From Prolixibacteraceae bacterium (lineage in GTDB: Bacteria > Bacteroidota > Bacteroidia > Bacteroidales > Prolixibacteraceae), in assembly GCA_028377305.1 (NCBI GenBank), contig JAONJW010000001.1, positions 1 to 64,000 on the forward strand: a stretch of 64,000 bases of DNA, given 5' to 3'. Position numbers and translations under genes: made by a program. Below, one piece after another: positions 1 to 64,000 of the stretch (within the stretch, counting starts at the first letter, position 1; every line of letters begins with the position of its first letter). The notes under the pieces were generated by a model, which was not told where the DNA came from, searched no databases, and was given only the letters and a program-made list of their open reading frames with translations.

Positions 1-39
1 CTAACGGTTCCTGAGTTCATAACGCTTCTTTTTGTGTAA
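1..39 (+). CDS. 3' end of an unidentified gene (partial)
   Basis: The first frame is open from the window edge to a TAA at 37-39, giving a 12-residue tail ending in FITLLFV; the other two forward frames stop at once. A strong hairpin with a T-run follows 27 bases later, as expected for the end of a forward gene converging on the TonB-like gene. The piece is too short to identify. Confidence 0.3.
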   Translation, partial: LTVPEFITLLFV

Positions 40-65
40 CGCTATATTAGGACGAGACAGTTTTT

Positions 66-114
66 AATAATAAAGGATGAAAGCAAATAAGCTTTCATCC
101 TTTATTATTGTTTT
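66..114 (+). terminator. Strong intrinsic terminator between convergent genes
   Basis: A perfect 19-bp stem (66-84 with 91-109) closes a 6-nt loop and is followed by GTTTT. It lies between the end of the partial forward gene and the end of the TonB-like gene, so it can serve both strands, although the T-run favours the forward direction. Confidence 0.8.
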
Positions 115-125
115 GTGACATATGA

Positions 126-1052
126 TCAGAATAAGCCTCCATTCTTATAGGTTAGTTTATAATATCCATGATCATATTGATCGTTTCCTACGGAGTTAAA
201 CTTAAGCGTTTTTACAAAAGCGATGGCACTATCGATAGTACGCTGGCTTGTAATGGTTGTTTTCCCTTCGTCTATGGTCACTTTTGAGACCCTTCCAATG
301 GGATTTACCGTTAGGCTTAAGTAGATAGTTCCATTTTCAGACCCAAGATAATTGGGGTGTGGTGATCCAGAAACAAACACACGATTGGCAACACTAAGAC
401 CTTTTCGTTTAGATGCTTTGGTTGAGATCGCACTTGTCTTACTACTCGCAGTTGATTGATTGTTAACCCTCTCTTGTTGTTTGGTCTTCTCTGCAGTTGT
501 AATGATATTTTTCAACATCTCTTGTGCTTGCTGCTCTGCTAACTTAATATTCTCTTGAACCTTACGAATACTATCTTCATAACGTTTCTGAATCATCCTT
601 TCGTGTAGGATCTGCGTCTGTCGTCGTCTCTCTTCTTCTCGTTGTTTCTTCTCCTGTGCTTTTTTCACAGAGTTAATATCCGTGGTCTTCTTATTGTTGA
701 CTTTAGGAGTTTTGTTTTTTTTTCCTTCGTTTGATTTATTCTTATAAGATTTACCAGCTTTAGGAACGGCTACATTCTTATGTCTCTTTTCGATCTTCTT
801 TTGATGCTCCTGAGGCCTCGCTTTCGAGGCTGTCGCAATCTTATCATTCTTTAGTTGCTGCTTAGGACTCTTAGGTTTGGCCTGAGCTATCCTGTCCCTA
901 CCTCTATTGTCCACCAAGACAACGTACTCTTGGTCGCTTCCACCATCTTGTCCATCTAGTGTGACACAGAAAAGAATAAGTACGATAAGAAGGTGTACAA
1001 CAAGAGAGAATACAGCACCATGAAGACGTGTATCATCATTTTGATTTATCAT
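126..1052 (-). CDS. TonB/TolA-like energy transducer
   Basis: This 308-residue protein has the plan of a TonB or TolA transducer: a short cytoplasmic N-terminus, one membrane segment at about residues 13-32, a long Lys/Arg/Glu/Gln-rich periplasmic linker (about 50-220, partly coiled coil), and a small C-terminal domain (about 235-308) with the TonB-like pattern GTIYLSLTVNPIGRVSKVTI. It is the third gene of an ExbB-ExbD-TonB operon, 17 bases after exbD. It would carry proton-motive energy from ExbBD to outer membrane receptors or to the Tol-Pal system. Which of the two roles applies cannot be settled from sequence, because no pal or tolB is nearby. Confidence 0.75.
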   Translation of the reverse strand: MINQNDDTRLHGAVFSLVVHLLIVLILFCVTLDGQDGGSDQEYVVLVDNRGRDRIAQAKPKSPKQQLKNDKIATASKARPQEHQKKIEKRHKNVAVPKAGKSYKNKSNEGKKNKTPKVNNKKTTDINSVKKAQEKKQREEERRRQTQILHERMIQKRYEDSIRKVQENIKLAEQQAQEMLKNIITTAEKTKQQERVNNQSTASSKTSAISTKASKRKGLSVANRVFVSGSPHPNYLGSENGTIYLSLTVNPIGRVSKVTIDEGKTTITSQRTIDSAIAFVKTLKFNSVGNDQYDHGYYKLTYKNGGLF

Positions 1053-1069
1053 GTTACTCGGGTCTAAGC

Positions 1070-1501
1070 TTATTTTCTGACATTTGATGTCCCTAAGAGC
1101 AAAGTATAGTTTAACTCTCTCGCTAACGACATCACTTTCACAACCTCTTCCACAGGTACGGTCTTCTCTGCTTGTAACATAACAACAGGTCTTGGTTGTC
1201 CTTTAATGTATTCATTTTCAGGGAAGGTTGTTTCTAGTGCCGGTTGGAGGTCACTAAAAACACACGTTATAGGTTGTGCCGAACCATTGGCATAACTATA
1301 GTCCATTCGTTTATTGATATATACCGTAAAGATCGACTTATTGCTCTTCCCTTGTGAACTTTGAGGAAGTGTAATTTTAAGACTAGGTGGTCCAATCATT
1401 GTGGATGCAATCATAAAGAACACCAACAAAAGGAATACGATATCTGTCATCGATGACATACTAAAAGTAGCATCGACTTTACTTCTTCTTTTTAATGACA
1501 T
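1070..1501 (-). CDS. ExbD/TolR family biopolymer transport protein
   Basis: This is a 143-residue ExbD/TolR protein. After a basic N-terminus (MSLKRRSKVDATFS) comes a single membrane helix at about residues 20-40 containing MTDIVFLLLVFFMI, with the conserved aspartate used in proton translocation. The rest is a periplasmic domain. The start at 1501 is chosen because the family begins right before the basic stretch and because it lies 10 bases after the exbB stop; a longer open frame reaching 1621 only overlaps exbB. It forms the stator with ExbB. Confidence 0.9.
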   Translation of the reverse strand: MSLKRRSKVDATFSMSSMTDIVFLLLVFFMIASTMIGPPSLKITLPQSSQGKSNKSIFTVYINKRMDYSYANGSAQPITCVFSDLQPALETTFPENEYIKGQPRPVVMLQAEKTVPVEEVVKVMSLARELNYTLLLGTSNVRK

Positions 1502-1511
1502 AGAGTATTGC

Positions 1512-2213
1512 TTATTTTGTAGGTTCGTGTAATAGATCCATGAACTCAGTAGAAGTATGTTCCATAATCGCAACTGTTTTATCGATACGTGCAACAAGGA
1601 TATTATATGCGAAGTATGCAAGAATACCCACTAGTAATCCTCCTGCTGTAGTTGACATGGCAGTGTAGATACCTCCAGCCAAGTTTGAAATCTCGACATT
1701 CTTAGCACTCGACATTTCGTAGAAAGCTTGAATCATTCCCATTACTGTGCCAAGGAATCCGATCATAGGTGCACCTCCAGATACGCTGGCTAATACAGGT
1801 AGTCCCTTCTCCAATTTAGAGATCTCTAGGTTACCTACGTTCTCGATAGCTGTCTGAACATCACTCAATGGACGTCCCATACGACGAATTCCTTTTGCGA
1901 TCATACGTCCCATTGGGGTATTTGAAGTTTCGCAAACCAACAAAGCTCCATCAAGATCCCCTGTTTTTATCTTATGTTTAATGTCATTCATCATACCATT
2001 ATCAAACTTTCGAGCTCTAGCAATAGCGAAGTAACGTTCGCCAAAGATATAAAGTGCGATGATCGACAGAATGACTAATGGATACATCATGAATCCGCCT
2101 TTCTGGAAGATGTCTGCAGGGGTCAAGCTATTGCTCACCTGCGTAGCCATGTTTATTGCAGTTTCATTAGTGGCTTGTGCCGTAGCGTTTAGTAAAATAG
2201 ATAAGGTATGCAT
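1512..2213 (-). CDS. MotA/TolQ/ExbB family proton channel protein
   Basis: This is a 233-residue ExbB/TolQ protein. It has a first membrane helix at about 42-62 (MMYPLVILSIIALYIFGERY), a cytoplasmic loop, and two further helices in the C-terminal half, around GFLGTVMGMIQAFYEM and TAGGLLVGILAYFAY. The open frame extends to a TTG at 2231, but the ATG at 2213 (MHTLSILL) is the better start. It is the first gene of the exbB-exbD-tonB operon. With ExbD it forms the inner-membrane proton-driven motor. Confidence 0.9.
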   Translation of the reverse strand: MHTLSILLNATAQATNETAINMATQVSNSLTPADIFQKGGFMMYPLVILSIIALYIFGERYFAIARARKFDNGMMNDIKHKIKTGDLDGALLVCETSNTPMGRMIAKGIRRMGRPLSDVQTAIENVGNLEISKLEKGLPVLASVSGGAPMIGFLGTVMGMIQAFYEMSSAKNVEISNLAGGIYTAMSTTAGGLLVGILAYFAYNILVARIDKTVAIMEHTSTEFMDLLHEPTK

Positions 2214-2246
2214 GTCAATGAAATATTTCAATTAATATTTTAATTA

Positions 2247-2254
2247 CAAATTTA
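2247..2254 (-). promoter_or_regulatory. Candidate -7 box for the exbB operon
   Basis: The reverse strand reads TAAATTTG, matching the Bacteroidota -7 consensus TAnnTTTG, 34 bases upstream of the exbB ATG. No clear -33 TTTG is seen at the usual distance. Confidence 0.35.
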
Positions 2255-2329
2255 TATAAAGGCAATGAAAAATAATTATTTATATCTGTAAAATAACAAG
2301 GAAGTTATATTATAAACAACAAAGAGGCT

Positions 2330-5300
2330 CTATTTCTCCTCTTTTATTGCTTCGATGTTCGTTTTGCTATCCACTTTCGGTGATTCATTGCTTGACCTCT
2401 TCTCTTGTTTCTTTAGCAATCGTTTCTTTTGCCTACGCTCTTTTCGCAATGCACGTTGACGTCTATAGCGCTCGAACAAATCATCGAAGCTATTGAAATT
2501 TTCTTTGAAAGTAATACCTACTCCTTGGGTATATGGAGCAGTATCATAAAGCAGTTCGTCATTTGATCTGTTATAAACCTTTAGTTGTAGCTTTCCGTTC
2601 TTAGTCAACTTGACATAGACTTCCACCTCTCCTACAATTTCGTTCGTATTATTGGATTGTAAACTTCCGTTGTTCCCAATATTACCATTAATGGTGACAC
2701 GGTTATTCATTAGTTGGGTACTCAATGCAACTTCTACTTGACGGTCACTAATATTGTCACCAGGTCGATAGTTAAATCCAATATCAAAGTCATTAGAAAT
2801 TTCAGATAACCAACTTGAAAATTGGTTGGACAGAAGCTCTGAGGCAGTTGCACTAATCAAGTCGGCATTATTCGATTGATCGGAACTGGTTCCCTTCAGA
2901 TAATCAGGAGTTGTAAACTTACCGATAAGAAGAATCGAGATCATCTGTCGGGTTACCTCTTCTTTGGTAGATAAATATTGAGCAATCTCATCTTTTGTCC
3001 TTTCATCAGCCGTTGGCAGCTCTATGGCAAAATCTACTGTCGGATTTGATAGATCATTCGTAAGCTTGATAATACAATCTACCTTGATACGTTTGCTGTA
3101 GTCACTATTAGAGTCACTATCTCCCAAAAGCTCTTTTAACGAAGCCTTTGTAGAATATACCGCCTCTAGATTTAACCTCGCTTTATATGGATCACCTTCC
3201 CAACTAAGGGTACTATTCTCTTTAACCTTAAAGTGTTTACTGATAAACCCCTGTCGCGTAAAGTTATAGTTTCCTTTGGCAATAGTATAATCTCCATACA
3301 TGGATATTTCGCCTTCTTTATTATACAAGATACGCATATCTCCTGTTCCAGTACCCTCTATTTGATCTGCTGAGTTCCGATCAAATTGGATACGGAATTT
3401 CGCATCAGGAGTCATGGTTAGGTCTAGATTAAACGTGAAAAATTCATCCTCTTCCCCTTGTTTAAGCTCTATCTTTTCCTGGAAGAACCTCTTAGGCTTC
3501 TTGAATCGAATAAAACTATTCTCTGTGGCACTCGAAGGCCCTTGCATTGGGATCGTGATGTTGGTTCCGAGCCCGGTTTTAACATTCACCGATAAATTCA
3601 GATCATCCGTATTCCCCGACAAGCGGAAATCACCAATACCGTGTGCTGAGCCATAGAATTGCTCATTGTCGTCTACTGTTGTGTTTAATATCGACATATA
3701 ATCAGTGGATACATTCAAGTCGAAGTCAAAATTTGAAAAGAACTCATGTTTAATGTAACCATTGAATTTAGCTGTGTTTCCTTCTACATCTTTCATGCCC
3801 ATATTCTGAAACTTAATGGTGTCAGGAACAAATTTCACACTATCGGTGATATAGTAAGTTGTTTTGGTGTAGTCAATACCTATTTCTCCTTTATTTAGCA
3901 GTACGGTTCCAATCAAATATGGATGTGTCGCTTTACCTTCCACCTTTACCTTTCCTGATATATCTCCTCCCACATGATATGCGAAGCTATTCAAGAATGG
4001 CATCAAACTAATGAATGGAACCTTATCTAGTTCTGCATCATAGTCCATCCAGTTCTTCGAAGGAGAAAAACTCCCATGGGCATCCAATATTCTATGTCCA
4101 TCATTCAGAAGCAGAAGTTGAGAGAATAGTTCCTTGTCCACACTATTCCAATCAGATTTAAGGGAGATATCTCCAAGAGGCTTGTCACTAAAAGAGAAAT
4201 CCTTAATAAACAGGTCTCCTAGAACTATGCGGTGATGATAGAGATCTTTTAGGGTTAGAATACCATTAGTATTTCCGCTCAAGCCTGTGTCCCAAGCTAA
4301 GATAGTATCAATTTTCCCTATCTCCACATCTCGAAAGTTGATATTCAGAGAGTCATTAGGTTCCGATGAGACTTTTCCATCGATCTTTAGGTGGTGGTAC
4401 ACATTAGAAATCTCGAGGTTTGCTATCGACACAGAGCTACTGTCAATATCTACTGTAGATTGGCTTATCCCAATTTTATGATCAGCAATATAGACGTAAG
4501 ACGAATCCATCTCGAAGTGTAACATCGGGATTTTACGCACCTCATTATCTCTTGAGATAATTGTTTTGATTGGAATATTACCCGAATAGGTGATAGAATC
4601 TGAATTACTCCAAGAAATCAGAGAATAGATTGTATCGTTCTCCGCCTTAGAGTGTAGTGCCAAATTATGAAACGAATAACTTTCTCCAATTGAGACTTTC
4701 GAAGCTCTAAATCGAGCTTGTAATGATTTAGAATCATTGAATATATGGAACGACACATCTTGAAGTAGATTCTTATCATGATACAACTCCGGTATTTCAA
4801 ACAAAAGATTCCCTGTATGGGTTGAGTCGACCAACGAACCCGATATCTCAATAGGAAAGTGGATGGCCGATTTCGGAGAGAAGTATTCCAATAGGCCCAA
4901 ATCGTCGTTGATCTTTCCTTTAATTTTAATATTATTATTATCCGTAAGTACCGACTCGCTGTATAAACTTGGCAGGTGAGAAGAGAGTATATTTCGAAGA
5001 GAATGGAAGAGCGATTTGTAAGTGTAATCACCAACAATTGCGATATTTATGAAGTTACTTATCAGTTCAAAATTCCTTTGTCCCTCTTGTTTGTCTGTAT
5101 TTACCTGAATGTCTTTTAACATATAGTGATAGGTTCCATTGGACATATCGAAATAGTCGACATTTACCCCCCCCTTAAAATTATCAATCGTATTTCCTGT
5201 GAAATTGGCTTTCATTGACATACTTATGGTATCGATACGATTAAACTCAGACTGTTTGAGATAAGCTGGAACAAAATCTTTGACATCCAATTCGAAATTA

Positions 5301-6811
5301 TAGCTCGGAACCTCCGCCAAATAATCCACCTTACCATTAAAATTTAGGTTAAGGTGTGGGTCTTGAATACGAACTCCTCCTTGAAAACCTCCAGTATATG
5401 CTCGTCCGTTTAAAAAGATCGAGTTCACTTCATAGTTTTGAATCTGTATACTATCGATGGTTCCTAGAACATTCAAGTCATAATCATTTTTATCTAGATA
5501 GTAACCTTGAATATTTGAGTGGAGCGTTAAATTGGCTATGGTTTTAGCATTAGCGAGTGCTCCAAGTTTAAAGTTTGTTGTATTGAAAACCCCGTTAACA
5601 TTGATTCGTCCTTTATCATCTGGACGAATGGCAATATCCGTTTCCATCCGACCCAAAGCACCTGTTAAAGTTCCAAAAGCCACAAAGTCCGAAGGAAAAC
5701 CCGTAAACTCTCCTTCATAATAAAGTTGTCGTTTACCTTCAATAGTTTCCGGAACATCGAGATTCCTCGTCTTAAAATATAGCGGCATTTTCATCTGTCT
5801 AACTTCAGAGAGATCAATCACAGCTCTATCTAACCGTGCAAAGATGAATGTATTCTTAAAATTCGGTAGGCCAGTGAAACTTACATTTCCTTTCAACATT
5901 GTCTGATCCTTAATGCGAAATTCAAAATCTTTCCCCTTTAAGTTTGATATAGGGCCCCTAATAATTCCTTTCAACCAAACCACTTCATCCATCCCTTTTA
6001 TCTCCGGAACAAAATAGGAAATATCTTCAAGTGAAATACTTGACTGTTTTAGTTCTATATAAAACGGGCGTTTTACCATCTCATAAGTAACACTGTCTTG
6101 TCTCAATTTCATCGCACAACTATCCACCTCTATCTTAGAATAGCCTGTCTCCACTTGAAAGTTCTGTAGCCGAATAAGCTCGGGGTTTACAGTTAGCTTA
6201 CCTGTAATATTTTTCACCTCAAAAGAGTTTATCTCATTAAGTGATAGCTGTTTTAGATCAATAAATAGAAGTGAATCGTTTTTGGTGGTAGAAAAATCTA
6301 TAGTAATATCATCCAAATCGATATGTCGATAGTCAAAAAGTCCGGACAATTCTCTAAAATTGTCATCATTATTTTTGATATGAGCATCTTCAATACGAAC
6401 ATTACGAAGCTGAAATTGCCAAGGTGAATCCGTATCACGAGGTTCACTCGTTTGTAAGGAATCAACCAAAAACTGATAGTTGTAATTTAAACTGTCTTGA
6501 TATCGTTTGGAGTTAATATATGCAGATTCAAGAAGAATGCTATTGGAGAAAATTTGTTGCTCTTCAAGTCTTAACGAATCGACTTCTACAACCAATGCTT
6601 TAGAGAATAGAAGTGTATCGTCTTTCTGATCTCTCAATAAAAAGTCCCGCAACACTATTTTGTTGAAAAATCTAATGTCTACTTTCTTGATAGATATCTG
6701 CGCACCCAATTGCTGAGAAAGATTCTCCGTTATAGATTGTGCAATCTTGGTTTGTACATAGCTTGTCATTAATGCGACATAACCAGCACAAAGCGTGATT
6801 ATTAGCATCAA
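2330..6811 (-). CDS. tamB: TamB-like translocation/assembly module protein
   Basis: This is a protein of about 1490 residues with an N-terminal membrane anchor, a very long beta-rich body of repeated short strands, and a C-terminal DUF490/TamB domain (about 1050-1420, including GNYNFTRQGFISKHFKV and GIGFNYRPGD-like segments), ending in a basic tail. TamB proteins span the periplasm and help lipids or outer membrane proteins reach the outer membrane. It is divergent from tsaD. The start is uncertain. The nearest standard starts are TTG at 6811 and ATG at 6808, which cut into the anchor. The frame stays open to a TAA at 6860-6862, and an ATT at 6847 would give a full KKIGK-plus-hydrophobic anchor. 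A G8 run lies at 5167-5174. Confidence 0.9.
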   Translation of the reverse strand: MMLIITLCAGYVALMTSYVQTKIAQSITENLSQQLGAQISIKKVDIRFFNKIVLRDFLLRDQKDDTLLFSKALVVEVDSLRLEEQQIFSNSILLESAYINSKRYQDSLNYNYQFLVDSLQTSEPRDTDSPWQFQLRNVRIEDAHIKNNDDNFRELSGLFDYRHIDLDDITIDFSTTKNDSLLFIDLKQLSLNEINSFEVKNITGKLTVNPELIRLQNFQVETGYSKIEVDSCAMKLRQDSVTYEMVKRPFYIELKQSSISLEDISYFVPEIKGMDEVVWLKGIIRGPISNLKGKDFEFRIKDQTMLKGNVSFTGLPNFKNTFIFARLDRAVIDLSEVRQMKMPLYFKTRNLDVPETIEGKRQLYYEGEFTGFPSDFVAFGTLTGALGRMETDIAIRPDDKGRINVNGVFNTTNFKLGALANAKTIANLTLHSNIQGYYLDKNDYDLNVLGTIDSIQIQNYEVNSIFLNGRAYTGGFQGGVRIQDPHLNLNFNGKVDYLAEVPSYNFELDVKDFVPAYLKQSEFNRIDTISMSMKANFTGNTIDNFKGGVNVDYFDMSNGTYHYMLKDIQVNTDKQEGQRNFELISNFINIAIVGDYTYKSLFHSLRNILSSHLPSLYSESVLTDNNNIKIKGKINDDLGLLEYFSPKSAIHFPIEISGSLVDSTHTGNLLFEIPELYHDKNLLQDVSFHIFNDSKSLQARFRASKVSIGESYSFHNLALHSKAENDTIYSLISWSNSDSITYSGNIPIKTIISRDNEVRKIPMLHFEMDSSYVYIADHKIGISQSTVDIDSSSVSIANLEISNVYHHLKIDGKVSSEPNDSLNINFRDVEIGKIDTILAWDTGLSGNTNGILTLKDLYHHRIVLGDLFIKDFSFSDKPLGDISLKSDWNSVDKELFSQLLLLNDGHRILDAHGSFSPSKNWMDYDAELDKVPFISLMPFLNSFAYHVGGDISGKVKVEGKATHPYLIGTVLLNKGEIGIDYTKTTYYITDSVKFVPDTIKFQNMGMKDVEGNTAKFNGYIKHEFFSNFDFDLNVSTDYMSILNTTVDDNEQFYGSAHGIGDFRLSGNTDDLNLSVNVKTGLGTNITIPMQGPSSATENSFIRFKKPKRFFQEKIELKQGEEDEFFTFNLDLTMTPDAKFRIQFDRNSADQIEGTGTGDMRILYNKEGEISMYGDYTIAKGNYNFTRQGFISKHFKVKENSTLSWEGDPYKARLNLEAVYSTKASLKELLGDSDSNSDYSKRIKVDCIIKLTNDLSNPTVDFAIELPTADERTKDEIAQYLSTKEEVTRQMISILLIGKFTTPDYLKGTSSDQSNNADLISATASELLSNQFSSWLSEISNDFDIGFNYRPGDNISDRQVEVALSTQLMNNRVTINGNIGNNGSLQSNNTNEIVGEVEVYVKLTKNGKLQLKVYNRSNDELLYDTAPYTQGVGITFKENFNSFDDLFERYRRQRALRKERRQKKRLLKKQEKRSSNESPKVDSKTNIEAIKEEK

Positions 6812-6914
6812 GACTATAAGTAGTACTATTTTACCTATTTTTTTAATAACTTTGAGTCTTTAAAAAGAAAAAACATTTCGTAACCGAGGATACTTGTAAC
6901 AACAAAAATCGTAA

Positions 6915-6950
6915 TTTTTTGCTCAGCGTCATAGCATATGAGCAAAAAAA
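6915..6950. repeat. Inverted repeat between tamB and tsaD
   Basis: TTTTTTGCTCA at 6915-6925 is mirrored by TGAGCAAAAAA at 6939-6949 with a 13-nt spacer. It sits between divergent starts, so it does not terminate either gene and may be an operator. The decamer ATAGCATATG inside it recurs at 6988-6997, where its ATG is the tsaD start. Confidence 0.5.
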
Positions 6951-6994
6951 AATAGAATAATCAAGTTTTCTTCGCACGTTGTCGTATATAGCAT

Positions 6995-8026
6995 ATGGAA
7001 AAGGATATTTTTATATTGGGGATTGAGTCATCTTGTGATGATACTTCAGCAGCAGTGATCAAAAATGGGGTGATATTGAGTAACGAGGTCGCAGGTCAAA
7101 AATGTCACGAAGCCTATGGTGGCGTTGTTCCTGAACTCGCTTCAAGAGCCCATCAACAAAACATTATTCCCGTAGTGGATATGGCGTTAAAAAATGCCGG
7201 TATTAAGGCAACCGAACTTTCTGCCATCGCCTTCACCAGAGGCCCTGGTCTACTTGGTTCCCTGCTTGTTGGCACCTCTTTCGCAAAAGGTTTGTCGCTA
7301 TCGACAAATGTGCCACTTATTGATGTTAACCATCTTCAAGGACATGTCCTTGCTCACTTTATTGGCGAAGAAGGAGTAGACAAAAAGATGCCTAAATTCC
7401 CATTCTTATGTCTTCTTGTATCTGGTGGTAACTCACAAATTATTCGTGTCGACGATTACCTCTCTATGGAAGTGATTGGTCAAACCATCGACGATGCAGC
7501 TGGAGAAGCCTTTGATAAATGTGCTAAAGTGATAGGACTACCTTATCCTGGAGGCCCATTGATCGATAAGTATGCAGCCTTGGGTAATCCCGATGCCTTC
7601 ACCTTCTCTAAACCACGTATCCAAGGATACGACTACTCTTTCTCAGGGTTGAAAACAAGTTTCTTATACTTCCTAAGAGACCAAATCAAAGTAGATCCCG
7701 ATTTCATCGAGAAGAATAGAAATGACATCTGTGCATCCCTACAAAAAACAATCATCGATATCCTTCTCATTAAGCTACGTAAAGCAGCCACAGAGACAGG
7801 AATAAACGAAGTATCTATTGCAGGTGGAGTATCCGCAAACAAAGGATTGCGTGCTGCCCTACAAGACGATGCAAAAAAATTCGGTTGGAATCTATTTATC
7901 CCACCTTTTGCTTTCACAACCGATAATGCGGCCATGATCGCCATTACAGGGCACTACAAGTATCTAAACCAAGATTTCATTGGTCAAGATGCAATGCCAT
8001 ATTCGAGAGTAACATTCGATAAATAA
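6995..8026 (+). CDS. tsaD: tRNA N6-adenosine threonylcarbamoyltransferase TsaD
   Basis: This is a full-length (343 residues) TsaD/Gcp. It transfers the threonylcarbamoyl group made by TsaC to A37 of ANN-decoding tRNAs, working with TsaB and TsaE in the cytoplasm. Visible landmarks are the N-terminal ATPase-fold motif GIESSCDDTSAAV, the metal-binding HLQGHVLAH at about residue 110, LCLLVSGGNSQ at about 145, and the C-terminal FTTDNAAMIA with the metal-ligand aspartate. It starts at an ATG with a divergent tamB upstream, an arrangement I recall as common in this phylum, and is followed by an intrinsic terminator. Confidence 0.97.
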   Translation: MEKDIFILGIESSCDDTSAAVIKNGVILSNEVAGQKCHEAYGGVVPELASRAHQQNIIPVVDMALKNAGIKATELSAIAFTRGPGLLGSLLVGTSFAKGLSLSTNVPLIDVNHLQGHVLAHFIGEEGVDKKMPKFPFLCLLVSGGNSQIIRVDDYLSMEVIGQTIDDAAGEAFDKCAKVIGLPYPGGPLIDKYAALGNPDAFTFSKPRIQGYDYSFSGLKTSFLYFLRDQIKVDPDFIEKNRNDICASLQKTIIDILLIKLRKAATETGINEVSIAGGVSANKGLRAALQDDAKKFGWNLFIPPFAFTTDNAAMIAITGHYKYLNQDFIGQDAMPYSRVTFDK

Positions 8027-8111
8027 AAAATAACTATAGAGGATTGGACTATCATTAAAATAGACCATAAACTCGAAATCCTCTCTTATAGAGTAGGACC
8101 ATTACCAACAG

Positions 8112-8140
8112 AGGGCTTTCATATACGAAAGCCCTTTCTT
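8112..8140 (+). terminator. tsaD terminator
   Basis: GGGCTTTC (8113-8120) pairs with GAAAGCCC (8127-8134) and is followed by TTTCTTCTT, 86 bases after the tsaD stop. Confidence 0.7.
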
Positions 8141-8183
8141 CTTGCATAAAACCAGCCCCCTTCTAGCACCCATCCCTATACTA

Positions 8184-8224
8184 AAGTTACCCTAAACTTA
8201 CCCTTAAGTTACCCTTCCCTTACC
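8184..8224. repeat. Short tandem array of an 11-nt unit
   Basis: Four units in a row (AAGTTACCCTA, AACTTACCCTT, AAGTTACCCTT, CCCTTACC) keep an exact 11-nt period. About 30 bases on, AACCGTATGCA/AACCGTAAGTC repeats with the same period. Non-coding; role unknown. Confidence 0.6.
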
Positions 8225-8418
8225 TCCACACGACAAAAAGGTAAAGAAACCGTATGCAAACCGTAAGTCATATATGTCGAAAATATAGAGAAGTCCCCCG
8301 CTTTATTACCATCATATCCTTACATGTCCAACATCGATATCATCTTTGAAGCGCAAGGGATGGGATCCCGATTAAAATAGAACCACCAAGACACAAAGGA
8401 TATCGGGATGATTCGCAG

Positions 8419-8653
8419 GGATGGCACACCGATGAAACTGATTAGACCGATGAAACAGATCTTTTTTTTTATATGACCACGTAGAGGCGCGATGCTCGCG
8501 TCTATTGGATACATCAACAGCCCCGAATGGGGTGATCGAAGCTAGCCCAATGGTGGAGTGGAAATGAAGTGCTTTAGCTCTGAATATGGAATGGAGCCTT
8601 GGGTTAATTCCACTCATCTACATCCAAGGGCTGAAAGTCTGCCCCCTCAGATC
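8419..8653. repeat. Dispersed non-coding block, copy 1 (full)
   Basis: This ~235 bp block is about 95 percent identical by eye to 13949-14177, and its first third recurs at 8956-9022, 10495-10579 and 14425-14490. It starts with GGATGGCACAC and a run of GATGAAACNGAT units. It then holds a small hairpin (TAGAGGCGCGA paired with TCGCGTCTA), AGCCCCGAATGGGGTG, and an inverted pair built on CCTTGGGTTAA / CATCCAAGGG. Open frames on both strands across it are short and differ between copies, so it is not coding. The two full copies differ mainly in a T-run length and a few substitutions. Confidence 0.8.
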
Positions 8654-8813
8654 TTGGCTGGTGTGCAAGGTGATGGGATACAGATTAAAATAGAACCACC
8701 AAGGCACAAGGGTGGATGTATATGAATGGAAACAACAAATTCATAGCCACGGATTCAACGGATTAGACGGATTTTCGCGGATCTTGGTTGGGGTGCAAGG
8801 TGATGGGACAACT

Positions 8814-8955
8814 GCTGGGAACGCTGAGCTCCAGCTCGGCATCGTGTGTCAACTTTATCATTGAGCAACTTGCCCGTAATGCAATATACTCAGATGAATA
8901 CTAAGGTTGTCGCTCTCTTGTGGTACGATGCCGAGCGGAGTTCAGCGTTCCCAGC
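8814..8955. repeat. Palindromic module, copy 1
   Basis: Arms of about 31 bases, GCTGGGAACGCTGAGC through GGCATCGT at the left and ACGATGCC through GCGTTCCCAGC at the right, enclose an ~80 nt loop containing AATACTAAGGTTGTCGC. It is preceded by GGATCTTGGTTGGGGTGC and the CACGGATT-type string, as in the other copies. It could fold into a large hairpin. Function unknown. Confidence 0.8.
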
Positions 8956-9022
8956 GGATGGCACACAGATGAAACAGATCTTTTTTTTGACTACGTAGAG
9001 GCGCGATGTTTGCGTCTAAAAT
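8956..9022. repeat. Dispersed block, partial copy
   Basis: GGATGGCACACAGATGAAAC, a T-run and the GTAGAGGCGCGATG hairpin segment repeat the first third of the 8419-8653 block, directly abutting the palindromic module. The same junction is seen at 10494/10495 and 14424/14425, so the two repeats travel together. Confidence 0.7.
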
Positions 9023-9230
9023 ATAGCCACAGATCAGACGGATTCTCATGGATCTGATTGAAGGACACGGTAAAAGAACCACGAAGGATTTTTTGTATGC
9101 TGCGACATTCCCTGAAGGGAAAACGAACATAGCCCAGTGCGAAGCGCTGGGTGTTGATGTGAAAATAAATAGGAGGGCTGAAAGTTAGACCGCTCTCTAT
9201 CCATTCCATGGACGTTGATTTGCGTAGTTT

Positions 9231-9248
9231 GTGCCAATTCATTGGCAC
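9231..9248. repeat. GTGCCAAT-TC-ATTGGCAC palindrome
   Basis: A perfect 8-bp inverted repeat with a 2-nt centre. The same 18-mer occurs at 10161 and 10230, with degenerate copies at 14549 and 17695. It is flanked by GTTT on the left and GCCTTGCGC on the right. It resembles a protein-binding site or an element end. Confidence 0.7.
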
Positions 9249-9259
9249 GCCTTGCGCCT

Positions 9260-9502
9260 TTCGATAGAGACGATTTTTTCTGTTAATTAGATGACTTATC
9301 TTTTGTGTTTTTTCATAATTATGACCATATTTACGAGTGCAAAAGTAGATGTATATCCTATGTTGTATAGCATGTTTATGGTGTAGTTTTTATTTTTACC
9401 TTTGCAGTGTGCTTACGAGATGTTAATAATTGTAAAGATGATAGGGTTTTTGTTAAAATACTGCCGTAATCGATTGATTGTCAGTATTGTCTTTTGTTTG
9501 CT
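9260..9502 (+). promoter_or_regulatory. CRISPR leader with candidate promoter
   Basis: An AT-rich, repeat-free stretch lies directly before the first intact repeat. It contains TACCTTTG at 9397-9404, a full match to the Bacteroidota -7 consensus TAnnTTTG, with GTTTA (TTTA at 9375-9378) 18 bases upstream as a weak -33 element. Transcription would begin near 9411 and run into the array about 90 nt later. Position, orientation and the decayed repeat at the far end all agree that this is the leader side. Confidence 0.65.
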
Positions 9503-10035
9503 GTCAGAGAGGTAGTTCCAGCGAGAGTAGGATTAAGACCATAACTTTAATTTCTATAAATTGCTATTACACCAGTCAGAGAGGTAGTTCCAGCGAGAGT
9601 AGGATTAAGACATGACTAATCTTACTAGCGATACAGTTATACGGTGTCAGAGAGGTAGTTCCAGCGAGAGTAGGATTAAGACGTCAAATGCTGACGCAAA
9701 TGACGGAACCTAAGTGTCAGAGAGGTAGTTCCAGCGAGAGTAGGATTAAGACTTCATCAGGTACCACTATATTAGAACTTCCAGCGTCAGAGAGGTAGTT
9801 CCAGCGAGAGTAGGATTAAGACATAGAATATTCGTCACTATCGCCTTTAGTATGGCGTCAGAGAGGTAGTTCCAGCGAGAGTAGGATTAAGACAAGGTTT
9901 TGATTTCTTTGAGATTATCGAATCTTATGTCAGAGAGGTAGTTCCAGCGAGAGTAGGATTAAGACCTAGATTAACTCTAGAGCTGTTGATTAGGTTACGT
10001 CAGAGAGGTAGTTTCAGCGAGAGTAGGATTGAGTT
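9503..10035 (+). CRISPR. CRISPR array, 8 repeats and 7 spacers, no cas genes in the window
   Basis: The 37-nt repeat begins GTCAGAGAGGTAGTTCC and ends GAGAGTAGGATTAAGAC. Copies start at 9503, 9575, 9646, 9716, 9786, 9857, 9929 and 9999. The first seven are identical; the eighth has a C-to-T change inside and its end altered to ATTGAGTT, typical of the leader-distal repeat. Spacers are 35, 34, 33, 33, 34, 35 and 33 nt and all different. The repeat end ATTAAGAC looks like an 8-nt crRNA handle, which fixes the direction as forward and hints at a class 1 (type I or III) system. The repeat has little internal pairing. No cas gene lies within this window, so any Cas proteins would act from elsewhere or be lost. 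Confidence 0.97.
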
Positions 10036-10094
10036 TTGTAGAGACGAAAAGACTTTGCTGTACGAAATACAACTCCTTATAGGAGGGGTTGATG

Positions 10095-10133
10095 AAAAGC
10101 ATATTAGAACACTTGGTTCTGGTATGCTTTTTT
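10095..10133 (+). terminator. Terminator after the CRISPR array
   Basis: AAAAGCATATTAGAAC (10095-10110) pairs with GTTCTGGTATGCTTTT (two G-U pairs, 5-nt loop) and ends in a T6 run. It lies 60 bases after the last repeat and would end the pre-crRNA. Confidence 0.7.
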
Positions 10134-10160
10134 ATATTGTATGGATGAGGTATCCCTCTC

Positions 10161-10247
10161 GTGCCAATGAATTGGCACAAACTAGGTCGTATTGGATGTG
10201 GTGTGGTTGAAGTTGGAGTGTGATGGTTTGTGCCAATTCATTGGCAC
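10161..10247. repeat. Mini-element bounded by two GTGCCAAT palindromes
   Basis: GTGCCAATGAATTGGCAC followed by AAAC (10161-10182) is mirrored by GTTT plus the same palindrome (10226-10247), giving 22-bp inverted ends around about 43 bp. The left half, with TGGATGAGGTATCCCT before it and TAGGTCGTATTGGATGTGG after it, recurs at 14532-14592 and partly at 17671-17712. Confidence 0.6.
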
Positions 10248-10353
10248 GCCTTGCGCTTAGCGTTGATGTATATGAATGGAAAATAAGGAATTCATAGCCA
10301 CGGATTAGACAGATTTTCACGGATCTTGGTTGGGGTGCAAGAATGGGACAACT

Positions 10354-10494
10354 GCTGGGAACGCAGCGCTCCGCTCGGCATCGTGTGTCAACTTTACCAT
10401 TGAGCAACTTGCCCGTGACGCAACATACGCAGAGGAGTACTAAGGTTGTCGCTCTCTTGTGGTACGATGCCGAGCGGAGCTCAGCGTTCCCAGC
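10354..10494. repeat. Palindromic module, copy 2
   Basis: Same arms (GCTGGGAACGC ... GGCATCGT / ACGATGCC ... GCGTTCCCAGC) and same loop orientation as copy 1 (AAGGTTGTCGCTCTCTTGTGG before the right arm). It is preceded by the CACGGATTAGACAGATT string and GGATCTTGGTTGGGGTGC. Confidence 0.8.
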
Positions 10495-10579
10495 GGATGG
10501 CACACCGATGAAACAGATCTTTTTATGACTACGTAGAGGCGCGATGCTCGCGTCTATTGGATGCATCAATAGCCCCGAA
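10495..10579. repeat. Dispersed block, partial copy
   Basis: This repeats the first third of the 8419-8653 block, up to AGCCCCGAAT, then jumps straight into TTTCACGGGTCTTGG. It looks like a deletion that joined the block to the leader of palindromic module copy 3. Confidence 0.7.
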
Positions 10580-10621
10580 TTTTCACGGGTCTTGGTTGGG
10601 GTGCAAGGGTATGGGACAACT

Positions 10622-10735
10622 GCTGGGAACGCTGAGCTCCAGCTCGGCATCGTGTATCAGGAGAGCGACAACTTAGTATTGCTTCATGGATCTTGGTTGA
10701 TGCTTCGTTGCCGAGCTAGAGCTCACCGTTCCCAG
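10622..10735. repeat. Palindromic module, copy 3 (short, loop reversed)
   Basis: The left arm and upstream flank match the other copies, but the loop is shorter and reads GAGAGCGACAACTTAGTATT, the reverse complement of the loop segment in copies 1, 2 and 4. The right arm is degenerate (GCCGAGCTAGAGCTCACCG). It abuts the truncated IS3 orfA piece. Confidence 0.75.
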
Positions 10736-10747
10736 TGTTTAGCAATT

Positions 10748-10876
10748 TCATTGTTTCGAACCATTTAATCCATGATCCGCTCCAACTTGAGTTGATCTAC
10801 GACCACTCAATACTTGATTAATGACCATCAGCTTAAACTTCTTGTCGTATCCTTGCCTTTGTTTACCTTTTGTCAT
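10748..10876 (-). pseudogene. IS3-family transposase orfA fragment
   Basis: The reverse strand encodes 42 residues starting MTKGKQRQGYDKKFKLMVIN and continuing QVLSGRRSTQVGADHGL, the N-terminal helix-turn-helix of an IS3 OrfA. It then stops just inside the flank of palindromic module copy 3. Upstream sequence (TTGACCAGACATAAGG on the reverse strand) may be the old left end of the element. No orfB follows, so this is a dead 5' remnant. Confidence 0.65.
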
Positions 10877-11077
10877 AGTACAAATATAGATTACTAAGGG
10901 GTAACCTTATGTCTGGTCAATAGTAGCAATTCCATTTTTAAATGGATAAAGAGGGTATCTCTTATTGTCTCCAATTTATTAATAAAATTGTCTTAAAATA
11001 TTAGCAGCTTTGTTGGTTTTACGGTAATTTGTTAAGAAATAGTTCTCGTCATTTTATTTTTCAATATTATCATAGAA

Positions 11078-13444
11078 TTACATGAATCGACTCGTGTCAT
11101 TAACATTTTCTTTCGCCTTATCTCGAATCTTTTCTCCTTTGTTGAGTTTCATGAAAATGGAGAATTTCACAAATCTACCGTGAATATGACTATGTTGCTG
11201 TGTGGTAATGTCATTGAAGTAATAGGTGTAGTCTCTTTTATATGAATCAAATATATTTTCAATGTTTAGAGAAAGAATGATTCTTTCATTTTTCATTAAA
11301 GAATAAGTTGCGCCAATATCAAGGCTCCAATTACTACCATAGTCGAATTGAGGTGATTGATATTCAGGGTTATATTGAGACCATAGGTTCAATCCTGCTC
11401 GTTTGGTTAGCTTATAGTCCATTCCTGCTTTGTAGTTGTACTTCCAGTAGGAGCTTTTTCGGCCTTTCACCAATTCAAATTCGTTTTTGAAATTCGTTAA
11501 GGAGTTGTGTACTGCATCGAAACTAAAGTAACCACTTAGTTTCTTACTGAAGAACTCGAAGGGAATAAATGCGTTTATCTTAAATTGATGGTTGTCTGCA
11601 TAGTTTAAATAGGTCGATTCGATTAAGTTATCCCCTTTCTTGATGAAAACTTCTCCTTCTAGATCTTTGGTTTGTATATATCTAAACCCAATGCTACCGT
11701 GAACAAATAAATAATTAATCAAAGCAATTCCATTACTCATCGTAGGATTTAAATATGGGTTTCCTGTTTTGTATAGATACTCATTGATATATGTTGTTCC
11801 TGGTAATAGATGTTCGTAATTGGGGCGCTTGATACTACTAACATACCCAAAGATAACTTGATAGTTGTTGCTTGGTTTATAATATAGGTGTGCATACGGA
11901 AAGACATTCGTATATTTATTCGCAATGGTGTTGGTTGCATTTTGGAGCACATTGTAATTGGAATGCTCCACTCTTGCAGAAGCCACAAAAGTCATGTTGT
12001 GGGTGATTGTTTGTGAAAGTTTCAGATAACCTGAGTAGATATTCTCATCGCCGCTAAATTCACTATCGGGATATTCCGTTTTTTCAAAGGAAGGCTTTGT
12101 ATTATACACATTTTCGACCAAATGCCCTAATACTGCTTTACTCCCTAAATAAACCTTCAATCCTATATTCTTAAATTGTTTGTCAAAGTCCAATTTGAAA
12201 GTGTGACGTTTCCCGGTCATATCAGACTCTGAATTTAGATAGGATTCGGTTTCCTTACCATTCAAATCGTTATAATAATCTTGATCGTTTCTTATTCCAC
12301 CAATATCCATGCCGTAGGAAAGGCGCAACTTGTAGCTAAGAGAATCAGGTGAAGAATACGCTACATTCGCCGACCATAAATCATCATTTCCTTTGCTTTC
12401 AATGGTTTGTGTATAGGATTGGTGATGATGGGTATTCCAATTATTTATGTCTTGTATAGTGTTGCCTTTACTGAAGTCTGTATATCCAAATAGGTTTAAA
12501 TTTAAAGTGTGCCCACGCTTGCTATTCCATGCTAAATTAGCACTACCAATAAACTTATTTAAGTCGTATTTTCTTTCTCTATCGTTGTTTACTTTTAGGC
12601 CATTAGAGTATATAGTACTATCTTGTTTGTTGCTCCAATTCAAATCGTTGGAGAAGGACAGGGAGGTATTAAAAATGATATCGTTTTTCTTAAACATATA
12701 AAAAAGATTTCCTCCTCCTGCTAGATTATTCTCATCATAACGAAGGGCATCTAGACCAATACTACCAAAATATCCATCTACTCTTTGTTTTTTAGAGACC
12801 AAGTTGATAATGGCACCATCCGATGCATCATTGGTTCCATCACTCAATGGTTTTAATTCGATTTGATCCATCGAAATAGAGGGCATGGCTTCTAACAGCT
12901 TTATCGCATCACGACCTTGAAGAAGCTGCTTTCTGCCATCTATATAAACATAAGCAGCCGATCCGTTTAAAGATATCCCATTGCTATTGATGGTTACGCC
13001 AGGCAACTGTTTTAATAGTTTCGAAACACTAGAACTCTCATAGTTGGGGATGGATGAGATATTTGCAACGATTTTACCATCCTTATATTCAATGGGCTTT
13101 CTTTGTGCCGTTATTTTTATCTCATCTGTAGACTGAATTCTTTCCTCTAGAATAATTTTGTGTGCTAGGTGACTGTCATACCTTTTTTGCATCGGAAGGT
13201 AGGACAGATGGTAAATCTTTAGAAAATAGTTTCTTGAAAGATATTTATCCTCGAAAGCAAATTCCCCTTTTTGATTTGTCGTTGTAGTTTTAATAATCGT
13301 AGAATCCTTAGGAGACATCAATGCCACACTAGCAAATTCAATCGGTTTATCTGTTTTGTTACAAAGAAGATATTTAGAATTCTGACAAATCCCAGTAAGA
13401 AAAGGGAAACAACAAAGTGTAAAGAATATTAGAATTTTTGTCAT
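11078..13444 (-). CDS. Outer membrane beta-barrel protein, TonB-dependent receptor-like
   Basis: This is a 788-residue protein with an N-terminal signal peptide (about 1-20), a carboxypeptidase-like regulatory domain (about 25-110), and a plug-like region (about 120-215, with IEYKDGKIVANISSIPNYES and QLPGVTINSNGISLNGSAAY). A long outer membrane barrel (about 220-788) rich in aromatic strands follows. The order matches the outer membrane beta-barrel family (OMP_b-brl_3) found with TonB receptors in this phylum. The substrate is unknown, and it stands alone with no SusD-like partner. It lies inside the repeat-rich island, yet base composition is similar to that of core genes by eye. A -7 box candidate is 52 bases upstream. 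Confidence 0.85.
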   Translation of the reverse strand: MTKILIFFTLCCFPFLTGICQNSKYLLCNKTDKPIEFASVALMSPKDSTIIKTTTTNQKGEFAFEDKYLSRNYFLKIYHLSYLPMQKRYDSHLAHKIILEERIQSTDEIKITAQRKPIEYKDGKIVANISSIPNYESSSVSKLLKQLPGVTINSNGISLNGSAAYVYIDGRKQLLQGRDAIKLLEAMPSISMDQIELKPLSDGTNDASDGAIINLVSKKQRVDGYFGSIGLDALRYDENNLAGGGNLFYMFKKNDIIFNTSLSFSNDLNWSNKQDSTIYSNGLKVNNDRERKYDLNKFIGSANLAWNSKRGHTLNLNLFGYTDFSKGNTIQDINNWNTHHHQSYTQTIESKGNDDLWSANVAYSSPDSLSYKLRLSYGMDIGGIRNDQDYYNDLNGKETESYLNSESDMTGKRHTFKLDFDKQFKNIGLKVYLGSKAVLGHLVENVYNTKPSFEKTEYPDSEFSGDENIYSGYLKLSQTITHNMTFVASARVEHSNYNVLQNATNTIANKYTNVFPYAHLYYKPSNNYQVIFGYVSSIKRPNYEHLLPGTTYINEYLYKTGNPYLNPTMSNGIALINYLFVHGSIGFRYIQTKDLEGEVFIKKGDNLIESTYLNYADNHQFKINAFIPFEFFSKKLSGYFSFDAVHNSLTNFKNEFELVKGRKSSYWKYNYKAGMDYKLTKRAGLNLWSQYNPEYQSPQFDYGSNWSLDIGATYSLMKNERIILSLNIENIFDSYKRDYTYYFNDITTQQHSHIHGRFVKFSIFMKLNKGEKIRDKAKENVNDTSRFM

Positions 13445-13495
13445 GTTTATAATGCCTTAATATAGTAAAGAGTTTAATAAAGAAATGAATTATAA

Positions 13496-13503
13496 CAAAT
13501 ATA
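13496..13503 (-). promoter_or_regulatory. Candidate -7 box for the barrel receptor gene
   Basis: The reverse strand reads TATATTTG (TAnnTTTG) 52 bases before the ATG. No convincing -33 element was found. The 250 bases further upstream are very AT-rich and hold no gene I can see. Confidence 0.35.
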
Positions 13504-13724
13504 TACAATATTTAATTAAATAAGGTAAGGGAGTAGTAGTTCTAATTTAGAGTATGTAATGTTAATATTTAAATAAAACTTACATTATATTTCCATTATG
13601 TAATTATATATCAATAATTGAGTTGTGAATGTTGTTATGTTCCAATAGATCTTAGCTATTTGTATTTCATAAAACAGTGCTCTATATATAATTAACATAT
13701 ATTATTTAATTGTAGTTTATCTGG

Positions 13725-13950
13725 CTATCTATGTTTGTGACCGAAGAGGAAACACATGACGTAGGCGAGGTATTCGGTGAATTTGTTGAGTGTGAGAAAT
13801 GGGATGTTGAGTTTATGGACAAAGAGACAAGTGAAGAGAATGGCTAATTCATGGATGTTGCGGTCGAGGAAGCCAGTGGAAGTAGTTTGGTTGTTGCGAT
13901 TACGAGGGTCTTGTTTGTCGGCGATGAGGTGTTTTTGATGATGCGCACGG
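13725..13950 (-). pseudogene. Possible gene remnant running out of the repeat block
   Basis: On the reverse strand a frame without a start is open for about 75 codons, from inside the dispersed block (FHLCAIRAHHQKHL) to a TAG at 13725. It contains FLDRNIHELAILFTCLFVHK and ends YLAYVMCFLFGHKHR. It is not recognised. It may be the tail of a gene cut by the repeat. The opposite strand also carries a 38-codon acidic frame (13731-13847), so coding is not established on either strand. Confidence 0.25.
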
Positions 13951-14177
13951 ATGGCACACAGATGAAACTGATTAGACCGATGAAACAGATCTTTTTATGA
14001 CTACGTAGAGGCGCGATGCTCGCGTCTATTGGATACTTCAACAGCCCCGAATGGGGTGATCGAATCTAGCCCAATGGTGGAATGGAAATGAAGTGCTTTA
14101 GCTCTGAATATGGAATGGAGCCTTGGGTTAACTCCACTCATCTACATCCAAGGGCTGAAAGTCTGCCCCCTCAGATC
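13949..14177. repeat. Dispersed non-coding block, copy 2 (full)
   Basis: Nearly identical to 8419-8653 over its whole length (a shorter T-run and roughly ten substitutions). The sequences outside the block are unrelated on the left; on the right both lead, at different distances, into a palindromic module. This implies a fairly recent duplication or transposition. Confidence 0.8.
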
Positions 14178-14282
14178 GTAGTTGACTCAAATGAATGGAA
14201 ACAAGGAATTCATAGCCACGGATTCAACGGATTAGACGGATTATCACAGATCTTGGTTGGGGGGCAAGGGTATGGGGCAGCT

Positions 14283-14424
14283 GCTGGGAACGCTGAGCTT
14301 CGCTCGGCATCGTGTGTCCACTTTACCATTGAGCAACTTGCCCGTGATGCAACATACGCAGAGGAATACTAAGGTTGTCGCTCTCTTGTGGTACGATGCC
14401 GAGCTGGAGTTCAGCGTTCCCAGC
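14283..14424. repeat. Palindromic module, copy 4
   Basis: Arms and loop as in copies 1 and 2 (loop with TTTACCATTGAGCAACTTGC and AATACTAAGGTTGTCGC). It is preceded by the CACGGATTCAACGGATTAGA string and followed directly by a partial copy of the dispersed block. Confidence 0.8.
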
Positions 14425-14490
14425 GGATGGCACACAGCTGAAACAGATCTTTTTATGATCACGTAGAGGTGCGATGCTCGTGTCTAAAAT
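14425..14490. repeat. Dispersed block, partial copy
   Basis: GGATGGCACACAGCTGAAAC through GTAGAGGTGCGATGCTCGTG repeats the start of the block seen at 8419. Confidence 0.7.
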
Positions 14491-14531
14491 TTAGCACTTT
14501 TAGCATATGGTTGTTGCAAATTAAATGTTTG

Positions 14532-14592
14532 CATGAGGTCTCCTTATCGTACCAATGAATTGATACAAACTAGGTCGTATTGGATGTGGTGT
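14532..14592. repeat. Degenerate GTGCCAAT palindrome with flank
   Basis: GCATGAGGTCTCC, GTACCAATGAATTGATAC (14549-14566) and AAACTAGGTCGTATTGG match the 10140-10209 segment with mutated palindrome arms. Confidence 0.55.
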
Positions 14593-14663
14593 GTGTGTTT
14601 GCTAGTTTGACTGGGATCAGTTCTTTTGATAGTGTGGAACATCCAGAGAATGATGTGTAAGAG

Positions 14664-14903
14664 GTGAAGAAGACATTAGATCAGACGAAAGTTAGGTTGT
14701 TGACTCAAGAACATAAAGTGGTTTATTTGGAAGATCGGTTTTTTGAGCGATTGGATAGAGTGGAAGCGAGATTAAATGTGGAGATTCGAGGACAACAGAG
14801 ACAGATGGATGATTTAAGGGGGCTGATACATATTGTTCTTTCGTTCCAGGTTGGTTTGAGTGGATATCTGATTTATGAGAAACGAAGTGTAAAGAAGGAG
14901 TAG
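14664..14903 (+). CDS. Small coiled-coil membrane protein, unknown
   Basis: This is an unrecognised 79-residue frame with a GTG start (an in-frame TAA lies just upstream). Residues 5-50 are highly charged with heptad spacing (VVYLEDRFFERLDRVEARLN), suggesting a coiled coil. A hydrophobic stretch follows at about 53-71 (LIHIVLSFQVGLSGYLIY) with a basic tail, so it probably sits in the inner membrane by its C-terminus. It resembles small coiled-coil/tail-anchor proteins in general shape only. Its stop codon lies inside an intrinsic terminator, which supports a real transcription unit ending here. It lies 170 bases after repeat material. Confidence 0.5.
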   Translation: MKKTLDQTKVRLLTQEHKVVYLEDRFFERLDRVEARLNVEIRGQQRQMDDLRGLIHIVLSFQVGLSGYLIYEKRSVKKE

Positions 14904-14919
14904 GTTCCTTCTTTTTTTT
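14892..14919 (+). terminator. Terminator overlapping the stop of the small coiled-coil gene
   Basis: AAGAAGGA (14892-14899) pairs with TCCTTCTT (14906-14913) around GTAGGT, followed by T8. The TAG stop lies in the loop. Confidence 0.65.
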
Positions 14920-14938
14920 GTATTTTTAAAATAAAAAA

Positions 14939-15625
14939 ATGAATCCAAAACGAAGAGATCGTATTCAATTAATTCTATTCATTTTCTTAATATTCTCTAT
15001 TATTTTCTTTCTTGTTAATTCAATTTGTAATAATGATTCAACACAAACTATGGCCTCTATAGCTCTTCTAATATCTGTTGTCTCACTATTTGTAACATTA
15101 TTATCTTATAATAATATATTAGATTCAAAATTACCACAGGTATTAGTCGATTTAGATGCAAGTAGCAGAAATGAACTGGTTATGCTAGTTGTGAAGAATG
15201 TAGGAGAAAAGCCCGCATTTAATATTAGTGTTGAATTTAATAAAGAAATACCAACTGGAGAAAATGGTAAATATTTTTGTGAAAAAATAGGGGGGGGGAG
15301 TAAAAAAACATTTGGTATAAAATCAATTAATACAACACAGGAGTATAAATATATCATTGGTTTAGGAACAAAGTTCTTTAAGTGGGCTCAAAGAGAAAGT
15401 GATCCGATAAGCGCAAACATTGTTTATTATTTGTGTGATTCCAAAAGAAAAAGATATCGAATGGAAACAAAGGTTATAATTGATGCGAAGATTTATGGAA
15501 GGACTGCTAGTTATGAGTCAGAAAAAGAAATGTATTACTTTAAGATGCAAAGTTTGCCAGAACAGTTAAAAGATGATAGAGCTGCATTACTTAGGATTTT
15601 GCATAAATTAGAGAAGAAGGATTAG
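14939..15625 (+). CDS. Two-helix membrane protein with a soluble domain, unknown
   Basis: This is an unrecognised 228-residue protein. Two membrane helices lie at about residues 9-27 and 37-58. A mostly beta domain follows (about 65-175), with LVMLVVKNVGEKPAFNISVE, a pattern seen in Ig-like C-terminal domains of small membrane proteins. A charged C-terminal helix ends it (EQLKDDRAALLRILHKLEKK). Base composition is more AT-rich than neighbouring core genes. A run of nine G at 15290-15298, coding IGGGS, stands out and could vary in length. It is preceded and followed by very similar stop-overlapping terminators, so it is probably its own unit. Confidence 0.6.
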   Translation: MNPKRRDRIQLILFIFLIFSIIFFLVNSICNNDSTQTMASIALLISVVSLFVTLLSYNNILDSKLPQVLVDLDASSRNELVMLVVKNVGEKPAFNISVEFNKEIPTGENGKYFCEKIGGGSKKTFGIKSINTTQEYKYIIGLGTKFFKWAQRESDPISANIVYYLCDSKRKRYRMETKVIIDAKIYGRTASYESEKEMYYFKMQSLPEQLKDDRAALLRILHKLEKKD

Positions 15626-15641
15626 GTTACTTCTTTTTTTT
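15614..15641 (+). terminator. Terminator overlapping the stop of the two-helix gene
   Basis: AAGAAG (15614-15619) pairs with CTTCTT (15630-15635) around the stop codon and is followed by a T run to 15641. Its design is the same as the terminator at 14892. Confidence 0.55.
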
Positions 15642-15700
15642 GATCCCTATACCCAAAGCCGTTGAGCGAAGCTCATAAGGCATGGGAGGTGTAGGGATTG
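15642..15700. terminator. Hairpin between convergent genes
   Basis: GATCCCTATACC at the left pairs imperfectly with GGTGTAGGGAT at the right, with an inner GAGCGAAGCTC hairpin. It probably ends the DUF4365-like pair coming from the other side, although no long T-run is seen on the reverse strand. Confidence 0.4.
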
Positions 15701-15727
15701 TTTAACGTACCGATAATCGCTATTTAA

Positions 15728-16564
15728 TCAATCAAATCGTAACTTAAAGACTCGATATGATTCTTTATAGTATTCAAAATTTATATCAGTCATAAAAATA
15801 TGATTTGATCTTGTTTTGAAATAAAAGGGAGTACCGCCCTGAAGGTTTATTGTACTTTGAGTCTTAGATATTGGTGGAAGTGTTTCAGCATCCAAATATT
15901 CTTTAGATTGTAGTATGTTCATCACATCAGCAAAAGAGTTGTCAGAAGCCTTTGACAAATGCAATGTAAATTTCTCTTTAGAAATAATCGATTCTAAATT
16001 ATCGTATTTTAATATGATTGGAATAGCAATGTCAATTATACCAAACATATCTTGAAGTAAAGACCGTAGATTATTATAATAGGGTGTGTTCAGCTGTTCT
16101 GTTATTTCTATGAATTTAAACCTTTTATTCATTAAGTAGTCCACAAGAATATTTGAACTTGTAGTTTTATTATATTTGTTTCTGTCATTTTTTTGAATAA
16201 CGATTTCGGATGAGAGAGAGCCTTTTAATTTTGTAATATCTAACCAATAACCTTCTTCTGAAATATTGCTCAAGACTATGATAAAAAGAGGTAACTCGAA
16301 GGAATTAAAATAAACATAGTCCTCTGTGATATCAACAACTACTTTAGAGTGATCTTGCTTTTGTTCATCTATTTCATAAATCTTTATTCCATATTGAATA
16401 TTTACAGTCTCTTCTTTCTTTATTACTTCAATAATACCATCAATCTGATTGTCTGGTTTTTTGAATGAATGGAATAAAATATTTGAACTAACGATGTGTT
16501 CTTCAAATATATCTACATTTGTGAAGCGATTATTTACCATATTTTTGTAAGTAGTTTCTAGCAT
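15728..16564 (-). CDS. DUF4365-like protein lacking the catalytic lysine (partner subunit)
   Basis: This 278-residue protein was not identified by name, but its first 110 residues line up with the upstream gene product. D42 in IDGIIEV matches D40, and Q57 in VNIQYGI matches Q60. LPLFIIVLSN at 91-100 matches MPVYGAVFVP, and GYWLDI at 105-110 matches AYVVNI. The lysine of QxK is replaced (Q57-Y-G59), so the nuclease-like fold is probably inactive. The C-terminal half (about 130-278) is unknown and ends in beta-strand-like sequence. It overlaps the upstream gene by 35 bases in another frame, so the two are translated from one message. Inference: it forms a complex with the active paralogue. Confidence 0.65.
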   Translation of the reverse strand: MLETTYKNMVNNRFTNVDIFEEHIVSSNILFHSFKKPDNQIDGIIEVIKKEETVNIQYGIKIYEIDEQKQDHSKVVVDITEDYVYFNSFELPLFIIVLSNISEEGYWLDITKLKGSLSSEIVIQKNDRNKYNKTTSSNILVDYLMNKRFKFIEITEQLNTPYYNNLRSLLQDMFGIIDIAIPIILKYDNLESIISKEKFTLHLSKASDNSFADVMNILQSKEYLDAETLPPISKTQSTINLQGGTPFYFKTRSNHIFMTDINFEYYKESYRVFKLRFD

Positions 16565-17318
16565 TAGTATAAGTCATTTTATAAAATTCCAGCTCTTTTT
16601 TGTGTAACTCTAAATAATTTTCACAAAAAGAGAAAGTCCCATTTTTTATTGCACATGTAGCTACTCTTTTACCAGAATTTTTTAATGTGTCAAGGTATTT
16701 CTGATCATTTAATTTTATACCAATTCCACTGATAAATCCCTCAAAATTAGGATTGTTGTTAAGAACGTGAACAATTGAGTTATAAGATTCAGAAAAGTGG
16801 TTAATTAAAGTATATAGTGGTTTGAAATTCTGGTTGTTAATAAAATCTAGAAAAACATCAACGTAAGGTCTTTTTATGATTTCATTATGCATGATTGCTT
16901 TAAGTGTGTCATAGTCGAACTCATATACATCAGGATCAGTGATGTAAAAAGAAATCGTTCCTTTGGAAGTGTTATGTAACCGACCTTTAATGTTAACAAC
17001 ATAGGCTTTAGTTAGTAAAGGCACGAAAACAGCACCATAAACTGGCATCGGATGTTGTTCCCAGTAGTCTCTGTGATTATCTATAGTTATTGAACAAAGC
17101 TGTGTACTAGGAGTAAAAAACGATTTCCCTGATTTGATTTGGAAGGATACAAATTTTCCCATTCCTTCACCATCATCATTTGTCTCTTCAACAATAATAT
17201 CTATGCCTTTATCTTTTTCACGTTCAATTTCTCTAAATATCCTACCTGATTTAGATATAATACGTTTCATGCTCAGGATACCTTTTCTTTCTTCAGAATT
17301 ACTTATTAGGTGTTTCAT
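16530..17318 (-). CDS. DUF4365 domain protein, putative PD-(D/E)XK nuclease
   Basis: This is a 262-residue protein with an N-terminal DUF4365 domain (about 1-140). The signature is KGIDIIVEE (D40, E44/E45) and, twenty residues on, FVSFQIKSGKSFF (Q60, K62), the D...QxK arrangement of Mrr-like PD-(D/E)XK nucleases. HPMPVYGAVFVPLLTKAYVV follows, as in the family. The C-terminal half (about 150-262) is helical, with several cysteines, and is unknown. It is first in a two-gene unit that overlaps its paralogue by 35 bases. DUF4365 proteins are often found in defence-like settings, and this one sits 7 kb from a CRISPR array within a repeat-rich island. A defence role is inferred, not shown. Confidence 0.7.
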   Translation of the reverse strand: MKHLISNSEERKGILSMKRIISKSGRIFREIEREKDKGIDIIVEETNDDGEGMGKFVSFQIKSGKSFFTPSTQLCSITIDNHRDYWEQHPMPVYGAVFVPLLTKAYVVNIKGRLHNTSKGTISFYITDPDVYEFDYDTLKAIMHNEIIKRPYVDVFLDFINNQNFKPLYTLINHFSESYNSIVHVLNNNPNFEGFISGIGIKLNDQKYLDTLKNSGKRVATCAIKNGTFSFCENYLELHKKELEFYKMTYTNARNYLQKYGK

Positions 17319-17670
17319 AATCTATTGATAAAAGTTTCAGTGTAAGATATCTAAAATAGATAGGAATGTATAATCTTCTTCATAATGAATATTATTGATT
17401 TTGTTTAAAATAGGAAAGTTTGTTTTTTGCGAATGAGTGAAGCCTAGAGTAAGCGAAGCTGTATGTTAAAAGATGAATGACTGAAAGAGAGACTGAGTAT
17501 TTGAGCGTAAGTAAGGAGGAGAATTGAGGAGGAAGGGGACATTAATTAGTGTGTGTCAAAAGGGGTTTAAATAGCAAATTAATTGTCATCAATTTTTTGT
17601 AAAAGTAATTCACCACTATTACAGTCAAAAGTTTCCCTAATCGCCCTATTAGACCTACTATCAAAATTTA
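17319..17670. other. Intergenic stretch with no recognisable feature
   Basis: About 350 AT-rich bases upstream of the DUF4365 pair. I see no gene, RNA or clear promoter; a purine-rich tract (GAGTAAGCGAAG to GGAGGAAGGGG) occupies 17440-17540. Confidence 0.5.
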
Positions 17671-17712
17671 ATGTTTGGATGAGGTATCCCTATTGTGCCA
17701 ATTCATTGGCAT
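17671..17712. repeat. Degenerate GTGCCAAT palindrome with flank
   Basis: TGTTTGGATGAGGTATCCCT followed by GTGCCAATTCATTGGCAT (17695-17712) and GCCTTGCGCTTAGGGTTGA; the same flanks surround the copies at 10161 and 10230. Confidence 0.55.
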
Positions 17713-17818
17713 GCCTTGCGCTTAGGGTTGATGTATATGAATGGAAAATAAGGAATTCATAGCCGCGGATTAGACAGATTTTCACGGATCTTGGTTGGGG
17801 TGCACGAATGGGACAGCT

Positions 17819-17933
17819 GCTGGGAACGCTGAGCTCCAGCTCAGCATCGTGTATCAGGAGAGCGACAACTTAGTATTGCTTCATGGATCTTGGTTGATAC
17901 TTCGTTGCCGAGCTAGAGCTCAGCGTTCCCAGC
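17819..17933. repeat. Palindromic module, copy 5 (short, loop reversed)
   Basis: Like copy 3, it has the standard left flank and arm (GCTGGGAACGCTGAGC) but a loop reading GAGAGCGACAACTTAGTATT, opposite to copies 1, 2 and 4, and then TTGCCGAGCTAGAGCTCAGC at the right. Confidence 0.75.
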
Positions 17934-18020
17934 GTTTGGCATTCTTATGGTTCTTTTTATTATGGTAACTATAATGCTTTGGATGTGCATTGATTTGACT
18001 GTATGTGTGATTGATGTTTT

Positions 18021-18069
18021 ATTGCTCGTACGTGCAATGATTAAAGAAAACATTGTATGTACGAGCAAT
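18021..18069. repeat. Inverted repeat just after the alpha-2-macroglobulin gene
   Basis: ATTGCTCGTACGTGCAATG (18021-18039) pairs with CATTGTATGTACGAGCAAT (18051-18069), 17 of 19 positions, around an 11-nt loop. It lies 11 bases after the stop of the large reverse gene and probably ends or protects its message, but it has no T-run on that strand. Confidence 0.6.
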
Positions 18070-18079
18070 TGAAAACATC

Positions 18080-21000
18080 CTATTTATTCACTTTTATGCT
18101 TTTAATTTGATTGTTGCCATAAAAAACAGGAAAATACATGTGTTCCATACGTGCAGGATTAATATTAACCTTTCCTGAATAGCGAGGAACTAACTCTATT
18201 TTCACCTTATAATTACCTTTATGAAGCATGCTATAGTAAATGGATACCTTTTCTTTATGGTATTCACGATGAGATTCACGGTATTGTTTTTGTGTTTTGT
18301 TATGGTATGAGCAAACTGATGGTATCGGTATCTCTAGTAAAAGATACTCTGATTCTTTCTTTATGTGTAGATCTACTACCAAAGTCACTTTCTCACCTGC
18401 CGTTAAATGAGATATGGTATCTTCATTTTTTTCAAATGAGCTATGAATTTCAAAATACTCATCTTTTCGTACAGATGTTTTATTGAAATATTTACTATGC
18501 CATCCCGCAAATACTAATTGATGCCCTTTTTTGATTATGCTTACTGTATCTCCCTCGTTAATTTCTCTAGAAAAAGGAAATTTAGTAATATCCTCTAGAT
18601 CTCCGTTAATCCTTACACTTAAAGAGTTAGACTTAATACTTGCTTTTTCCTTAAGTAGGTCCGGCAGAATATGTTTTATAATTAATGCTGATTCATAGGT
18701 GTTTCTCCAACCCTGTCTATCCCTACTTTCGTAGAAGTAGTTTCTTATTTTTGGAAGCCAATCATTATAGTTACCATCGTTTTTAAGGATTTCATACATT
18801 AGTAGCGTTTGCTGAACTCTACCATAGTATAGTGACCATAATCTCTTACCCCAATAATAATTACCATACAGAGTTTCTTGTTTATCCTTAATATAGGACG
18901 AAATATCTATCTCAATATTACTTCTTTGTTTTATCACTGTTAATCGCATTGAATCCACTCTGCTAAAGGTTGAGTCGTTCAATTGTTTGATTAAATTAGG
19001 GTAGTCGGCTTGTGTCTTTAAAGTTTGCAATGTATTTAATATGCTTAACTTCCCTCGTGAATCTAGTAGTGTATAATTATTCAATAACTTATATTTTATA
19101 TCTTCTCGATTATACTCTACTTTGTAACCCGCCTGTTTAGCTAACTCTAAGCCTTCAATTACATGTGCTGTTATCCACCATTTGGTATCTGTTTCTGACC
19201 ACCAACCCCATACTTTATCTTTATTGGTACTTTTTAGCAGACGAGCAATTAGCTTATTTACATCCTTTTTATAATTGAATTTTTCTTCTTTGTATGTACA
19301 TACCTTTTCTTCATTCAGTAAGGCAATTAGCTTGGATGAAGCTTGTTCGTTACACAAATGTGAGTAATTGCGTAATTTAGCAGTTTCTTGAAGTAAAATA
19401 TTTAAAGGATTGGATTCTACATAAAGTAATCCCTGTGTAGAATGCATAGGGATGCGAAAACCAAGTGTCGTATCTCTATTCATACTGAAAAAAGCTCCAC
19501 TTGTTTCTTCTACTCCTAAAGGCACTACAGTTAATTTCTTATTCTCTCCATCAAAATAACCGTTGTCACGTTCAACCGAATAGGTCATAGATAAGGTGTC
19601 TGTGCTGCTTGCGTTAACATGTAAAGTATCAACAAGTATGCGACCTAAATTTCTTTCCTTTTTGAATAGTTCTGTTGAATCAACACTGTAAGTTGAACTT
19701 ACTTTAATAGAATCACTCAAATAACTAATTGACTTCCCTATTGCCTTGATGGAATCTCCCTGTGTTAAAAACCTAGGAATCAATAATTGTGCAGATAATG
19801 GTTTAAACGATTTAATTTCTCCTTGCACTTGCCCTGTTTGTCTATTCTTTCCCACAGCAAGTGCAAATGTGTTCCATGATGTTATGTCATCAGGGAAGGT
19901 GGTTGTAAAAGTGGCTTCTCCTTTGCTATTTGTAACCAAATTTGGTTGCCAAAATGCTCCATCGGAGAAATTATTACGTAAACTATAACTACTGCCAGCC
20001 TGAACAGGAATGTCAGTTGCATTCAATTGCTTGGCAAAAGGTAATCCTTTCCCACTTTTTGTGGTAATAATAATTACGCCTGAAGCTCCTTTAATACCAT
20101 AAATTGCTGCTGCAGCTTCACCTTTCAAAACATTAATATCAGCCACTAAGGAATCATCTAATTCATTCATATCATACTCTACAGGAATCCCATCTACAAT
20201 AACCAGAGGTTTATCGGATGAAGTATCCCCTATACCACGAATTTTAATATTTTGGGATGCTCCTGGGGCTCCTGCAACACGTCCTTGTATAGAATTTGAC
20301 ACAACAGATGAAATGCTGCCAGTGTCCATACTTTTTGTCTGAGTATGATCCGTAACAACAACCACTTCACTCAATTCTAATCCTGAAGTAGCTAAACTTA
20401 CATTAATCTCTCCTGAATCGTGTACAGGAACGGTTACTGATTTATAACCTATATAGCTAAATTCCAACTCAAAATTGCCTTGTGGTAACTTAATGGAATA
20501 GTTCCCATCGAAATCAGAAATTCCACCAATGTTTGTGCCTTTAATACATATTGAAACACCAGGAAATCCTATATTGTCTGATTCGTCAACAACTCTTCCT
20601 CTTATTATATGTAAATTTCTACATTTAAGCTGCCTACGAATGAAGTTCGACTTAATTTCCGTTTTTGCTAACCTCTTATTGTAGAGTGAGCCTGATTTAC
20701 TTTTCTTGAACCATTTCTCTTGTATCAACTGTGCTATATTCTCAGAATATTCATCCTTTAATAGTGAATCTGGTTGATTTGTTTGAATAACTGAAAGGCA
20801 ATATGCCTTTAGTATGATATGTTTCTTTTCAAAATATGATCCATCTTCCATTAAGAAAAACAAACGATAAATACCTGGCTTTAAATCATGAATATGTTCT
20901 ACATAGGATGGATAAATGCGCATAAATTGAGGATCAGAATCTCTAAAAACTAAAATATTACGCAATTGTATTGCCAAACTATCATTTGTATTATATTCTA

Positions 21001-24000
21001 TCGCCAATACTCCATTACCTTTCATGGTGTAATATGGATTATCGTAGTGAATATATGAATTAGCATACTGGATCTTCTCTTCTTTACCCAGCCATTCAAT
21101 CGTTTGCTTATTTATCACTTCATCATGAAAAGAAGGAGTTGCAAAATTATTATCTAAATAATTAAGATTCCAAAAGTGATCATTGGTCTTCATTTTTACG
21201 AGGCCTTCATCAATAGTGTATTCATATGATGGTTCAAATTTAAAACTAGTTGTAAACTTATCATGATGAGTAAAATTTACTTTCCCATTTTTAAAAGGGC
21301 CTACAATAAGTGCTTTGTTATAGTTGTAGTAGGTGAGATACTTATATGGTGATTTTGTGTTTTTAAGTATCTGATAATTATTATTCTGCTCTAAATAAAT
21401 TAGTCCTTTCTGATTAGACGAATAGAATTTGGCAAACCGTGTTCTAATTAGCGTCTTCTCATCCTTCGTTAATTCAGGCTTCCTTTCTTTAATAATTACA
21501 TGCTTATTCGCTTTTAATGGGTCAATAGATACCAAGGTTTTATAGTCTTGTTTAAAGTATACAGAATTAACGGTTAGGTCATAATCACTAGTTCTCAATC
21601 TTAATTTATGGTAACCTGGACTACACTTAAAACTATATGGTTTATTCGCGGCAATGGATGAATAAACCAAATCATAATCAAGGAAGATAAAATGAACTTG
21701 TACTGGTACCCCTTCTTTATACACAAATGGAGCAAATTGAGTTTGTCCTTTATCTAGCTTAGTATATTCAACATGAACGCCCTTTTGTGGACGAACAAAT
21801 TTGTAATAGGTTATGGTATCTAAACTCATTCTTGGATTCCATGTATTATAGTCTAATGCACCGAATGATGTTGAACCAAAATAAGTATCTCCCATCATGT
21901 TATATTTATTATACATGGTGCGAGGTTTTGCTAATTTGCCATAATACCTGAGTGATGGAGCGCTATAGTTAAATTTTTTAGTTAATCCGTATGCTGTTAA
22001 ATCCACTCCTTTTACAGGACGATCTTTATAGTCCCTTACCTCAAGTGTCATATCTACTGTCTGACCTGGATAAACTACTTGTGGCTGCTTCATCTTCACA
22101 CTTAGTTGTTTTCTGTAAAGAGGAATATCGTATGATTGTTTATAGCTATTTCCTGCCCATTGATAGTTAAGAGAGACGAAACACCCTTTATTGCTTTTAA
22201 AGTTAATAAGGGTATCTAATTTCTGAGTGTGACCACTAGCTATTTCTTTATCCTTCTTGTAAACAAAGTATTTAAACCATACTCCCTGAGGGTTAAATAC
22301 AGAGAAATTAACGGTGTTGTTGCTTCGTTGAGAGTTTAGGGATAGTGTGGGCTTATAATGATTAAGGCTAAAATATTTTTCTATAACTTCTGATTTAAGG
22401 TTATAAGATTCAATCAGCTTATTTACGACTTCGACATATGGTAATGTGACGCTTTGCTCCTTTAGTAAATTTCCGTTTTTATCAAATGCGGTTAGAAGAA
22501 CTTCTAAAGGAAGCTCATTGCCGAGATTTTCATAAGTAAAGTGAATAGAATCGTTCTTAACCTTAAGTGAAAGTTCTTTTTTCTGGTGATGATAATGTAT
22601 AGTTTTATTTTTCTGAATTCTTTCGTTTTCACTATTTAAAAACACCGCTTCTAAATCATATGAGAAATCCATTGCTGGAAAGATCGTATCTGGAATTTCA
22701 ATTATCGTTTCTCCAACAGGATCTAACTTTTGTGTATAACGATACAGAGTATCTTTTAAGAACTCATGATCTTTATACAACTTACTGTATGTTCTTTGGG
22801 ACTTTAGAGTAACAATTACCCTTCCGTCAGGTATAGCTAAACCATTCATATCCTCTCCTTTTAGATAAATATAAAATGGTATACCTCGCAACTGGTCATG
22901 TTTATCTGCCCGTAAGTTATATTTAATGCTATTAAGTTCGTACTCTTCAAATTTAAATGATTGAGATATCACTGTACTCCATTCTCCATTCTTTAGGGAT
23001 ACCCTGTAGGTTTTATCTAGCTTCATATTCAAGGAGTCGTGCAATACAAATTCATGCGTATAGATACCTTTCCGGTCAGGTTCTATCTCTTTGAGCTTAA
23101 TTACCTTATTATCCACCCTTATAGATGCCATTAGCTTTTGATTACTAATAAAGTGACCATTTGGCTGTAATAGACATGCTTTAAAGCGCACTGTATCATT
23201 GGGTTTATATTTGGGTTTACTGAATACCATATATCCTTGATAGTTTTTTTTAGAAGATTTTCCGCAACAGCGTACTAATCTGTTTATCCAACCATAGGTT
23301 CCATACCTAAATATTGAACGGTATGTGTCCTTAAAAGGTTTGTAAATGTAGTAGGGCAAACCTTGAGGTCTACCATTGTATGCCGTCATAAACAAATCGT
23401 ATGGCAAGTAAACTAGCAACTTTAATGGTACGTATACATATTTTATGGGTACAGAAAAAGTAACCCTCTGAAACTGAACTCCCTTTTTTACTTCATTGTC
23501 CAAGTAATGATAACTTGTGAATTCATTGTATGTCACTTCTAGCCAACCTCTTGTGTTTGTTTTTCTTTTTTGATATGCTTCGAGCTGTGGATTATAACGT
23601 ACTGATTGTCCATTTATTTTGACTTTGGCATCTTCTAGAACTTCTCCAGTGGAATCCACAATAGTTAACAATAGGTCTGCGTAATTATTATACACAATGA
23701 CTTCAATATCAGAGTATGATCTCATTTCTAACTTAAGGTCATTATCTTGAGCCCATACTAACAAGTAATTACCCTGTGAAAGTTTGCGGTTAAATATTGA
23801 ATCTGTAGGAATCGAATCTTTAAGTACCGAAAAATAACCTTCATCTACTTCGCTCAGCCCTTTCTTATAAATAGCTCTTGCTTGTTTACGGCTTAACTGA
23901 TATATGTATTTATAATAGCTGCTTCTTCGGCTATCTGACAGATTGTTAGCATTCCCTTGATTAAATACAGATATCAATAATATAGTTATAATAGGTATTA

Positions 24001-24010
24001 TCGCTCTCAT
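18080..24010 (-). CDS. Alpha-2-macroglobulin family protein with internal carboxypeptidase-like and TonB-plug domains
   Basis: This is a 1976-residue secreted protein with a signal peptide (about 1-21). The N-terminal half has macroglobulin (MG/MG2-like) beta domains, including YMVFSKPKYKPNDTVRFKA at about 250. At about 1130-1225 there is a carboxypeptidase-like domain (GRVVDESDNIGFPGVSICI). It is followed at about 1226-1320 by a SusC-type plug (IKIRGIGDTSSDKPLVIVDG, AAAAIYGIKGASGVIIITT). Directly after comes the classic A2M motif (FPDDITSWNTFALAVG, about 1390) and then a thioester-type C-x-E-Q (HLCNEQASSKL, Cys near 1553). No TonB barrel exists. Bacterial A2M proteins trap proteases in the periplasm; here the inserted plug suggests docking to an outer membrane or TonB partner, which is inference. 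No pbpC is nearby. Confidence 0.85.
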   Translation of the reverse strand: MRAIIPIITILLISVFNQGNANNLSDSRRSSYYKYIYQLSRKQARAIYKKGLSEVDEGYFSVLKDSIPTDSIFNRKLSQGNYLLVWAQDNDLKLEMRSYSDIEVIVYNNYADLLLTIVDSTGEVLEDAKVKINGQSVRYNPQLEAYQKRKTNTRGWLEVTYNEFTSYHYLDNEVKKGVQFQRVTFSVPIKYVYVPLKLLVYLPYDLFMTAYNGRPQGLPYYIYKPFKDTYRSIFRYGTYGWINRLVRCCGKSSKKNYQGYMVFSKPKYKPNDTVRFKACLLQPNGHFISNQKLMASIRVDNKVIKLKEIEPDRKGIYTHEFVLHDSLNMKLDKTYRVSLKNGEWSTVISQSFKFEEYELNSIKYNLRADKHDQLRGIPFYIYLKGEDMNGLAIPDGRVIVTLKSQRTYSKLYKDHEFLKDTLYRYTQKLDPVGETIIEIPDTIFPAMDFSYDLEAVFLNSENERIQKNKTIHYHHQKKELSLKVKNDSIHFTYENLGNELPLEVLLTAFDKNGNLLKEQSVTLPYVEVVNKLIESYNLKSEVIEKYFSLNHYKPTLSLNSQRSNNTVNFSVFNPQGVWFKYFVYKKDKEIASGHTQKLDTLINFKSNKGCFVSLNYQWAGNSYKQSYDIPLYRKQLSVKMKQPQVVYPGQTVDMTLEVRDYKDRPVKGVDLTAYGLTKKFNYSAPSLRYYGKLAKPRTMYNKYNMMGDTYFGSTSFGALDYNTWNPRMSLDTITYYKFVRPQKGVHVEYTKLDKGQTQFAPFVYKEGVPVQVHFIFLDYDLVYSSIAANKPYSFKCSPGYHKLRLRTSDYDLTVNSVYFKQDYKTLVSIDPLKANKHVIIKERKPELTKDEKTLIRTRFAKFYSSNQKGLIYLEQNNNYQILKNTKSPYKYLTYYNYNKALIVGPFKNGKVNFTHHDKFTTSFKFEPSYEYTIDEGLVKMKTNDHFWNLNYLDNNFATPSFHDEVINKQTIEWLGKEEKIQYANSYIHYDNPYYTMKGNGVLAIEYNTNDSLAIQLRNILVFRDSDPQFMRIYPSYVEHIHDLKPGIYRLFFLMEDGSYFEKKHIILKAYCLSVIQTNQPDSLLKDEYSENIAQLIQEKWFKKSKSGSLYNKRLAKTEIKSNFIRRQLKCRNLHIIRGRVVDESDNIGFPGVSICIKGTNIGGISDFDGNYSIKLPQGNFELEFSYIGYKSVTVPVHDSGEINVSLATSGLELSEVVVVTDHTQTKSMDTGSISSVVSNSIQGRVAGAPGASQNIKIRGIGDTSSDKPLVIVDGIPVEYDMNELDDSLVADINVLKGEAAAAIYGIKGASGVIIITTKSGKGLPFAKQLNATDIPVQAGSSYSLRNNFSDGAFWQPNLVTNSKGEATFTTTFPDDITSWNTFALAVGKNRQTGQVQGEIKSFKPLSAQLLIPRFLTQGDSIKAIGKSISYLSDSIKVSSTYSVDSTELFKKERNLGRILVDTLHVNASSTDTLSMTYSVERDNGYFDGENKKLTVVPLGVEETSGAFFSMNRDTTLGFRIPMHSTQGLLYVESNPLNILLQETAKLRNYSHLCNEQASSKLIALLNEEKVCTYKEEKFNYKKDVNKLIARLLKSTNKDKVWGWWSETDTKWWITAHVIEGLELAKQAGYKVEYNREDIKYKLLNNYTLLDSRGKLSILNTLQTLKTQADYPNLIKQLNDSTFSRVDSMRLTVIKQRSNIEIDISSYIKDKQETLYGNYYWGKRLWSLYYGRVQQTLLMYEILKNDGNYNDWLPKIRNYFYESRDRQGWRNTYESALIIKHILPDLLKEKASIKSNSLSVRINGDLEDITKFPFSREINEGDTVSIIKKGHQLVFAGWHSKYFNKTSVRKDEYFEIHSSFEKNEDTISHLTAGEKVTLVVDLHIKKESEYLLLEIPIPSVCSYHNKTQKQYRESHREYHKEKVSIYYSMLHKGNYKVKIELVPRYSGKVNINPARMEHMYFPVFYGNNQIKSIKVNK

Positions 24011-24129
24011 AAATATAGTTGTTTGTATGGACTCTTTACGAAATCTAGTGGATAAATGAATATCTTATTATAAAATATTTATACCATTTACTTAGCTTTA
24101 CATGTTGGGTCTCCTTTTTTGTCGATTTA

Positions 24130-24420
24130 TTGGATTTTGATTCTAATAGATAAAGTACTCCGATTATAGCCGATCATTAAAGCTTTTAGGACAGTCAATA
24201 GCGTAGAGGAACAGCTTTTATGTTATAGTAATTAATGAAGCGTTACCATATAAGATTCATTGACATCATTAGAAGAGGTCTCCACGACCGATATTAACAG
24301 GTCGAGTTATTCAATATAATCCATGTACTTTGCTGCAATGATGTGCTACAGTTCCCTTCCCAAAGAATAAGGGCTTAATATTATATCCAGTCAAATGTAG
24401 CAATTCCAACTAGAGTAGTA
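24130..24420 (-). pseudogene. Possible heavily decayed IS3-type transposase (orfB) remnant
   Basis: In the 518-base gap 24011-24528 no intact gene is visible. Reading the reverse strand with frameshifts gives AAKYMDYIE, then GRGDLF, then NDVNESYMVTLH, then ALMIGYNR. This order resembles the C-terminal core of IS3 OrfB (the region around the last acidic residue of DDE and the YN..R tail). The match is by eye, broken by stops and frameshifts. Confidence 0.3.
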
Positions 24421-24528
24421 TCGTACAATGGATGAATATTTTGTCAAGTTATGTTATGATTTTTTGTATTATTGTTCTGTTAGATAGTATCTATTTTGAA
24501 TGATAAACTTATACAATAAAACATCATT

Positions 24529-25410
24529 ATGAAAGAATTATTATTAGTCATTTCAATCCTGTTTGTTGTTAAGGTTGGTTTGGCACAAAAGAATAGTTTA
24601 TGGAGTGCAGATAAGTACAATGAATCGTCTGTCTTGTATAATAAGGAGAAGCTTTCAGGTCTTATTTCAAATGATGAATCTTATTACGTTGAATATAGAC
24701 CTTTTAAAGCCAATGGCGTCGGTGTTGTTGTATGCCCTGGTGGTGGTTATGCTAATGTTGCTATCGATTTAGAAGGGACAAAGGTGGCAGAGTTACTTAC
24801 CAAACAAGGGTATACTGTTTGGGTCCTTAAGTACAGGCTTCCCTATGGACGTTCTCATGTCCCATTGAGTGATGTGCAGCAGGCATTGCGTTTGATGAGA
24901 GTGAAGGCTTTTGTGTTGGATATTGATGCGGATAAGATTGGTGTGATGGGATTCTCCGCTGGAGGACACTTGGCATCCACTTCTTCTACTCATTTTGATG
25001 ATCCTGTATTTGATGGAGACTCTCAAACGGCACAGGTGAGTTGTCGACCTGCATTCTCGATATTGATTTATCCTGTAATTTCGATGGAGGAGTCTATTAC
25101 ACATCGAGGTTCGCGCAAGAATCTTTTGGGATTGCATCCTACCGATGTGCAGATTAAAGCATTCTCTAATGATTTGTCGATAGGTGAGGATACCCCACCC
25201 ACTTTTATTCTTCATGCTGATGATGACAGGGTGGTTTCGTCTTTAAATAGTATCGCCTATTATCGCCGTCTCAAGGTGGTTGGTATCTCCTCTGAGATGC
25301 ATATATTTCCTAAGGGAGGGCATGGTTTTGGTACGAAGCAGAGAGGCTTAAGTGTAGATCATTGGATGGATTTGTTGGTTCGCTGGTTGGATGATCATGT
25401 TATCGGATAG
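24529..25410 (+). CDS. Secreted alpha/beta hydrolase, esterase-like
   Basis: This is a 293-residue protein with a signal peptide (about 1-19, ending VGLAQ). It has an alpha/beta hydrolase fold of the acetyl-xylan-esterase/BD-FAE kind: oxyanion-type VVVCPGGGYANVAIDLEG at about 65-82, nucleophile GFSAGGHLAS (Ser near 144), acid in ILHADDDRVVSS (about 228), and histidine in PKGGHGFG (about 262). Such enzymes remove acetyl or similar ester groups from polysaccharides or small esters outside the cytoplasm. It stands alone ahead of the metal cluster; no carbohydrate-binding partner is near, so the substrate is open. Confidence 0.85.
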   Translation: MKELLLVISILFVVKVGLAQKNSLWSADKYNESSVLYNKEKLSGLISNDESYYVEYRPFKANGVGVVVCPGGGYANVAIDLEGTKVAELLTKQGYTVWVLKYRLPYGRSHVPLSDVQQALRLMRVKAFVLDIDADKIGVMGFSAGGHLASTSSTHFDDPVFDGDSQTAQVSCRPAFSILIYPVISMEESITHRGSRKNLLGLHPTDVQIKAFSNDLSIGEDTPPTFILHADDDRVVSSLNSIAYYRRLKVVGISSEMHIFPKGGHGFGTKQRGLSVDHWMDLLVRWLDDHVIG

Positions 25411-25578
25411 GTAGCATGAGAGAAGGTGTTATAATCTACTATCTATATAATTAGATGTTCAATAGACTCTATTTCTTGATTCTAGGAACCATTTTTATTG
25501 CGATACTTGACGGTTTACTTGTGTTTATTTCTGATTTTTTTCTATTTTTGTTCTGTTCGTAAACAAATTTTATGTTTG

Positions 25579-26073
25579 ATGAGAAGAGTATTGTTACAAA
25601 TATTGAGCGTATCGATGATGGTGATCTGTTTATTCGGATCGACAGGAATCAATATGTTCTTTCATCACTGTTTCGAACATAATCAATCGGACTACGCACT
25701 GTTGTATCCCGATAATTGGCACGAGGATGAGTCTTGTGATCATCACCATGCTACTGATTCGCATTCTCATAGTGCGAATTGTTGTGACTTTCACAGCGAA
25801 GATCTCTCTTCTTGTTGTGTGGTGGACCATATGTTTGTAAAGCAAGATCTGCTTTTAACCATTCAAGATCGCACAGAACTACGAGTGCCTGTACTTCACC
25901 TGTTATTGAAGTATACAGCAGATCAAACCACACGATTAGATGTCGATAGATGGACAGGTGTTGGAGTGGCTGATGATGCTCTCTTTGACTCTATTAATCT
26001 ACAAATGCATCAGGGTACCCCCTCTTTGTGTATGTCCTTATGTAAGCTAAAGCTCGATTGCTTAAAAGTTTAA
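25579..26073 (+). CDS. HYC_CC_PP family protein, His/Cys-rich
   Basis: This is a protein of about 164 residues starting at MRRVLLQILS; an upstream in-frame ATG-less extension to 25498 is unlikely to be used. After an N-terminal hydrophobic segment come FFHHCFEH, a His-rich stretch (CDHHHATDSHSHSANCC) and LSSCC, the HHC...CC...CC order of the HYC_CC_PP family. These residues look like soft-metal ligands. In this phylum such genes sit before TonB receptors with HMA partners, exactly as here (receptor at 26336). Inference: a periplasmic or membrane-bound metal-binding accessory for the receptor system, perhaps for copper. Confidence 0.75.
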   Translation: MRRVLLQILSVSMMVICLFGSTGINMFFHHCFEHNQSDYALLYPDNWHEDESCDHHHATDSHSHSANCCDFHSEDLSSCCVVDHMFVKQDLLLTIQDRTELRVPVLHLLLKYTADQTTRLDVDRWTGVGVADDALFDSINLQMHQGTPSLCMSLCKLKLDCLKV

Positions 26074-26335
26074 TTCTTCCTGTTTGATAAACCATTCTGT
26101 TTTGTGTGAACTATGTTTTACATAAATCAAAGTTGGTATGTGTTTTATTAAAATCTGCTCCATATTAGATTCTAATGATTCTATGTTTCATATTCGTCTC
26201 TATTTTCATAGTGAAATAGGGTATGGGAATAAGTCCGTGTGTTTCAGGAGAAACATAAAGAGACCTAATCTATAAGAATAGGATACATGGTGTCTAATAT
26301 GGATTCAGAAGTTTTAAACTTTTATTGATCTATAT

Positions 26336-28570
26336 ATGATGATGAATCGTATAATTATGAGTGTACTGTTTTTTGCACTCTCTACTGTTGTTTATGCAGT
26401 AAATTATAAAGGAAAAGTGGTGGAACTAGATCGCAACGGAAAAGCGAGTCCACTTCCTGGTGTGAATGTTGTTTTGAAAGGAACAACCCACGGTACGGTA
26501 ACCGATTTTGATGGTAATTTTGAGTTAAGTGCCACCGACACATCAACCCCTTTGTTGTTTAGTTATGTCGGGTATAAAAGCATTAGTGTCGTACCTAAGA
26601 GTATCGATGGTATTGTTGTTGAGATGGTCTCTGGCGAGAGCTTAGGGGAGGTTACAGTGGCAAAGAGAAGAGCATCGACCTCTTTTTCTCGTGTTGCACC
26701 GATTCAAGCACAGAAGCTTACGGGTGCAGAACTAACCAAATGTGCTTGCTGTAATCTTTCGGAGAGTTTCGAAACCAATGCATCGGTGGATGTCTCTTTT
26801 GCGGATGCCGTTTCAGGAGCTAAAACGATAAAGATGTTGGGGCTTTCGGGTAAATATTCGCAGATGATGGTGGAGAATATTCCAGCACTCCGTGGTGCCC
26901 AAAATAGTTATGGGTTAGAATATATTCCAGGTACATGGATGCAATCGATTCAGATATCTAAAGGTACTGCAGCAGTGAAGAGTGGTGCGGAGTCGATGAC
27001 GGGACAGATTAATGTGGAGCTGAAGGAACCTGATGGTGAAGAGAAAGGGTCGTTCTATATGTACGGAAATCAAGATGGAAAGATGGAGTGGAATTTCAAC
27101 TACGCGATGAAATTGAATGACCATTGGAGTACTGGATTCTTTGGACATTATGAAGATACTTTCCGAGAGATGGATAACAACAGTGATGGCTTTCTTGATC
27201 GCCCTGTAACACGACAGTATAACTTCTATAATAAGTGGAAATATAAGTCTGATTTTATTAATTGGAAATTTGGATGGAGCTATCTCGATGAGAGTAGAGA
27301 TGGGGGACAAACCACTTTTGATAGTGATGTCTCTCCTTTTGATCAGAGTGCTTACGGTATTGGTATCGACTCGAAGAAGATGAATGCCTATTCTAAACTC
27401 GGTTTTATCTTTGATCGTCCATCTACGAGCCTTGGTATTGTGGCGAAGTGGGATCGATATACTCGTGACTCATTTTATGGTCGACAGCTTTATGATGTGG
27501 ATCAACAGAATATCTATGGTTCTGCAATCTACCAGTCTTATCTTTTTAATACCAACCATAACTATACTACAGGGGTTAACTATGTGAATGATCGCAACAA
27601 CAATCAAGTTCAGTTTCTTGGAGAAGATAACCTACAGAAAGTGGGCTTCAATGAGGAGGTGATGGGGGCTTTCTTTGAGTATACTTATACTCCTACGGAG
27701 GACATTACGGTGCTTGCTGGATTGCGATATGATCATAGCTCTCTTCATGGAAGTTATTGGACACCTCGTCTTCATCTTCGTTGGGCTTTCACCGAAGCAT
27801 CTACTTTGAGATTGTCGGCGGGTAAAGGGTATAGAACGCCGCAGGTGATTGCTGAAAATACACGCTATTTGGCATCTTCTCGTGCTTGGCATTTTGCGCA
27901 GGAAGAGCCACTACAAGAGGAGGCTTGGAATTTTGGTGCGAGCTTGATAAATAACTGGCATCTATGGGACAAGCCACTGACGCTGTCGTTGGACTACTAT
28001 CGTACAGAGTTTAAGAACCAGATGGTGATTGATCCTACTCAATCGGCATATGACATATATGTGTATGCATTGGATGGACGTAGCTTCTCTAATAGTTTTC
28101 AGGTTGAAACACGTTATGAGCCATTTGATCGCTTTGAGTTGACTGCTGCATTTAGAATTAATGATGTGGAGATGACTTTCGAGAAGAGTGGTCTATCAGA
28201 TATGCCTTTGATGGCTAAATATAAAGGTTTGGTTTCCGCTTCGTATAGTACGAATATGAAGAAGTGGCAATTTGATTTAACGGCTCAATTTAACGGAGTA
28301 CAGTCGTTGCCTACCTCTGAAGGACGTGATCCTGTTTATCAACAACCGAGTGAGTCGAAGCCATATACTATGTTGATGGCACAGGTAACGAAGAATTATA
28401 AAGCTTGGAGTTTTTACGTAGGAGGGGAGAATCTTGCGAACTATACCCAAGATAACCCAATTATCGCTGCAGATGCACCATTCTCTAAAGATTTTGATTC
28501 ATCGCAGGTTTGGGGACCGATATATGGACGTATGTTCTATTTTGGTATTAAGTATGCATTTGATTATTAA
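26336..28570 (+). CDS. TonB-dependent receptor of the HMA-linked (probable copper) type
   Basis: This is a 744-residue receptor with a signal peptide (about 1-22), a carboxypeptidase-like domain (about 23-105, GTTHGTVTDFDGNFELS), a plug (about 115-235) and a barrel to the C-terminus. The plug contains KCACCNLSESFETN (Cys near 136-139), a cysteine cluster I recognise from receptors adjacent to heavy-metal-associated domain genes, and later IQISKGTAAVKSGAESMTGQ. It is followed after 18 bases by an HMA-domain gene and preceded by a His/Cys-rich HYC_CC_PP gene. Together they probably bind and import, or respond to, a thiophilic metal; the metal itself is inferred. It would depend on an ExbBD-TonB system. 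Confidence 0.88.
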   Translation: MMMNRIIMSVLFFALSTVVYAVNYKGKVVELDRNGKASPLPGVNVVLKGTTHGTVTDFDGNFELSATDTSTPLLFSYVGYKSISVVPKSIDGIVVEMVSGESLGEVTVAKRRASTSFSRVAPIQAQKLTGAELTKCACCNLSESFETNASVDVSFADAVSGAKTIKMLGLSGKYSQMMVENIPALRGAQNSYGLEYIPGTWMQSIQISKGTAAVKSGAESMTGQINVELKEPDGEEKGSFYMYGNQDGKMEWNFNYAMKLNDHWSTGFFGHYEDTFREMDNNSDGFLDRPVTRQYNFYNKWKYKSDFINWKFGWSYLDESRDGGQTTFDSDVSPFDQSAYGIGIDSKKMNAYSKLGFIFDRPSTSLGIVAKWDRYTRDSFYGRQLYDVDQQNIYGSAIYQSYLFNTNHNYTTGVNYVNDRNNNQVQFLGEDNLQKVGFNEEVMGAFFEYTYTPTEDITVLAGLRYDHSSLHGSYWTPRLHLRWAFTEASTLRLSAGKGYRTPQVIAENTRYLASSRAWHFAQEEPLQEEAWNFGASLINNWHLWDKPLTLSLDYYRTEFKNQMVIDPTQSAYDIYVYALDGRSFSNSFQVETRYEPFDRFELTAAFRINDVEMTFEKSGLSDMPLMAKYKGLVSASYSTNMKKWQFDLTAQFNGVQSLPTSEGRDPVYQQPSESKPYTMLMAQVTKNYKAWSFYVGGENLANYTQDNPIIAADAPFSKDFDSSQVWGPIYGRMFYFGIKYAFDY

Positions 28571-28588
28571 CCAATAACACGATTTACA

Positions 28589-28906
28589 ATGAAAACTTTG
28601 AAATTATTATTACCGCTGTTCCTTTTATTTGCAATTTTTACTCCTGCTATGGCAAAGAGTGAGAAGAAAGTTGAAACGGTGACTTACGTCTGTTCTATTG
28701 ATTGTGACCATTGCAAGAAAACGATCATGAAGAATATCCCTTACGAAAAAGGGGTTAAAAATGTGGAGGTGGATATTAAAACCAAAGAGGTGAAAGTAAC
28801 GTTCCGTAAAGATAAAACCGACTGTAAGAAGTTGGAGAGTGCCATCGAGAAGCTTGGTTATGATGCGGAGTTGAAGAAAAGCTGCTGTGGTGATATGAAG
28901 AAATAA
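28589..28906 (+). CDS. Secreted heavy-metal-associated (HMA) domain protein 1
   Basis: This is a 105-residue protein with a signal peptide (about 1-22, FTPAMAKS) and one HMA ferredoxin-like domain. The metal site is C39-D-H-C42, with an extra cysteine at 35 (VCSIDCDHCKK), followed by IMKNIPYEKGVKNVEV. The tail carries another pair, C99-C100. It probably shuttles a thiophilic metal, most likely Cu(I), in the periplasm. Spacing of 18 bases places it in the receptor operon. A paralogue lies 450 bases downstream. Confidence 0.88.
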   Translation: MKTLKLLLPLFLLFAIFTPAMAKSEKKVETVTYVCSIDCDHCKKTIMKNIPYEKGVKNVEVDIKTKEVKVTFRKDKTDCKKLESAIEKLGYDAELKKSCCGDMKK

Positions 28907-29353
28907 TATATGGGGAGTACACCTTCGTGTCTCTTTCCGAATGAATGAATATTGAAGTTAGAATGGTGAGGTAGGGTTGGTATGATACATCTTACCTCCT
29001 CTGACTTTATTTGTTTATCTATTTTAAAAACTTGTTTGTAGCCTCTATGCGTTACGGACAAGTTTTTTTGTTTTTGTATAAGAGGCTTATGGGCGGTCAT
29101 GATTGTGCTATTTTTTGTGCAATTTTGTAGATATATGTACGATTTTGAACGAATTGTATTTTGATTTTATGTTTCGAAATAATGATAAATGTAATGTTGG
29201 GTTGCTAATGATAGTTATATGTTAATAAAATAGATCTTTTGGTGTGTGTTGTTTGTTAGATTTACATAATATTGCAACTTTCTATGATGAGGTCAGGATC
29301 GTTGTGGTAATATCTTCGATTTCATGATAGAGAATATTTCTAATAAATAAATT
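28907..29353. other. Gap between the two HMA genes
   Basis: About 450 bases with a terminator-like hairpin at 29026-29069 and AT-rich sequence beyond it that should contain the promoter of the second HMA gene. I see no further gene and no clear TAnnTTTG box. Confidence 0.5.
29026..29069 (+). terminator. Probable terminator after HMA gene 1
   Basis: AAAAACTTGT (29026-29035) pairs with ACAAGTTTTT (29058-29067), with a 22-nt loop and a T7 run. It lies 120 bases after the stop of the first HMA gene. Confidence 0.5.
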
Positions 29354-29680
29354 ATGTATTCTATGAAGATCGTAAAGTCTTTATTGCCTCTATTTTTAAT
29401 GTTTGTGTTTTTATCGCCTATTATGGCAAAGAGAGAGAAGAATATTGAAACGGTAACCTTTCTCTGTTCGATTGATTGTTACCATTGTAAAAAGAAGATC
29501 ATGAAGAATATTCCTTTTGAGAAGGGGGTGGTAAGAGTAATTGTTAGTATTGAATCGAAGGAGGTGCAGGTGAGTTTTAAAAAGGATAAAACGGATCGTG
29601 AAAAGTTGGAGGAGGCAATTGAAAAGCTTGGCTATGATGCTGAGGTAAAGAAGCCTTGTTGTACAGAGAAGAAGAAATAA
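29354..29680 (+). CDS. Secreted heavy-metal-associated (HMA) domain protein 2
   Basis: This is a 108-residue paralogue of the first HMA protein, with the same layout: signal peptide, CSIDCYHCKKKIMKNIPFEK metal site, and a Cys-Cys in the tail (KKPCCTEKKK). The true start may be the second ATG (29363, MKIVKSLLP). It differs from the first mainly in the hinge and in having Tyr instead of Asp in the CxxC. It has its own upstream gap and its own terminator, so it is probably expressed separately from the receptor operon. Confidence 0.85.
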   Translation: MYSMKIVKSLLPLFLMFVFLSPIMAKREKNIETVTFLCSIDCYHCKKKIMKNIPFEKGVVRVIVSIESKEVQVSFKKDKTDREKLEEAIEKLGYDAEVKKPCCTEKKK

Positions 29681-29705
29681 AACTCCAATATATCGCTGTA
29701 TTCAG

Positions 29706-29741
29706 AAATGTTTCTACTATTTTGTAGGAACATTTTTTTTT
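29706..29741 (+). terminator. Terminator after HMA gene 2
   Basis: AAATGTTTCTAC (29706-29717) pairs with GTAGGAACATTT (29724-29735), followed by a T run to 29741. Confidence 0.8.
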
Positions 29742-29754
29742 AACTGAATAGACC

Positions 29755-30573
29755 ATGAAGACTAAAATTTTAATGCTGGTTGTGTTGATGGCACAGCTAT
29801 TCTCCCTATATGCTGCTCGAGTAGATACCATTCAAGTGAAAGCCAGAAAGATGAAAAAAGTGATTTCAGGTGTAGTGATACTCCCGGATAGTTACACTAC
29901 TTCAAAGAGATATCCAGTCATATATCTTCTACATGGTGCTTCGGATAATTATAAGGCATGGGTAAACAAATGTCCTAAATTAAAATCATATGTAGATCAT
30001 TACGATATGATTGTTGTCTGTCCTGATGGTGGTCATACCAGCTGGTATTTTGATAGCCCTGTGGATAAAACAATGCAGTATGAGTCGTATGTGTCGAAGG
30101 ATTTTGTCGGTTATATAGATAGCCATTACGCGACGGTTGCAGATCCAAAAGGAAGGGCGATCACTGGGTTGAGTATGGGAGGACATGGAGCTCTCTATCT
30201 TGCTTTTCGTCACCAAGATATTTGGGGAGCGGCAGGAAGTATGAGTGGCGGTGTTGATTTTACGCCGTTTCCTTTGAATTGGAATATCTCAAAACGTTTG
30301 GGTGATTATGCTTCGAATAGAGAGGTGTGGGAGCGTAATACAGTGATGGATCAAGTGTATCTTTTGACGAAGAACTCTTTAAGTATTATGATCGATTGTG
30401 GAAAAGATGACTTCTTTTTTCCTGTAAATAAAGCCCTTCATGAGCGACTAGACCACTGTAATATACCTCACGATTTTATTGTTCGTCAAGGAAAGCATAA
30501 TTGGAACTATTGGAGAAATGCAATAAGGTATCAATTATTGTTTATGAACGATTATTTCGAAAGGCAGAAGTAG
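29755..30573 (+). CDS. Secreted esterase D-like alpha/beta hydrolase
   Basis: This is a 272-residue protein with a signal peptide (about 1-21). It has the putative esterase fold (PF00756 type, as in S-formylglutathione hydrolase, antigen 85 and feruloyl esterases). VIYLLHGASDNYKAW at about 52-66 holds the oxyanion region, GLSMGGHGAL at about 141-150 the nucleophile serine, CGKDDFFF at about 221 the acid, and RQGKHNWNYW at about 243 the histidine. The substrate is unknown. It is a single gene between two good terminators. Confidence 0.85.
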   Translation: MKTKILMLVVLMAQLFSLYAARVDTIQVKARKMKKVISGVVILPDSYTTSKRYPVIYLLHGASDNYKAWVNKCPKLKSYVDHYDMIVVCPDGGHTSWYFDSPVDKTMQYESYVSKDFVGYIDSHYATVADPKGRAITGLSMGGHGALYLAFRHQDIWGAAGSMSGGVDFTPFPLNWNISKRLGDYASNREVWERNTVMDQVYLLTKNSLSIMIDCGKDDFFFPVNKALHERLDHCNIPHDFIVRQGKHNWNYWRNAIRYQLLFMNDYFERQK

Positions 30574-30602
30574 TCTGATTATTATCTCATAAAAGTATGT
30601 AC

Positions 30603-30648
30603 ATAATAAAATGGACTGTTACAATAATGTAGCAGTCCATTTTATTAT
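30603..30648. terminator. Bidirectional terminator
   Basis: A 16-bp stem, ATAATAAAATGGACTG (30603-30618) with CAGTCCATTTTATTAT (30633-30648), has U-rich ends on both strands and sits midway between convergent genes. Confidence 0.9.
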
Positions 30649-30670
30649 AATTTAAGAATATAACACTAGA

Positions 30671-31459
30671 TTATTCTTCTAGAGTTACAAGATCTTCTAG
30701 TGACGTTAGAATATCCTTATCTACTAGAATACGACCACAATATTCACAAACGATAATCTTCTTACGAGAAGAAATGTCAAGGTGTCTTTGTGGTGGGATC
30801 TTATTGAAACATCCACCACAAGCATCACGTTGTACAGTAACAAGAGCCAATCCGTTACGTGCATTAGAACGGATACGCTTAAATGCTGTAAGTAGACGCT
30901 CTTCGATTATCTCCTCAATTTTGTCCGCTTTTTTACCTAGTAGTTCTTCTTCTACCACTGTTTCTGCAGAGATATCATTCAACTCTTTGCGCTTGTTTTT
31001 CAAATCGATACTACGCTCGTCGAAACGCTGTTTTGCATCTTTGATCTGTTGTGACTTCACTTTGTTATCAGCAGAAAACTCTTTGATCTTTTTTTCTGAA
31101 AGCTCAATTTCAAGAGTTTGGAACTCGATCTCTTTTGAAAGGGAGTCGAATTCACGGTTGTTGCGAACATTGTTTTGCTGCTCGGTATACTTTTTGATTA
31201 GCTCTTGAGATTCCTTGATAGCATTTTTCTTGTTAGAAATTATTGTATCAAGGTTCTTTACCTCATCCTTATATTTAGTGATGCGAGTCTCAAGACCAGC
31301 TAGTTCGTCTTCTAAATCCTCGACTTCTAGAGGTAGTTCCCCGCAAAGAGTCTTGATTTTGTCAATTTCAGAAACTACCGATTGAAGCTCATAAAGAGCT
31401 TTTAGTTTTTCTTCAACTGTCATGTCTTTTTCTCCAGGTCTTGTATTTTGCAGATTCAT
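30671..31459 (-). CDS. C4-type zinc-ribbon coiled-coil protein
   Basis: This is a 262-residue protein, almost entirely a long antiparallel coiled coil (about 15-200; for example KDEVKNLDTIISNKKNAIKE), followed by a zinc ribbon: ACGGCFNKIPPQ and, 25 residues later, VCEYCGRILV, giving four cysteine ligands. It matches the zf-RING_7/CdsZ family found next to Nif3-like genes. The family is thought to bind nucleic acid or act in assembly; its exact role is unknown. The Nif3-like gene lies 115 bases upstream on the same strand, a pairing I recall as conserved in this phylum. Confidence 0.9.
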   Translation of the reverse strand: MNLQNTRPGEKDMTVEEKLKALYELQSVVSEIDKIKTLCGELPLEVEDLEDELAGLETRITKYKDEVKNLDTIISNKKNAIKESQELIKKYTEQQNNVRNNREFDSLSKEIEFQTLEIELSEKKIKEFSADNKVKSQQIKDAKQRFDERSIDLKNKRKELNDISAETVVEEELLGKKADKIEEIIEERLLTAFKRIRSNARNGLALVTVQRDACGGCFNKIPPQRHLDISSRKKIIVCEYCGRILVDKDILTSLEDLVTLEE

Positions 31460-31574
31460 CTCTAAATAAATTTATATTTTCGACTACACGTCTCTTCGAG
31501 GAATTTAAACCGATGAAGAGTGTTGAGTCTTGATAAAACGTTTTCTACTTTTAATTCAGTTGTTTGTCAGTCTG

Positions 31575-32684
31575 TTATGATCTCCCAATGAAGTAGTTTA
31601 CCGCATTAGACGAAATCGCTGACATTCGAGCTGCAAAGTTAGGGAATTTTTTTGTAAGTATTTCATAAAAAACCTCTTTAGTAAACTGTTCGCTCTCAAA
31701 ATGTCCAATATCAGCGATGATAATCTTCTCTTCGGCATGGAAAAAATCATGATATTTGATGTCTCCCGTGATGTAAATGTCAGCTTTATGTCCCATAGCA
31801 TCTTTTAAAAAGTTACTTCCTGCCCCTCCACAAAGTGCGACTTTCTGTATTTTATCATGACAAATATTGGAGTGTTTTATCACTGGAATATCAAAGGTGT
31901 AGCTCAGTTGTTGAAGAAACTCATGGGTGTCTATTGGTTTTGGAAGATAACCAACCATTCCGAACCCCGAGGTTGCCTCTTTTTGTGTTGTCTCTATAAG
32001 ATCGTAGACCACCTTATCATAAGGATGTACTGCTTTAAGTGTCTGTATGAAAGCGGATAGTTCAGAGGATCTCAGTAAGCATTCAAAACGAATTTCTTCA
32101 ACTTTTTCTAGTTGATTAACTTGTCCAATGTGCGGGTTGGTTCCTGTCATAGGTCGGAATTGACCCATCCCTTCAGCTGTAAAACAGCAACTGTCGTAGT
32201 TCCCGATCTTCATGAATTCCTTCTCAGAAAGTTCTTCGACTACTTGGTTAATATGTGTTTTGGGAATGAAGGTAGTAAATTTGAATATTGGACTGTAGTT
32301 TGGTCGAAGGATCTGCTGATCGATCAAACCAATTTTGTCTGCTATTTTGCTGTTAACTCCTCCCAAAACTGAATCTAAGTTTGTGTGTGAGGCATAGATT
32401 GAGATGTCATTTTTGATGGCCTTAAGAACACATCTTTCTACCATATTTTTCCCATTGATTTGTTTTAATCCTGAGAATATTATAGGGTGGTGAGCAAGTA
32501 CCATATCACATCCAGTTGCGATGGCTTCGTCAAGAATCTCTTCGGTTACATCTAAAGTGATAAGAGCCTGTTTCACCTTTTGAGATGGGTTGCCAATAAT
32601 TAACCCCGCATTATCGTAAGACTCTTGAAGATGGAGTGGTGCCAGAGCTTCTATGGCATCAATTATCTGTTGTATTTTGATCAT
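31575..32684 (-). CDS. Nif3-like dinuclear metal-centre protein
   Basis: This 369-residue protein is the long form of the Nif3/YbgI family, with an extra domain in the middle (about 130-235). Metal-ligand motifs are visible: MVLAHHPIIFSGLK near 60-70, ASHTNLDSV near 98, and the C-terminal DIGHFESEQF. The family forms ring-shaped hexamers with two metals per subunit and is labelled GTP cyclohydrolase 1 type 2 in some databases; the true reaction is uncertain. It overlaps the MerR-type gene upstream by 26 bases, so the two are co-translated. Confidence 0.93.
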   Translation of the reverse strand: MIKIQQIIDAIEALAPLHLQESYDNAGLIIGNPSQKVKQALITLDVTEEILDEAIATGCDMVLAHHPIIFSGLKQINGKNMVERCVLKAIKNDISIYASHTNLDSVLGGVNSKIADKIGLIDQQILRPNYSPIFKFTTFIPKTHINQVVEELSEKEFMKIGNYDSCCFTAEGMGQFRPMTGTNPHIGQVNQLEKVEEIRFECLLRSSELSAFIQTLKAVHPYDKVVYDLIETTQKEATSGFGMVGYLPKPIDTHEFLQQLSYTFDIPVIKHSNICHDKIQKVALCGGAGSNFLKDAMGHKADIYITGDIKYHDFFHAEEKIIIADIGHFESEQFTKEVFYEILTKKFPNFAARMSAISSNAVNYFIGRS

Positions 32685-33018
32685 TGCTATCTTTTTTGTC
32701 TAGTTGCTCTCGTAAGTCTACAAGTTGTTCTTTGATTTTAAGAAGTCGACTGATCACCTCTATATTTGGGTCTTCGCCTTGGTATTGCTCTTTGAGTTTA
32801 AGTTGTGCCCCTTTGAGTGTCATTCCTTTCTCTTTGACTAGATGGTAGACTAGTTTGAGAGTTTCGAGGTCTTTGGGAGTGAAAAGTCGATTTCCTTTCT
32901 TATTCGTGTGTGGCTGTATCTGTTTAAACGTATTGGACCAATAACGTATAAGAGAGACATTCACTTGGAACATCTCTGCCACTTCTCCAATAGAATAGTA
33001 CGTTTTTAAATTTTCCAT
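32659..33018 (-). CDS. MerR family transcriptional regulator
   Basis: This is a 119-residue protein with an N-terminal MerR winged helix: YYSIGEVAEMFQVNVSLIRY (about 7-26) and NRLFTPKDLETLKLVYHLVK (about 43-62). A short coiled-coil dimerisation tail follows. There is no C-terminal ligand domain and no cysteine metal site, so the inducer is unknown. It overlaps the Nif3-like gene downstream. This small MerR type is common in Bacteroidota and often lies next to M23 peptidase genes, as here. Confidence 0.92.
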   Translation of the reverse strand: MENLKTYYSIGEVAEMFQVNVSLIRYWSNTFKQIQPHTNKKGNRLFTPKDLETLKLVYHLVKEKGMTLKGAQLKLKEQYQGEDPNIEVISRLLKIKEQLVDLREQLDKKDSNDQNTTDN

Positions 33019-33126
33019 AAGATCTCCATCCTTTGTGAATGTATCAGTTGCGAATGTAAGGTTCTGCTTGGTAAAGGTACAATACTAAGACGAGATACTC
33101 AAACCTTAAGAATTTATGAATTGCTA

Positions 33127-34098
33127 TTAGTCAAATGCTTGTCCCATGTTCGAAGAGTATTCGATCATTTTGTCGTACTGCTCCGGTGTTAGATCCTTGA
33201 AGTAGTAGTTTTGTGGGTTTACGCGACGGTTGTTCTTATGTACCTCATAGTGAAGGTGTGGTCCTGTAGATTTACCTGTATTTCCAATATAGCCAATAAT
33301 GTCACCACGATGTACTTTTTGCCCTTTCTTTACATTAAATTTGCTCATGTGGGCGTATAGCGTCTCGTAACCATATCCGTGATCGACCACAATATGTTTT
33401 CCATAACCAACTTTACTGTTAATGACTTTAGTTACTTTACCATTCCCTGTCGCAAAGATTTCAGCTCCTATTGGTGCAGAGAAGTCCATTCCATAATGGA
33501 ATTTTGGAATTTTATAGATAGGGTCGAATCGTATACCCCATCCCGAAGCAACTCGCTTTAAATCTTTGTTGGCAACTGGTTGAATTGCGGGTATGCAGGT
33601 TAACATCTTCTCTTTGTTTAGAGCCATGTCTAGTACTTTATCATAGCTCTTAGATTGGATGTATAACTGTTTGTATAAGGTGTTTATCTTTTCTGTCGTC
33701 TCGTCCACCAATTCGTCATCGTCTACTTTAGATAGTTCTGCGAATTTATTGATATCGTCGAAATTGACTTGTTGAAGCTTGGATGGAATTGGTTCGGCTT
33801 CAAAAACTACTCGGTAGATGTTATTATCTCTATATTGGATATCTTGAAGAATGACAGACATCTGTTTCATATCCTTATTCATCAAGACGAATTGATGTTT
33901 TAACTTGTCATTCACTTTGATAAGTTTCATCTCTTTGTTCGACTGGAGGAGTTTTGTGGTCAGAAATGATATAACTAGTGCAAAGAGGAAACTAGATCCA
34001 AGGAATGATGCAATTTTCTTCATGCGTTCCTTAAAATTAATCTCTACTTTGTCGTAGCTTAGCGTTTCTGGGTTAAACCTATAATTATCATTGGTCAT
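33127..34098 (-). CDS. M23 family metallopeptidase
   Basis: This is a 323-residue inner-membrane-anchored LytM/M23 endopeptidase. It has one membrane helix at about 30-50 (FLGSSFLFALVISFL), a periplasmic spacer, and the M23 domain at about 190-300. Zinc ligands are seen in FHYGMDFSAPIG and in GPHLHYEV, with the usual TLYAHMSKF between. It cleaves peptide cross-links in peptidoglycan or activates other hydrolases. The frame extends to a TTG at 34104, but the ATG at 34098 (MTNDNYRF) is the natural start. It is divergent from alaS. Confidence 0.93.
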   Translation of the reverse strand: MTNDNYRFNPETLSYDKVEINFKERMKKIASFLGSSFLFALVISFLTTKLLQSNKEMKLIKVNDKLKHQFVLMNKDMKQMSVILQDIQYRDNNIYRVVFEAEPIPSKLQQVNFDDINKFAELSKVDDDELVDETTEKINTLYKQLYIQSKSYDKVLDMALNKEKMLTCIPAIQPVANKDLKRVASGWGIRFDPIYKIPKFHYGMDFSAPIGAEIFATGNGKVTKVINSKVGYGKHIVVDHGYGYETLYAHMSKFNVKKGQKVHRGDIIGYIGNTGKSTGPHLHYEVHKNNRRVNPQNYYFKDLTPEQYDKMIEYSSNMGQAFD

Positions 34099-34293
34099 GA
34101 ACAAATGATTTTTATCGTATTCTATTGAATATTGTTACCGAAATAATCTAAATTTGTAAACTTAGAATAATATTTCTTTTTTTATCGTCTGACGACAAAT
34201 GTAATAAAATTATTTGTCATTATGTTGAAAGACCTTACTTAATGGAATGTTAAGGAGATTAGAATTGATAATTTTAAATAAAAGAATAGTATC

Positions 34294-36915
34294 GTGAATT
34301 CAAAAGAGATTAGGCAGACCTTTTTAGCGTTTTTTGCTTCAAAAGGACATGAGATTGTGCCATCGGCACCGATGGTGGTAAAAAACGATCCGACGTTGAT
34401 GTTTACCAATGCTGGGATGAACCAATTTAAGGATATCTTTCTAGGTAACTCCGCCGCCAAATCTTCTAGAGTCGCCGATACCCAAAAATGTTTGCGCGTT
34501 TCTGGAAAACATAACGATTTGGAAGAGGTAGGTCATGACACTTACCACCATACCATGTTTGAAATGCTAGGGAATTGGTCTTTTGGAGATTACTTCAAAG
34601 AAGATGCCATTAATTGGGCATGGGAACTGTTGGTTGAGAAATTTGGTGTTCCTGCAGATCGTCTTTATGTAACGGTTTATGAAGGATCGAAAGATGATGG
34701 TGTCTCTTTTGACCAAGGCGCATATGACCTATGGGAAAATCATCTTCCTGCATCTCGCATTATCAATGGAAATAAGAAAGATAATTTCTGGGAAATGGGA
34801 GAGACGGGTCCTTGTGGCCCATGTTCGGAGATTCATATTGATATCCGTTCGGATGAGGATAGAGTGAAAGTCGATGGTTTGGATTTGGTGAACCAGGATC
34901 ACCCTCAAGTGATTGAGATTTGGAACTTGGTTTTCATGCAATATAACCGCAAAGCAGATGGATCCTTAGAGCCTCTTCCTAAAACCCATGTGGATACCGG
35001 AATGGGATTTGAGCGTCTTTGTATGGTATTGCAAGGAAAGCAATCAAATTATGATACAGATTTGTTTACTCCACTTATTGGCAAGCTAGAGGCTCTGTCT
35101 GGTAAGAGATATGGAGAAGATGAGAAGGTGGATATTGCGATGCGTGTTATTAGTGACCACATACGTACGGTTGCTTTTGCTATTGCAGATGCACAGTTGC
35201 CTTCAAATAATAAAGCGGGGTATGTTATTCGTCGTATCTTGCGTCGTGCGGTACGTTACGGTTATACGTTCCTTGGATTTAGAAAAGCTTTCATGTTTGA
35301 GTTGGTGGACAATCTATCTGAAGAGATGGGAGAAGCTTTCCCTGAGATCGTTCAACAGAAGGATCTTATCATGAAGGTTACTAAAGAAGAGGAAGATGCT
35401 TTCTTGAGAACACTAGAGACTGGTATTCGTCTGTTAGATCGCATTGTGAAAGAGTCTGAAACTACCGGTGATAAGGTAGTGAAAGGAACTGTTGCATTCG
35501 AACTTTATGACACTTATGGTTTCCCATTGGACTTGACTGAGTTAATCGCTCGTGAAAATGACATGGGTGTAGATATTGCTGGCTTTAATGAGGCAATGGA
35601 AGTACAAAAGAGTAGATCACGTAATGCAGCTTCTCAGGAGCTTTCGGATTGGACTTTTGTAAGCGATGAGATGGATTCTCAGTTTGTCGGATATGATGCA
35701 ACTACAACAGCATTGCATATCTTGCGTTACAGACAAGTAAAACAAAAAAAGAAATCATTCTATCAAGTGGTGTTTGATGTGACTCCTTTTTATGGTGAGT
35801 CCGGAGGACAGGTAGGTGATACAGGATATATTCAGGTGGATAACACCAAGTATAGTGTGGTAGATACCAAAAAGGAGAATAACCTAACGGTACATATCAT
35901 GGAGACACTTCCTGAGAATGTGGAAGCACAATTCGTAGGTGTGGTGGACATGGATGCTCGTTTGGCTATTGCAAATAACCATACGGCGACTCATATTCTA
36001 GATCATGCTTTACGTAGAGTGTTAGGTACACATGTGGAGCAAAAAGGATCGTTGGTCACAGCAGAGAATTTGCGTTTCGACTTTTCTCATTTCCAGAAAG
36101 TGACAGATGAAGAGTTGATTCAGATTCAGCAGGTGGCAAATGAGATGATTCGTGCCAACTTCTCTCAAGAAGAGTTTCGTTCTATTCCTATGAGTGAAGC
36201 TGAAAAGATGGGTGCGATAGCACTATTTGGCGAGAAGTATGGAGATGATGTCCGTGTGATTAAGTTCGGTGAGAGTATTGAGCTTTGTGGTGGTACACAT
36301 ACTGCTTCTACAGGACAGATTGGTTCTTTGGTTGTGGTGTCTGAATCGTCTATTTCGGCAGGTGTTCGTCGTATTGAAGCTATTACGGCTAAGAGGGCAG
36401 AGGCTTACCATGAAGAGCAATCAGCGATTCTGAAAGAGGTGAAAGCACTACTTAATAATCCAAAGGATGTGGCCACTGCGCTTCAGAACTTATTAGATGA
36501 ACAAGTGGCTACGGCTAAGATGATTGAGTCGTTTCAGAAAGAAGCGGCCCAGAAGGTGAAAAGAGAGCTATTGGCTTCTGTGAAAGAGGTGAACGGAATG
36601 AACCTGATTGAAGGTATTGTTGCTGTGGATTCTGCTGGATCATTGAAAGATATTGCTTTCCAATTAAAAGGGGAGCTTGATAATCTTTGTTTTATTGTGG
36701 GTGCTGATCTTGGTGGAAAACCAAACTTGACAGTGATGATTTCTGATAATTTGGTGAAAGAGAAAGATCTTAATGCAGGTCAGATTATCCGTGATGTAGC
36801 TAAGAAAATCCAAGGTGGTGGAGGCGGTCAGCCTTTCTTTGCAACCGCAGGTGGTAAGAATGTAGCTGGATTACCAGAAGCTATTGCAGATGCAGTAGCC
36901 ATTGTTTGTAAGTAA
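34294..36915 (+). CDS. alaS: Alanyl-tRNA synthetase
   Basis: This full-length (873 residues) AlaRS charges tRNA-Ala in the cytoplasm. Visible parts are the class II core motif 1 with [19 protein letters not shown], motif 2/3 regions ([13 protein letters not shown]), the editing domain with zinc-type [11 protein letters not shown] (near 565) and [13 protein letters not shown] (near 667), and the C-terminal oligomerisation domain with [14 protein letters not shown]. The start is a GTG at 34294; no in-frame ATG precedes it and the N-terminus matches the family. It is followed after 14 bases by a SEC-C protein gene. Confidence 0.98.
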
Positions 36916-36929
36916 AACTCACTGTAAAG

Positions 36930-37766
36930 ATGGATAAGAAAAGTGCTTTCGAGATATTGGATAGCCAACGTTATGGTATTCCTTATGATGCCATTAGGTA
37001 TCTGCAGAATTTGGAAAATGATACAGAGGTGTCACTTCAGATTATTGAGCGAATAAAGAGGGCTTATAATGAAGATGTGATCCTTGGTAATAGTTCGACG
37101 CAAACTTATCATGCAGCATTATGGTATGCTGTGGTAGCGGAGAAGCATCTCTCTTTGGAGTTGACTGAGTGGATTGCAAAGTTATACTCTACAGAGGCGA
37201 TCCCTGATTGGGATATGCTAAATGAGCAGTTGCTGTATCTTGTTGGAGCCACGTCATCTCATTTCCAAGAGGCGGTAGATCGTTATTTGGATGCGATAAA
37301 GAAGGCATTGACTATTGAAGATCCTAAGCCTCCTTATATGTATCTATATGAGGCTGCTTTTTATATTACAACAGAGGAGCAACAGAAGAAGGTTTTGGCG
37401 CTGTTAGATACATCGATCGATAGAAAGTCTTTGTTCTCTGTGTTGTTGGCAGAAAAGGGCTACGATTGGGCTAAAGATAAGATCCAAGAGTTGAGTGATA
37501 AGCATGGCTCTAACCATAAGAAGGGGAGTGATGACTTTCATACTGCGGAAGAGTATAAATATGCTTTATTGCTCTTTGGTAAAGAGGCTCAGCCTCAATG
37601 TTTCTATGAGATGCGACCAGATTGGGAGGCTCATTACAAGGGATTGGAGCCTATGTTTATTGAGCAAGAAGCTCCTTCGTTGATGGACTTATCTAAAGTA
37701 GGTCGCAATGATCTTTGTCCATGTGGATCTGGAAAGAAATATAAGAAGTGCTGTTTGAAGAACTAG
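36930..37766 (+). CDS. DUF1186-like protein with C-terminal SEC-C zinc motif
   Basis: This is a 278-residue helical protein resembling DUF1186 (about 15-230). It ends in a SEC-C motif, [19 protein letters not shown] (about 257-275), the C-x-C-x8-C-C zinc site also found at the end of SecA. Its function is unknown; the SEC-C motif suggests contact with SecB-like partners or ribosomes. It lies 14 bases after alaS, so it is probably co-transcribed, and is followed by two terminators. Confidence 0.85.
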
Positions 37767-37793
37767 CAACACTAATTATATATTACATAAACC

Positions 37794-37825
37794 AATAGAG
37801 GTGTATTTTTATCCACCTCTATTTT
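37794..37825 (+). terminator. Terminator 1 after the SEC-C gene
   Basis: AATAGAGGTG (37794-37803) pairs with CACCTCTATT (37814-37823), followed by TT. Confidence 0.7.
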
Positions 37826-37856
37826 GTATTTGCACTATATCATCGTATGCACGCGT

Positions 37857-37890
37857 AAAAAAAGGCTTGTCTTTATGACAAGCCTTTTTT
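37857..37890. terminator. Bidirectional terminator
   Basis: AAAAAAAGGCTTGTC and GACAAGCCTTTTTT form a stem around a 5-nt loop with A- and T-runs on either side. It serves both the SEC-C gene and the convergent NmrA-like gene. Confidence 0.9.
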
Positions 37891-37913
37891 GTGTGTATTT
37901 TAACTTCCAATGT

Positions 37914-38771
37914 TTAAAATGTTTCCATAATATATGTTTCTAATGATCTTGGCCTACGGTGCATATACCTTTCGAAATCATCGGATGTAAATTCCGCTTT
38001 ACCCTGTTTTATTCGGTTGCAGACAGCACTCATCTGTATGATTAACTGTACCGAGAATTTCTCTTTTACTTTCTCTCTAATGAATTTGATTGCTGAAGGT
38101 TTTGTATAGGTAATCTTTTTACCTGCCTTCTTTGATATCATCTCTGCTACTTCATAGAAGTTAAAGCTTTTGTTTCCAGTAATCTCAAGCTCCTTGTTCT
38201 GTAGAGAAGCGTCAACTAAAGATGCGTAAGCTATGTCTACTACATCTCTAATATCAGTGAAATTAACTTTCCCATTACCAGCTGTCATCGAGATGGTTTG
38301 ATTAAGGTTGATTTCATTTCCGGCAAGACGCTTAATATTTTGCATAAAGAATCCCGAACGAATGATGGTATATGGAATACCTGATTCAATGATATACTTC
38401 TCTACACTAAGATGTGGTATCATTTTGCTCTTTTCTGTGTTGGTTACGGAAAGGAACGTAATGTGTTGAATGTTCTTTTGTTTGGCCACTTTAATAAGAG
38501 GTAAGATGTATCTCTTTGTATTTTTTAGTGCCGGTGGTCTAATTAAAATTAGCTTTTTAATACCATCTAATGCTTTCTCAAATGTATTTATATTAAAAAA
38601 GTCAAAGGGTCTTACCTCAAATTGACCAATTTGAGCATCGACTTTGGCTTCGTTTTCTCTACGAACTCCTGCAATAATGTTCTTTTTTTCACAGGATTCT
38701 TCTTGGCATTGCGAAAGAAGATGTCTTCCGAAAAAACCTGTACTGCCGGTGATTAATATATTTTCTTTCAC
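37914..38771 (-). CDS. NmrA-like NAD(P)-binding protein
   Basis: This is a 285-residue atypical short-chain dehydrogenase/NmrA-type protein. The N-terminal Rossmann motif is ILITGSTGFFGRHLL (G-x-x-G-x-x-G, about 5-19). The usual Tyr-x-x-x-Lys is replaced by SVEKYIIESGIPYTIIRSGF (about 120-140), which is the NmrA/YtfG pattern (quinone reductase or redox-sensor type). The substrate is unknown. It follows the two acyl-CoA ligase genes on the same strand, with a 58-base gap. Confidence 0.82.
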   Translation of the reverse strand: MKENILITGSTGFFGRHLLSQCQEESCEKKNIIAGVRRENEAKVDAQIGQFEVRPFDFFNINTFEKALDGIKKLILIRPPALKNTKRYILPLIKVAKQKNIQHITFLSVTNTEKSKMIPHLSVEKYIIESGIPYTIIRSGFFMQNIKRLAGNEINLNQTISMTAGNGKVNFTDIRDVVDIAYASLVDASLQNKELEITGNKSFNFYEVAEMISKKAGKKITYTKPSAIKFIREKVKEKFSVQLIIQMSAVCNRIKQGKAEFTSDDFERYMHRRPRSLETYIMETF

Positions 38772-38829
38772 AAGAACTACCCTCTTTAAAGATTCTTATA
38801 ATACTGCTTTGAATTCTCTATCAATGGCT

Positions 38830-40590
38830 CTATTGACCACTAAAGATCTCTTCAATTTTGTCTTTATATTTGTCTAATATGATGTTTCTTTTCAGTTTAA
38901 GTGTGGATGATAATTCACCCGTTATTGAACTCCACTGATCGAAAACAATTTTAATACGTTTTAGCTGTTCGTGTTGTGCGAGGAGCTTATTATATTGATT
39001 AACCTCTTTTTGTACAATTTGTTGTATTTTCTTTTCAGGAATTTCATTCTCTTCGTTGGTCCCCAGTTTGCGATGGATCTCTTCCCTATTTGGTACAATC
39101 AGTGCACTCGCAAACTTTTGCCTATCACCAACAACTATCAGCTCTTCGATGATTAAACTCTCCTTCATTAGATTCTCAATGGCTTGTGGTGCTACATATT
39201 TCCCGCTTGATAGTTTGAAAATTTCTTTTTTGCGATCGGTTATTTTTAGAAATTTACCATCAATCAAAGTTCCAATATCCCCAGTGTGGAACCATCCATC
39301 TTCATCAATTACCTGTTTGGTCAGTTCTGGTTCTTTATAATAACCTTGCATTATCGATGGCCCTTTACATAGGATCTCCCCATCTTCTGCGAACGACACC
39401 TCCATCCCAGGTAGAACGGGACCATTGGTTCCAACCATTAGTTCGTTGGTCACGATATTGTTTACAGCGATTACTGGAGAGGTTTCTGATAACCCATAGC
39501 CCTCAAGTGCATAAATCTTAGCTGCACCAAATGCTCTTGTGATTCGAGGCTGTAATGCTGCTCCTCCAGAGATGATGATCTGAAGGTTTCCTCCTAAGGC
39601 TGCCCTCCATTTACTAAATACGAGCTTATCTGCAATGTACAGCTTAAAACGATAACATAGTGAACCTTTGTTGTTGAAGTCGAATTTGAGTCCAAGATTT
39701 AACGCCCAGTTAAAAATCCACTTCTGGACCCCATTCAGGTCGTTCCCCTTCTTTATGATACCATCATATATTCTTTCAAGAAGTCGAGGAACTGTGTTAA
39801 ACATATGTGGTTTTACCTCTTTAATTGTGTTTCCAATCTTACCAATATTATCTACGAAATAGATGCCCATGCCTTTATATTGGAAATGATACATTACACT
39901 TCTTTCATAGATGTGGCATAATGGTAAGAACGAAATAACCTTAGCAGATGAATCAAGGCTGTGGTTGTTACTGTGCTGTACAAAATTGGTGACAAGGTTC
40001 TTGTGGCTAAGCATCACTCCCTTAGGCTGCCCTGTGGTACCAGAAGTATAGATAATGGTTGCAAGATCATCTTCTAGGATTTCATTCTTTTGTAGATTGA
40101 CAAAGTCAACCTGCTCTTGGGTAGGGGCCTCCTGCTTGTTTAATAGCGTCTCCCAAGAGGGAACTCCTTCCACTTCAGTAAAGCAAAAGATATGGTCCTT
40201 TGCTGATTCAGGGACGATATCTTTTACTCTTTTGTATATTTTATTATCGGATATAAAAAGCATCTTAATCTCTGCATGGTTAAATATGTAGGCATATTCA
40301 TTTTCTGCAAGAGTGGTATAGACAGATACATTTATGGCACCTATCATACTTATAGCCATATCTATTAGACACCATTCGGGTCTGTTGGTGGATATGATAC
40401 CAATACAATCACCTTTTCTAATTCCCCTTTTGTATATCTGGTAAGCTAAAAGGTGAGTTAAATTATAGTAATCTATAGAGGATCTACAGATCCACTCACT
40501 ATGGTCTTTGATGCACAGCGCATTTGTTTTGGTGCTATATTCATTCTTGTATCGATCGACAAGATCAAATACCCTAGATACTTTCGTCAT
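38830..40590 (-). CDS. Long-chain acyl-CoA synthetase (AMP-forming), copy A
   Basis: This is a 586-residue ANL-superfamily enzyme that activates fatty acids to acyl-CoA through an acyl-AMP. Motifs seen are the P-loop IIYTSGTTGQPKGVMLSHKN (about 179-198), GYGLSETSPVIA (about 370), and DGWFHTGDIG with ITDRKKEIFKLSSGKYVAPQ (about 430-465, hinge and catalytic region). Together with the next gene upstream it forms a tandem pair of clear but diverged paralogues, 35 bases apart. This may reflect different chain-length preference. It is probably peripheral to the inner membrane. Confidence 0.93.
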   Translation of the reverse strand: MTKVSRVFDLVDRYKNEYSTKTNALCIKDHSEWICRSSIDYYNLTHLLAYQIYKRGIRKGDCIGIISTNRPEWCLIDMAISMIGAINVSVYTTLAENEYAYIFNHAEIKMLFISDNKIYKRVKDIVPESAKDHIFCFTEVEGVPSWETLLNKQEAPTQEQVDFVNLQKNEILEDDLATIIYTSGTTGQPKGVMLSHKNLVTNFVQHSNNHSLDSSAKVISFLPLCHIYERSVMYHFQYKGMGIYFVDNIGKIGNTIKEVKPHMFNTVPRLLERIYDGIIKKGNDLNGVQKWIFNWALNLGLKFDFNNKGSLCYRFKLYIADKLVFSKWRAALGGNLQIIISGGAALQPRITRAFGAAKIYALEGYGLSETSPVIAVNNIVTNELMVGTNGPVLPGMEVSFAEDGEILCKGPSIMQGYYKEPELTKQVIDEDGWFHTGDIGTLIDGKFLKITDRKKEIFKLSSGKYVAPQAIENLMKESLIIEELIVVGDRQKFASALIVPNREEIHRKLGTNEENEIPEKKIQQIVQKEVNQYNKLLAQHEQLKRIKIVFDQWSSITGELSSTLKLKRNIILDKYKDKIEEIFSGQ

Positions 40591-40625
40591 TAATCCGTTT
40601 GGTTTTTAATATTGCAAAGAATTGA

Positions 40626-42398
40626 TTAGAACATGCTCTCAATCTCTTTTTCATATTTCTTTGCAATAATATCACGTTTAAGCTTTAATGTCGCAGATAA
40701 TTCGTTAGTCGATGTATTCCACTCATCTACCACTAGAACTATCTTTTTAATGTGTTCATGTGGACTAACTGTTTTATTGAATTTACGAACTTCTTTGTTA
40801 ATAAATTTAACTACTTCAGGTAACCTAATTAATTCTTTTTTATCCGAGAATGTTAATTGATTCTCTTTTGCCCAATTGGTTAATTCTTCAAAATTTGGAG
40901 AAATCAGTGCTCCTACATATTTCTGCGTCTCTCCAACAATCATTAATTGTTCAATGTAGTTTGACTCTTTTAACTTATTTTCAAGTACCTGAGGAGCGAT
41001 ATATTTACCAGATGAGAGTTTGAATATTGATTTCTTGCGGTCTGTGATCTTTAGAAATCGATCATCAGCTAGCACTCCAATATCTCCTGTGTGAAACCAT
41101 CCGTCTTTGTCAACAACCTCGGCAGTGTATTCTGGATCTTTATAATATCCTAGCATTAGGTTTGGTCCCTTACAAAGAATCTCACCATCTTCGGCAATTT
41201 TACATGAAACTCCCCCAAGGATAGGTCCAACGGAACCAATCATTCGATTCTCTAATTCATATTTGTTTACAGCAATCACCGGTCCTGTTTCTGATAGTCC
41301 GTATCCTTCTTGAACACTAATACCAGTAGCAGAAAATATTCTTGCAAGTCTTGGTTGAAGTGCAGCACCACCTGAAATAATTACCTTTACATTTCCGCCA
41401 AGTGCTTCTTGCCATTTTGAGAATACAAGTTTCTGTGCGATGCCCAGTTTAAGTTTGTATATTGGGTTTTTTAGCTTGCTGTAGTCATATACCTCTCCGA
41501 CAGATATTGCCCAATCAAATATTTTAGCTTTAATCCCAGAGAGATGCTTCCTTTTGGCCATGATGCCATCATATACTTTCTCTAGGAAACGAGGAACAGT
41601 TGTAAATATATCTGCTTTTACTTCTTGTAAATCCTTGATGACAGTACCAATGTTTTGAGCGTAGCATATCTCGATTCCTTTATACTGCATATGATAGTTT
41701 AGCATACGTTCATATACATGATTTAAAGGTAAAAACGACATGGTTTTATGCTGGTCCGTTAATGGTTGACACTTTGAACTTTCGATTGCATTGGTTACCA
41801 TAGCTCTGTGTGGGACCATTACACCCTTAGAGGCTCCGGTAGTCCCTGATGTGTAAATAATGGTGAACATGTCGTTGGGATCAATACTCTCTTTTATAGT
41901 TTGAATCTTATCTGTGAATTCAGGAAGAAGTCTTTTCCCTTCAGTAAAAAGAGTATCAATACTTAGTACCCCTTCAATTTCATCTAATGACAAGATGTTG
42001 GATATCTCAATTTCTGTTTTAGCAATAATGTTTTTAACGCGACTATATAACATCTTATTCCCCACTACAAGCATCTTACATTCTGAGTGATTTAGTAAGA
42101 ATAGATATTCATCTTCGTTTAGATTAGGATATAATGGGACATGCACCGCACCAACTTGTGCAAGAGCCATGTCTAAGATATTCCATTCAGGTCGATTATT
42201 TACAATGGTAACAACCTTATCCCCTTTGTTAAGACCTAAGTGTAAAAGTGAAGCACTAAGTGCGTCTACTTTGTGGATATATTCGCTAGTGGTGTAGCTA
42301 ACCCATTCTTTTCCTTTCTTCCCTGTAAGCATCTTCTTCTCGGGGAAGTCATTCTTAAGTCTCTCAAGAATGTCGAATGTACGTGTAACTTTTTGCAT
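40626..42398 (-). CDS. Long-chain acyl-CoA synthetase (AMP-forming), copy B
   Basis: This is a paralogue of the downstream ligase, of about 590 residues, starting at ATG 42398 (MQKVTRTFD); the frame's first ATG at 42413 adds five residues that are not conserved. It has the same landmarks: IIYTSGTTGASKGVMVPHR, GYGLSETGPVIAVN, DGWFHTGDIGVL and ITDRKKSIFKLSSGKYIAPQ. It is first in a three-gene run (ligase, ligase, NmrA-like). A 9+9 palindrome lies 23 bases before the start and a -7 box candidate 87 bases before it. Confidence 0.93.
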   Translation of the reverse strand: MQKVTRTFDILERLKNDFPEKKMLTGKKGKEWVSYTTSEYIHKVDALSASLLHLGLNKGDKVVTIVNNRPEWNILDMALAQVGAVHVPLYPNLNEDEYLFLLNHSECKMLVVGNKMLYSRVKNIIAKTEIEISNILSLDEIEGVLSIDTLFTEGKRLLPEFTDKIQTIKESIDPNDMFTIIYTSGTTGASKGVMVPHRAMVTNAIESSKCQPLTDQHKTMSFLPLNHVYERMLNYHMQYKGIEICYAQNIGTVIKDLQEVKADIFTTVPRFLEKVYDGIMAKRKHLSGIKAKIFDWAISVGEVYDYSKLKNPIYKLKLGIAQKLVFSKWQEALGGNVKVIISGGAALQPRLARIFSATGISVQEGYGLSETGPVIAVNKYELENRMIGSVGPILGGVSCKIAEDGEILCKGPNLMLGYYKDPEYTAEVVDKDGWFHTGDIGVLADDRFLKITDRKKSIFKLSSGKYIAPQVLENKLKESNYIEQLMIVGETQKYVGALISPNFEELTNWAKENQLTFSDKKELIRLPEVVKFINKEVRKFNKTVSPHEHIKKIVLVVDEWNTSTNELSATLKLKRDIIAKKYEKEIESMF

Positions 42399-42420
42399 AA
42401 TACTAGATAACAATAGCCCT

Positions 42421-42443
42421 CTGTCAATAATTACTATTGACAG
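42421..42443. promoter_or_regulatory. Operator-like palindrome upstream of the ligase genes
   Basis: CTGTCAATA (42421-42429) and TATTGACAG (42435-42443) are perfect inverted repeats with a 5-nt spacer. The position between a possible promoter and the ligase start suits a repressor site for fatty-acid control. A stem at the end of the CcsA-fusion message is the alternative, but there is no T-run. Confidence 0.45.
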
Positions 42444-42484
42444 ACAACTAGTGGATTACGTGTGTTCTTTGTCCGAAATGTACG

Positions 42485-42492
42485 CAAATATA
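42485..42492 (-). promoter_or_regulatory. Candidate -7 box for the ligase genes
   Basis: The reverse strand reads TATATTTG (TAnnTTTG), 87 bases before the start of ligase B. No -33 match at standard spacing. Confidence 0.3.
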
Positions 42493-42513
42493 CAAACAGT
42501 TCTTTGGAAAGTC

Positions 42514-45500
42514 TTAAATTTCTTGTGAGTTAGTTTGAAATTTACGGTATTTTCTGTGTGCCATAATGCATAAAACAATCAAAAATAGAACTCCTAGTAG
42601 AGAATAATAACTAATATTTCCTGCTTCTCCTGAACCATATGAATGTAGTCCCGTGAGATAGTAATTTACGCCCAAGTAGGTCATAAGAATGGAGCTAAAG
42701 CTGAAAATGGATGCAACATTAAAGGCAAAGCCACCTTTGAAAAGAGGAATTAATCGCATGTGTGTTACAAATGAGTAGACAAAAATTGTTACCAACGACC
42801 ATGTCTCTTTGGGATCCCATCCCCAATAACGACCCCAGGCCTCATTAGCCCATATTCCGCCTAAAAAGGTTCCTATTGTCAATAGGTAGAGCCCTAGAAT
42901 CATACTAGCCTCATTGATATCCGTAAGTTGTTTTATGGTTAGGTCTACTCTCTCTCTGTTTGTTGTTGACAATAGCATCGATAGAACCATATTCACGATC
43001 CCAATGAACATAGATATCCCAATAAAACCATAAGAAGCGGTAATAATAGCTACGTGGAAGGTCAGCCAGTGAGATTTAAGAACAGGTACAAGAAAAGTAA
43101 TCTCAGGGTTCATCCAGCTTAAATGTGCAACAAATAGTGTTATTCCCGTAAGAAATGAAGCACCAGAGATGATAATAGGATTCTTTCTTGCAAAGATAAG
43201 TCCAGCCAGCATCATAGACCATGCTACATATATCATCGATTCATACCCATTACTCCATGGCATATGTCCAGAGATAATTCCTCTTAGCACCATTCCAATG
43301 GTATGCAGTAAGAAGGGTAACAGTAGCAATACAAAGATGGTAATCTCAAACCTCCTTGTATAAGGACGGTTTTGTAGGATCTTAATGAAGCAGACAAATA
43401 GAAATACAACCCCAAGGCTTAGGTATAGAGGAAATATCTTTAAGAAGATGTTTGCTTTGGTATAGCTACGTTCTAGCTTATTCATCTTTTCTGATGGAAG
43501 CGCTTTGTAGTTTGTTTGTTGATAGGTATGGATTGCATTGAGGTAATAGCTCACCTTATCGTAGTGGTTACTGTGATACTCTCTACTGATTAGATTCCAT
43601 ATCCCTCTTAAGAACATCTGCTCTGGGCTTGTTGCTTCTTTTGTAAAGTCGGTAGGGGCATTCCACAGAGCAAGAGGTGTATCTTTCACAGGAAAGGTCT
43701 TTAACAGAGCTTGTGTACTTGCAAGATGAAATATATTAACTCTCTCGTCAATTTTAATGATGTCTTTATCTTTTTGATGTCTTTGGTTCGGAGCCTTTTG
43801 ATACGCTCTATTAACAAGCCCTATGAGCTTATAACGACCTGTTTGAGAGTCAAAGAAGTCATGGTAGCTTGCATATTTCTTGTCGACATGAATCAGTTCC
43901 GCAACGTATGGTGTAATCTTTATAATGTTCTCGTTTTCCCAATCTTGTGGATTCGACATAATTCCAAATAGAACTTCTTCTGGTTGCTTTCCCTTGAAGG
44001 ATGTTTTCCACATCACTTTTCTCAAGAAATCATTGGAGAGCGTACTGATTGGTTTTATTCTACCGTCGTGACTCTGTACCCACACCTTACCAAAATCGTT
44101 CATCACCTCCTCTTTGGTGTTGCTTGCCTTAGAAGAGTGTGGTAAACCTGTCATAGATAGGAGAAGAAGGATAGGAGCAATGGATCTTTTCAATAATTTC
44201 TGGAATCTTGATTTTGGTGCAAATAGTGCTAACACCATGCCTGCAATCATAACGAAATAGCCAAGATAGGTAATCAGGGTTCCCCAATAGTCATTGTTCA
44301 CGGTTAATATTGTTCCTCTCTCATCTTGATCATAAGATGTCTGATATAAACGGTAACGCTTATAGTGTAGTGTATTATTCATGCTGATCTCTACCTCCTT
44401 ATGTATACTATCCTTGGTGTCGTCAAGCTCTATCATGCTTCGATAAGCCGCAGGGCTATTAGAACCGTTATATCTTTCCAAGATAAAGTCCTTTAGTTTT
44501 AACTGGAAAGGAAGTGTAAGCTCTTTCTGTCCAAACCCCATCATGATCATTTGATTCCCTAAAGTAAAATGCTCCTCGGATAGTGGCAATCCAGTGATAT
44601 TAAAGAGCGTCACCTTTTTACGTATACGGGCAGTGGTGATGGTTGCTTCGACCGAACTGTACATTCCGTTCTTGGCTCTCTTAGCTACAATACAACCATG
44701 GGGCTCGTAACCCATAAGTATAATCTGAAGATCTTCGATTTGATATACCTGTTTTGCTACCAACGGTAACTTGTGTACGACACTGTTCCCACCCATCTGC
44801 TCGCTACTCATGGTGCGAACTATCACCGCAGAATCACTATCTATCAGAAGTTCATTCTTTCTCTTCTGAATCCTAATAGACGACATTTCAGAAGATGGGC
44901 CAAAGCTGATCTTTTGATTTCCAATAGTTATTGTCTCTCCCTCTCCCAGAAGGATCGCTTCTGAATGGAAATTTTGGATCACCGTCAGCTTTAGGAATGC
45001 TTTCCCATCTGGTGACGATTTAAGAGATTTCTCAACTCCCGTCTGGTAGTTGGAAATCGACACCTCCACGTCCTCTAAAGAGACCGAATGATGATCTATG
45101 GCATAAGGGGAGAGCTTCACTCTCTTCTGTTCGGTATCCTCGTTAACCGTTAAAGTAAGTGTATTGTCTGAAGAGAGATAACGATTCGTATTTTCCCCTT
45201 CACGTAGATGAAGCATGCCTTCATGACTTAAATAGCGAGTTACGGCTCCTCCAAGAAGAATCAATAGAAATGAAAAATGGAACAACCAAAGTGTGATCTT
45301 CCCATTTTTGAGAAGCTTAAACCTAAAAAGATTGATCACAAGGTTAATGGAGAAAATGAGATAAATGACCTCTAGCCATGTTGCGCTATAGATCCACACT
45401 TGAGCGGTGGTTGTGTCGTAAAGTGTCTCTACAATCGTTGCCATACCTAGGGCCATGGCTATTATAATAAAAAGAAAACCTGTAATCGTGGTTGATCCAA

Positions 45501-45522
45501 TTGCTTTAAATACTGCCTTCAT
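42514..45522 (-). CDS. Cytochrome c biogenesis ResB-CcsA fusion protein
   Basis: This is a 1002-residue inner-membrane protein for system II cytochrome c maturation: it exports haem and joins it to apocytochrome c. The N-terminal half is ResB-like (membrane helices near 12-30, 42-62 and 76-96, a long periplasmic domain, another helix near 410-430). The C-terminal half is CcsA with about eight helices and the haem-binding WWD motif in WGRYWGWDPKETWSLVT (about 895). Fusion of the two parts is usual in epsilonproteobacteria and Bacteroidota. It lies upstream of the ligase genes on the same strand and is divergent from DPP IV. Confidence 0.93.
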   Translation of the reverse strand: MKAVFKAIGSTTITGFLFIIIAMALGMATIVETLYDTTTAQVWIYSATWLEVIYLIFSINLVINLFRFKLLKNGKITLWLFHFSFLLILLGGAVTRYLSHEGMLHLREGENTNRYLSSDNTLTLTVNEDTEQKRVKLSPYAIDHHSVSLEDVEVSISNYQTGVEKSLKSSPDGKAFLKLTVIQNFHSEAILLGEGETITIGNQKISFGPSSEMSSIRIQKRKNELLIDSDSAVIVRTMSSEQMGGNSVVHKLPLVAKQVYQIEDLQIILMGYEPHGCIVAKRAKNGMYSSVEATITTARIRKKVTLFNITGLPLSEEHFTLGNQMIMMGFGQKELTLPFQLKLKDFILERYNGSNSPAAYRSMIELDDTKDSIHKEVEISMNNTLHYKRYRLYQTSYDQDERGTILTVNNDYWGTLITYLGYFVMIAGMVLALFAPKSRFQKLLKRSIAPILLLLSMTGLPHSSKASNTKEEVMNDFGKVWVQSHDGRIKPISTLSNDFLRKVMWKTSFKGKQPEEVLFGIMSNPQDWENENIIKITPYVAELIHVDKKYASYHDFFDSQTGRYKLIGLVNRAYQKAPNQRHQKDKDIIKIDERVNIFHLASTQALLKTFPVKDTPLALWNAPTDFTKEATSPEQMFLRGIWNLISREYHSNHYDKVSYYLNAIHTYQQTNYKALPSEKMNKLERSYTKANIFLKIFPLYLSLGVVFLFVCFIKILQNRPYTRRFEITIFVLLLLPFLLHTIGMVLRGIISGHMPWSNGYESMIYVAWSMMLAGLIFARKNPIIISGASFLTGITLFVAHLSWMNPEITFLVPVLKSHWLTFHVAIITASYGFIGISMFIGIVNMVLSMLLSTTNRERVDLTIKQLTDINEASMILGLYLLTIGTFLGGIWANEAWGRYWGWDPKETWSLVTIFVYSFVTHMRLIPLFKGGFAFNVASIFSFSSILMTYLGVNYYLTGLHSYGSGEAGNISYYSLLGVLFLIVLCIMAHRKYRKFQTNSQEI

Positions 45523-45551
45523 TGTGTGTAGTTCCTATAGATTTAGTACCC

Positions 45552-45559
45552 CAAAGATA
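45552..45559 (-). promoter_or_regulatory. Candidate -7 box for the ResB-CcsA gene
   Basis: The reverse strand reads TATCTTTG (TAnnTTTG) 30 bases before the start codon; no -33 TTTG at standard distance. Confidence 0.35.
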
Positions 45560-45973
45560 CAAAAGCCAAAAGATAATGAAGTAGTCTATAATTATAAATA
45601 AGGATAAGAATTGAAAAATAGTAGAGTTCTAGGTACGATTCTTTCCCCCCCTAAATATAAATATTCAAATAGTAAATCACTCGGAGCACAAATGCCACAA
45701 TCACCATAAGCCCCTATTTCATAATTAAGAAACTAGCGTATAGATAAATGTTACAATGTAAGAGATTAGTAATCCTATAAAATAAAAAAATCTGCTCATA
45801 TTTAAATCTGTTTTTAGAATTATTTAAGCAAATTAAGTAAAATAAAATGAATTTGAACCAATATATTTAAAAATAAAAGTTAAATACATAAGCTTCTGTG
45901 TTAATATTCAGGGTTATATAAGAGTGTGTGGTGCGGTCGGGTATTTATAAATAACGGTCGACATTGTCTTTTG

Positions 45974-46007
45974 TTTGTATAGTTAATCAAATAATGAGTT
46001 ATCTTTG
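45974..46007 (+). promoter_or_regulatory. Candidate promoter of the DPP IV gene
   Basis: TTTG at 45974-45977 and TATCTTTG at 46000-46007 fit the Bacteroidota -33/-7 pattern with a 22-base spacer, slightly longer than the usual 19-21. It ends 37 bases before the ATG. Confidence 0.5.
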
Positions 46008-46044
46008 ATAGGTATTGAAGATTAATTTTAATTCTATTTGAATC

Positions 46045-48183
46045 ATGAAATTATTAAGAATATTATTTGTGGCTATGATTATCTACACTATGCCTGTATT
46101 GGCACAAAAGGATACCCTGTCATTGGATGAGTGTATCGTTGGTCGCTACAGTAACTATTATCCGTCTTACTTCTCTAACTTACAATGGGTAAAAGGATCG
46201 GAACGATATTTCTCTTTGAAAGAGAAAGGGGCTCAAATTGTGAAAGATAGTCGTACAATGGAAGTGTATAAGCGCTATGACCTTAAGTATTTCCAACAAC
46301 TAGATACCGAATTCAAAGAGATCAAGCGTGTTCCCTATATAGAATGGTTAACTCCATCCACTTTTAAAGTTCGATACAATAACAAAGAGTTTCATGTTGA
46401 AAATGACAAAATCGTGTTAACAATTGATTTGCCTAAAGGAATGGAAGATAGCTTCCTATCTAAAGACAATCAAAAGATCGCATGTAGTTATAAAAACAAT
46501 GTTTGGATTCTAACTGACAGTGAGAAAGTGGCGGTTACAGAGTTCAAGCAGAAGGGCATTGTTTGTGGGAAAACAGTTCACCGTAACGAGTTTGGTATCG
46601 ATAGAGGCCTCTTTTGGTCACCATCATCAGACAAGTTAGCGTTTTATAAGAAAGACGAAACCATGGTGAACGACTACACTCTTATCGATATGATGCAAGA
46701 GCCTCAAAAAACAGTGGTAATCAAATACCCAATGGCCGGTCACAAAAGTCATCATGTGCAAGTTGGGGTTTATAACCTGAACTCTAAAACAACAACCTAT
46801 TTGATGACTGACGGAGATCCTGAGCACTATCTTACCAATGTAACATGGAGTCCTGATGGAAAGTATATCTATCTTGCAGAGGTTAACAGAGATCAGAATG
46901 AGCTTCATTGGAACAAATATAATGTGGCGACAGGAGAGAAGTTAGCGACCATTATTTCAGAGAAAGATGATCGTTATATCGAGCCATTACACCCTCTATA
47001 CTTCCTAAACAAAAACCATAACGAGTTCATACGTTGGACACGAAAAGATGGTTACTTTCACCTATACCTCTACAACAAAGAAGGTAACGAGTTGAAGCAG
47101 TTGACCAAAGGAAACTGGGAAGTAACAGAGTTTTATGGGGTAGACTCTAAAGATCGATATGCATATTTCCAGGCAACAAAGGAGAGTCCAATGGCTCGAA
47201 ACATATACCGAGTGAACTTAAAGACTCGCAAAGTAGAAAAATTGGACGATAGCAAGATGGGATGGCATACCCCTAAATTCAATGCAAATTACACAGAGAT
47301 GATCGATGTGTACGAACGTCATGATATTCCTCGTAAAGTGGTTCTGTCTACTATTGGGAGTAAAAAGAAGCCTGTCGTAATGTTGGATGCAGAGGATACA
47401 TTAGCAAAGAAAGAGATAGGTGAGGAGTCGGTATTTACTATCAAAGCAGCAGATGATTCTACGGATCTTTACTGTAGAATGATCAAGCCTCTTGATTTTG
47501 ATCCAAATAAGAAATATCCTGTAGTGGTTTATGTATATGGTGGACCTCATGCACAGTTGGTTCAAGATAGATGGCACTATGCAACAAGATGGTGGCAGTT
47601 CTATATGGCTCAACATGGTTATATCGCATTTACGGTAGATAGCCGTGGTTCTGCCAATCGTGGTAAAGAGTTTGAGCAAGTGATTCACCGTAATCTAGGA
47701 ATCAACGAAACGGCAGATCAGATGAAAGGTGTTGAGTATCTTCAAGAGCTTCCATATGTAGACCAATCTCGCATTGGTGTACATGGATGGAGTTTTGGTG
47801 GCTTCATGACCATGAACATGATGTTCCGTCACCCAGAAGTGTTCAAAGTAGGAGTGTCTGGAGGTGGAGTTGTAGATTGGAATCTATATGAGGTGATGTA
47901 TGGCGAGCGCTATATGGATCGTCCAGATCAAAATCCTGAAGGATACAAAGAGAGTGATATGACTAATCATCTGAAAGATTTAAAAGGAAAGCTTCTTTTG
48001 ATTCATGGAGCGATGGACTCTACTGTAGTGATGCAACATAGCTACAAGATGCTTCGTAAAGCCATTAAAGATGGAAAACAGGTCGACTATTTTGTTTATC
48101 CAACTGCCCCACATAATGTGAGAGGGAAAGATCGTATTCACCTGATGCGTAAAGTGTCGGATTACTTCATTAACAACCTATAA
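46045..48183 (+). CDS. Secreted dipeptidyl peptidase IV (S9 family)
   Basis: This is a 712-residue serine peptidase that removes X-Pro or X-Ala dipeptides from peptide N-termini in the periplasm. It has a signal peptide (about 1-20, ending VLAQ), a beta-propeller domain (about 50-460, with DRGLFWSPSSDKLAFYKKDE), and an alpha/beta hydrolase domain with nucleophile HGWSFGGFMTMNM (Ser near 583), acid in LIHGAMDSTVV (near 657) and histidine in PTAPHNVRGKDR (near 690). GERYMDRPDQNPEGY is typical of bacterial DPP IV. It is a single gene with its own promoter and a terminator. Confidence 0.96.
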   Translation: MKLLRILFVAMIIYTMPVLAQKDTLSLDECIVGRYSNYYPSYFSNLQWVKGSERYFSLKEKGAQIVKDSRTMEVYKRYDLKYFQQLDTEFKEIKRVPYIEWLTPSTFKVRYNNKEFHVENDKIVLTIDLPKGMEDSFLSKDNQKIACSYKNNVWILTDSEKVAVTEFKQKGIVCGKTVHRNEFGIDRGLFWSPSSDKLAFYKKDETMVNDYTLIDMMQEPQKTVVIKYPMAGHKSHHVQVGVYNLNSKTTTYLMTDGDPEHYLTNVTWSPDGKYIYLAEVNRDQNELHWNKYNVATGEKLATIISEKDDRYIEPLHPLYFLNKNHNEFIRWTRKDGYFHLYLYNKEGNELKQLTKGNWEVTEFYGVDSKDRYAYFQATKESPMARNIYRVNLKTRKVEKLDDSKMGWHTPKFNANYTEMIDVYERHDIPRKVVLSTIGSKKKPVVMLDAEDTLAKKEIGEESVFTIKAADDSTDLYCRMIKPLDFDPNKKYPVVVYVYGGPHAQLVQDRWHYATRWWQFYMAQHGYIAFTVDSRGSANRGKEFEQVIHRNLGINETADQMKGVEYLQELPYVDQSRIGVHGWSFGGFMTMNMMFRHPEVFKVGVSGGGVVDWNLYEVMYGERYMDRPDQNPEGYKESDMTNHLKDLKGKLLLIHGAMDSTVVMQHSYKMLRKAIKDGKQVDYFVYPTAPHNVRGKDRIHLMRKVSDYFINNL

Positions 48184-48194
48184 GGAATTACAAG

Positions 48195-48230
48195 AAAGAT
48201 TCTCTCTCTCATCGTAGGGGGAGAATCTTT
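48195..48230. terminator. Terminator between DPP IV and the BamA-like gene
   Basis: AAAGATTCTC (48195-48204) pairs with GAGAATCTTT (48221-48230). It overlaps the last codons of the reverse gene, so both convergent units share it. Confidence 0.65.
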
Positions 48231-50170
48231 GGTTTACGCCCTCTAAAATCTTTAAACTGAGACTTTGTAGTTGAGAGAGCCTTATAGATAAACTGATTCA
48301 TGTCATCAGGTACTACAGGGAAATATCCGATTCTAAGCTCAATAGTATTAAACACAAGGGCTTCATTTCTGATACGTACCCCCAATCCTACTTCTGCATA
48401 CTTATCAAACGTAAAGTTTGTACTGGGATCGTCATTATTAATTGCACCGAAATCTCCGAAGACATAACTCGCAAATTTAAATCCAAGAATCGGTCTTTTG
48501 TGGTAATGTACATTCTCCAACTGCAAAACAAACTTCTGTTTTCCATAAACCATATTGGAGTTCATATCACGAATGCCATAATCTCCATTTAGATTAAGCA
48601 ACTCATAGTCTAATCGATCCACCCCTTGGGCAAAACTAAAGTTGGCGAACTGTCTAAACTGGTACCTGCCAATCTTAAATAGTTTTGTGAAATAGTTCAC
48701 ATCTAATCCTGCTACACCTTGTTCAATTTGTCCACTACTCCAAAAGCCTCCTACATAAGCTCCAAAGTATAGATAAGATTTGCTTTTAAGTTGAAAACTT
48801 TGTGAATAGAACATATGCATATAAAGTCGATCCTTGTTGTAAGCATCGTCATAACCCGTAATGATTTCACAATATTTACCTATTGGGATATCCTCTGTGA
48901 TACCATATCCATAAATTAGATTGGTTCTGTAACTAGTTCTTTTAGAGACTGCAATACTTGTGAGGAATTGATGTTTTGTTGGGAATAGCGCATTGAATGA
49001 TTCATTATTACTAGGATCTTTTAACTGCTCAAAATAAGAGAACCTTCCACCAATAATTAGTTGGTGACTTTTCAATGCATCACTTTTGAGATCAAACGAT
49101 TTAGCTAACCAAGAGTCTGCATATCGATTCTCCTGATGGATCTCTACCGAGTCCCCTTTAATATCTGTCAATTGATTGCTAGAAAAAATCTGTTGGTATC
49201 TCAACTCCCCTGCAACTTGAGATTCTGAAGATACAAAACCTTTAAACACTTGTGCATCTAATTTTTGCATCTCATATGAATTGGCATACAATAATCTCAA
49301 ATCCGTGAATGAAGAAAACATGTTCCTTGCAGTGTATTCTGCTTCATAACCTCTCTTTTGCTTCTCTGAAGAGTTGTACAGGTACTTCAAGCTAACCTTG
49401 TGACCCCAACCCATAAAGTTTTGATTATAAACTTGAACATCACCTTTGGTAGGCGAAGAAATGTCCATATTTGCCCCATAAGAGAAGTTGTCTTGCACAT
49501 AAATCAATACATCAACAACGTTAGGATCATCTCTACTCTCAATACAGATAATATTAGCGTTGTTGATGTAGGGTAACTCTCTTAAGTGCTCTTCACTATT
49601 GGCCATTAGGATTGGCGAGACAATATCACCTTTCTTAAAGAAGACGTTTCGAGTGACCGTCTTCTCTTTACTATCCACATGAGAATCATTAATTAGCTTA
49701 ACGATACGTTGTCCTGTCGACCCCTCTCTTGAGTCAATAGAAAAGATATCTTCATGGATAATACGCACCTCTCTAATCTGCTTTCCTTGGAAATTGGCAA
49801 AATACTTAGCACTATTCTCATCCAGATTTTTCTTACTAGAGATCGTATCCTTCTTTACAATGATCAGGTCATGTAGTTGTCTTGTAAAAAAGTTCTTATC
49901 CGACTTGGTCTTTAAAGAGTCGTAAAAACAGAGAGCCTTTTTATCCCTTTCAGACCATATAGAATCTAACCGTGCGTGCTTGATCGAATCGCTACAAAGC
50001 ATCTCTTCTTTCTTCTTTTGAATCGATCCTACCACTTTTTCATATTGCCTTTTTATCTTTTTCTTAGGCATATCAGAGGCTATAGCTTTAGCATTGGGGA
50101 ATCCTAAAGCAAGAATCAAAAAAAGTGTTTGTATCCAAAAAAAGAAATGTCCGTATCTTTTCTTAAGCAT
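48209..50170 (-). CDS. BamA/TamA-like outer membrane protein with POTRA-type domain
   Basis: This is a 653-residue protein with a signal peptide (about 1-31), a helical charged spacer (about 35-115), and a POTRA-like pair of segments (about 130-230; FFKKGDIVSPILMANSEEHL, then LPYINNANIICIE). A C-terminal barrel (about 245-653) has alternating strands. It is related to the BamA/TamA/D15 family but is not BamA itself, because it has too few POTRA domains. It probably inserts or exports a specific client. It lies 13 bases after an AraC-type regulator gene on the same strand, so it is probably co-transcribed with it. Confidence 0.7.
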   Translation of the reverse strand: MLKKRYGHFFFWIQTLFLILALGFPNAKAIASDMPKKKIKRQYEKVVGSIQKKKEEMLCSDSIKHARLDSIWSERDKKALCFYDSLKTKSDKNFFTRQLHDLIIVKKDTISSKKNLDENSAKYFANFQGKQIREVRIIHEDIFSIDSREGSTGQRIVKLINDSHVDSKEKTVTRNVFFKKGDIVSPILMANSEEHLRELPYINNANIICIESRDDPNVVDVLIYVQDNFSYGANMDISSPTKGDVQVYNQNFMGWGHKVSLKYLYNSSEKQKRGYEAEYTARNMFSSFTDLRLLYANSYEMQKLDAQVFKGFVSSESQVAGELRYQQIFSSNQLTDIKGDSVEIHQENRYADSWLAKSFDLKSDALKSHQLIIGGRFSYFEQLKDPSNNESFNALFPTKHQFLTSIAVSKRTSYRTNLIYGYGITEDIPIGKYCEIITGYDDAYNKDRLYMHMFYSQSFQLKSKSYLYFGAYVGGFWSSGQIEQGVAGLDVNYFTKLFKIGRYQFRQFANFSFAQGVDRLDYELLNLNGDYGIRDMNSNMVYGKQKFVLQLENVHYHKRPILGFKFASYVFGDFGAINNDDPSTNFTFDKYAEVGLGVRIRNEALVFNTIELRIGYFPVVPDDMNQFIYKALSTTKSQFKDFRGRKPKILPLR

Positions 50171-50183
50171 TATGATTAGTTCT

Positions 50184-51149
50184 TTATTGCGATGTCATAC
50201 CTTTAATATTACGTGGAAGTAGGTTGTGATGTTTCTTAAATGCGGCAGAAAATTTAGATAAATTTGAATATCCAAGCTTATATCCTACCTCTGATACTGT
50301 ATTGCGCCCCATTCTTAAAAGTCTGTAAGCCTCTTCCATTCGATAGTCTGAATAGAAAGAATAAGGAGGTTTTCCAAATACAACTTTAAACAACCGATTT
50401 AATTTACTAATACTCATTCCTGAATTATCTGCAAGAAACTCCAAACTGGGTGGATTGGCTAAATCCTCCAAAAGCAAGGACTTTACTGTAAAGATCTTCT
50501 GAATGTCATATTGACTATATTTCCCCATGTCGGCTTTTTGTCTCTCTAAAGACAATAGAACCTCATTCAATAGAGAAAAACCTTTCGACTTTAATAGAAT
50601 CTGTTGGTTCTCAAAATCCTGTACAAGCTCTTTAATCTGATTGTATTCTACCTGAAGACATTCATCAATGCTTGTAGACATTTCCATCGGATGCTTCGAA
50701 TAGAAAAATCCATCCAAATATGAGTTCTTCTTCAAACTTCGTCTCAGTTGTAGAGGGTCATCAATGATGATCTCAATCCAATTCAATTCTTCATTCTCTG
50801 GAAGTTTATACTCCAACAAACTGTGTTGATTGTAAAACATCACAAATCCTGAATTGTCGATCATGATGTCGTTTGGCCTAAAAAGCTTACCTTCTTTGCC
50901 GTTATCAGATAGAACGATATGAACATTTCGTGAATCCGAAACGTCCGTTCTGTAGAAGCAATTACTATGTACAAAAACTTTATAACAAAAAATGGTAAAA
51001 CCTTCAGTGATATTAATTCTCTGTGTCTCAACAGAACCATACGTACTCTCCTGAACTGATTTACCGCTCTTTATATTAATCGGCTTAGTTTCTAGTGTTG
51101 CAACCTCTTGACTTGTGTCTAATTCGTTATAAAAAACTATCTTCCCCAT
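50184..51149 (-). CDS. AraC family transcriptional regulator
   Basis: This is a 321-residue regulator with an N-terminal sensing region of unknown fold (about 1-215) and a C-terminal AraC double helix-turn-helix (about 222-318): LADNSGMSISKLNRLFKVVF and EVGYKLGYSNLSKFSAAFKK with PRNIK at the end. It is followed closely by the BamA-like gene. It is divergent from a small outer membrane beta-barrel gene, so it may control either side. The inducer cannot be inferred. Confidence 0.9.
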   Translation of the reverse strand: MGKIVFYNELDTSQEVATLETKPINIKSGKSVQESTYGSVETQRINITEGFTIFCYKVFVHSNCFYRTDVSDSRNVHIVLSDNGKEGKLFRPNDIMIDNSGFVMFYNQHSLLEYKLPENEELNWIEIIIDDPLQLRRSLKKNSYLDGFFYSKHPMEMSTSIDECLQVEYNQIKELVQDFENQQILLKSKGFSLLNEVLLSLERQKADMGKYSQYDIQKIFTVKSLLLEDLANPPSLEFLADNSGMSISKLNRLFKVVFGKPPYSFYSDYRMEEAYRLLRMGRNTVSEVGYKLGYSNLSKFSAAFKKHHNLLPRNIKGMTSQ

Positions 51150-51364
51150 ATTAAATCTTTGCTCAAAACCTTACTTATTCTTATAAACACCAAAAGACTC
51201 CCTTTATTGTGTTTTGAATTAATTAGTTGCGAATATAACATAAAAAAGACTCCAATACGCAATAGTTGCGTTTAACATTTGTTAAATAGCTGTGTAGCAG
51301 TTCTCTATTACTCTGAAACAATGTCTTGTTATTTCTGTTTTACTATAGGAGATAATTTTAACAT

Positions 51365-52006
51365 ATGCGATTATTTAGTGCTATTTTATTGATTATAATT
51401 TTTACGGTTCAAAGCTTTGGACAGCGGATGTCACTCTCTGCTGGAGTTAGTTACCCTATTAGCATAACGAACAATAACGATTATCAAGCAACCTATATCA
51501 ATATTGGTGGCTACGTAAAAGGAACCACCTCCTACTATTTTAATGAGAAAATAGGACTAGAATTAGATATCATATTTCAAACCAATGAGATTCGGTGGAA
51601 GAAAAATAGAGAAAATATTCCCAATGGAGAAGATAATGAGTTGATCGATACTTTCAAAGACGTTGGTTACGATACTTTTACACTAGCCTTACTGCTACAA
51701 TATCAGTTCTTTAAGAAGGGTAAGCTCACGGGTTCTTTCTCTGCAGGAGGGGGGCTTTTGTTCAATTTTAACGAAAAGAAGGTAGATGAGAATGTGTCTG
51801 AAAAGCTCTTTGAATTTCAAAAAAAAGCCTCTCCTTCGGTCAACGCAAACCTTAAATTCTCTTACTTTCCTAAGAAGTATCTCGGTGTTTTTATCGGAGG
51901 TAGTATTTTGTATTCCGCAAAGAGTGTTCGAATCGAAAACCGAAGAGATTTGAAATATAACTTTCTATTTGCAGGCCTCGGATGTGGTATAATATTTGGT
52001 GGCTAA
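51365..52006 (+). CDS. Small outer membrane beta-barrel protein
   Basis: This is a 213-residue protein with a signal peptide (about 1-19, TVQSFGQR) and alternating amphipathic strands throughout (for example TSYYFNEKIGLELDIIFQTN), ending in an aromatic/Gly-rich strand. It fits the general outer-membrane-beta-barrel/porin family of about eight strands. Function unknown. It is divergent from the AraC-type gene and 38 bases before a lipoprotein gene, with which it is probably co-transcribed. Confidence 0.75.
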   Translation: MRLFSAILLIIIFTVQSFGQRMSLSAGVSYPISITNNNDYQATYINIGGYVKGTTSYYFNEKIGLELDIIFQTNEIRWKKNRENIPNGEDNELIDTFKDVGYDTFTLALLLQYQFFKKGKLTGSFSAGGGLLFNFNEKKVDENVSEKLFEFQKKASPSVNANLKFSYFPKKYLGVFIGGSILYSAKSVRIENRRDLKYNFLFAGLGCGIIFGG

Positions 52007-52044
52007 TAAGAATATTGTAAATTAGTGGGAAATAAAACAGAGTA

Positions 52045-52386
52045 GTGATGAAATATATTTTCAATAAGGTTAGTGTCACATGCCTTCTCCTTTTGCTTGC
52101 TTCTTGTTCGATCTCTCGTAAAGTCACAAAGCAATATCAAGGAAAATCAATCAAAGAGATTGAGGCGATCTATGGAAAGCCCGTAAGGAGATATCTCAAT
52201 GGAGATTCGTGCTGGGTATATGTCTTTGATCAAGTCAAACGCATTAAGAGTCAGTCTATAGCAGGTGGTAATTTCCATGCAACTCAGATGAGCATCCCCT
52301 CTGCAATTCGTACAGATCACTACAAAGTGGTTTTTGATAAAGATGAAAAGGTGAAAAAAGTAGAAATAGAATCTGATTATAATTAG
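52045..52386 (+). CDS. Small lipoprotein
   Basis: This is a 113-residue protein with a lipoprotein signal, VTCLLLLLASCSISRK; the lipobox LASC places the lipidated cysteine at about residue 20. The mature part (SIKEIEAIYGKPVRRYLNGD) resembles SmpA/OmlA-like small lipoproteins in its GxP pattern, but weakly. It is predicted to sit in the outer or inner membrane leaflet. It ends about 100 bases before a tRNA gene. Confidence 0.7.
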   Translation: MMKYIFNKVSVTCLLLLLASCSISRKVTKQYQGKSIKEIEAIYGKPVRRYLNGDSCWVYVFDQVKRIKSQSIAGGNFHATQMSIPSAIRTDHYKVVFDKDEKVKKVEIESDYN

Positions 52387-52483
52387 TATTAAAGAAATAA
52401 ATTTTTGTACTTTTGTCGTGTTCGCAAGTAAAATACACCTTGTTGTGATCAATGCGAAACAATTACTTCCTAGTACTAGTTAA

Positions 52484-52566
52484 GCCCAAGTGCTGAAATT
52501 GGTAGACAGGCACGGTTGAGGGCCGTGTGTCCTACGGACGTGCGGGTTCAAGTCCCGCCTTGGGCA
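52484..52566 (+). tRNA. tRNA-Leu (anticodon GAG)
   Basis: Complete cloverleaf: acceptor GCCCAAG / CTTGGGC with discriminator A, anticodon stem CACGG / CCGTG with loop TTGAGGG (anticodon GAG at 52518-52520), a long variable arm (TGTCCTACGGACG) typical of leucine tRNAs, and T-arm GCGGGTTCAAGTCCCGC. The CCA end is not fully encoded (ACC then TA). Confidence 0.98.
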
Positions 52567-52568
52567 CC

Positions 52569-53362
52569 TATCGAAAGGGATAGTTAGAATGCGTTTATTT
52601 TCTTCGGATATAAGCGCATTTTTATTTTTATATCATAGCCTTTGAGGTTTAAAAAAGGACCCCTTTCATTAACAAGCCATACGTATTTTCAATATAGCTT
52701 TATGGTCTAGATCATTTTATTGCATTGCACACTCTTAACATGCTAATTGTTCAATCATAATTAACCATTCACCACTTTAGTAATATAATCTTTACAATTC
52801 ATGTAGCTGTGCTGTATGAAACAGAATGTCTATTGGTGACAAATCCACTGATTGGGATAAAGCAAAGACTTGTATTAATCATAAAAGATTTATATCTCCT
52901 CCCAATTCATGAAATGAATTAAGATTGTTTTTCTGTGAATAATCGCTTAAGAACTCTATTATCAGGTGCATAGAGATCCTGATTTTAAAAGAACAGAACA
53001 GAGGATATTACCACACTTCGAATGTTAAAACTTAATCTTTTTTAAAATAGAGCTTTCTAACCCCCTTTACTATCCGTATGTCCCGATGTATATATAAGTA
53101 CCCATCAGTTATATAATTATAGGCACCTTGCTGTCTTTGGATGAATGTAAGCAGCTAGCCATTCTCAGTAATACAGCTATTTAAATAATAAAAAATAGTA
53201 TAGGAGGTGGGTAACAAATTCATGACACTACTTGTTTAGTATAGACTTGGTTTTGTTCTTTTGTGAAGAGCTAAGTCTAATAAGACATGCTCGAATTATA
53301 TATCTTATCAGGGGTTACTTTACTGAGATATCGGAATCTAGTTTTATAAACAGTTATAACAT
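52569..53362. other. Long intergenic region after tRNA-Leu
   Basis: About 790 AT-rich bases with only short frames. I see no integrase, no repeat of the tRNA 3' end, and no structured RNA that I can support. Confidence 0.5.
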
Positions 53363-53743
53363 ATGAAACGTTACCAAAAAGAGTTACAACGAATTAAAGA
53401 AAACTGCTACTCCAACCAATGGCAAATCGATACTGTCATTGGTTTAAGAAATTATATCAGCAACAACTTTAGTGAAAAGTTGAACTTAAACCTCTTCTCA
53501 AGAGTTCGACTAGTTTCAAAGTACCACCTTTTAAGACTATTCAAAAGATATTATGGACAAACGCCGAACCAATATTTGATAGATAAGCGAGTAGAAGAAG
53601 CGAAGCTATGTATTCAAAATGGATTATCTGTCTCAGATTCTTGTTATGCTGTAGGTTTTGAAAGTTTAAGCTCATTTAGTTCACTGTTTAAGAAAAAAAC
53701 AGGGATAACTCCAAGAGCATATCAAAAGAGCAATTTTCGATAA
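53363..53743 (+). CDS. Short AraC-type DNA-binding protein
   Basis: This 126-residue protein consists almost only of an AraC double helix-turn-helix. The first helix pair is around NLNLFSRVRLVSKYHLLRLF (about 33-52) and the second around SVSDSCYAVGFESLSSFSSL (about 86-105), closing with TGITPRAYQKS. It has no sensing domain, so it may act constitutively or with a partner. It is 59 bases before a VOC-domain gene on the same strand and probably regulates or accompanies the VOC pair, as such pairs are common. Confidence 0.85.
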   Translation: MKRYQKELQRIKENCYSNQWQIDTVIGLRNYISNNFSEKLNLNLFSRVRLVSKYHLLRLFKRYYGQTPNQYLIDKRVEEAKLCIQNGLSVSDSCYAVGFESLSSFSSLFKKKTGITPRAYQKSNFR

Positions 53744-53802
53744 ATACATTACCAAAGCAATATGAATATTTGTGGTATTAAATCTTTTTAAATTTTAAGG
53801 TT

Positions 53803-54201
53803 ATGAAAATAAAACTAGTTAGTGTACCTGTAGATAATCAAGAGAAAGCTCTTGATTTCTATACACAGAAATTAAACTTTATAAAGAAAATAGATATACC
53901 AGTGGGTGGAGGAAATAGATGGTTGACCGTGGTTGCGATGGAAGAACAAGATGGTGTCGAACTATTACTGGAACCCATTCCAATCGAGTTTGAGCCCGCA
54001 AAGGTTTATCAGAAAGCTCTATTCGATGAGGGATTACCTTACACACAGTTTAATGTTGATGATGTACAGAAAGAGTATGATAGATTAATAAACCTAGGCG
54101 TTGAATTTAGTGTAAAGCCCACTGAAATGGGAACAACAAAATTGGCTGTATTTGATGATACCTGTGGCAATTATATTCAAATTGTTGAGATCTTAGAGTA
54201 A
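53803..54201 (+). CDS. VOC/glyoxalase family protein
   Basis: This is a 132-residue vicinal-oxygen-chelate protein with two beta-alpha-beta-beta-beta modules: VSVPVDNQEKALDFYTQKLN at the start and TKLAVFDDTCGNYIQIVEIL at the end, with GVELLLEPIP between. The C-terminal E (IVE) is a family metal-ligand position. Substrates range from lactoylglutathione to antibiotics; none can be assigned. It lies 25 bases before a second VOC gene and after an AraC-type gene. Confidence 0.88.
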   Translation: MKIKLVSVPVDNQEKALDFYTQKLNFIKKIDIPVGGGNRWLTVVAMEEQDGVELLLEPIPIEFEPAKVYQKALFDEGLPYTQFNVDDVQKEYDRLINLGVEFSVKPTEMGTTKLAVFDDTCGNYIQIVEILE

Positions 54202-54226
54202 TTATAACTTTCTCAATAGTGTATAA

Positions 54227-54766
54227 ATGGGACAATCACTTAAAATATTATTACCTATTCTGACCTTTTGTTTAATAACCTGTAGTTGTTTAAACCCAAA
54301 ATACGAGAGCTGCAATTTTCCAGAAGTTATAAAACTAAGGCAAGAAAACGATAGTTTAAAAGCACTATTATTAAAAAATAAAGAACAAATGAAATTAGAA
54401 ATAAACATGATAGTATTTGATGCCAAAGCTGCGGCAGATTACTATAAACGTATCTTAAATGCTGAGATTATTTCACAAACAGATAACAATCTCGGAATGA
54501 ATGAGACAATGATGAAACTAGGTGGAGTGGAGTTTAGAGTTTTAGACGAAAACAAAGAGCTTGGTATGTTCGCACCAGAACAAGTTGGTGCGATAGCTCT
54601 TGGTGTCAATATGTTTGTTGATGATATTGAGCTCTTTTTGGACAACGCAATAAAAGAGGGCTGTAAGGTAATTTCACCTTTGCAAGAATTTCCTGATATT
54701 CCAGCCAAAAATGCAGTCTTTGCAGATAAATTTAATCACATATGGGTTGTCAATCAGCAGTATTAA
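54227..54766 (+). CDS. Membrane-anchored PhnB-like VOC protein
   Basis: This is a 179-residue protein with an unusual layout. The N-terminus is a secretion/lipoprotein-like signal (LKILLPILTFCLITCSC), next comes a short coiled coil (VIKLRQENDSLKALLLKNKE, about 37-56), and then a PhnB-like VOC domain (about 60-179: AKAAADYYKRILNAEIISQT, FADKFNHIWVVNQQY). VOC proteins are normally cytosolic, so this one may be tethered in the periplasm. The lipobox is imperfect, which leaves a membrane anchor as an alternative. It is in tandem with the preceding VOC gene and ends at a strong terminator. Confidence 0.8.
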   Translation: MGQSLKILLPILTFCLITCSCLNPKYESCNFPEVIKLRQENDSLKALLLKNKEQMKLEINMIVFDAKAAADYYKRILNAEIISQTDNNLGMNETMMKLGGVEFRVLDENKELGMFAPEQVGAIALGVNMFVDDIELFLDNAIKEGCKVISPLQEFPDIPAKNAVFADKFNHIWVVNQQY

Positions 54767-54770
54767 TAAC

Positions 54771-54806
54771 CATAAAGAGTCAGCTTTGTAAAGCTGACTC
54801 TTTATG
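54771..54806 (+). terminator. Terminator after the VOC genes
   Basis: CATAAAGAGTCAGCTTT (54771-54787) pairs perfectly with AAAGCTGACTCTTTATG (54790-54806), directly after the second VOC gene. Confidence 0.8.
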
Positions 54807-54832
54807 CATGTATATCACCTAATATCCGTAGG

Positions 54833-55421
54833 CAGGGCCTGTTCATAAAATTAGGCCACAAAGAATTTATTTATTTTCTCTGGATTAGAGACAAAATCTT
54901 CTCTCAGATGCTTCTGATTTGCTTTTAACTGTGTCAAATAAAAACGATCGTATTGTTCAATGTCAGATAATAATCCAGCTGAGCTATGCATGGCATCTAG
55001 ACTTATCTTTGCGGTATTCGGAATCTCCTTTATAGCTCCCTTGACAACCTCTTTCATTCCATCATAGTAACCTAAAAGTTGTTGTTGATTTGTCAAATGA
55101 GATAAAAAATAAACAATACTCACCCCTCTAGTACTCTTTGCATTTAAATCAATGCTTCCTCTTAATTCTTTGCCATCAACAGTATACCATTCATACGAGT
55201 CCTGTTTACTCGTATGTATTGAAGAGAAGAAGGTGCAATTTAACGAAGACAAGATTCTAGATAACTGAACTCGACTAATACAACAATCAATATCCTTCTG
55301 TAAACAAATATTAAGATTTATTTGAAGGTCGTTATTCATAGTTTAGATATGTTTCTAGTAATCCAAATATAATATGAATTAGCGACCTTTTATTATGTCT
55401 GCATTTTATGAACAAGCCCTG
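54833..55421 (-). mobile_element. ISAs1-like deletion derivative (589 bp)
   Basis: The ends CAGGGCCTGTTCATAAAAT (54833-54851) and ATTTTATGAACAAGCCCTG (55403-55421) are inverted repeats with one mismatch. The outer and flanking inner sequence matches the longer copy at 59710-60831, but the part of the transposase after about residue 155 is missing, joined at GAGACAAAATCTTCTCTC. No target duplication is evident. It looks like a non-autonomous derivative. Confidence 0.75.
54851..55339 (-). pseudogene. Truncated ISAs1-type transposase
   Basis: This is a 162-codon frame with the ISAs1 signature YTVDGKELRGS, GYYDGMKEVVKGAIKE and FYLTQLKANQKHLREDF, including the early DDE region. The C-terminal half with the last acidic residue is deleted and the frame ends by running into the element end (EKINKFFVA). 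It cannot encode an active enzyme. Confidence 0.75.
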
Positions 55422-55833
55422 TCCTCGACTCTTAATATCCTAAATGTATCTCTATTGATATATTTATGCAAACCACATTTGCTCCTTTTATTCTCCAACA
55501 ACCCCATTCAAGGTTCTTCCTTTCGATCCAAGCTTAGATTAAGCTAAAAATAAGTAGTGAAAAATCCCCAATATATATACCGAACCTATTGAAATGTATA
55601 ATAATTTAAAGCTTGATAGAAAAGTTGCATTTGTCGCTTGAATTCACGACTATCCATATCTCCACAAACGGACTAACAGCTTTGCCGATTATCCAAAAAC
55701 CTTTAGAAAACCGAGGAGTGATGAAAAGAAATAGTCGAGCCATAATATGAAAATGAACTACAAAAATGAAATACAAAAATGAACTAGGATAACAGAGAGA
55801 TAAAATAGAAATGGTAAAGGAATAACAGGGGGA
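55422..55833. other. Intergenic stretch with no recognisable feature
   Basis: About 410 AT-rich bases. The only notable item is a 23-codon reverse frame starting MDSREFKRQMQLFYQ near 55665, too short to call a gene. Confidence 0.4.
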
Positions 55834-56052
55834 TAATCCGTCCCTAATCCGTCCCTAATCCGTCCTTAATCCGTCCCTAATCCGTACATATAACACCCAT
55901 TCTCCACCCTTCCTTCATGGTTCCTCCACCGAAAGTGTTAAATCGATGGAGGAACCATGAAGAAAGGATGAAGAAACCATGGTGAATAGACGGATTAAGG
56001 ACGGATTAAGGACGGATTAAGGACGGATTATGGATGGATTATGGATGGATTA
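55834..56052. repeat. Large hairpin made of 11-nt tandem repeats
   Basis: The left arm (55834-55885) is 4.7 units of TAATCCGTCCC. The right arm (55990-56052) is nearly six units of ACGGATTAAGG, the reverse complement, with the last units drifting to ATGGATTATGG. Between them lies a second inverted repeat, TTCATGGTTCCTCCA (55914-55928) with TGGAGGAACCATGAA (55947-55961). The whole 219 bp can fold into a nested hairpin or cruciform. Non-coding. Confidence 0.85.
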
Positions 56053-56481
56053 AAGTGGTATGATGTAGTATGTTGGTCGCGATTATACTGGTGTACAGTA
56101 GGCTAGGTGTAAAGTAGGTAGGTTTACTAGGTTAATTTCATATAGTGCCAATAAGGAGTGTGGACGGTGTAAAATTAACTCTGTCTAGATTTTCTTAAAT
56201 TTATGATTAGAGAAGGAGGTGTGAGTGTTTGATAGAGAGTAAATTGTGTTTGCTTTTGTACAAGCAGACAGTGAGTTGATCATAAAAGATAAAAATGGGA
56301 CAATAAAATGTGTGTGATGTTGAGAATATGAGCGCTGTTGTGATTATATTTAAGGAGCTAATCATGAAGTGTTTTATAAAGATGGACCATCGTTTATCAA
56401 TGGTTGATATCTGATTTGTGTTTTTGGTACTTATGGTTAGAGCAAACACATAATTAAATATTTGATATTAATAGTTTTCAT

Positions 56482-58113
56482 ATGATCAGAAGATTTGTAT
56501 TGATACCTTTAGGTGTACTGTTGTCTTTGGTGGGGTTTGCCAAAGATGATAACAAAGAGTTAGGAGTGGTTCCACAACCTAAACATATTGAAATTACCCA
56601 TTCTTCGAGAGTTTTTACATTGAATGAAAAGACGGTCATTGCCTCGGAGCAAGCGCTTTTGAATGTGGCAGATTATCTTGGGAATCAGTTGTTACAGTCG
56701 ACAGGCTACCGTGTTATGGTGAAAGAGAAGGCGGGGCGTAATAGTATACATCTTGAGCTGGATCGATCGATGAGCCAGAATGATGGAGCCTACTCTCTAG
56801 TAAGTAATAAGAAGGGAGTTACGATTAAAGGTGCTACTCCCAAGGCGGTTTTCTGGGGAGTGCAAACACTTATGCAGTTGTTTCCACCTGAAATATATTC
56901 ATCTTCTTTAGTGAAAGATATGGTTTGGGCTTTACCTGCGGTGAAGGTGGAAGATGCCCCTTCGTTTGAGCGATTTAGGGGAGTTCATATGGATATCTCT
57001 CGTCACTTTAGAACTAAAGCAGAGATCTTGAGAACATTAGATATGATGGCAATGCACAAGATGAATGTATTGCATTTGCACTTTTCTGACGATGATGGAT
57101 GGCGTATTGAGAGTAAGAAGTACCCAAAGCTAACTTCTGTTGGGTCACAGGGAAATAGAAGTACGAAAGGTAAGGGGGATTTTTATTTCTTGACACAAGA
57201 TGAGGTGAAGGAGATTATCGCTTATGCGAATGCTCGTTACATTGAAGTGTTGCCTGAGATCGATATGCCAGGTCATATGCATGCCGTGATTCGTTCATAT
57301 CCGGAACTTGGTAGTGTTACCGATAAGAGATCCCATAAGAAAGTGATTCGTATTGATGAAAAGGGAGCAACATTCTGTAAGAATATTCTTTCGGAGATGT
57401 ATGAGTTGTTTAACCAACCTTCCGAGTTTCACCTCGGTTTCGATGAGGTTAACTTGGGGTCTAAAACAGATATCTACTCTGATCAAGAGATTACAGCTTT
57501 TGCTAAAGAGATGGCAAAGTATGTGAAAGAGGAGTTGCAATGTACTCCAATCCTTTGGGACGATGCATTTGAGAAAGGATTGCATAATCCAGACTACCTC
57601 ATTCAGTGGTGGCGATTTGGACAGATTGCGTGGTGGAAGAATCTAGAGATGCCAATGGATGCAAAAATGTTGAAATATGATCAACCGTTTATTCTATCTC
57701 CTGGTAACTACACCTACTTCGATATGGCTAATACGAAAGAGGATCGTGGGGCTCGTTGGGGTGGCCCAATCTCTGTGGCACAGATCTATGCATGGGACCC
57801 TTTATTGGATCTGACCAACTACGATCACTCGAAGAGAGATTTGATTCAAGGAATTATTTGTGCTGTTTGGAGTGAGCAAGTGAGAGATATGGACACTTTC
57901 GAGGAGCGTGTTTACCCAAGATTGGCAACGATGAGTGAAAAGTGTTGGGCTACATCGGATGATGCGAAGCCTGCCATGTCGTGGGAAGAGTATCGTGACA
58001 ATGTGTTGGCAAAACAGTTGAAACGTTACGATGCCATTGGCGTGAACTATTGGAGTAAAGGGAAGCCAGAGAAGCTGATGAAGCTGAAGTCGGAGAAGAA
58101 GAACCCAAGATAG
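56482..58113 (+). CDS. Secreted beta-N-acetylhexosaminidase (GH20)
   Basis: This is a 543-residue GH20 enzyme that removes terminal N-acetylglucosamine or N-acetylgalactosamine from glycans. It has a signal peptide (about 1-20), a GH20b domain (about 28-155, LGVVPQPKHIEITHSS), and a catalytic TIM barrel (about 158-500) starting FERFRGVHMDISRHFRTKAE. It includes HLHFSDDDGWRIESKKYP and the catalytic Asp-Glu in HLGFDEVN (about 314-321; many family members have GGDE, here GFDE). WDDAFEKG and VWSEQ follow. No lipobox, so it is probably periplasmic. It stands alone with a good terminator. Confidence 0.93.
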   Translation: MIRRFVLIPLGVLLSLVGFAKDDNKELGVVPQPKHIEITHSSRVFTLNEKTVIASEQALLNVADYLGNQLLQSTGYRVMVKEKAGRNSIHLELDRSMSQNDGAYSLVSNKKGVTIKGATPKAVFWGVQTLMQLFPPEIYSSSLVKDMVWALPAVKVEDAPSFERFRGVHMDISRHFRTKAEILRTLDMMAMHKMNVLHLHFSDDDGWRIESKKYPKLTSVGSQGNRSTKGKGDFYFLTQDEVKEIIAYANARYIEVLPEIDMPGHMHAVIRSYPELGSVTDKRSHKKVIRIDEKGATFCKNILSEMYELFNQPSEFHLGFDEVNLGSKTDIYSDQEITAFAKEMAKYVKEELQCTPILWDDAFEKGLHNPDYLIQWWRFGQIAWWKNLEMPMDAKMLKYDQPFILSPGNYTYFDMANTKEDRGARWGGPISVAQIYAWDPLLDLTNYDHSKRDLIQGIICAVWSEQVRDMDTFEERVYPRLATMSEKCWATSDDAKPAMSWEEYRDNVLAKQLKRYDAIGVNYWSKGKPEKLMKLKSEKKNPR

Positions 58114-58215
58114 TTCAGCGAGTGGATATGTATTCACTAGAATTAAGTAGAAGTTGATGATCATTACCTAAAGCCGCTGTTGGTTTGGGTATAGATTTTT
58201 ATAGTTATATGTGTT

Positions 58216-58256
58216 GCAAAGAAGAACATCTCGGATGGTTCTTCTTTGCTTTTTTT
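58216..58256 (+). terminator. Terminator after the GH20 gene
   Basis: GCAAAGAAGAACATC (58216-58230) pairs with GATGGTTCTTCTTTGC (58234-58249) with one bulge, followed by T7. Confidence 0.85.
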
Positions 58257-58583
58257 ATACCATAGTAATCGTAGTGTGTTCTCCATTCGTGATCCTTCTT
58301 TGGAGAGTTATTCCTACACTTTTGATCTGTAACTCATGGTAAGCCCCAAACTATTTTGAGTTGGGGTGTTCTTTGAATGTGGTAATCCTTCCTTTGAAAT
58401 CGGTCACTCCAAGTGGATTGTCGGTGCTAGATTTGCACTGTATAAGAAAATAAGTGTGCCGTGTTAATTATAGCGTATCTATTTTATAATGTTTGTTATG
58501 GGTTTATCCCTAGTGTGTTCGTAGATATTGTTGATGGATAGAATCGATTTGTAATTTAAGTAGGCAGGCATTTGTGATAAAAA
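58257..58583. other. Intergenic stretch with a small hairpin
   Basis: About 330 bases without a gene. GCCCCAAACT and AGTTGGGGT around 58343-58369 form a short inverted repeat with GGTAAGC before it; no family recognised. Confidence 0.4.
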
Positions 58584-59186
58584 ATGAATCGTATGAAAAA
58601 GATTGTATTGGTTGGCTCTACAGGGGTCATAGGTTCTAAAGTGAAAAAGTTGTTCGAGGAGAACTACCATGTGGTTACTGTGAATAGAACAAGTGGGGAT
58701 TTTCGGTTGGATATGGCTGATGCTGCTGCAGTAGAAGATATGTTTAAAAAAATTGGTTCTTTTGATGCATTGATTACAACGAGCGGTTATGGAAAATGGG
58801 GTACTATCGATGAGCACTCAATCCAAGACTACCATGATGGATTGAATAGTAAATTGATGGGTCAAGTGAATATGGTTGTGATTGGTCGTAAATATGCTAA
58901 TCCTGGAGCAAGTTTTGTAGTTTCTACAGGTATCCTAGCTCAATATCCAGTGCCAGGTGGAATTTCACTAGGTATGATTAATGCAGGTTTGGAAGCATTC
59001 GTAAGAGGTGCTGCTCTAGATATGGAAAACATGACTATTAACTCAGTAAGTCCATCTTTCGCAAAAGAGACTATGGAGTTGATGGGAATGGATTCTTCTA
59101 CAGGAGTTCCTGCAGTTGAATTTGCAAAACTTTACAAAGAAGCTATCGAGTCAGGTAAATCTGGTGAGATCTTCTACGCAAAATAG
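58584..59186 (+). CDS. Short-chain dehydrogenase/reductase
   Basis: This is a 200-residue small SDR. The cofactor motif IVLVGSTGVIGSKVKKLF (G-x-x-x-G-x-G-like, about 6-23) is followed by FRLDMADAAAVEDMF and ALITTSGYGKWG. The usual catalytic serine region is FVVSTGILAQYP. There is no clear Tyr-x-x-x-Lys: the place is taken by GGISLGMINAGLEAFVRGAA, so the active-site tyrosine is missing, as in some short SDRs (YdfG/CsgA-like fragments). Lengths near 200 are known for this subfamily. The second ATG (58590) could also be the start. Single gene. Confidence 0.82.
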   Translation: MNRMKKIVLVGSTGVIGSKVKKLFEENYHVVTVNRTSGDFRLDMADAAAVEDMFKKIGSFDALITTSGYGKWGTIDEHSIQDYHDGLNSKLMGQVNMVVIGRKYANPGASFVVSTGILAQYPVPGGISLGMINAGLEAFVRGAALDMENMTINSVSPSFAKETMELMGMDSSTGVPAVEFAKLYKEAIESGKSGEIFYAK

Positions 59187-59388
59187 AGGGAGTTTCTAAC
59201 AGACATGATATCCGACTAGGGTAGAGGGGAGATTTTATCTCTCTCTACTCCATGTCTAATTCACCCAGCTTTCGAGATATTGATTGTTACGTTGTGGTGG
59301 ATTGTAATAAGAGGTTCTGCTTACATTGTCTCTGGTGGATGTACTACATTTGATCGGACATTAAATTAAGCTCCTTTTCTTTACAATA

Positions 59389-59710
59389 TGAGAAAGCGAA
59401 TAAGTAAGCGTTACGAAAAAAGATAACATTATGGTTGTCAATTAGTGTCTTAGTGGCAAAACAGCACAATCAGTAGCCGGTGATTTGTATCTTGAGGTAA
59501 CAATGGTTTGGCGGTTTGTTCGCTAGCACAAGAAGTATCAAAGCAATAGTTCTCAAGGTAATGGTAATCCTGTTCGGACTGTAGAGCAAGACGAAGTAGC
59601 AAAACTAAAAGCGGAGCTACACCAGACACAAATAGAACGTGATATATTAAAAAAGGCAGTGAACATATTCTCCAAGAGCGACAATACAAATTTGAATTTA
59701 TAAAAAAGAT
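59389..59710 (+). pseudogene. Decayed IS3-type orfA, interrupted at its end
   Basis: Starting at ATG 59389 (MRKRISKRYEKR), frameshifts and stops break the reading. The pieces CLSGKTAQSVAGDL and [20 protein letters not shown], then [12 protein letters not shown], follow the order of an IS3 OrfA (helix-turn-helix, then coiled coil). The A6G string at 59702-59708 is where such elements shift frame into orfB. The ISAs1-like copy is inserted exactly here. Confidence 0.7.
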
Positions 59711-60831
59711 CAGGGTCTGTTCATAAAGTTTAGGCGGCAAAGAACTTGTTTATTTTCTCTGGATTATAGACAAGTTCTTCTCTTAATTTATTTAAGTTAT
59801 CTTCTGTATTTGTTTTATTAACCCACTGCATGTTAGTGGTATCGTGGTGGTAATTATCGATTATTGCATTCCATGGTTTAGGGACGTTAAATTATCTTAT
59901 TCAAAATTGACATCTCTTATTCAATTCATTACCTCGATTTTCCAATGATTCCTTATAGCCCCTGCAATTTCAGCTACATCTCCATTTTAATTCGTGATAT
60001 AATATCGTATTTTATTACTTTGTTTGCCTGTACTCATAGTACAACTTGACCTTGTTACTTTAATCATCTTACAGATGCCACTTTTCGACCATCTAGGATG
60101 TAGAATTTCTGTATTTATAGCATAGATTTCATAATCTTTTTGATCTATTCTTCCATGAGATTTATCGATTTATGACAACACATCATCGGCAATGAGATGT
60201 TGTGAAGTATGTACTAAATCTTCTTTCAGATGCTTCTGATTTGCTTCTAACAGTGTCAAATAGAAACGATCGTTTTGTTCAATGTCAGATAATAATCTAG
60301 CTGAGTTATGCATGGCATCCAGACTTATTTTTGTGGCATTCAGCATATTCTCTATATCTCCCTTGACAACCTCTTTTTTACTCTCTTTTGTTCCATCATA
60401 GTAACCTAAAAGTTGTTGTTGATTTGTCAAATGAGAAAAAGCACAAACAATGCTCAGCCCTCTAGTATTCTTTGCATTTAAATCAATGCTTCCTCTTAAT
60501 TCTTTTCCATCAACAGCATACTATTCAGACGAATCCTGTTTACTGGTATGTATTGAAGAGAAGGAGTTGAAATCTAACGAAAACAAGATTCTAGATAGTT
60601 GAACTCGACTAATACAATCATCAATATCCTTCTGCAAACAAATAGATAGATTCTCGTAGTTACTTACCATATTACGATGAATCTTACACTTTCTTACGAC
60701 CAGAGTTACTTCTTGTATCATTAAGATTTATTTGTAGGTCGTTGTTCATAGTTTATATCTGTTTTTAGCAATCCAAATATAATATGAATTAGCGACCTTT
60801 TAATATCTCTGAATTTTATGAACAAGCCCTG
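59710..60831 (-). mobile_element. Degenerate full-length ISAs1-like element
   Basis: Ends CAGGGTCTGTTCATAAA (from 59711) and GAATTTTATGAACAAGCCCTG-type (to 60831) match the 589 bp copy. The flanks carry the same 9 bp, TAAAAAAGA, at 59701-59709 and 60832-60840, a target duplication. The transposase on the reverse strand survives only in pieces: 60521-60721 (N-terminal, CLQKDIDDCISRVQLSRILF) and 60170-60430 (GYYDGTKESKKEVVKGDIEN, LLEANQKHLKEDL), with stops and frameshifts between. Further C-terminal sequence lies down to 59760. It is inactive. Confidence 0.8.
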
Positions 60832-60960
60832 TAAAAAAGAATAAGACTGAATTTACTGTTGAGGATATGTGAGGTGTTCTAAAATGCAGTGGTTACGGCT
60901 GTTTCTGGATGCAAAATTAAGATGCTATCAAATTATTCTAGGGATGTAAAGAATGAATGA
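60832..60960 (+). pseudogene. IS3-type orfB start, separated from orfA by the ISAs1 insertion
   Basis: After the duplicated TAAAAAAGA the forward frame reads NKTEFTVEDM, a stop, then GVLKCSGYGC, which is the beginning of an IS3 OrfB. Removing the ISAs1-like copy and one target repeat joins it in frame to EFIKK from the left side. It decays further within about 100 bases. Confidence 0.65.
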
Positions 60961-61010
60961 ATGTCAAAACTACTACAGCTAGGGAAGCAACAATGGCCTA
61001 TTTAAATTTA

Positions 61011-61053
61011 AAATCCCACTATACAGAAGTTTATCTTCTATGTAGTGGGATTT
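61011..61053 (-). terminator. Hairpin after the BCCT gene
   Basis: AAATCCCACTA (61011-61021) pairs with TAGTGGGATTT (61043-61053), with an inner GAAG/CTTC pair, 51 bases after the transporter stop. Confidence 0.7.
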
Positions 61054-61103
61054 AATATTCTTTTTATACACTTGCTACACTATATCGCTTATGTAGAATA
61101 TGG

Positions 61104-62807
61104 TTAGTCCTCTAAACGCTCTTCCACGTCACTTGCAATTTTTGCTACAAGTTTCTTTTGACGCTCTCTTTTTTTCAGAGACTCAATCTTATTGTAATCG
61201 TGATTGAGGACTTTATAGAGATTGTAGCACATCATGATCAGGATAATAGCAAATGGGAGTGCTGTTAGAAGCGTTGCCGTTTGCAATGCTATCAATCCTC
61301 CTCCACCTCCTACAAGAAGAATAATGGTTACTGTGCCCTCAGTGGTAGCCCAAAATACTTTCTGTCCCACAGGTGAGTCTAGCTTACCTCCAGAAGTTAG
61401 CATATCTACTACCATGGATCCACTATCCGATGAGGTTACAAAGAAACTTCCAACTAACAGGATGGTAAGCACACAGGCTACTTGAGTAAAAGGGAAGTTC
61501 TCTAATAGGTGGTATATTGATGTCGCCACATTTTCGTTTACTGCTTGAGAGATAGAGTGATCTCCTAGAAGCTCACGGTGAATAGCACTTCCTCCAAACA
61601 CTGTCATCCATAAGAAAGTGACCAAGGATGGCACTAAAAGTACTCCCAATACAAACTCTCTAATGGTGCGACCTTTAGATATACGAGCAATAAAGATACC
61701 CACAAATGGAGACCATGAGATCCACCATGCCCAGTAGTTTACAGTCCAACCACTTTGCCAGTGGGACACTTCATTAATTCCTTTATAAGACTCGGTGAAC
61801 GTACCCATGGAGATCAATGTCGACAGATAGTGTCCAATGTTTTGTCCGAATGCTTTTAGAATAAACGCTGTAGGACCTGCTAGTAAAACAAAAACAAGTA
61901 AGGCTACAGCCAAGCGAATATTCCACTCACTCAATCGACGAATTCCTTTATCCAATCCCAATACCAATGACATGGTAGCTAAGAATGTAATAAATATAAC
62001 CAGTCCGATTTGCCATGTACTTGAGTATTCTACGTCAAATAGGTATGACAAACCTGCATTGGCTTGGGTTACCCCAACCCCTAAAGAAGTGGCTAGTCCA
62101 AACATGGTTGCAGAAACGGAAATAATATCTATTAGGTCTCCCCACTTACCATAAATTCTCTCTCCCAATATTGGGTAAAATATCGAACGAATAGTTAATG
62201 GAAGTTTCTTATTGAAGGTGAAATAAGCCAATGCTAGCCCTACAATAGCATACACCGCCCATGCGTGCAGTCCCCAGTGAAGGAAGGTAACACTCATAGC
62301 TGTCTTTGCCGCTTCGATCTTATCAGTTCCTTGATAGAACGGGGTTCCTCCAAAGTGTGTGATTGGTTCTGCCACACTATAGAACAGAAGTCCAATACCC
62401 ATCCCTGCACTAAACAACATAGCAAACCATGCTGTCGTACTGAAGTCTGTTTCAGCATTCTCTCCACCAATCTTTAGTTTTCCAAATTTTCCTCCTCCAA
62501 TAATCAAAGAGAAGATTAGAAAGAAGTTGATCGCCATGATAAAGAACCATCCAAAACTATTGGTCATCCACTTTTGAGTGTCTGCAAACCAAGTTTGAAT
62601 AGGCTTCCCAACCACCAATGTTGCAATCAACAGTGAAGAGATGATCAAGATAGATCCAATAAAAACATTTCCGTTTGCTTTTATTCCAAAGAAGCTCTTT
62701 TTATCTGAACGAATGTATTTCTTTCCAGTCTTTTTCCTTTTACCAGGAAAGTCTAGAATAATACTAAAGTCTTTTTTCTTATTTTTGTCTTTCTGTTCGA
62801 TATCCAT
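61104..62807 (-). CDS. BCCT family betaine/choline/carnitine transporter
   Basis: This is a 567-residue inner-membrane secondary transporter with about twelve helices, preceded by a basic cytoplasmic N-terminus (about 1-48) and followed by a charged C-terminal tail. Family motifs are AMLFSAGMGIGLLFYSVAEP (about 133-152; the glycine stretch binds substrate and Na+ in BetP) and NYWAWWISWSPFVGIFIARI (about 355-374, the conserved aromatic box helix). It imports quaternary amines such as glycine betaine, driven by Na+ or H+, mainly for osmotic balance. The porin gene lies 11 bases upstream on the same strand, so the two are co-transcribed. Confidence 0.93.
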   Translation of the reverse strand: MDIEQKDKNKKKDFSIILDFPGKRKKTGKKYIRSDKKSFFGIKANGNVFIGSILIISSLLIATLVVGKPIQTWFADTQKWMTNSFGWFFIMAINFFLIFSLIIGGGKFGKLKIGGENAETDFSTTAWFAMLFSAGMGIGLLFYSVAEPITHFGGTPFYQGTDKIEAAKTAMSVTFLHWGLHAWAVYAIVGLALAYFTFNKKLPLTIRSIFYPILGERIYGKWGDLIDIISVSATMFGLATSLGVGVTQANAGLSYLFDVEYSSTWQIGLVIFITFLATMSLVLGLDKGIRRLSEWNIRLAVALLVFVLLAGPTAFILKAFGQNIGHYLSTLISMGTFTESYKGINEVSHWQSGWTVNYWAWWISWSPFVGIFIARISKGRTIREFVLGVLLVPSLVTFLWMTVFGGSAIHRELLGDHSISQAVNENVATSIYHLLENFPFTQVACVLTILLVGSFFVTSSDSGSMVVDMLTSGGKLDSPVGQKVFWATTEGTVTIILLVGGGGGLIALQTATLLTALPFAIILIMMCYNLYKVLNHDYNKIESLKKRERQKKLVAKIASDVEERLED

Positions 62808-62818
62808 ATACCTATATC

Positions 62819-64000
62819 TTAAAAATAATATCCTATGTTAATGTTAAACCAAGCCTCCCAATTCGGTGAGGTGTCTCCTTGGCTTAAACCATTTTGATCT
62901 TTATTGGGTCCGTATGCTCCCCAAGGTCCAAACCAATCTTGATTCTTACCTTGTGCATAATCAATGTATGTATATATAGGTCCAGCAGCCAACATTATTC
63001 CCGTCACATTCATTTGTGTATCGGTAAATCCATCGTGTGCTTTCTTCATATAACTATAGTCATTATATACTTGAACGTAATCCAAGAACTTTTGGTTCAC
63101 AGGAATAGTATAAGCTACAGCGGCCGAGAATACAGATGCCTCACTTGCCACCTGATAAGTTGAACTATATGCCCCCATTGAGATGATGTTGTCATCCATG
63201 TCTGCATAGTTGTAGTACATCGCTTCTAAACGAACATTTAAACGTTTGTTAGAAAGAAAATCACCATTCATATGTGCCTCTACAGCCCAAGTGTCATGCT
63301 TTTTATGGTAATTAGGATTTTCAATCTGTTTAACACCATCAGGGTCGTTAGGGTCGACAATTGTTTGCATACGTTCCCAGATCTTACCATACTGTACAGA
63401 AGTACCAATAGAGATATTATTTAATGGTTTTTCAATCTTAAGATTTAGTTGACCGATCTCTTCTACATTATCAACGGGATCGTACGAATATCTCTCATTG
63501 CTTGCACCACTTCCGCCTTCTGCGTTTTTGAAGTAGGCCAAATCGATAATCCAATTATCGTTATTGTATGTTAGTTTCACTCCATTGTCATAATCGTCTT
63601 CGAAACCAACGTAGTATTGCATATTAAAGAAGTAACTATGGGCAGTGTATGGTGCCATACCAAATGGAACTTGTGTTGTTCCTAGAACCATCTGTAATTC
63701 AGGGGTAAATTTATAACCGATATATCCCTCTTTCAGAAAGCGTCCAAAAGCTGATGGGTAAAGACGATATTCAGCTTTCATAAAGAAATTTGCGTACTGT
63801 GCACTTGCTTTGATAGCAAACATATCGAAAACGAAATCTCCACCTTTGTCAGCGATGCTTGGGTCCCACGCTTTGTATCGGTAGTTGAAACGAACTGCTC
63901 CTCCGATCTTTACAGAATCTTTTAGTGCAGCTTTAGTTGTAAAAGGAATAAGGCAGGTGAAAAATAAAATAATGAATAATGTAAATAACTTTTTTAAATT
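62819..64000 (-). CDS. Outer membrane porin, 5' end at or just past the window edge
   Basis: The frame is open from the stop at 62819 to the window end and is about 394 codons so far. At its start (the last 75 bases of the window) it encodes NLKKLFTLFIILFFTCLIPF, a signal peptide, so the start codon lies at or just beyond position 64000. The mature part is a barrel with alternating strands (RFNYRYKAWDPS, EGYIGYKFTPELQMVLGTTQ, DNGVKLTYNNDNWIIDLAYF), like phosphate-selective-type (OprO/P) porins, though the solute is unassigned. It ends 11 bases before the BCCT transporter start, which suggests one uptake operon. Confidence 0.8.
   Translation of the reverse strand, partial: NLKKLFTLFIILFFTCLIPFTTKAALKDSVKIGGAVRFNYRYKAWDPSIADKGGDFVFDMFAIKASAQYANFFMKAEYRLYPSAFGRFLKEGYIGYKFTPELQMVLGTTQVPFGMAPYTAHSYFFNMQYYVGFEDDYDNGVKLTYNNDNWIIDLAYFKNAEGGSGASNERYSYDPVDNVEEIGQLNLKIEKPLNNISIGTSVQYGKIWERMQTIVDPNDPDGVKQIENPNYHKKHDTWAVEAHMNGDFLSNKRLNVRLEAMYYNYADMDDNIISMGAYSSTYQVASEASVFSAAVAYTIPVNQKFLDYVQVYNDYSYMKKAHDGFTDTQMNVTGIMLAAGPIYTYIDYAQGKNQDWFGPWGAYGPNKDQNGLSQGDTSPNWEAWFNINIGYYF

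Follow-up and report, generated by a model that had tools for sequence, protein, structure and literature searches.

Two overlapping genes on the minus strand of a Prolixibacteraceae bacterium genome, here called gene A and gene B, may constitute an Argonaute-free two-gene nuclease module in which A is the catalytic subunit and B a non-catalytic partner, a reading drawn from sequence comparison to which we give an even chance. The pair is located within a stretch of 64,000 nucleotides (GenBank assembly GCA_028377305.1, contig JAONJW010000001.1, positions 1 to 64,000), hereafter the window. Such a pair would be built from the known DUF4365/DREN nuclease family, and it is the combination of a live and a dead member that appears to be the new part; no live/dead DUF4365 pair was described in the titles and abstract openings searched, a scope outside of which most subscription journals lie. 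DUF4365/DREN is the cutting domain of SPARDA, according to the SPARDA study (PMC12205087), and a natural live/dead pair of this type would offer a small and testable system for how a DREN nuclease is switched on and off without an Argonaute. If the reading is true, the locus encodes either a two-part enzyme or a poison-and-guard pair, and it may help against viruses.

Layout and family membership of the two genes

Gene A precedes gene B on the minus strand, and the pair spans 15728-17318 (Table 1). The two overlapping minus-strand ORFs of the original prediction are thus present, but its 35-bp overlap assumed that B opens at the first ATG; in the orthologous pair of a second species of the same genus, represented by a single-contig genome (G001), the start codon of B corresponds to ATG 16540, which makes an overlap of 11 bp the likely one in both genomes. 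This overlap, being of the same length in the orthologues, suggests translational coupling of A and B. The G+C content of A and B together is 29.5%, compared to 37.1% for the whole window. A plus-strand gene at 14939-15625, convergent with gene B and likewise of 29.5% G+C, encodes a 228-aa protein with a membrane-type N-terminus (judged by eye) that matched no clear family, and no counterpart of it was seen in the G001 neighbourhood beside the pair.

Table 1. Coordinates of the gene pair and of repeat features in the window
Feature	Position	Strand	Description
Gene A	16530..17318	minus	262 aa; predicted DUF4365/DREN-type PD-(D/E)XK protein; D40, Q60 and K62 intact; PF14280 E 1e-17; last ~115 aa without a family assignment
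Gene B (likely start)	15728..16540	minus	270 aa; predicted DUF4365 paralogue; Asp kept, Gln to Lys, Lys to Tyr; last ~130 aa without a family assignment
Gene B (longest ORF)	15728..16564	minus	278 aa; opens at the first ATG, 16564
Overlap of A stop and likely B start	16530..16540	minus	11 bp, ATGGTAAATAA; start taken from the G001 orthologue
Dispersed, partly palindromic repeats	10135-10755, 13948-14593, 17669-17952		longest copies 133-145 nt, 93-95% identical; flank the region of the pair on both sides
CRISPR-like array	9503-10035		eight 37-nt repeats GTCAGAGAGGTAGTTCCAGCGAGAGTAGGATTAAGAC, start-to-start distance 70-72, last copy degenerate

Gene A is clearly a DUF4365/DREN-type PD-(D/E)XK protein with a complete predicted site, as had been claimed from the sequence. 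It matches PF14280 over residues 10-144 with 64.9 bits, well above the curated cut-off of 24.3 bits, and has all of the catalytic D, Q, and K. The catalytic residues of the NbaSPARDA DREN domain (equivalent to DUF4365) are given as D41, Q60, and K62 in its description, where collateral activity is abolished by D41A and Q60A and impaired by K62A (PMC12205087), and Q62 and K64 of TmuRE are named as potential equivalents (PMC10810196); in our alignment D40, Q60, and K62 of gene A match the NbaSPARDA triad. Against the nuclease part of short-Argonaute-associated proteins in PADLOC, gene A scores 5.7e-8 and gene B 2.5e-6. An AlphaFold model of gene A built from a five-row alignment is of moderate quality only (mean pLDDT 52), pLDDT exceeding 50 over the greater part of residues 8-147 and being poor thereafter. 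Foldseek searches with this model placed SPARDA chains at the top (best E 9.7e-8, N-terminal part), all 15 matches at E <=0.001 being SPARDA, and matches of weaker E included RecU/PrfA, Hjc-type resolvases, and I-Ssp6803I. Structure prediction of each protein, as had been proposed, gave a SPARDA-like result for A but an unusable model for B (four-row alignment, mean pLDDT 34); a Foldseek search with the latter returned no match at E <=0.001 and was set aside given the quality of the model.

The PF14280 profile likewise gave a split result for gene B, as the window copy reaches 21.5 bits (E 2.6e-4) and falls below the curated cut-off of 24.3 bits, whereas its G001 orthologue lies above it with E 1.3e-9. 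With an independent profile made from 32 other DUF4365 domains, A and B excluded, the two B proteins score 48 and 23 bits, compared to a best of 11 among 200 shuffled B sequences, and hhalign of the B pair against the 32-domain alignment gives 97.6% probability over 125 columns. From the G001 match, the independent profile scores, and the hhalign result taken together, gene B is read as a divergent DUF4365 paralogue, and its PD-(D/E)XK fold is predicted solely from this homology. When the profiles of the two A and the two B proteins, with just two rows apiece, were compared directly, no match emerged (0.1% probability), which indicates that B has moved far.

At the catalytic columns, gene B presents D42, K61, and Y63 (ORF numbering) and its G001 orthologue D, S, and L, the place of QxK being taken by K61-I-Y63 in the window copy and by S-I-L in G001. 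In the larger alignments the spacing from D to QxK is gap-free between B and DREN or its relatives, which leaves B without both Gln and Lys. Two small alignments (A8 and A11) opened a gap between D and QxK and gave B another register, so the register adopted here rests on the larger alignments together with A10; Lys is missing from B in every one of these registers. The loss of the catalytic Lys foreseen in the original prediction is thus borne out, but Q57-Y-G59, which had been named as the equivalent of Q60-I-K62, is four positions off the true K61/Y63; the D, LP, and GYWLDI landmarks do fall in register. The active-site alignment comprised 42 rows, that is 41 distinct domain sequences from 77 loci plus NbaDREN, a search-derived set rather than a census, with pieces of longer or broken genes among its rows. 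D, Q, and K are present in 36 of these rows including NbaDREN, two rows miss the site and two cover part of it, and the two B proteins are the sole rows with another residue at Q or K. Among the fetched DUF4365 domains, 37 are aligned at all three catalytic columns, and of these two lack Q and K, both of them B proteins. Keeping Asp and having lost Gln and Lys, gene B is predicted to be catalytically dead.

Known systems and the proposed mechanism

SPARDA, consisting of a short Argonaute and a DREN/DUF4365-APAZ protein, shares the nuclease domain family of gene A with catalytic D, Q, and K at nearly identical positions, and its structures were the sole solved relatives to come out of the sequence search and the top-ranking ones in the fold search with the gene A model. 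However, SPARDA has a Piwi protein beside the nuclease, and Piwi (PF02171) was matched in neither of the two genomes carrying the A-B pair (the genome of the window being 77% complete and G001 99%). It was for this reason that the pair was not filed as SPARDA, and membership was rejected within the reach of these two genomes, the first of them 77% complete. SPARDA also has APAZ fused to DREN, whereas none was recognised in A or B. The PADLOC Aga_REase models of 423-429 positions match them only to about position 139; the parts of A and B past DUF4365 measure about 115-140 aa and are shorter than the APAZ of NbaSPARDA, placed at aa 161-442 in its description (PMC12205087). A further difference is that the partner in SPARDA is guide-loaded, in contrast to the second, dead DREN-like protein seen here.

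PADLOC also holds PDC-M02, which we take to be a candidate defence system and for which no literature was found under that name. Its PDC-M02A models match gene A weakly (0.0081; 4.6e-5 for the G001 copy), and PDC-M02 models gave no match to gene B at E <=1 for the window copy and at 0.001 for the G001 orthologue. Outside bacteria, the XPF-ERCC1 type of enzyme joins a nuclease subunit to a paralogue that has no catalytic activity and contributes to structure and targeting. The proposed A/B arrangement resembles it in combining active and dead nuclease-fold subunits, but XPF-ERCC1 are eukaryotic repair enzymes from another PD-(D/E)XK-like branch, paired via HhH domains. The A-B pair would extend this principle of a dead nuclease partner, known from ERCC1, to a bacterial mobile cassette.

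In the mechanism that we propose, A would be the catalytic subunit, a DREN-type PD-(D/E)XK nuclease with a complete predicted D-QxK, and B would descend from a DREN-type nuclease whose Gln and Lys were gone before the copies of the two species diverged, selection having since maintained it for a role other than catalysis. The two proteins, probably translationally coupled, may pair through helix 1 and strands 1-2 of their DREN surfaces, while B, through its own C-terminal part, could set when or where A cuts. According to the SPARDA study, the DREN domain by itself is an inactive monomer and functions only when assembled into a D2 tetramer, whose formation is driven by Argonaute filaments and in which substrate is seen in two of the four sites (PMC12205087). 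Given this need for a half-occupied tetramer, a hard-wired A2B2 assembly with dead B at the two non-cutting positions would be, by analogy, a simple way of reaching such a state without an Argonaute, and the likely outcome would be nucleic-acid cleavage upon phage infection or entry of foreign DNA. In its fullest form, the proposal is that of a new type of two-protein immune nuclease, an Argonaute-free DREN system in which catalysis and gating are split between a live and a dead paralogue and A2B2 mirrors the half-occupied SPARDA tetramer; this we put forward as a tentative possibility.

Mobility, ancestry, and selection

When 6.5 kb of the window was compared with 19 kb of G001 by blastn, a single block was aligned, at about 15795-17271 of the window and inside the pair. 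As the pair alone is common to both stretches, A and B appear to travel together, and the pair is probably a horizontally moving module. In G001, 454 bp separate it from a preceding ORF that looks transposase-like by eye, and 185 bp from a following ORF that carries the DUF772 transposase domain; an ORF at L007:5288-6406, similar to the preceding one, matches DDE_Tnp_1. The G001 locus also encodes a KAP NTPase (L007:3274-5331, with PADLOC matches to PifA and QatA) about 3.7 kb from the pair and a putAbiC protein (PF16872; L007:68-820) about 8 kb from it, which together are likely to mark a defence island. A defence role of the pair itself is circumstantial, being suggested by this proximity to AbiC-like and KAP-NTPase proteins, by presence in two of four species of the genus, and by low G+C.

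In the window, dispersed repeats lie on either side of the pair, at about 13.9-14.6 and 17.7-17.95 kb. No recognised defence gene and no cas family was met among the window proteins scanned (15 by Pfam and 8 by PADLOC), and the other neighbours covered by the scans are for the most part chromosomal genes of an ordinary kind. Cas1 gave two matches in G001 and none in the genome of the window (77% complete). As for the repeat-rich island with a CRISPR array of the original prediction, a CRISPR-like array is present (Table 1); with neither Cas1 nor cas families found in the searches described, the array was not tied to the pair and a link of the pair to CRISPR-Cas was dropped. Beyond the repeats, a minus-strand gene at 18080-24010 encodes a 1976-aa protein of the alpha-2-macroglobulin family, with a carboxypeptidase-regulatory-like domain embedded in it and a TonB plug domain.

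The same anatomy would fit B as an antidote silencing A, which we regard as the main rival reading while holding it to be rather unlikely. Here A would be a toxin damaging DNA or RNA, and the dead copy would block it by forming inactive mixed oligomers, making the locus a toxin-antitoxin or abortive-infection module. Two small overlapping genes of low G+C that moved jointly into unrelated neighbourhoods, flanked in G001 by transposase ORFs on both sides, with the nuclease first and the partner second, are in keeping with such a module, and a dead paralogue would be a natural dominant-negative. On the other hand, B matched no antitoxin family in the Pfam search and is as long as A, with a sizeable conserved C-terminal part beyond the needs of a simple inhibitor, and the closest relatives of A are solitary in the fetched stretches, so a dead partner does not invariably accompany such nucleases.

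These relatives emerged from a tree built on 36 domains after removal of six rows that were short or partial, in which A, B, and four solitary DUF4365 proteins (L009, L010, L052, and L053) form one clade with support 95/95. The solitary proteins have an intact D-QxK, and they differ from the pair in being single genes of about 320-370 aa, the surrounding stretches fetched, each of roughly 3.3 kb, containing no further DUF4365 ORF; L009, L010, and L052 are single genes in their fetched stretches. Gene A groups with L010 and L052 (86/91), and the branch leading to B is long, at 2.57 changes per column. A direct sister relationship of A and B by tandem duplication is unsupported by the tree, and is also not rejected (AU p 0.248). 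The long branch would suit a B that acts independently of A, as a nucleic-acid-binding protein or a regulator of the locus that is merely co-transcribed, but an overlap of the same length and the joint presence in two unrelated neighbourhoods argue against it, and we consider this reading improbable.

A search of 199 related genomes found gene B in two, the window's own and G001, and gene A in four, full length in the same two and weakly in two others (near E 1e-3, with internal stops). In G001, A and B are intact and adjacent in the same order with the 11-bp overlap, so that the co-occurrence survey called for by the original prediction does show a two-gene unit kept in two species; identity between the species is 63% for A and 60% for B. 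Neither gene was matched in G002 or G003, which represent two further species of the genus, and this leaves the pair in two of the four species searched. Changes between the two copies fall mainly at third codon positions (73/43/145 at positions one, two, and three for A and 79/53/154 for B), with dN of 0.27 and 0.30, respectively. Across the full genes synonymous change has reached saturation, and dN/dS for the N-terminal parts comes to 0.09 for A and 0.12 for B. These patterns point to purifying selection on both genes, in a single pairwise comparison given that two genomes carry the pair. The lost catalytic residues and the weak Pfam score of the window copy could suggest a decaying duplicate or the frameshifted half of a fused gene, but this is very improbable, since B keeps a full-length open frame in two species at 60% identity with saturated synonymous change and dN of about 0.30, Q and K are gone in both copies, and A and B have separate DUF4365 domains. 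The pseudogene and frameshift readings were rejected on the intact orthologues and this substitution pattern, and a split fusion because each gene has its own DUF4365 domain and no fused homologue, which the original prediction had equated with a frameshifted pseudogene, occurs among the fetched loci.

The live/dead pair appears to be rare in wider samples, which overlap at phylum and class level and in which the B-profile search began with a loose first look and was not exhaustive. The B profile matched 10 of 395 genomes of the phylum sample at E <=0.01; beyond the window's own, the best two matches (1.3e-9 and 9.4e-9) are solitary genes with intact D-QxK and the other seven range from 2.4e-4 to 0.008. 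In the class sample, one of 395 genomes matched at E <=0.001, that of the window, and none of the searches brought up another B orthologue. PF14280 was matched at E <=0.01 in 30 of 296 phylum genomes and 27 of 393 order genomes. In these searches two matches apiece came from G000 and G001, where they are the pair itself; G364 and G771, where they are overlapping pieces with stops; G315, with two very long ORFs about 4 kb apart; and G411, G481, and G154, with matches on different contigs. Searches for gene B in plasmids and in the collections of genome contigs and viral contigs were unproductive, as were those for gene A and for a solitary relative, L049, in the viral contigs collection; for gene A, plasmids (8 records) and phages (3 records) yielded nothing beyond partial DUF4365-like matches. 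DUF4365 proteins with D, Q, and K are encoded on three viral contigs (L077:2968-3954, L079:2992-3903, and L080:2056-3105), the first of them in surroundings that look tail-like by eye.
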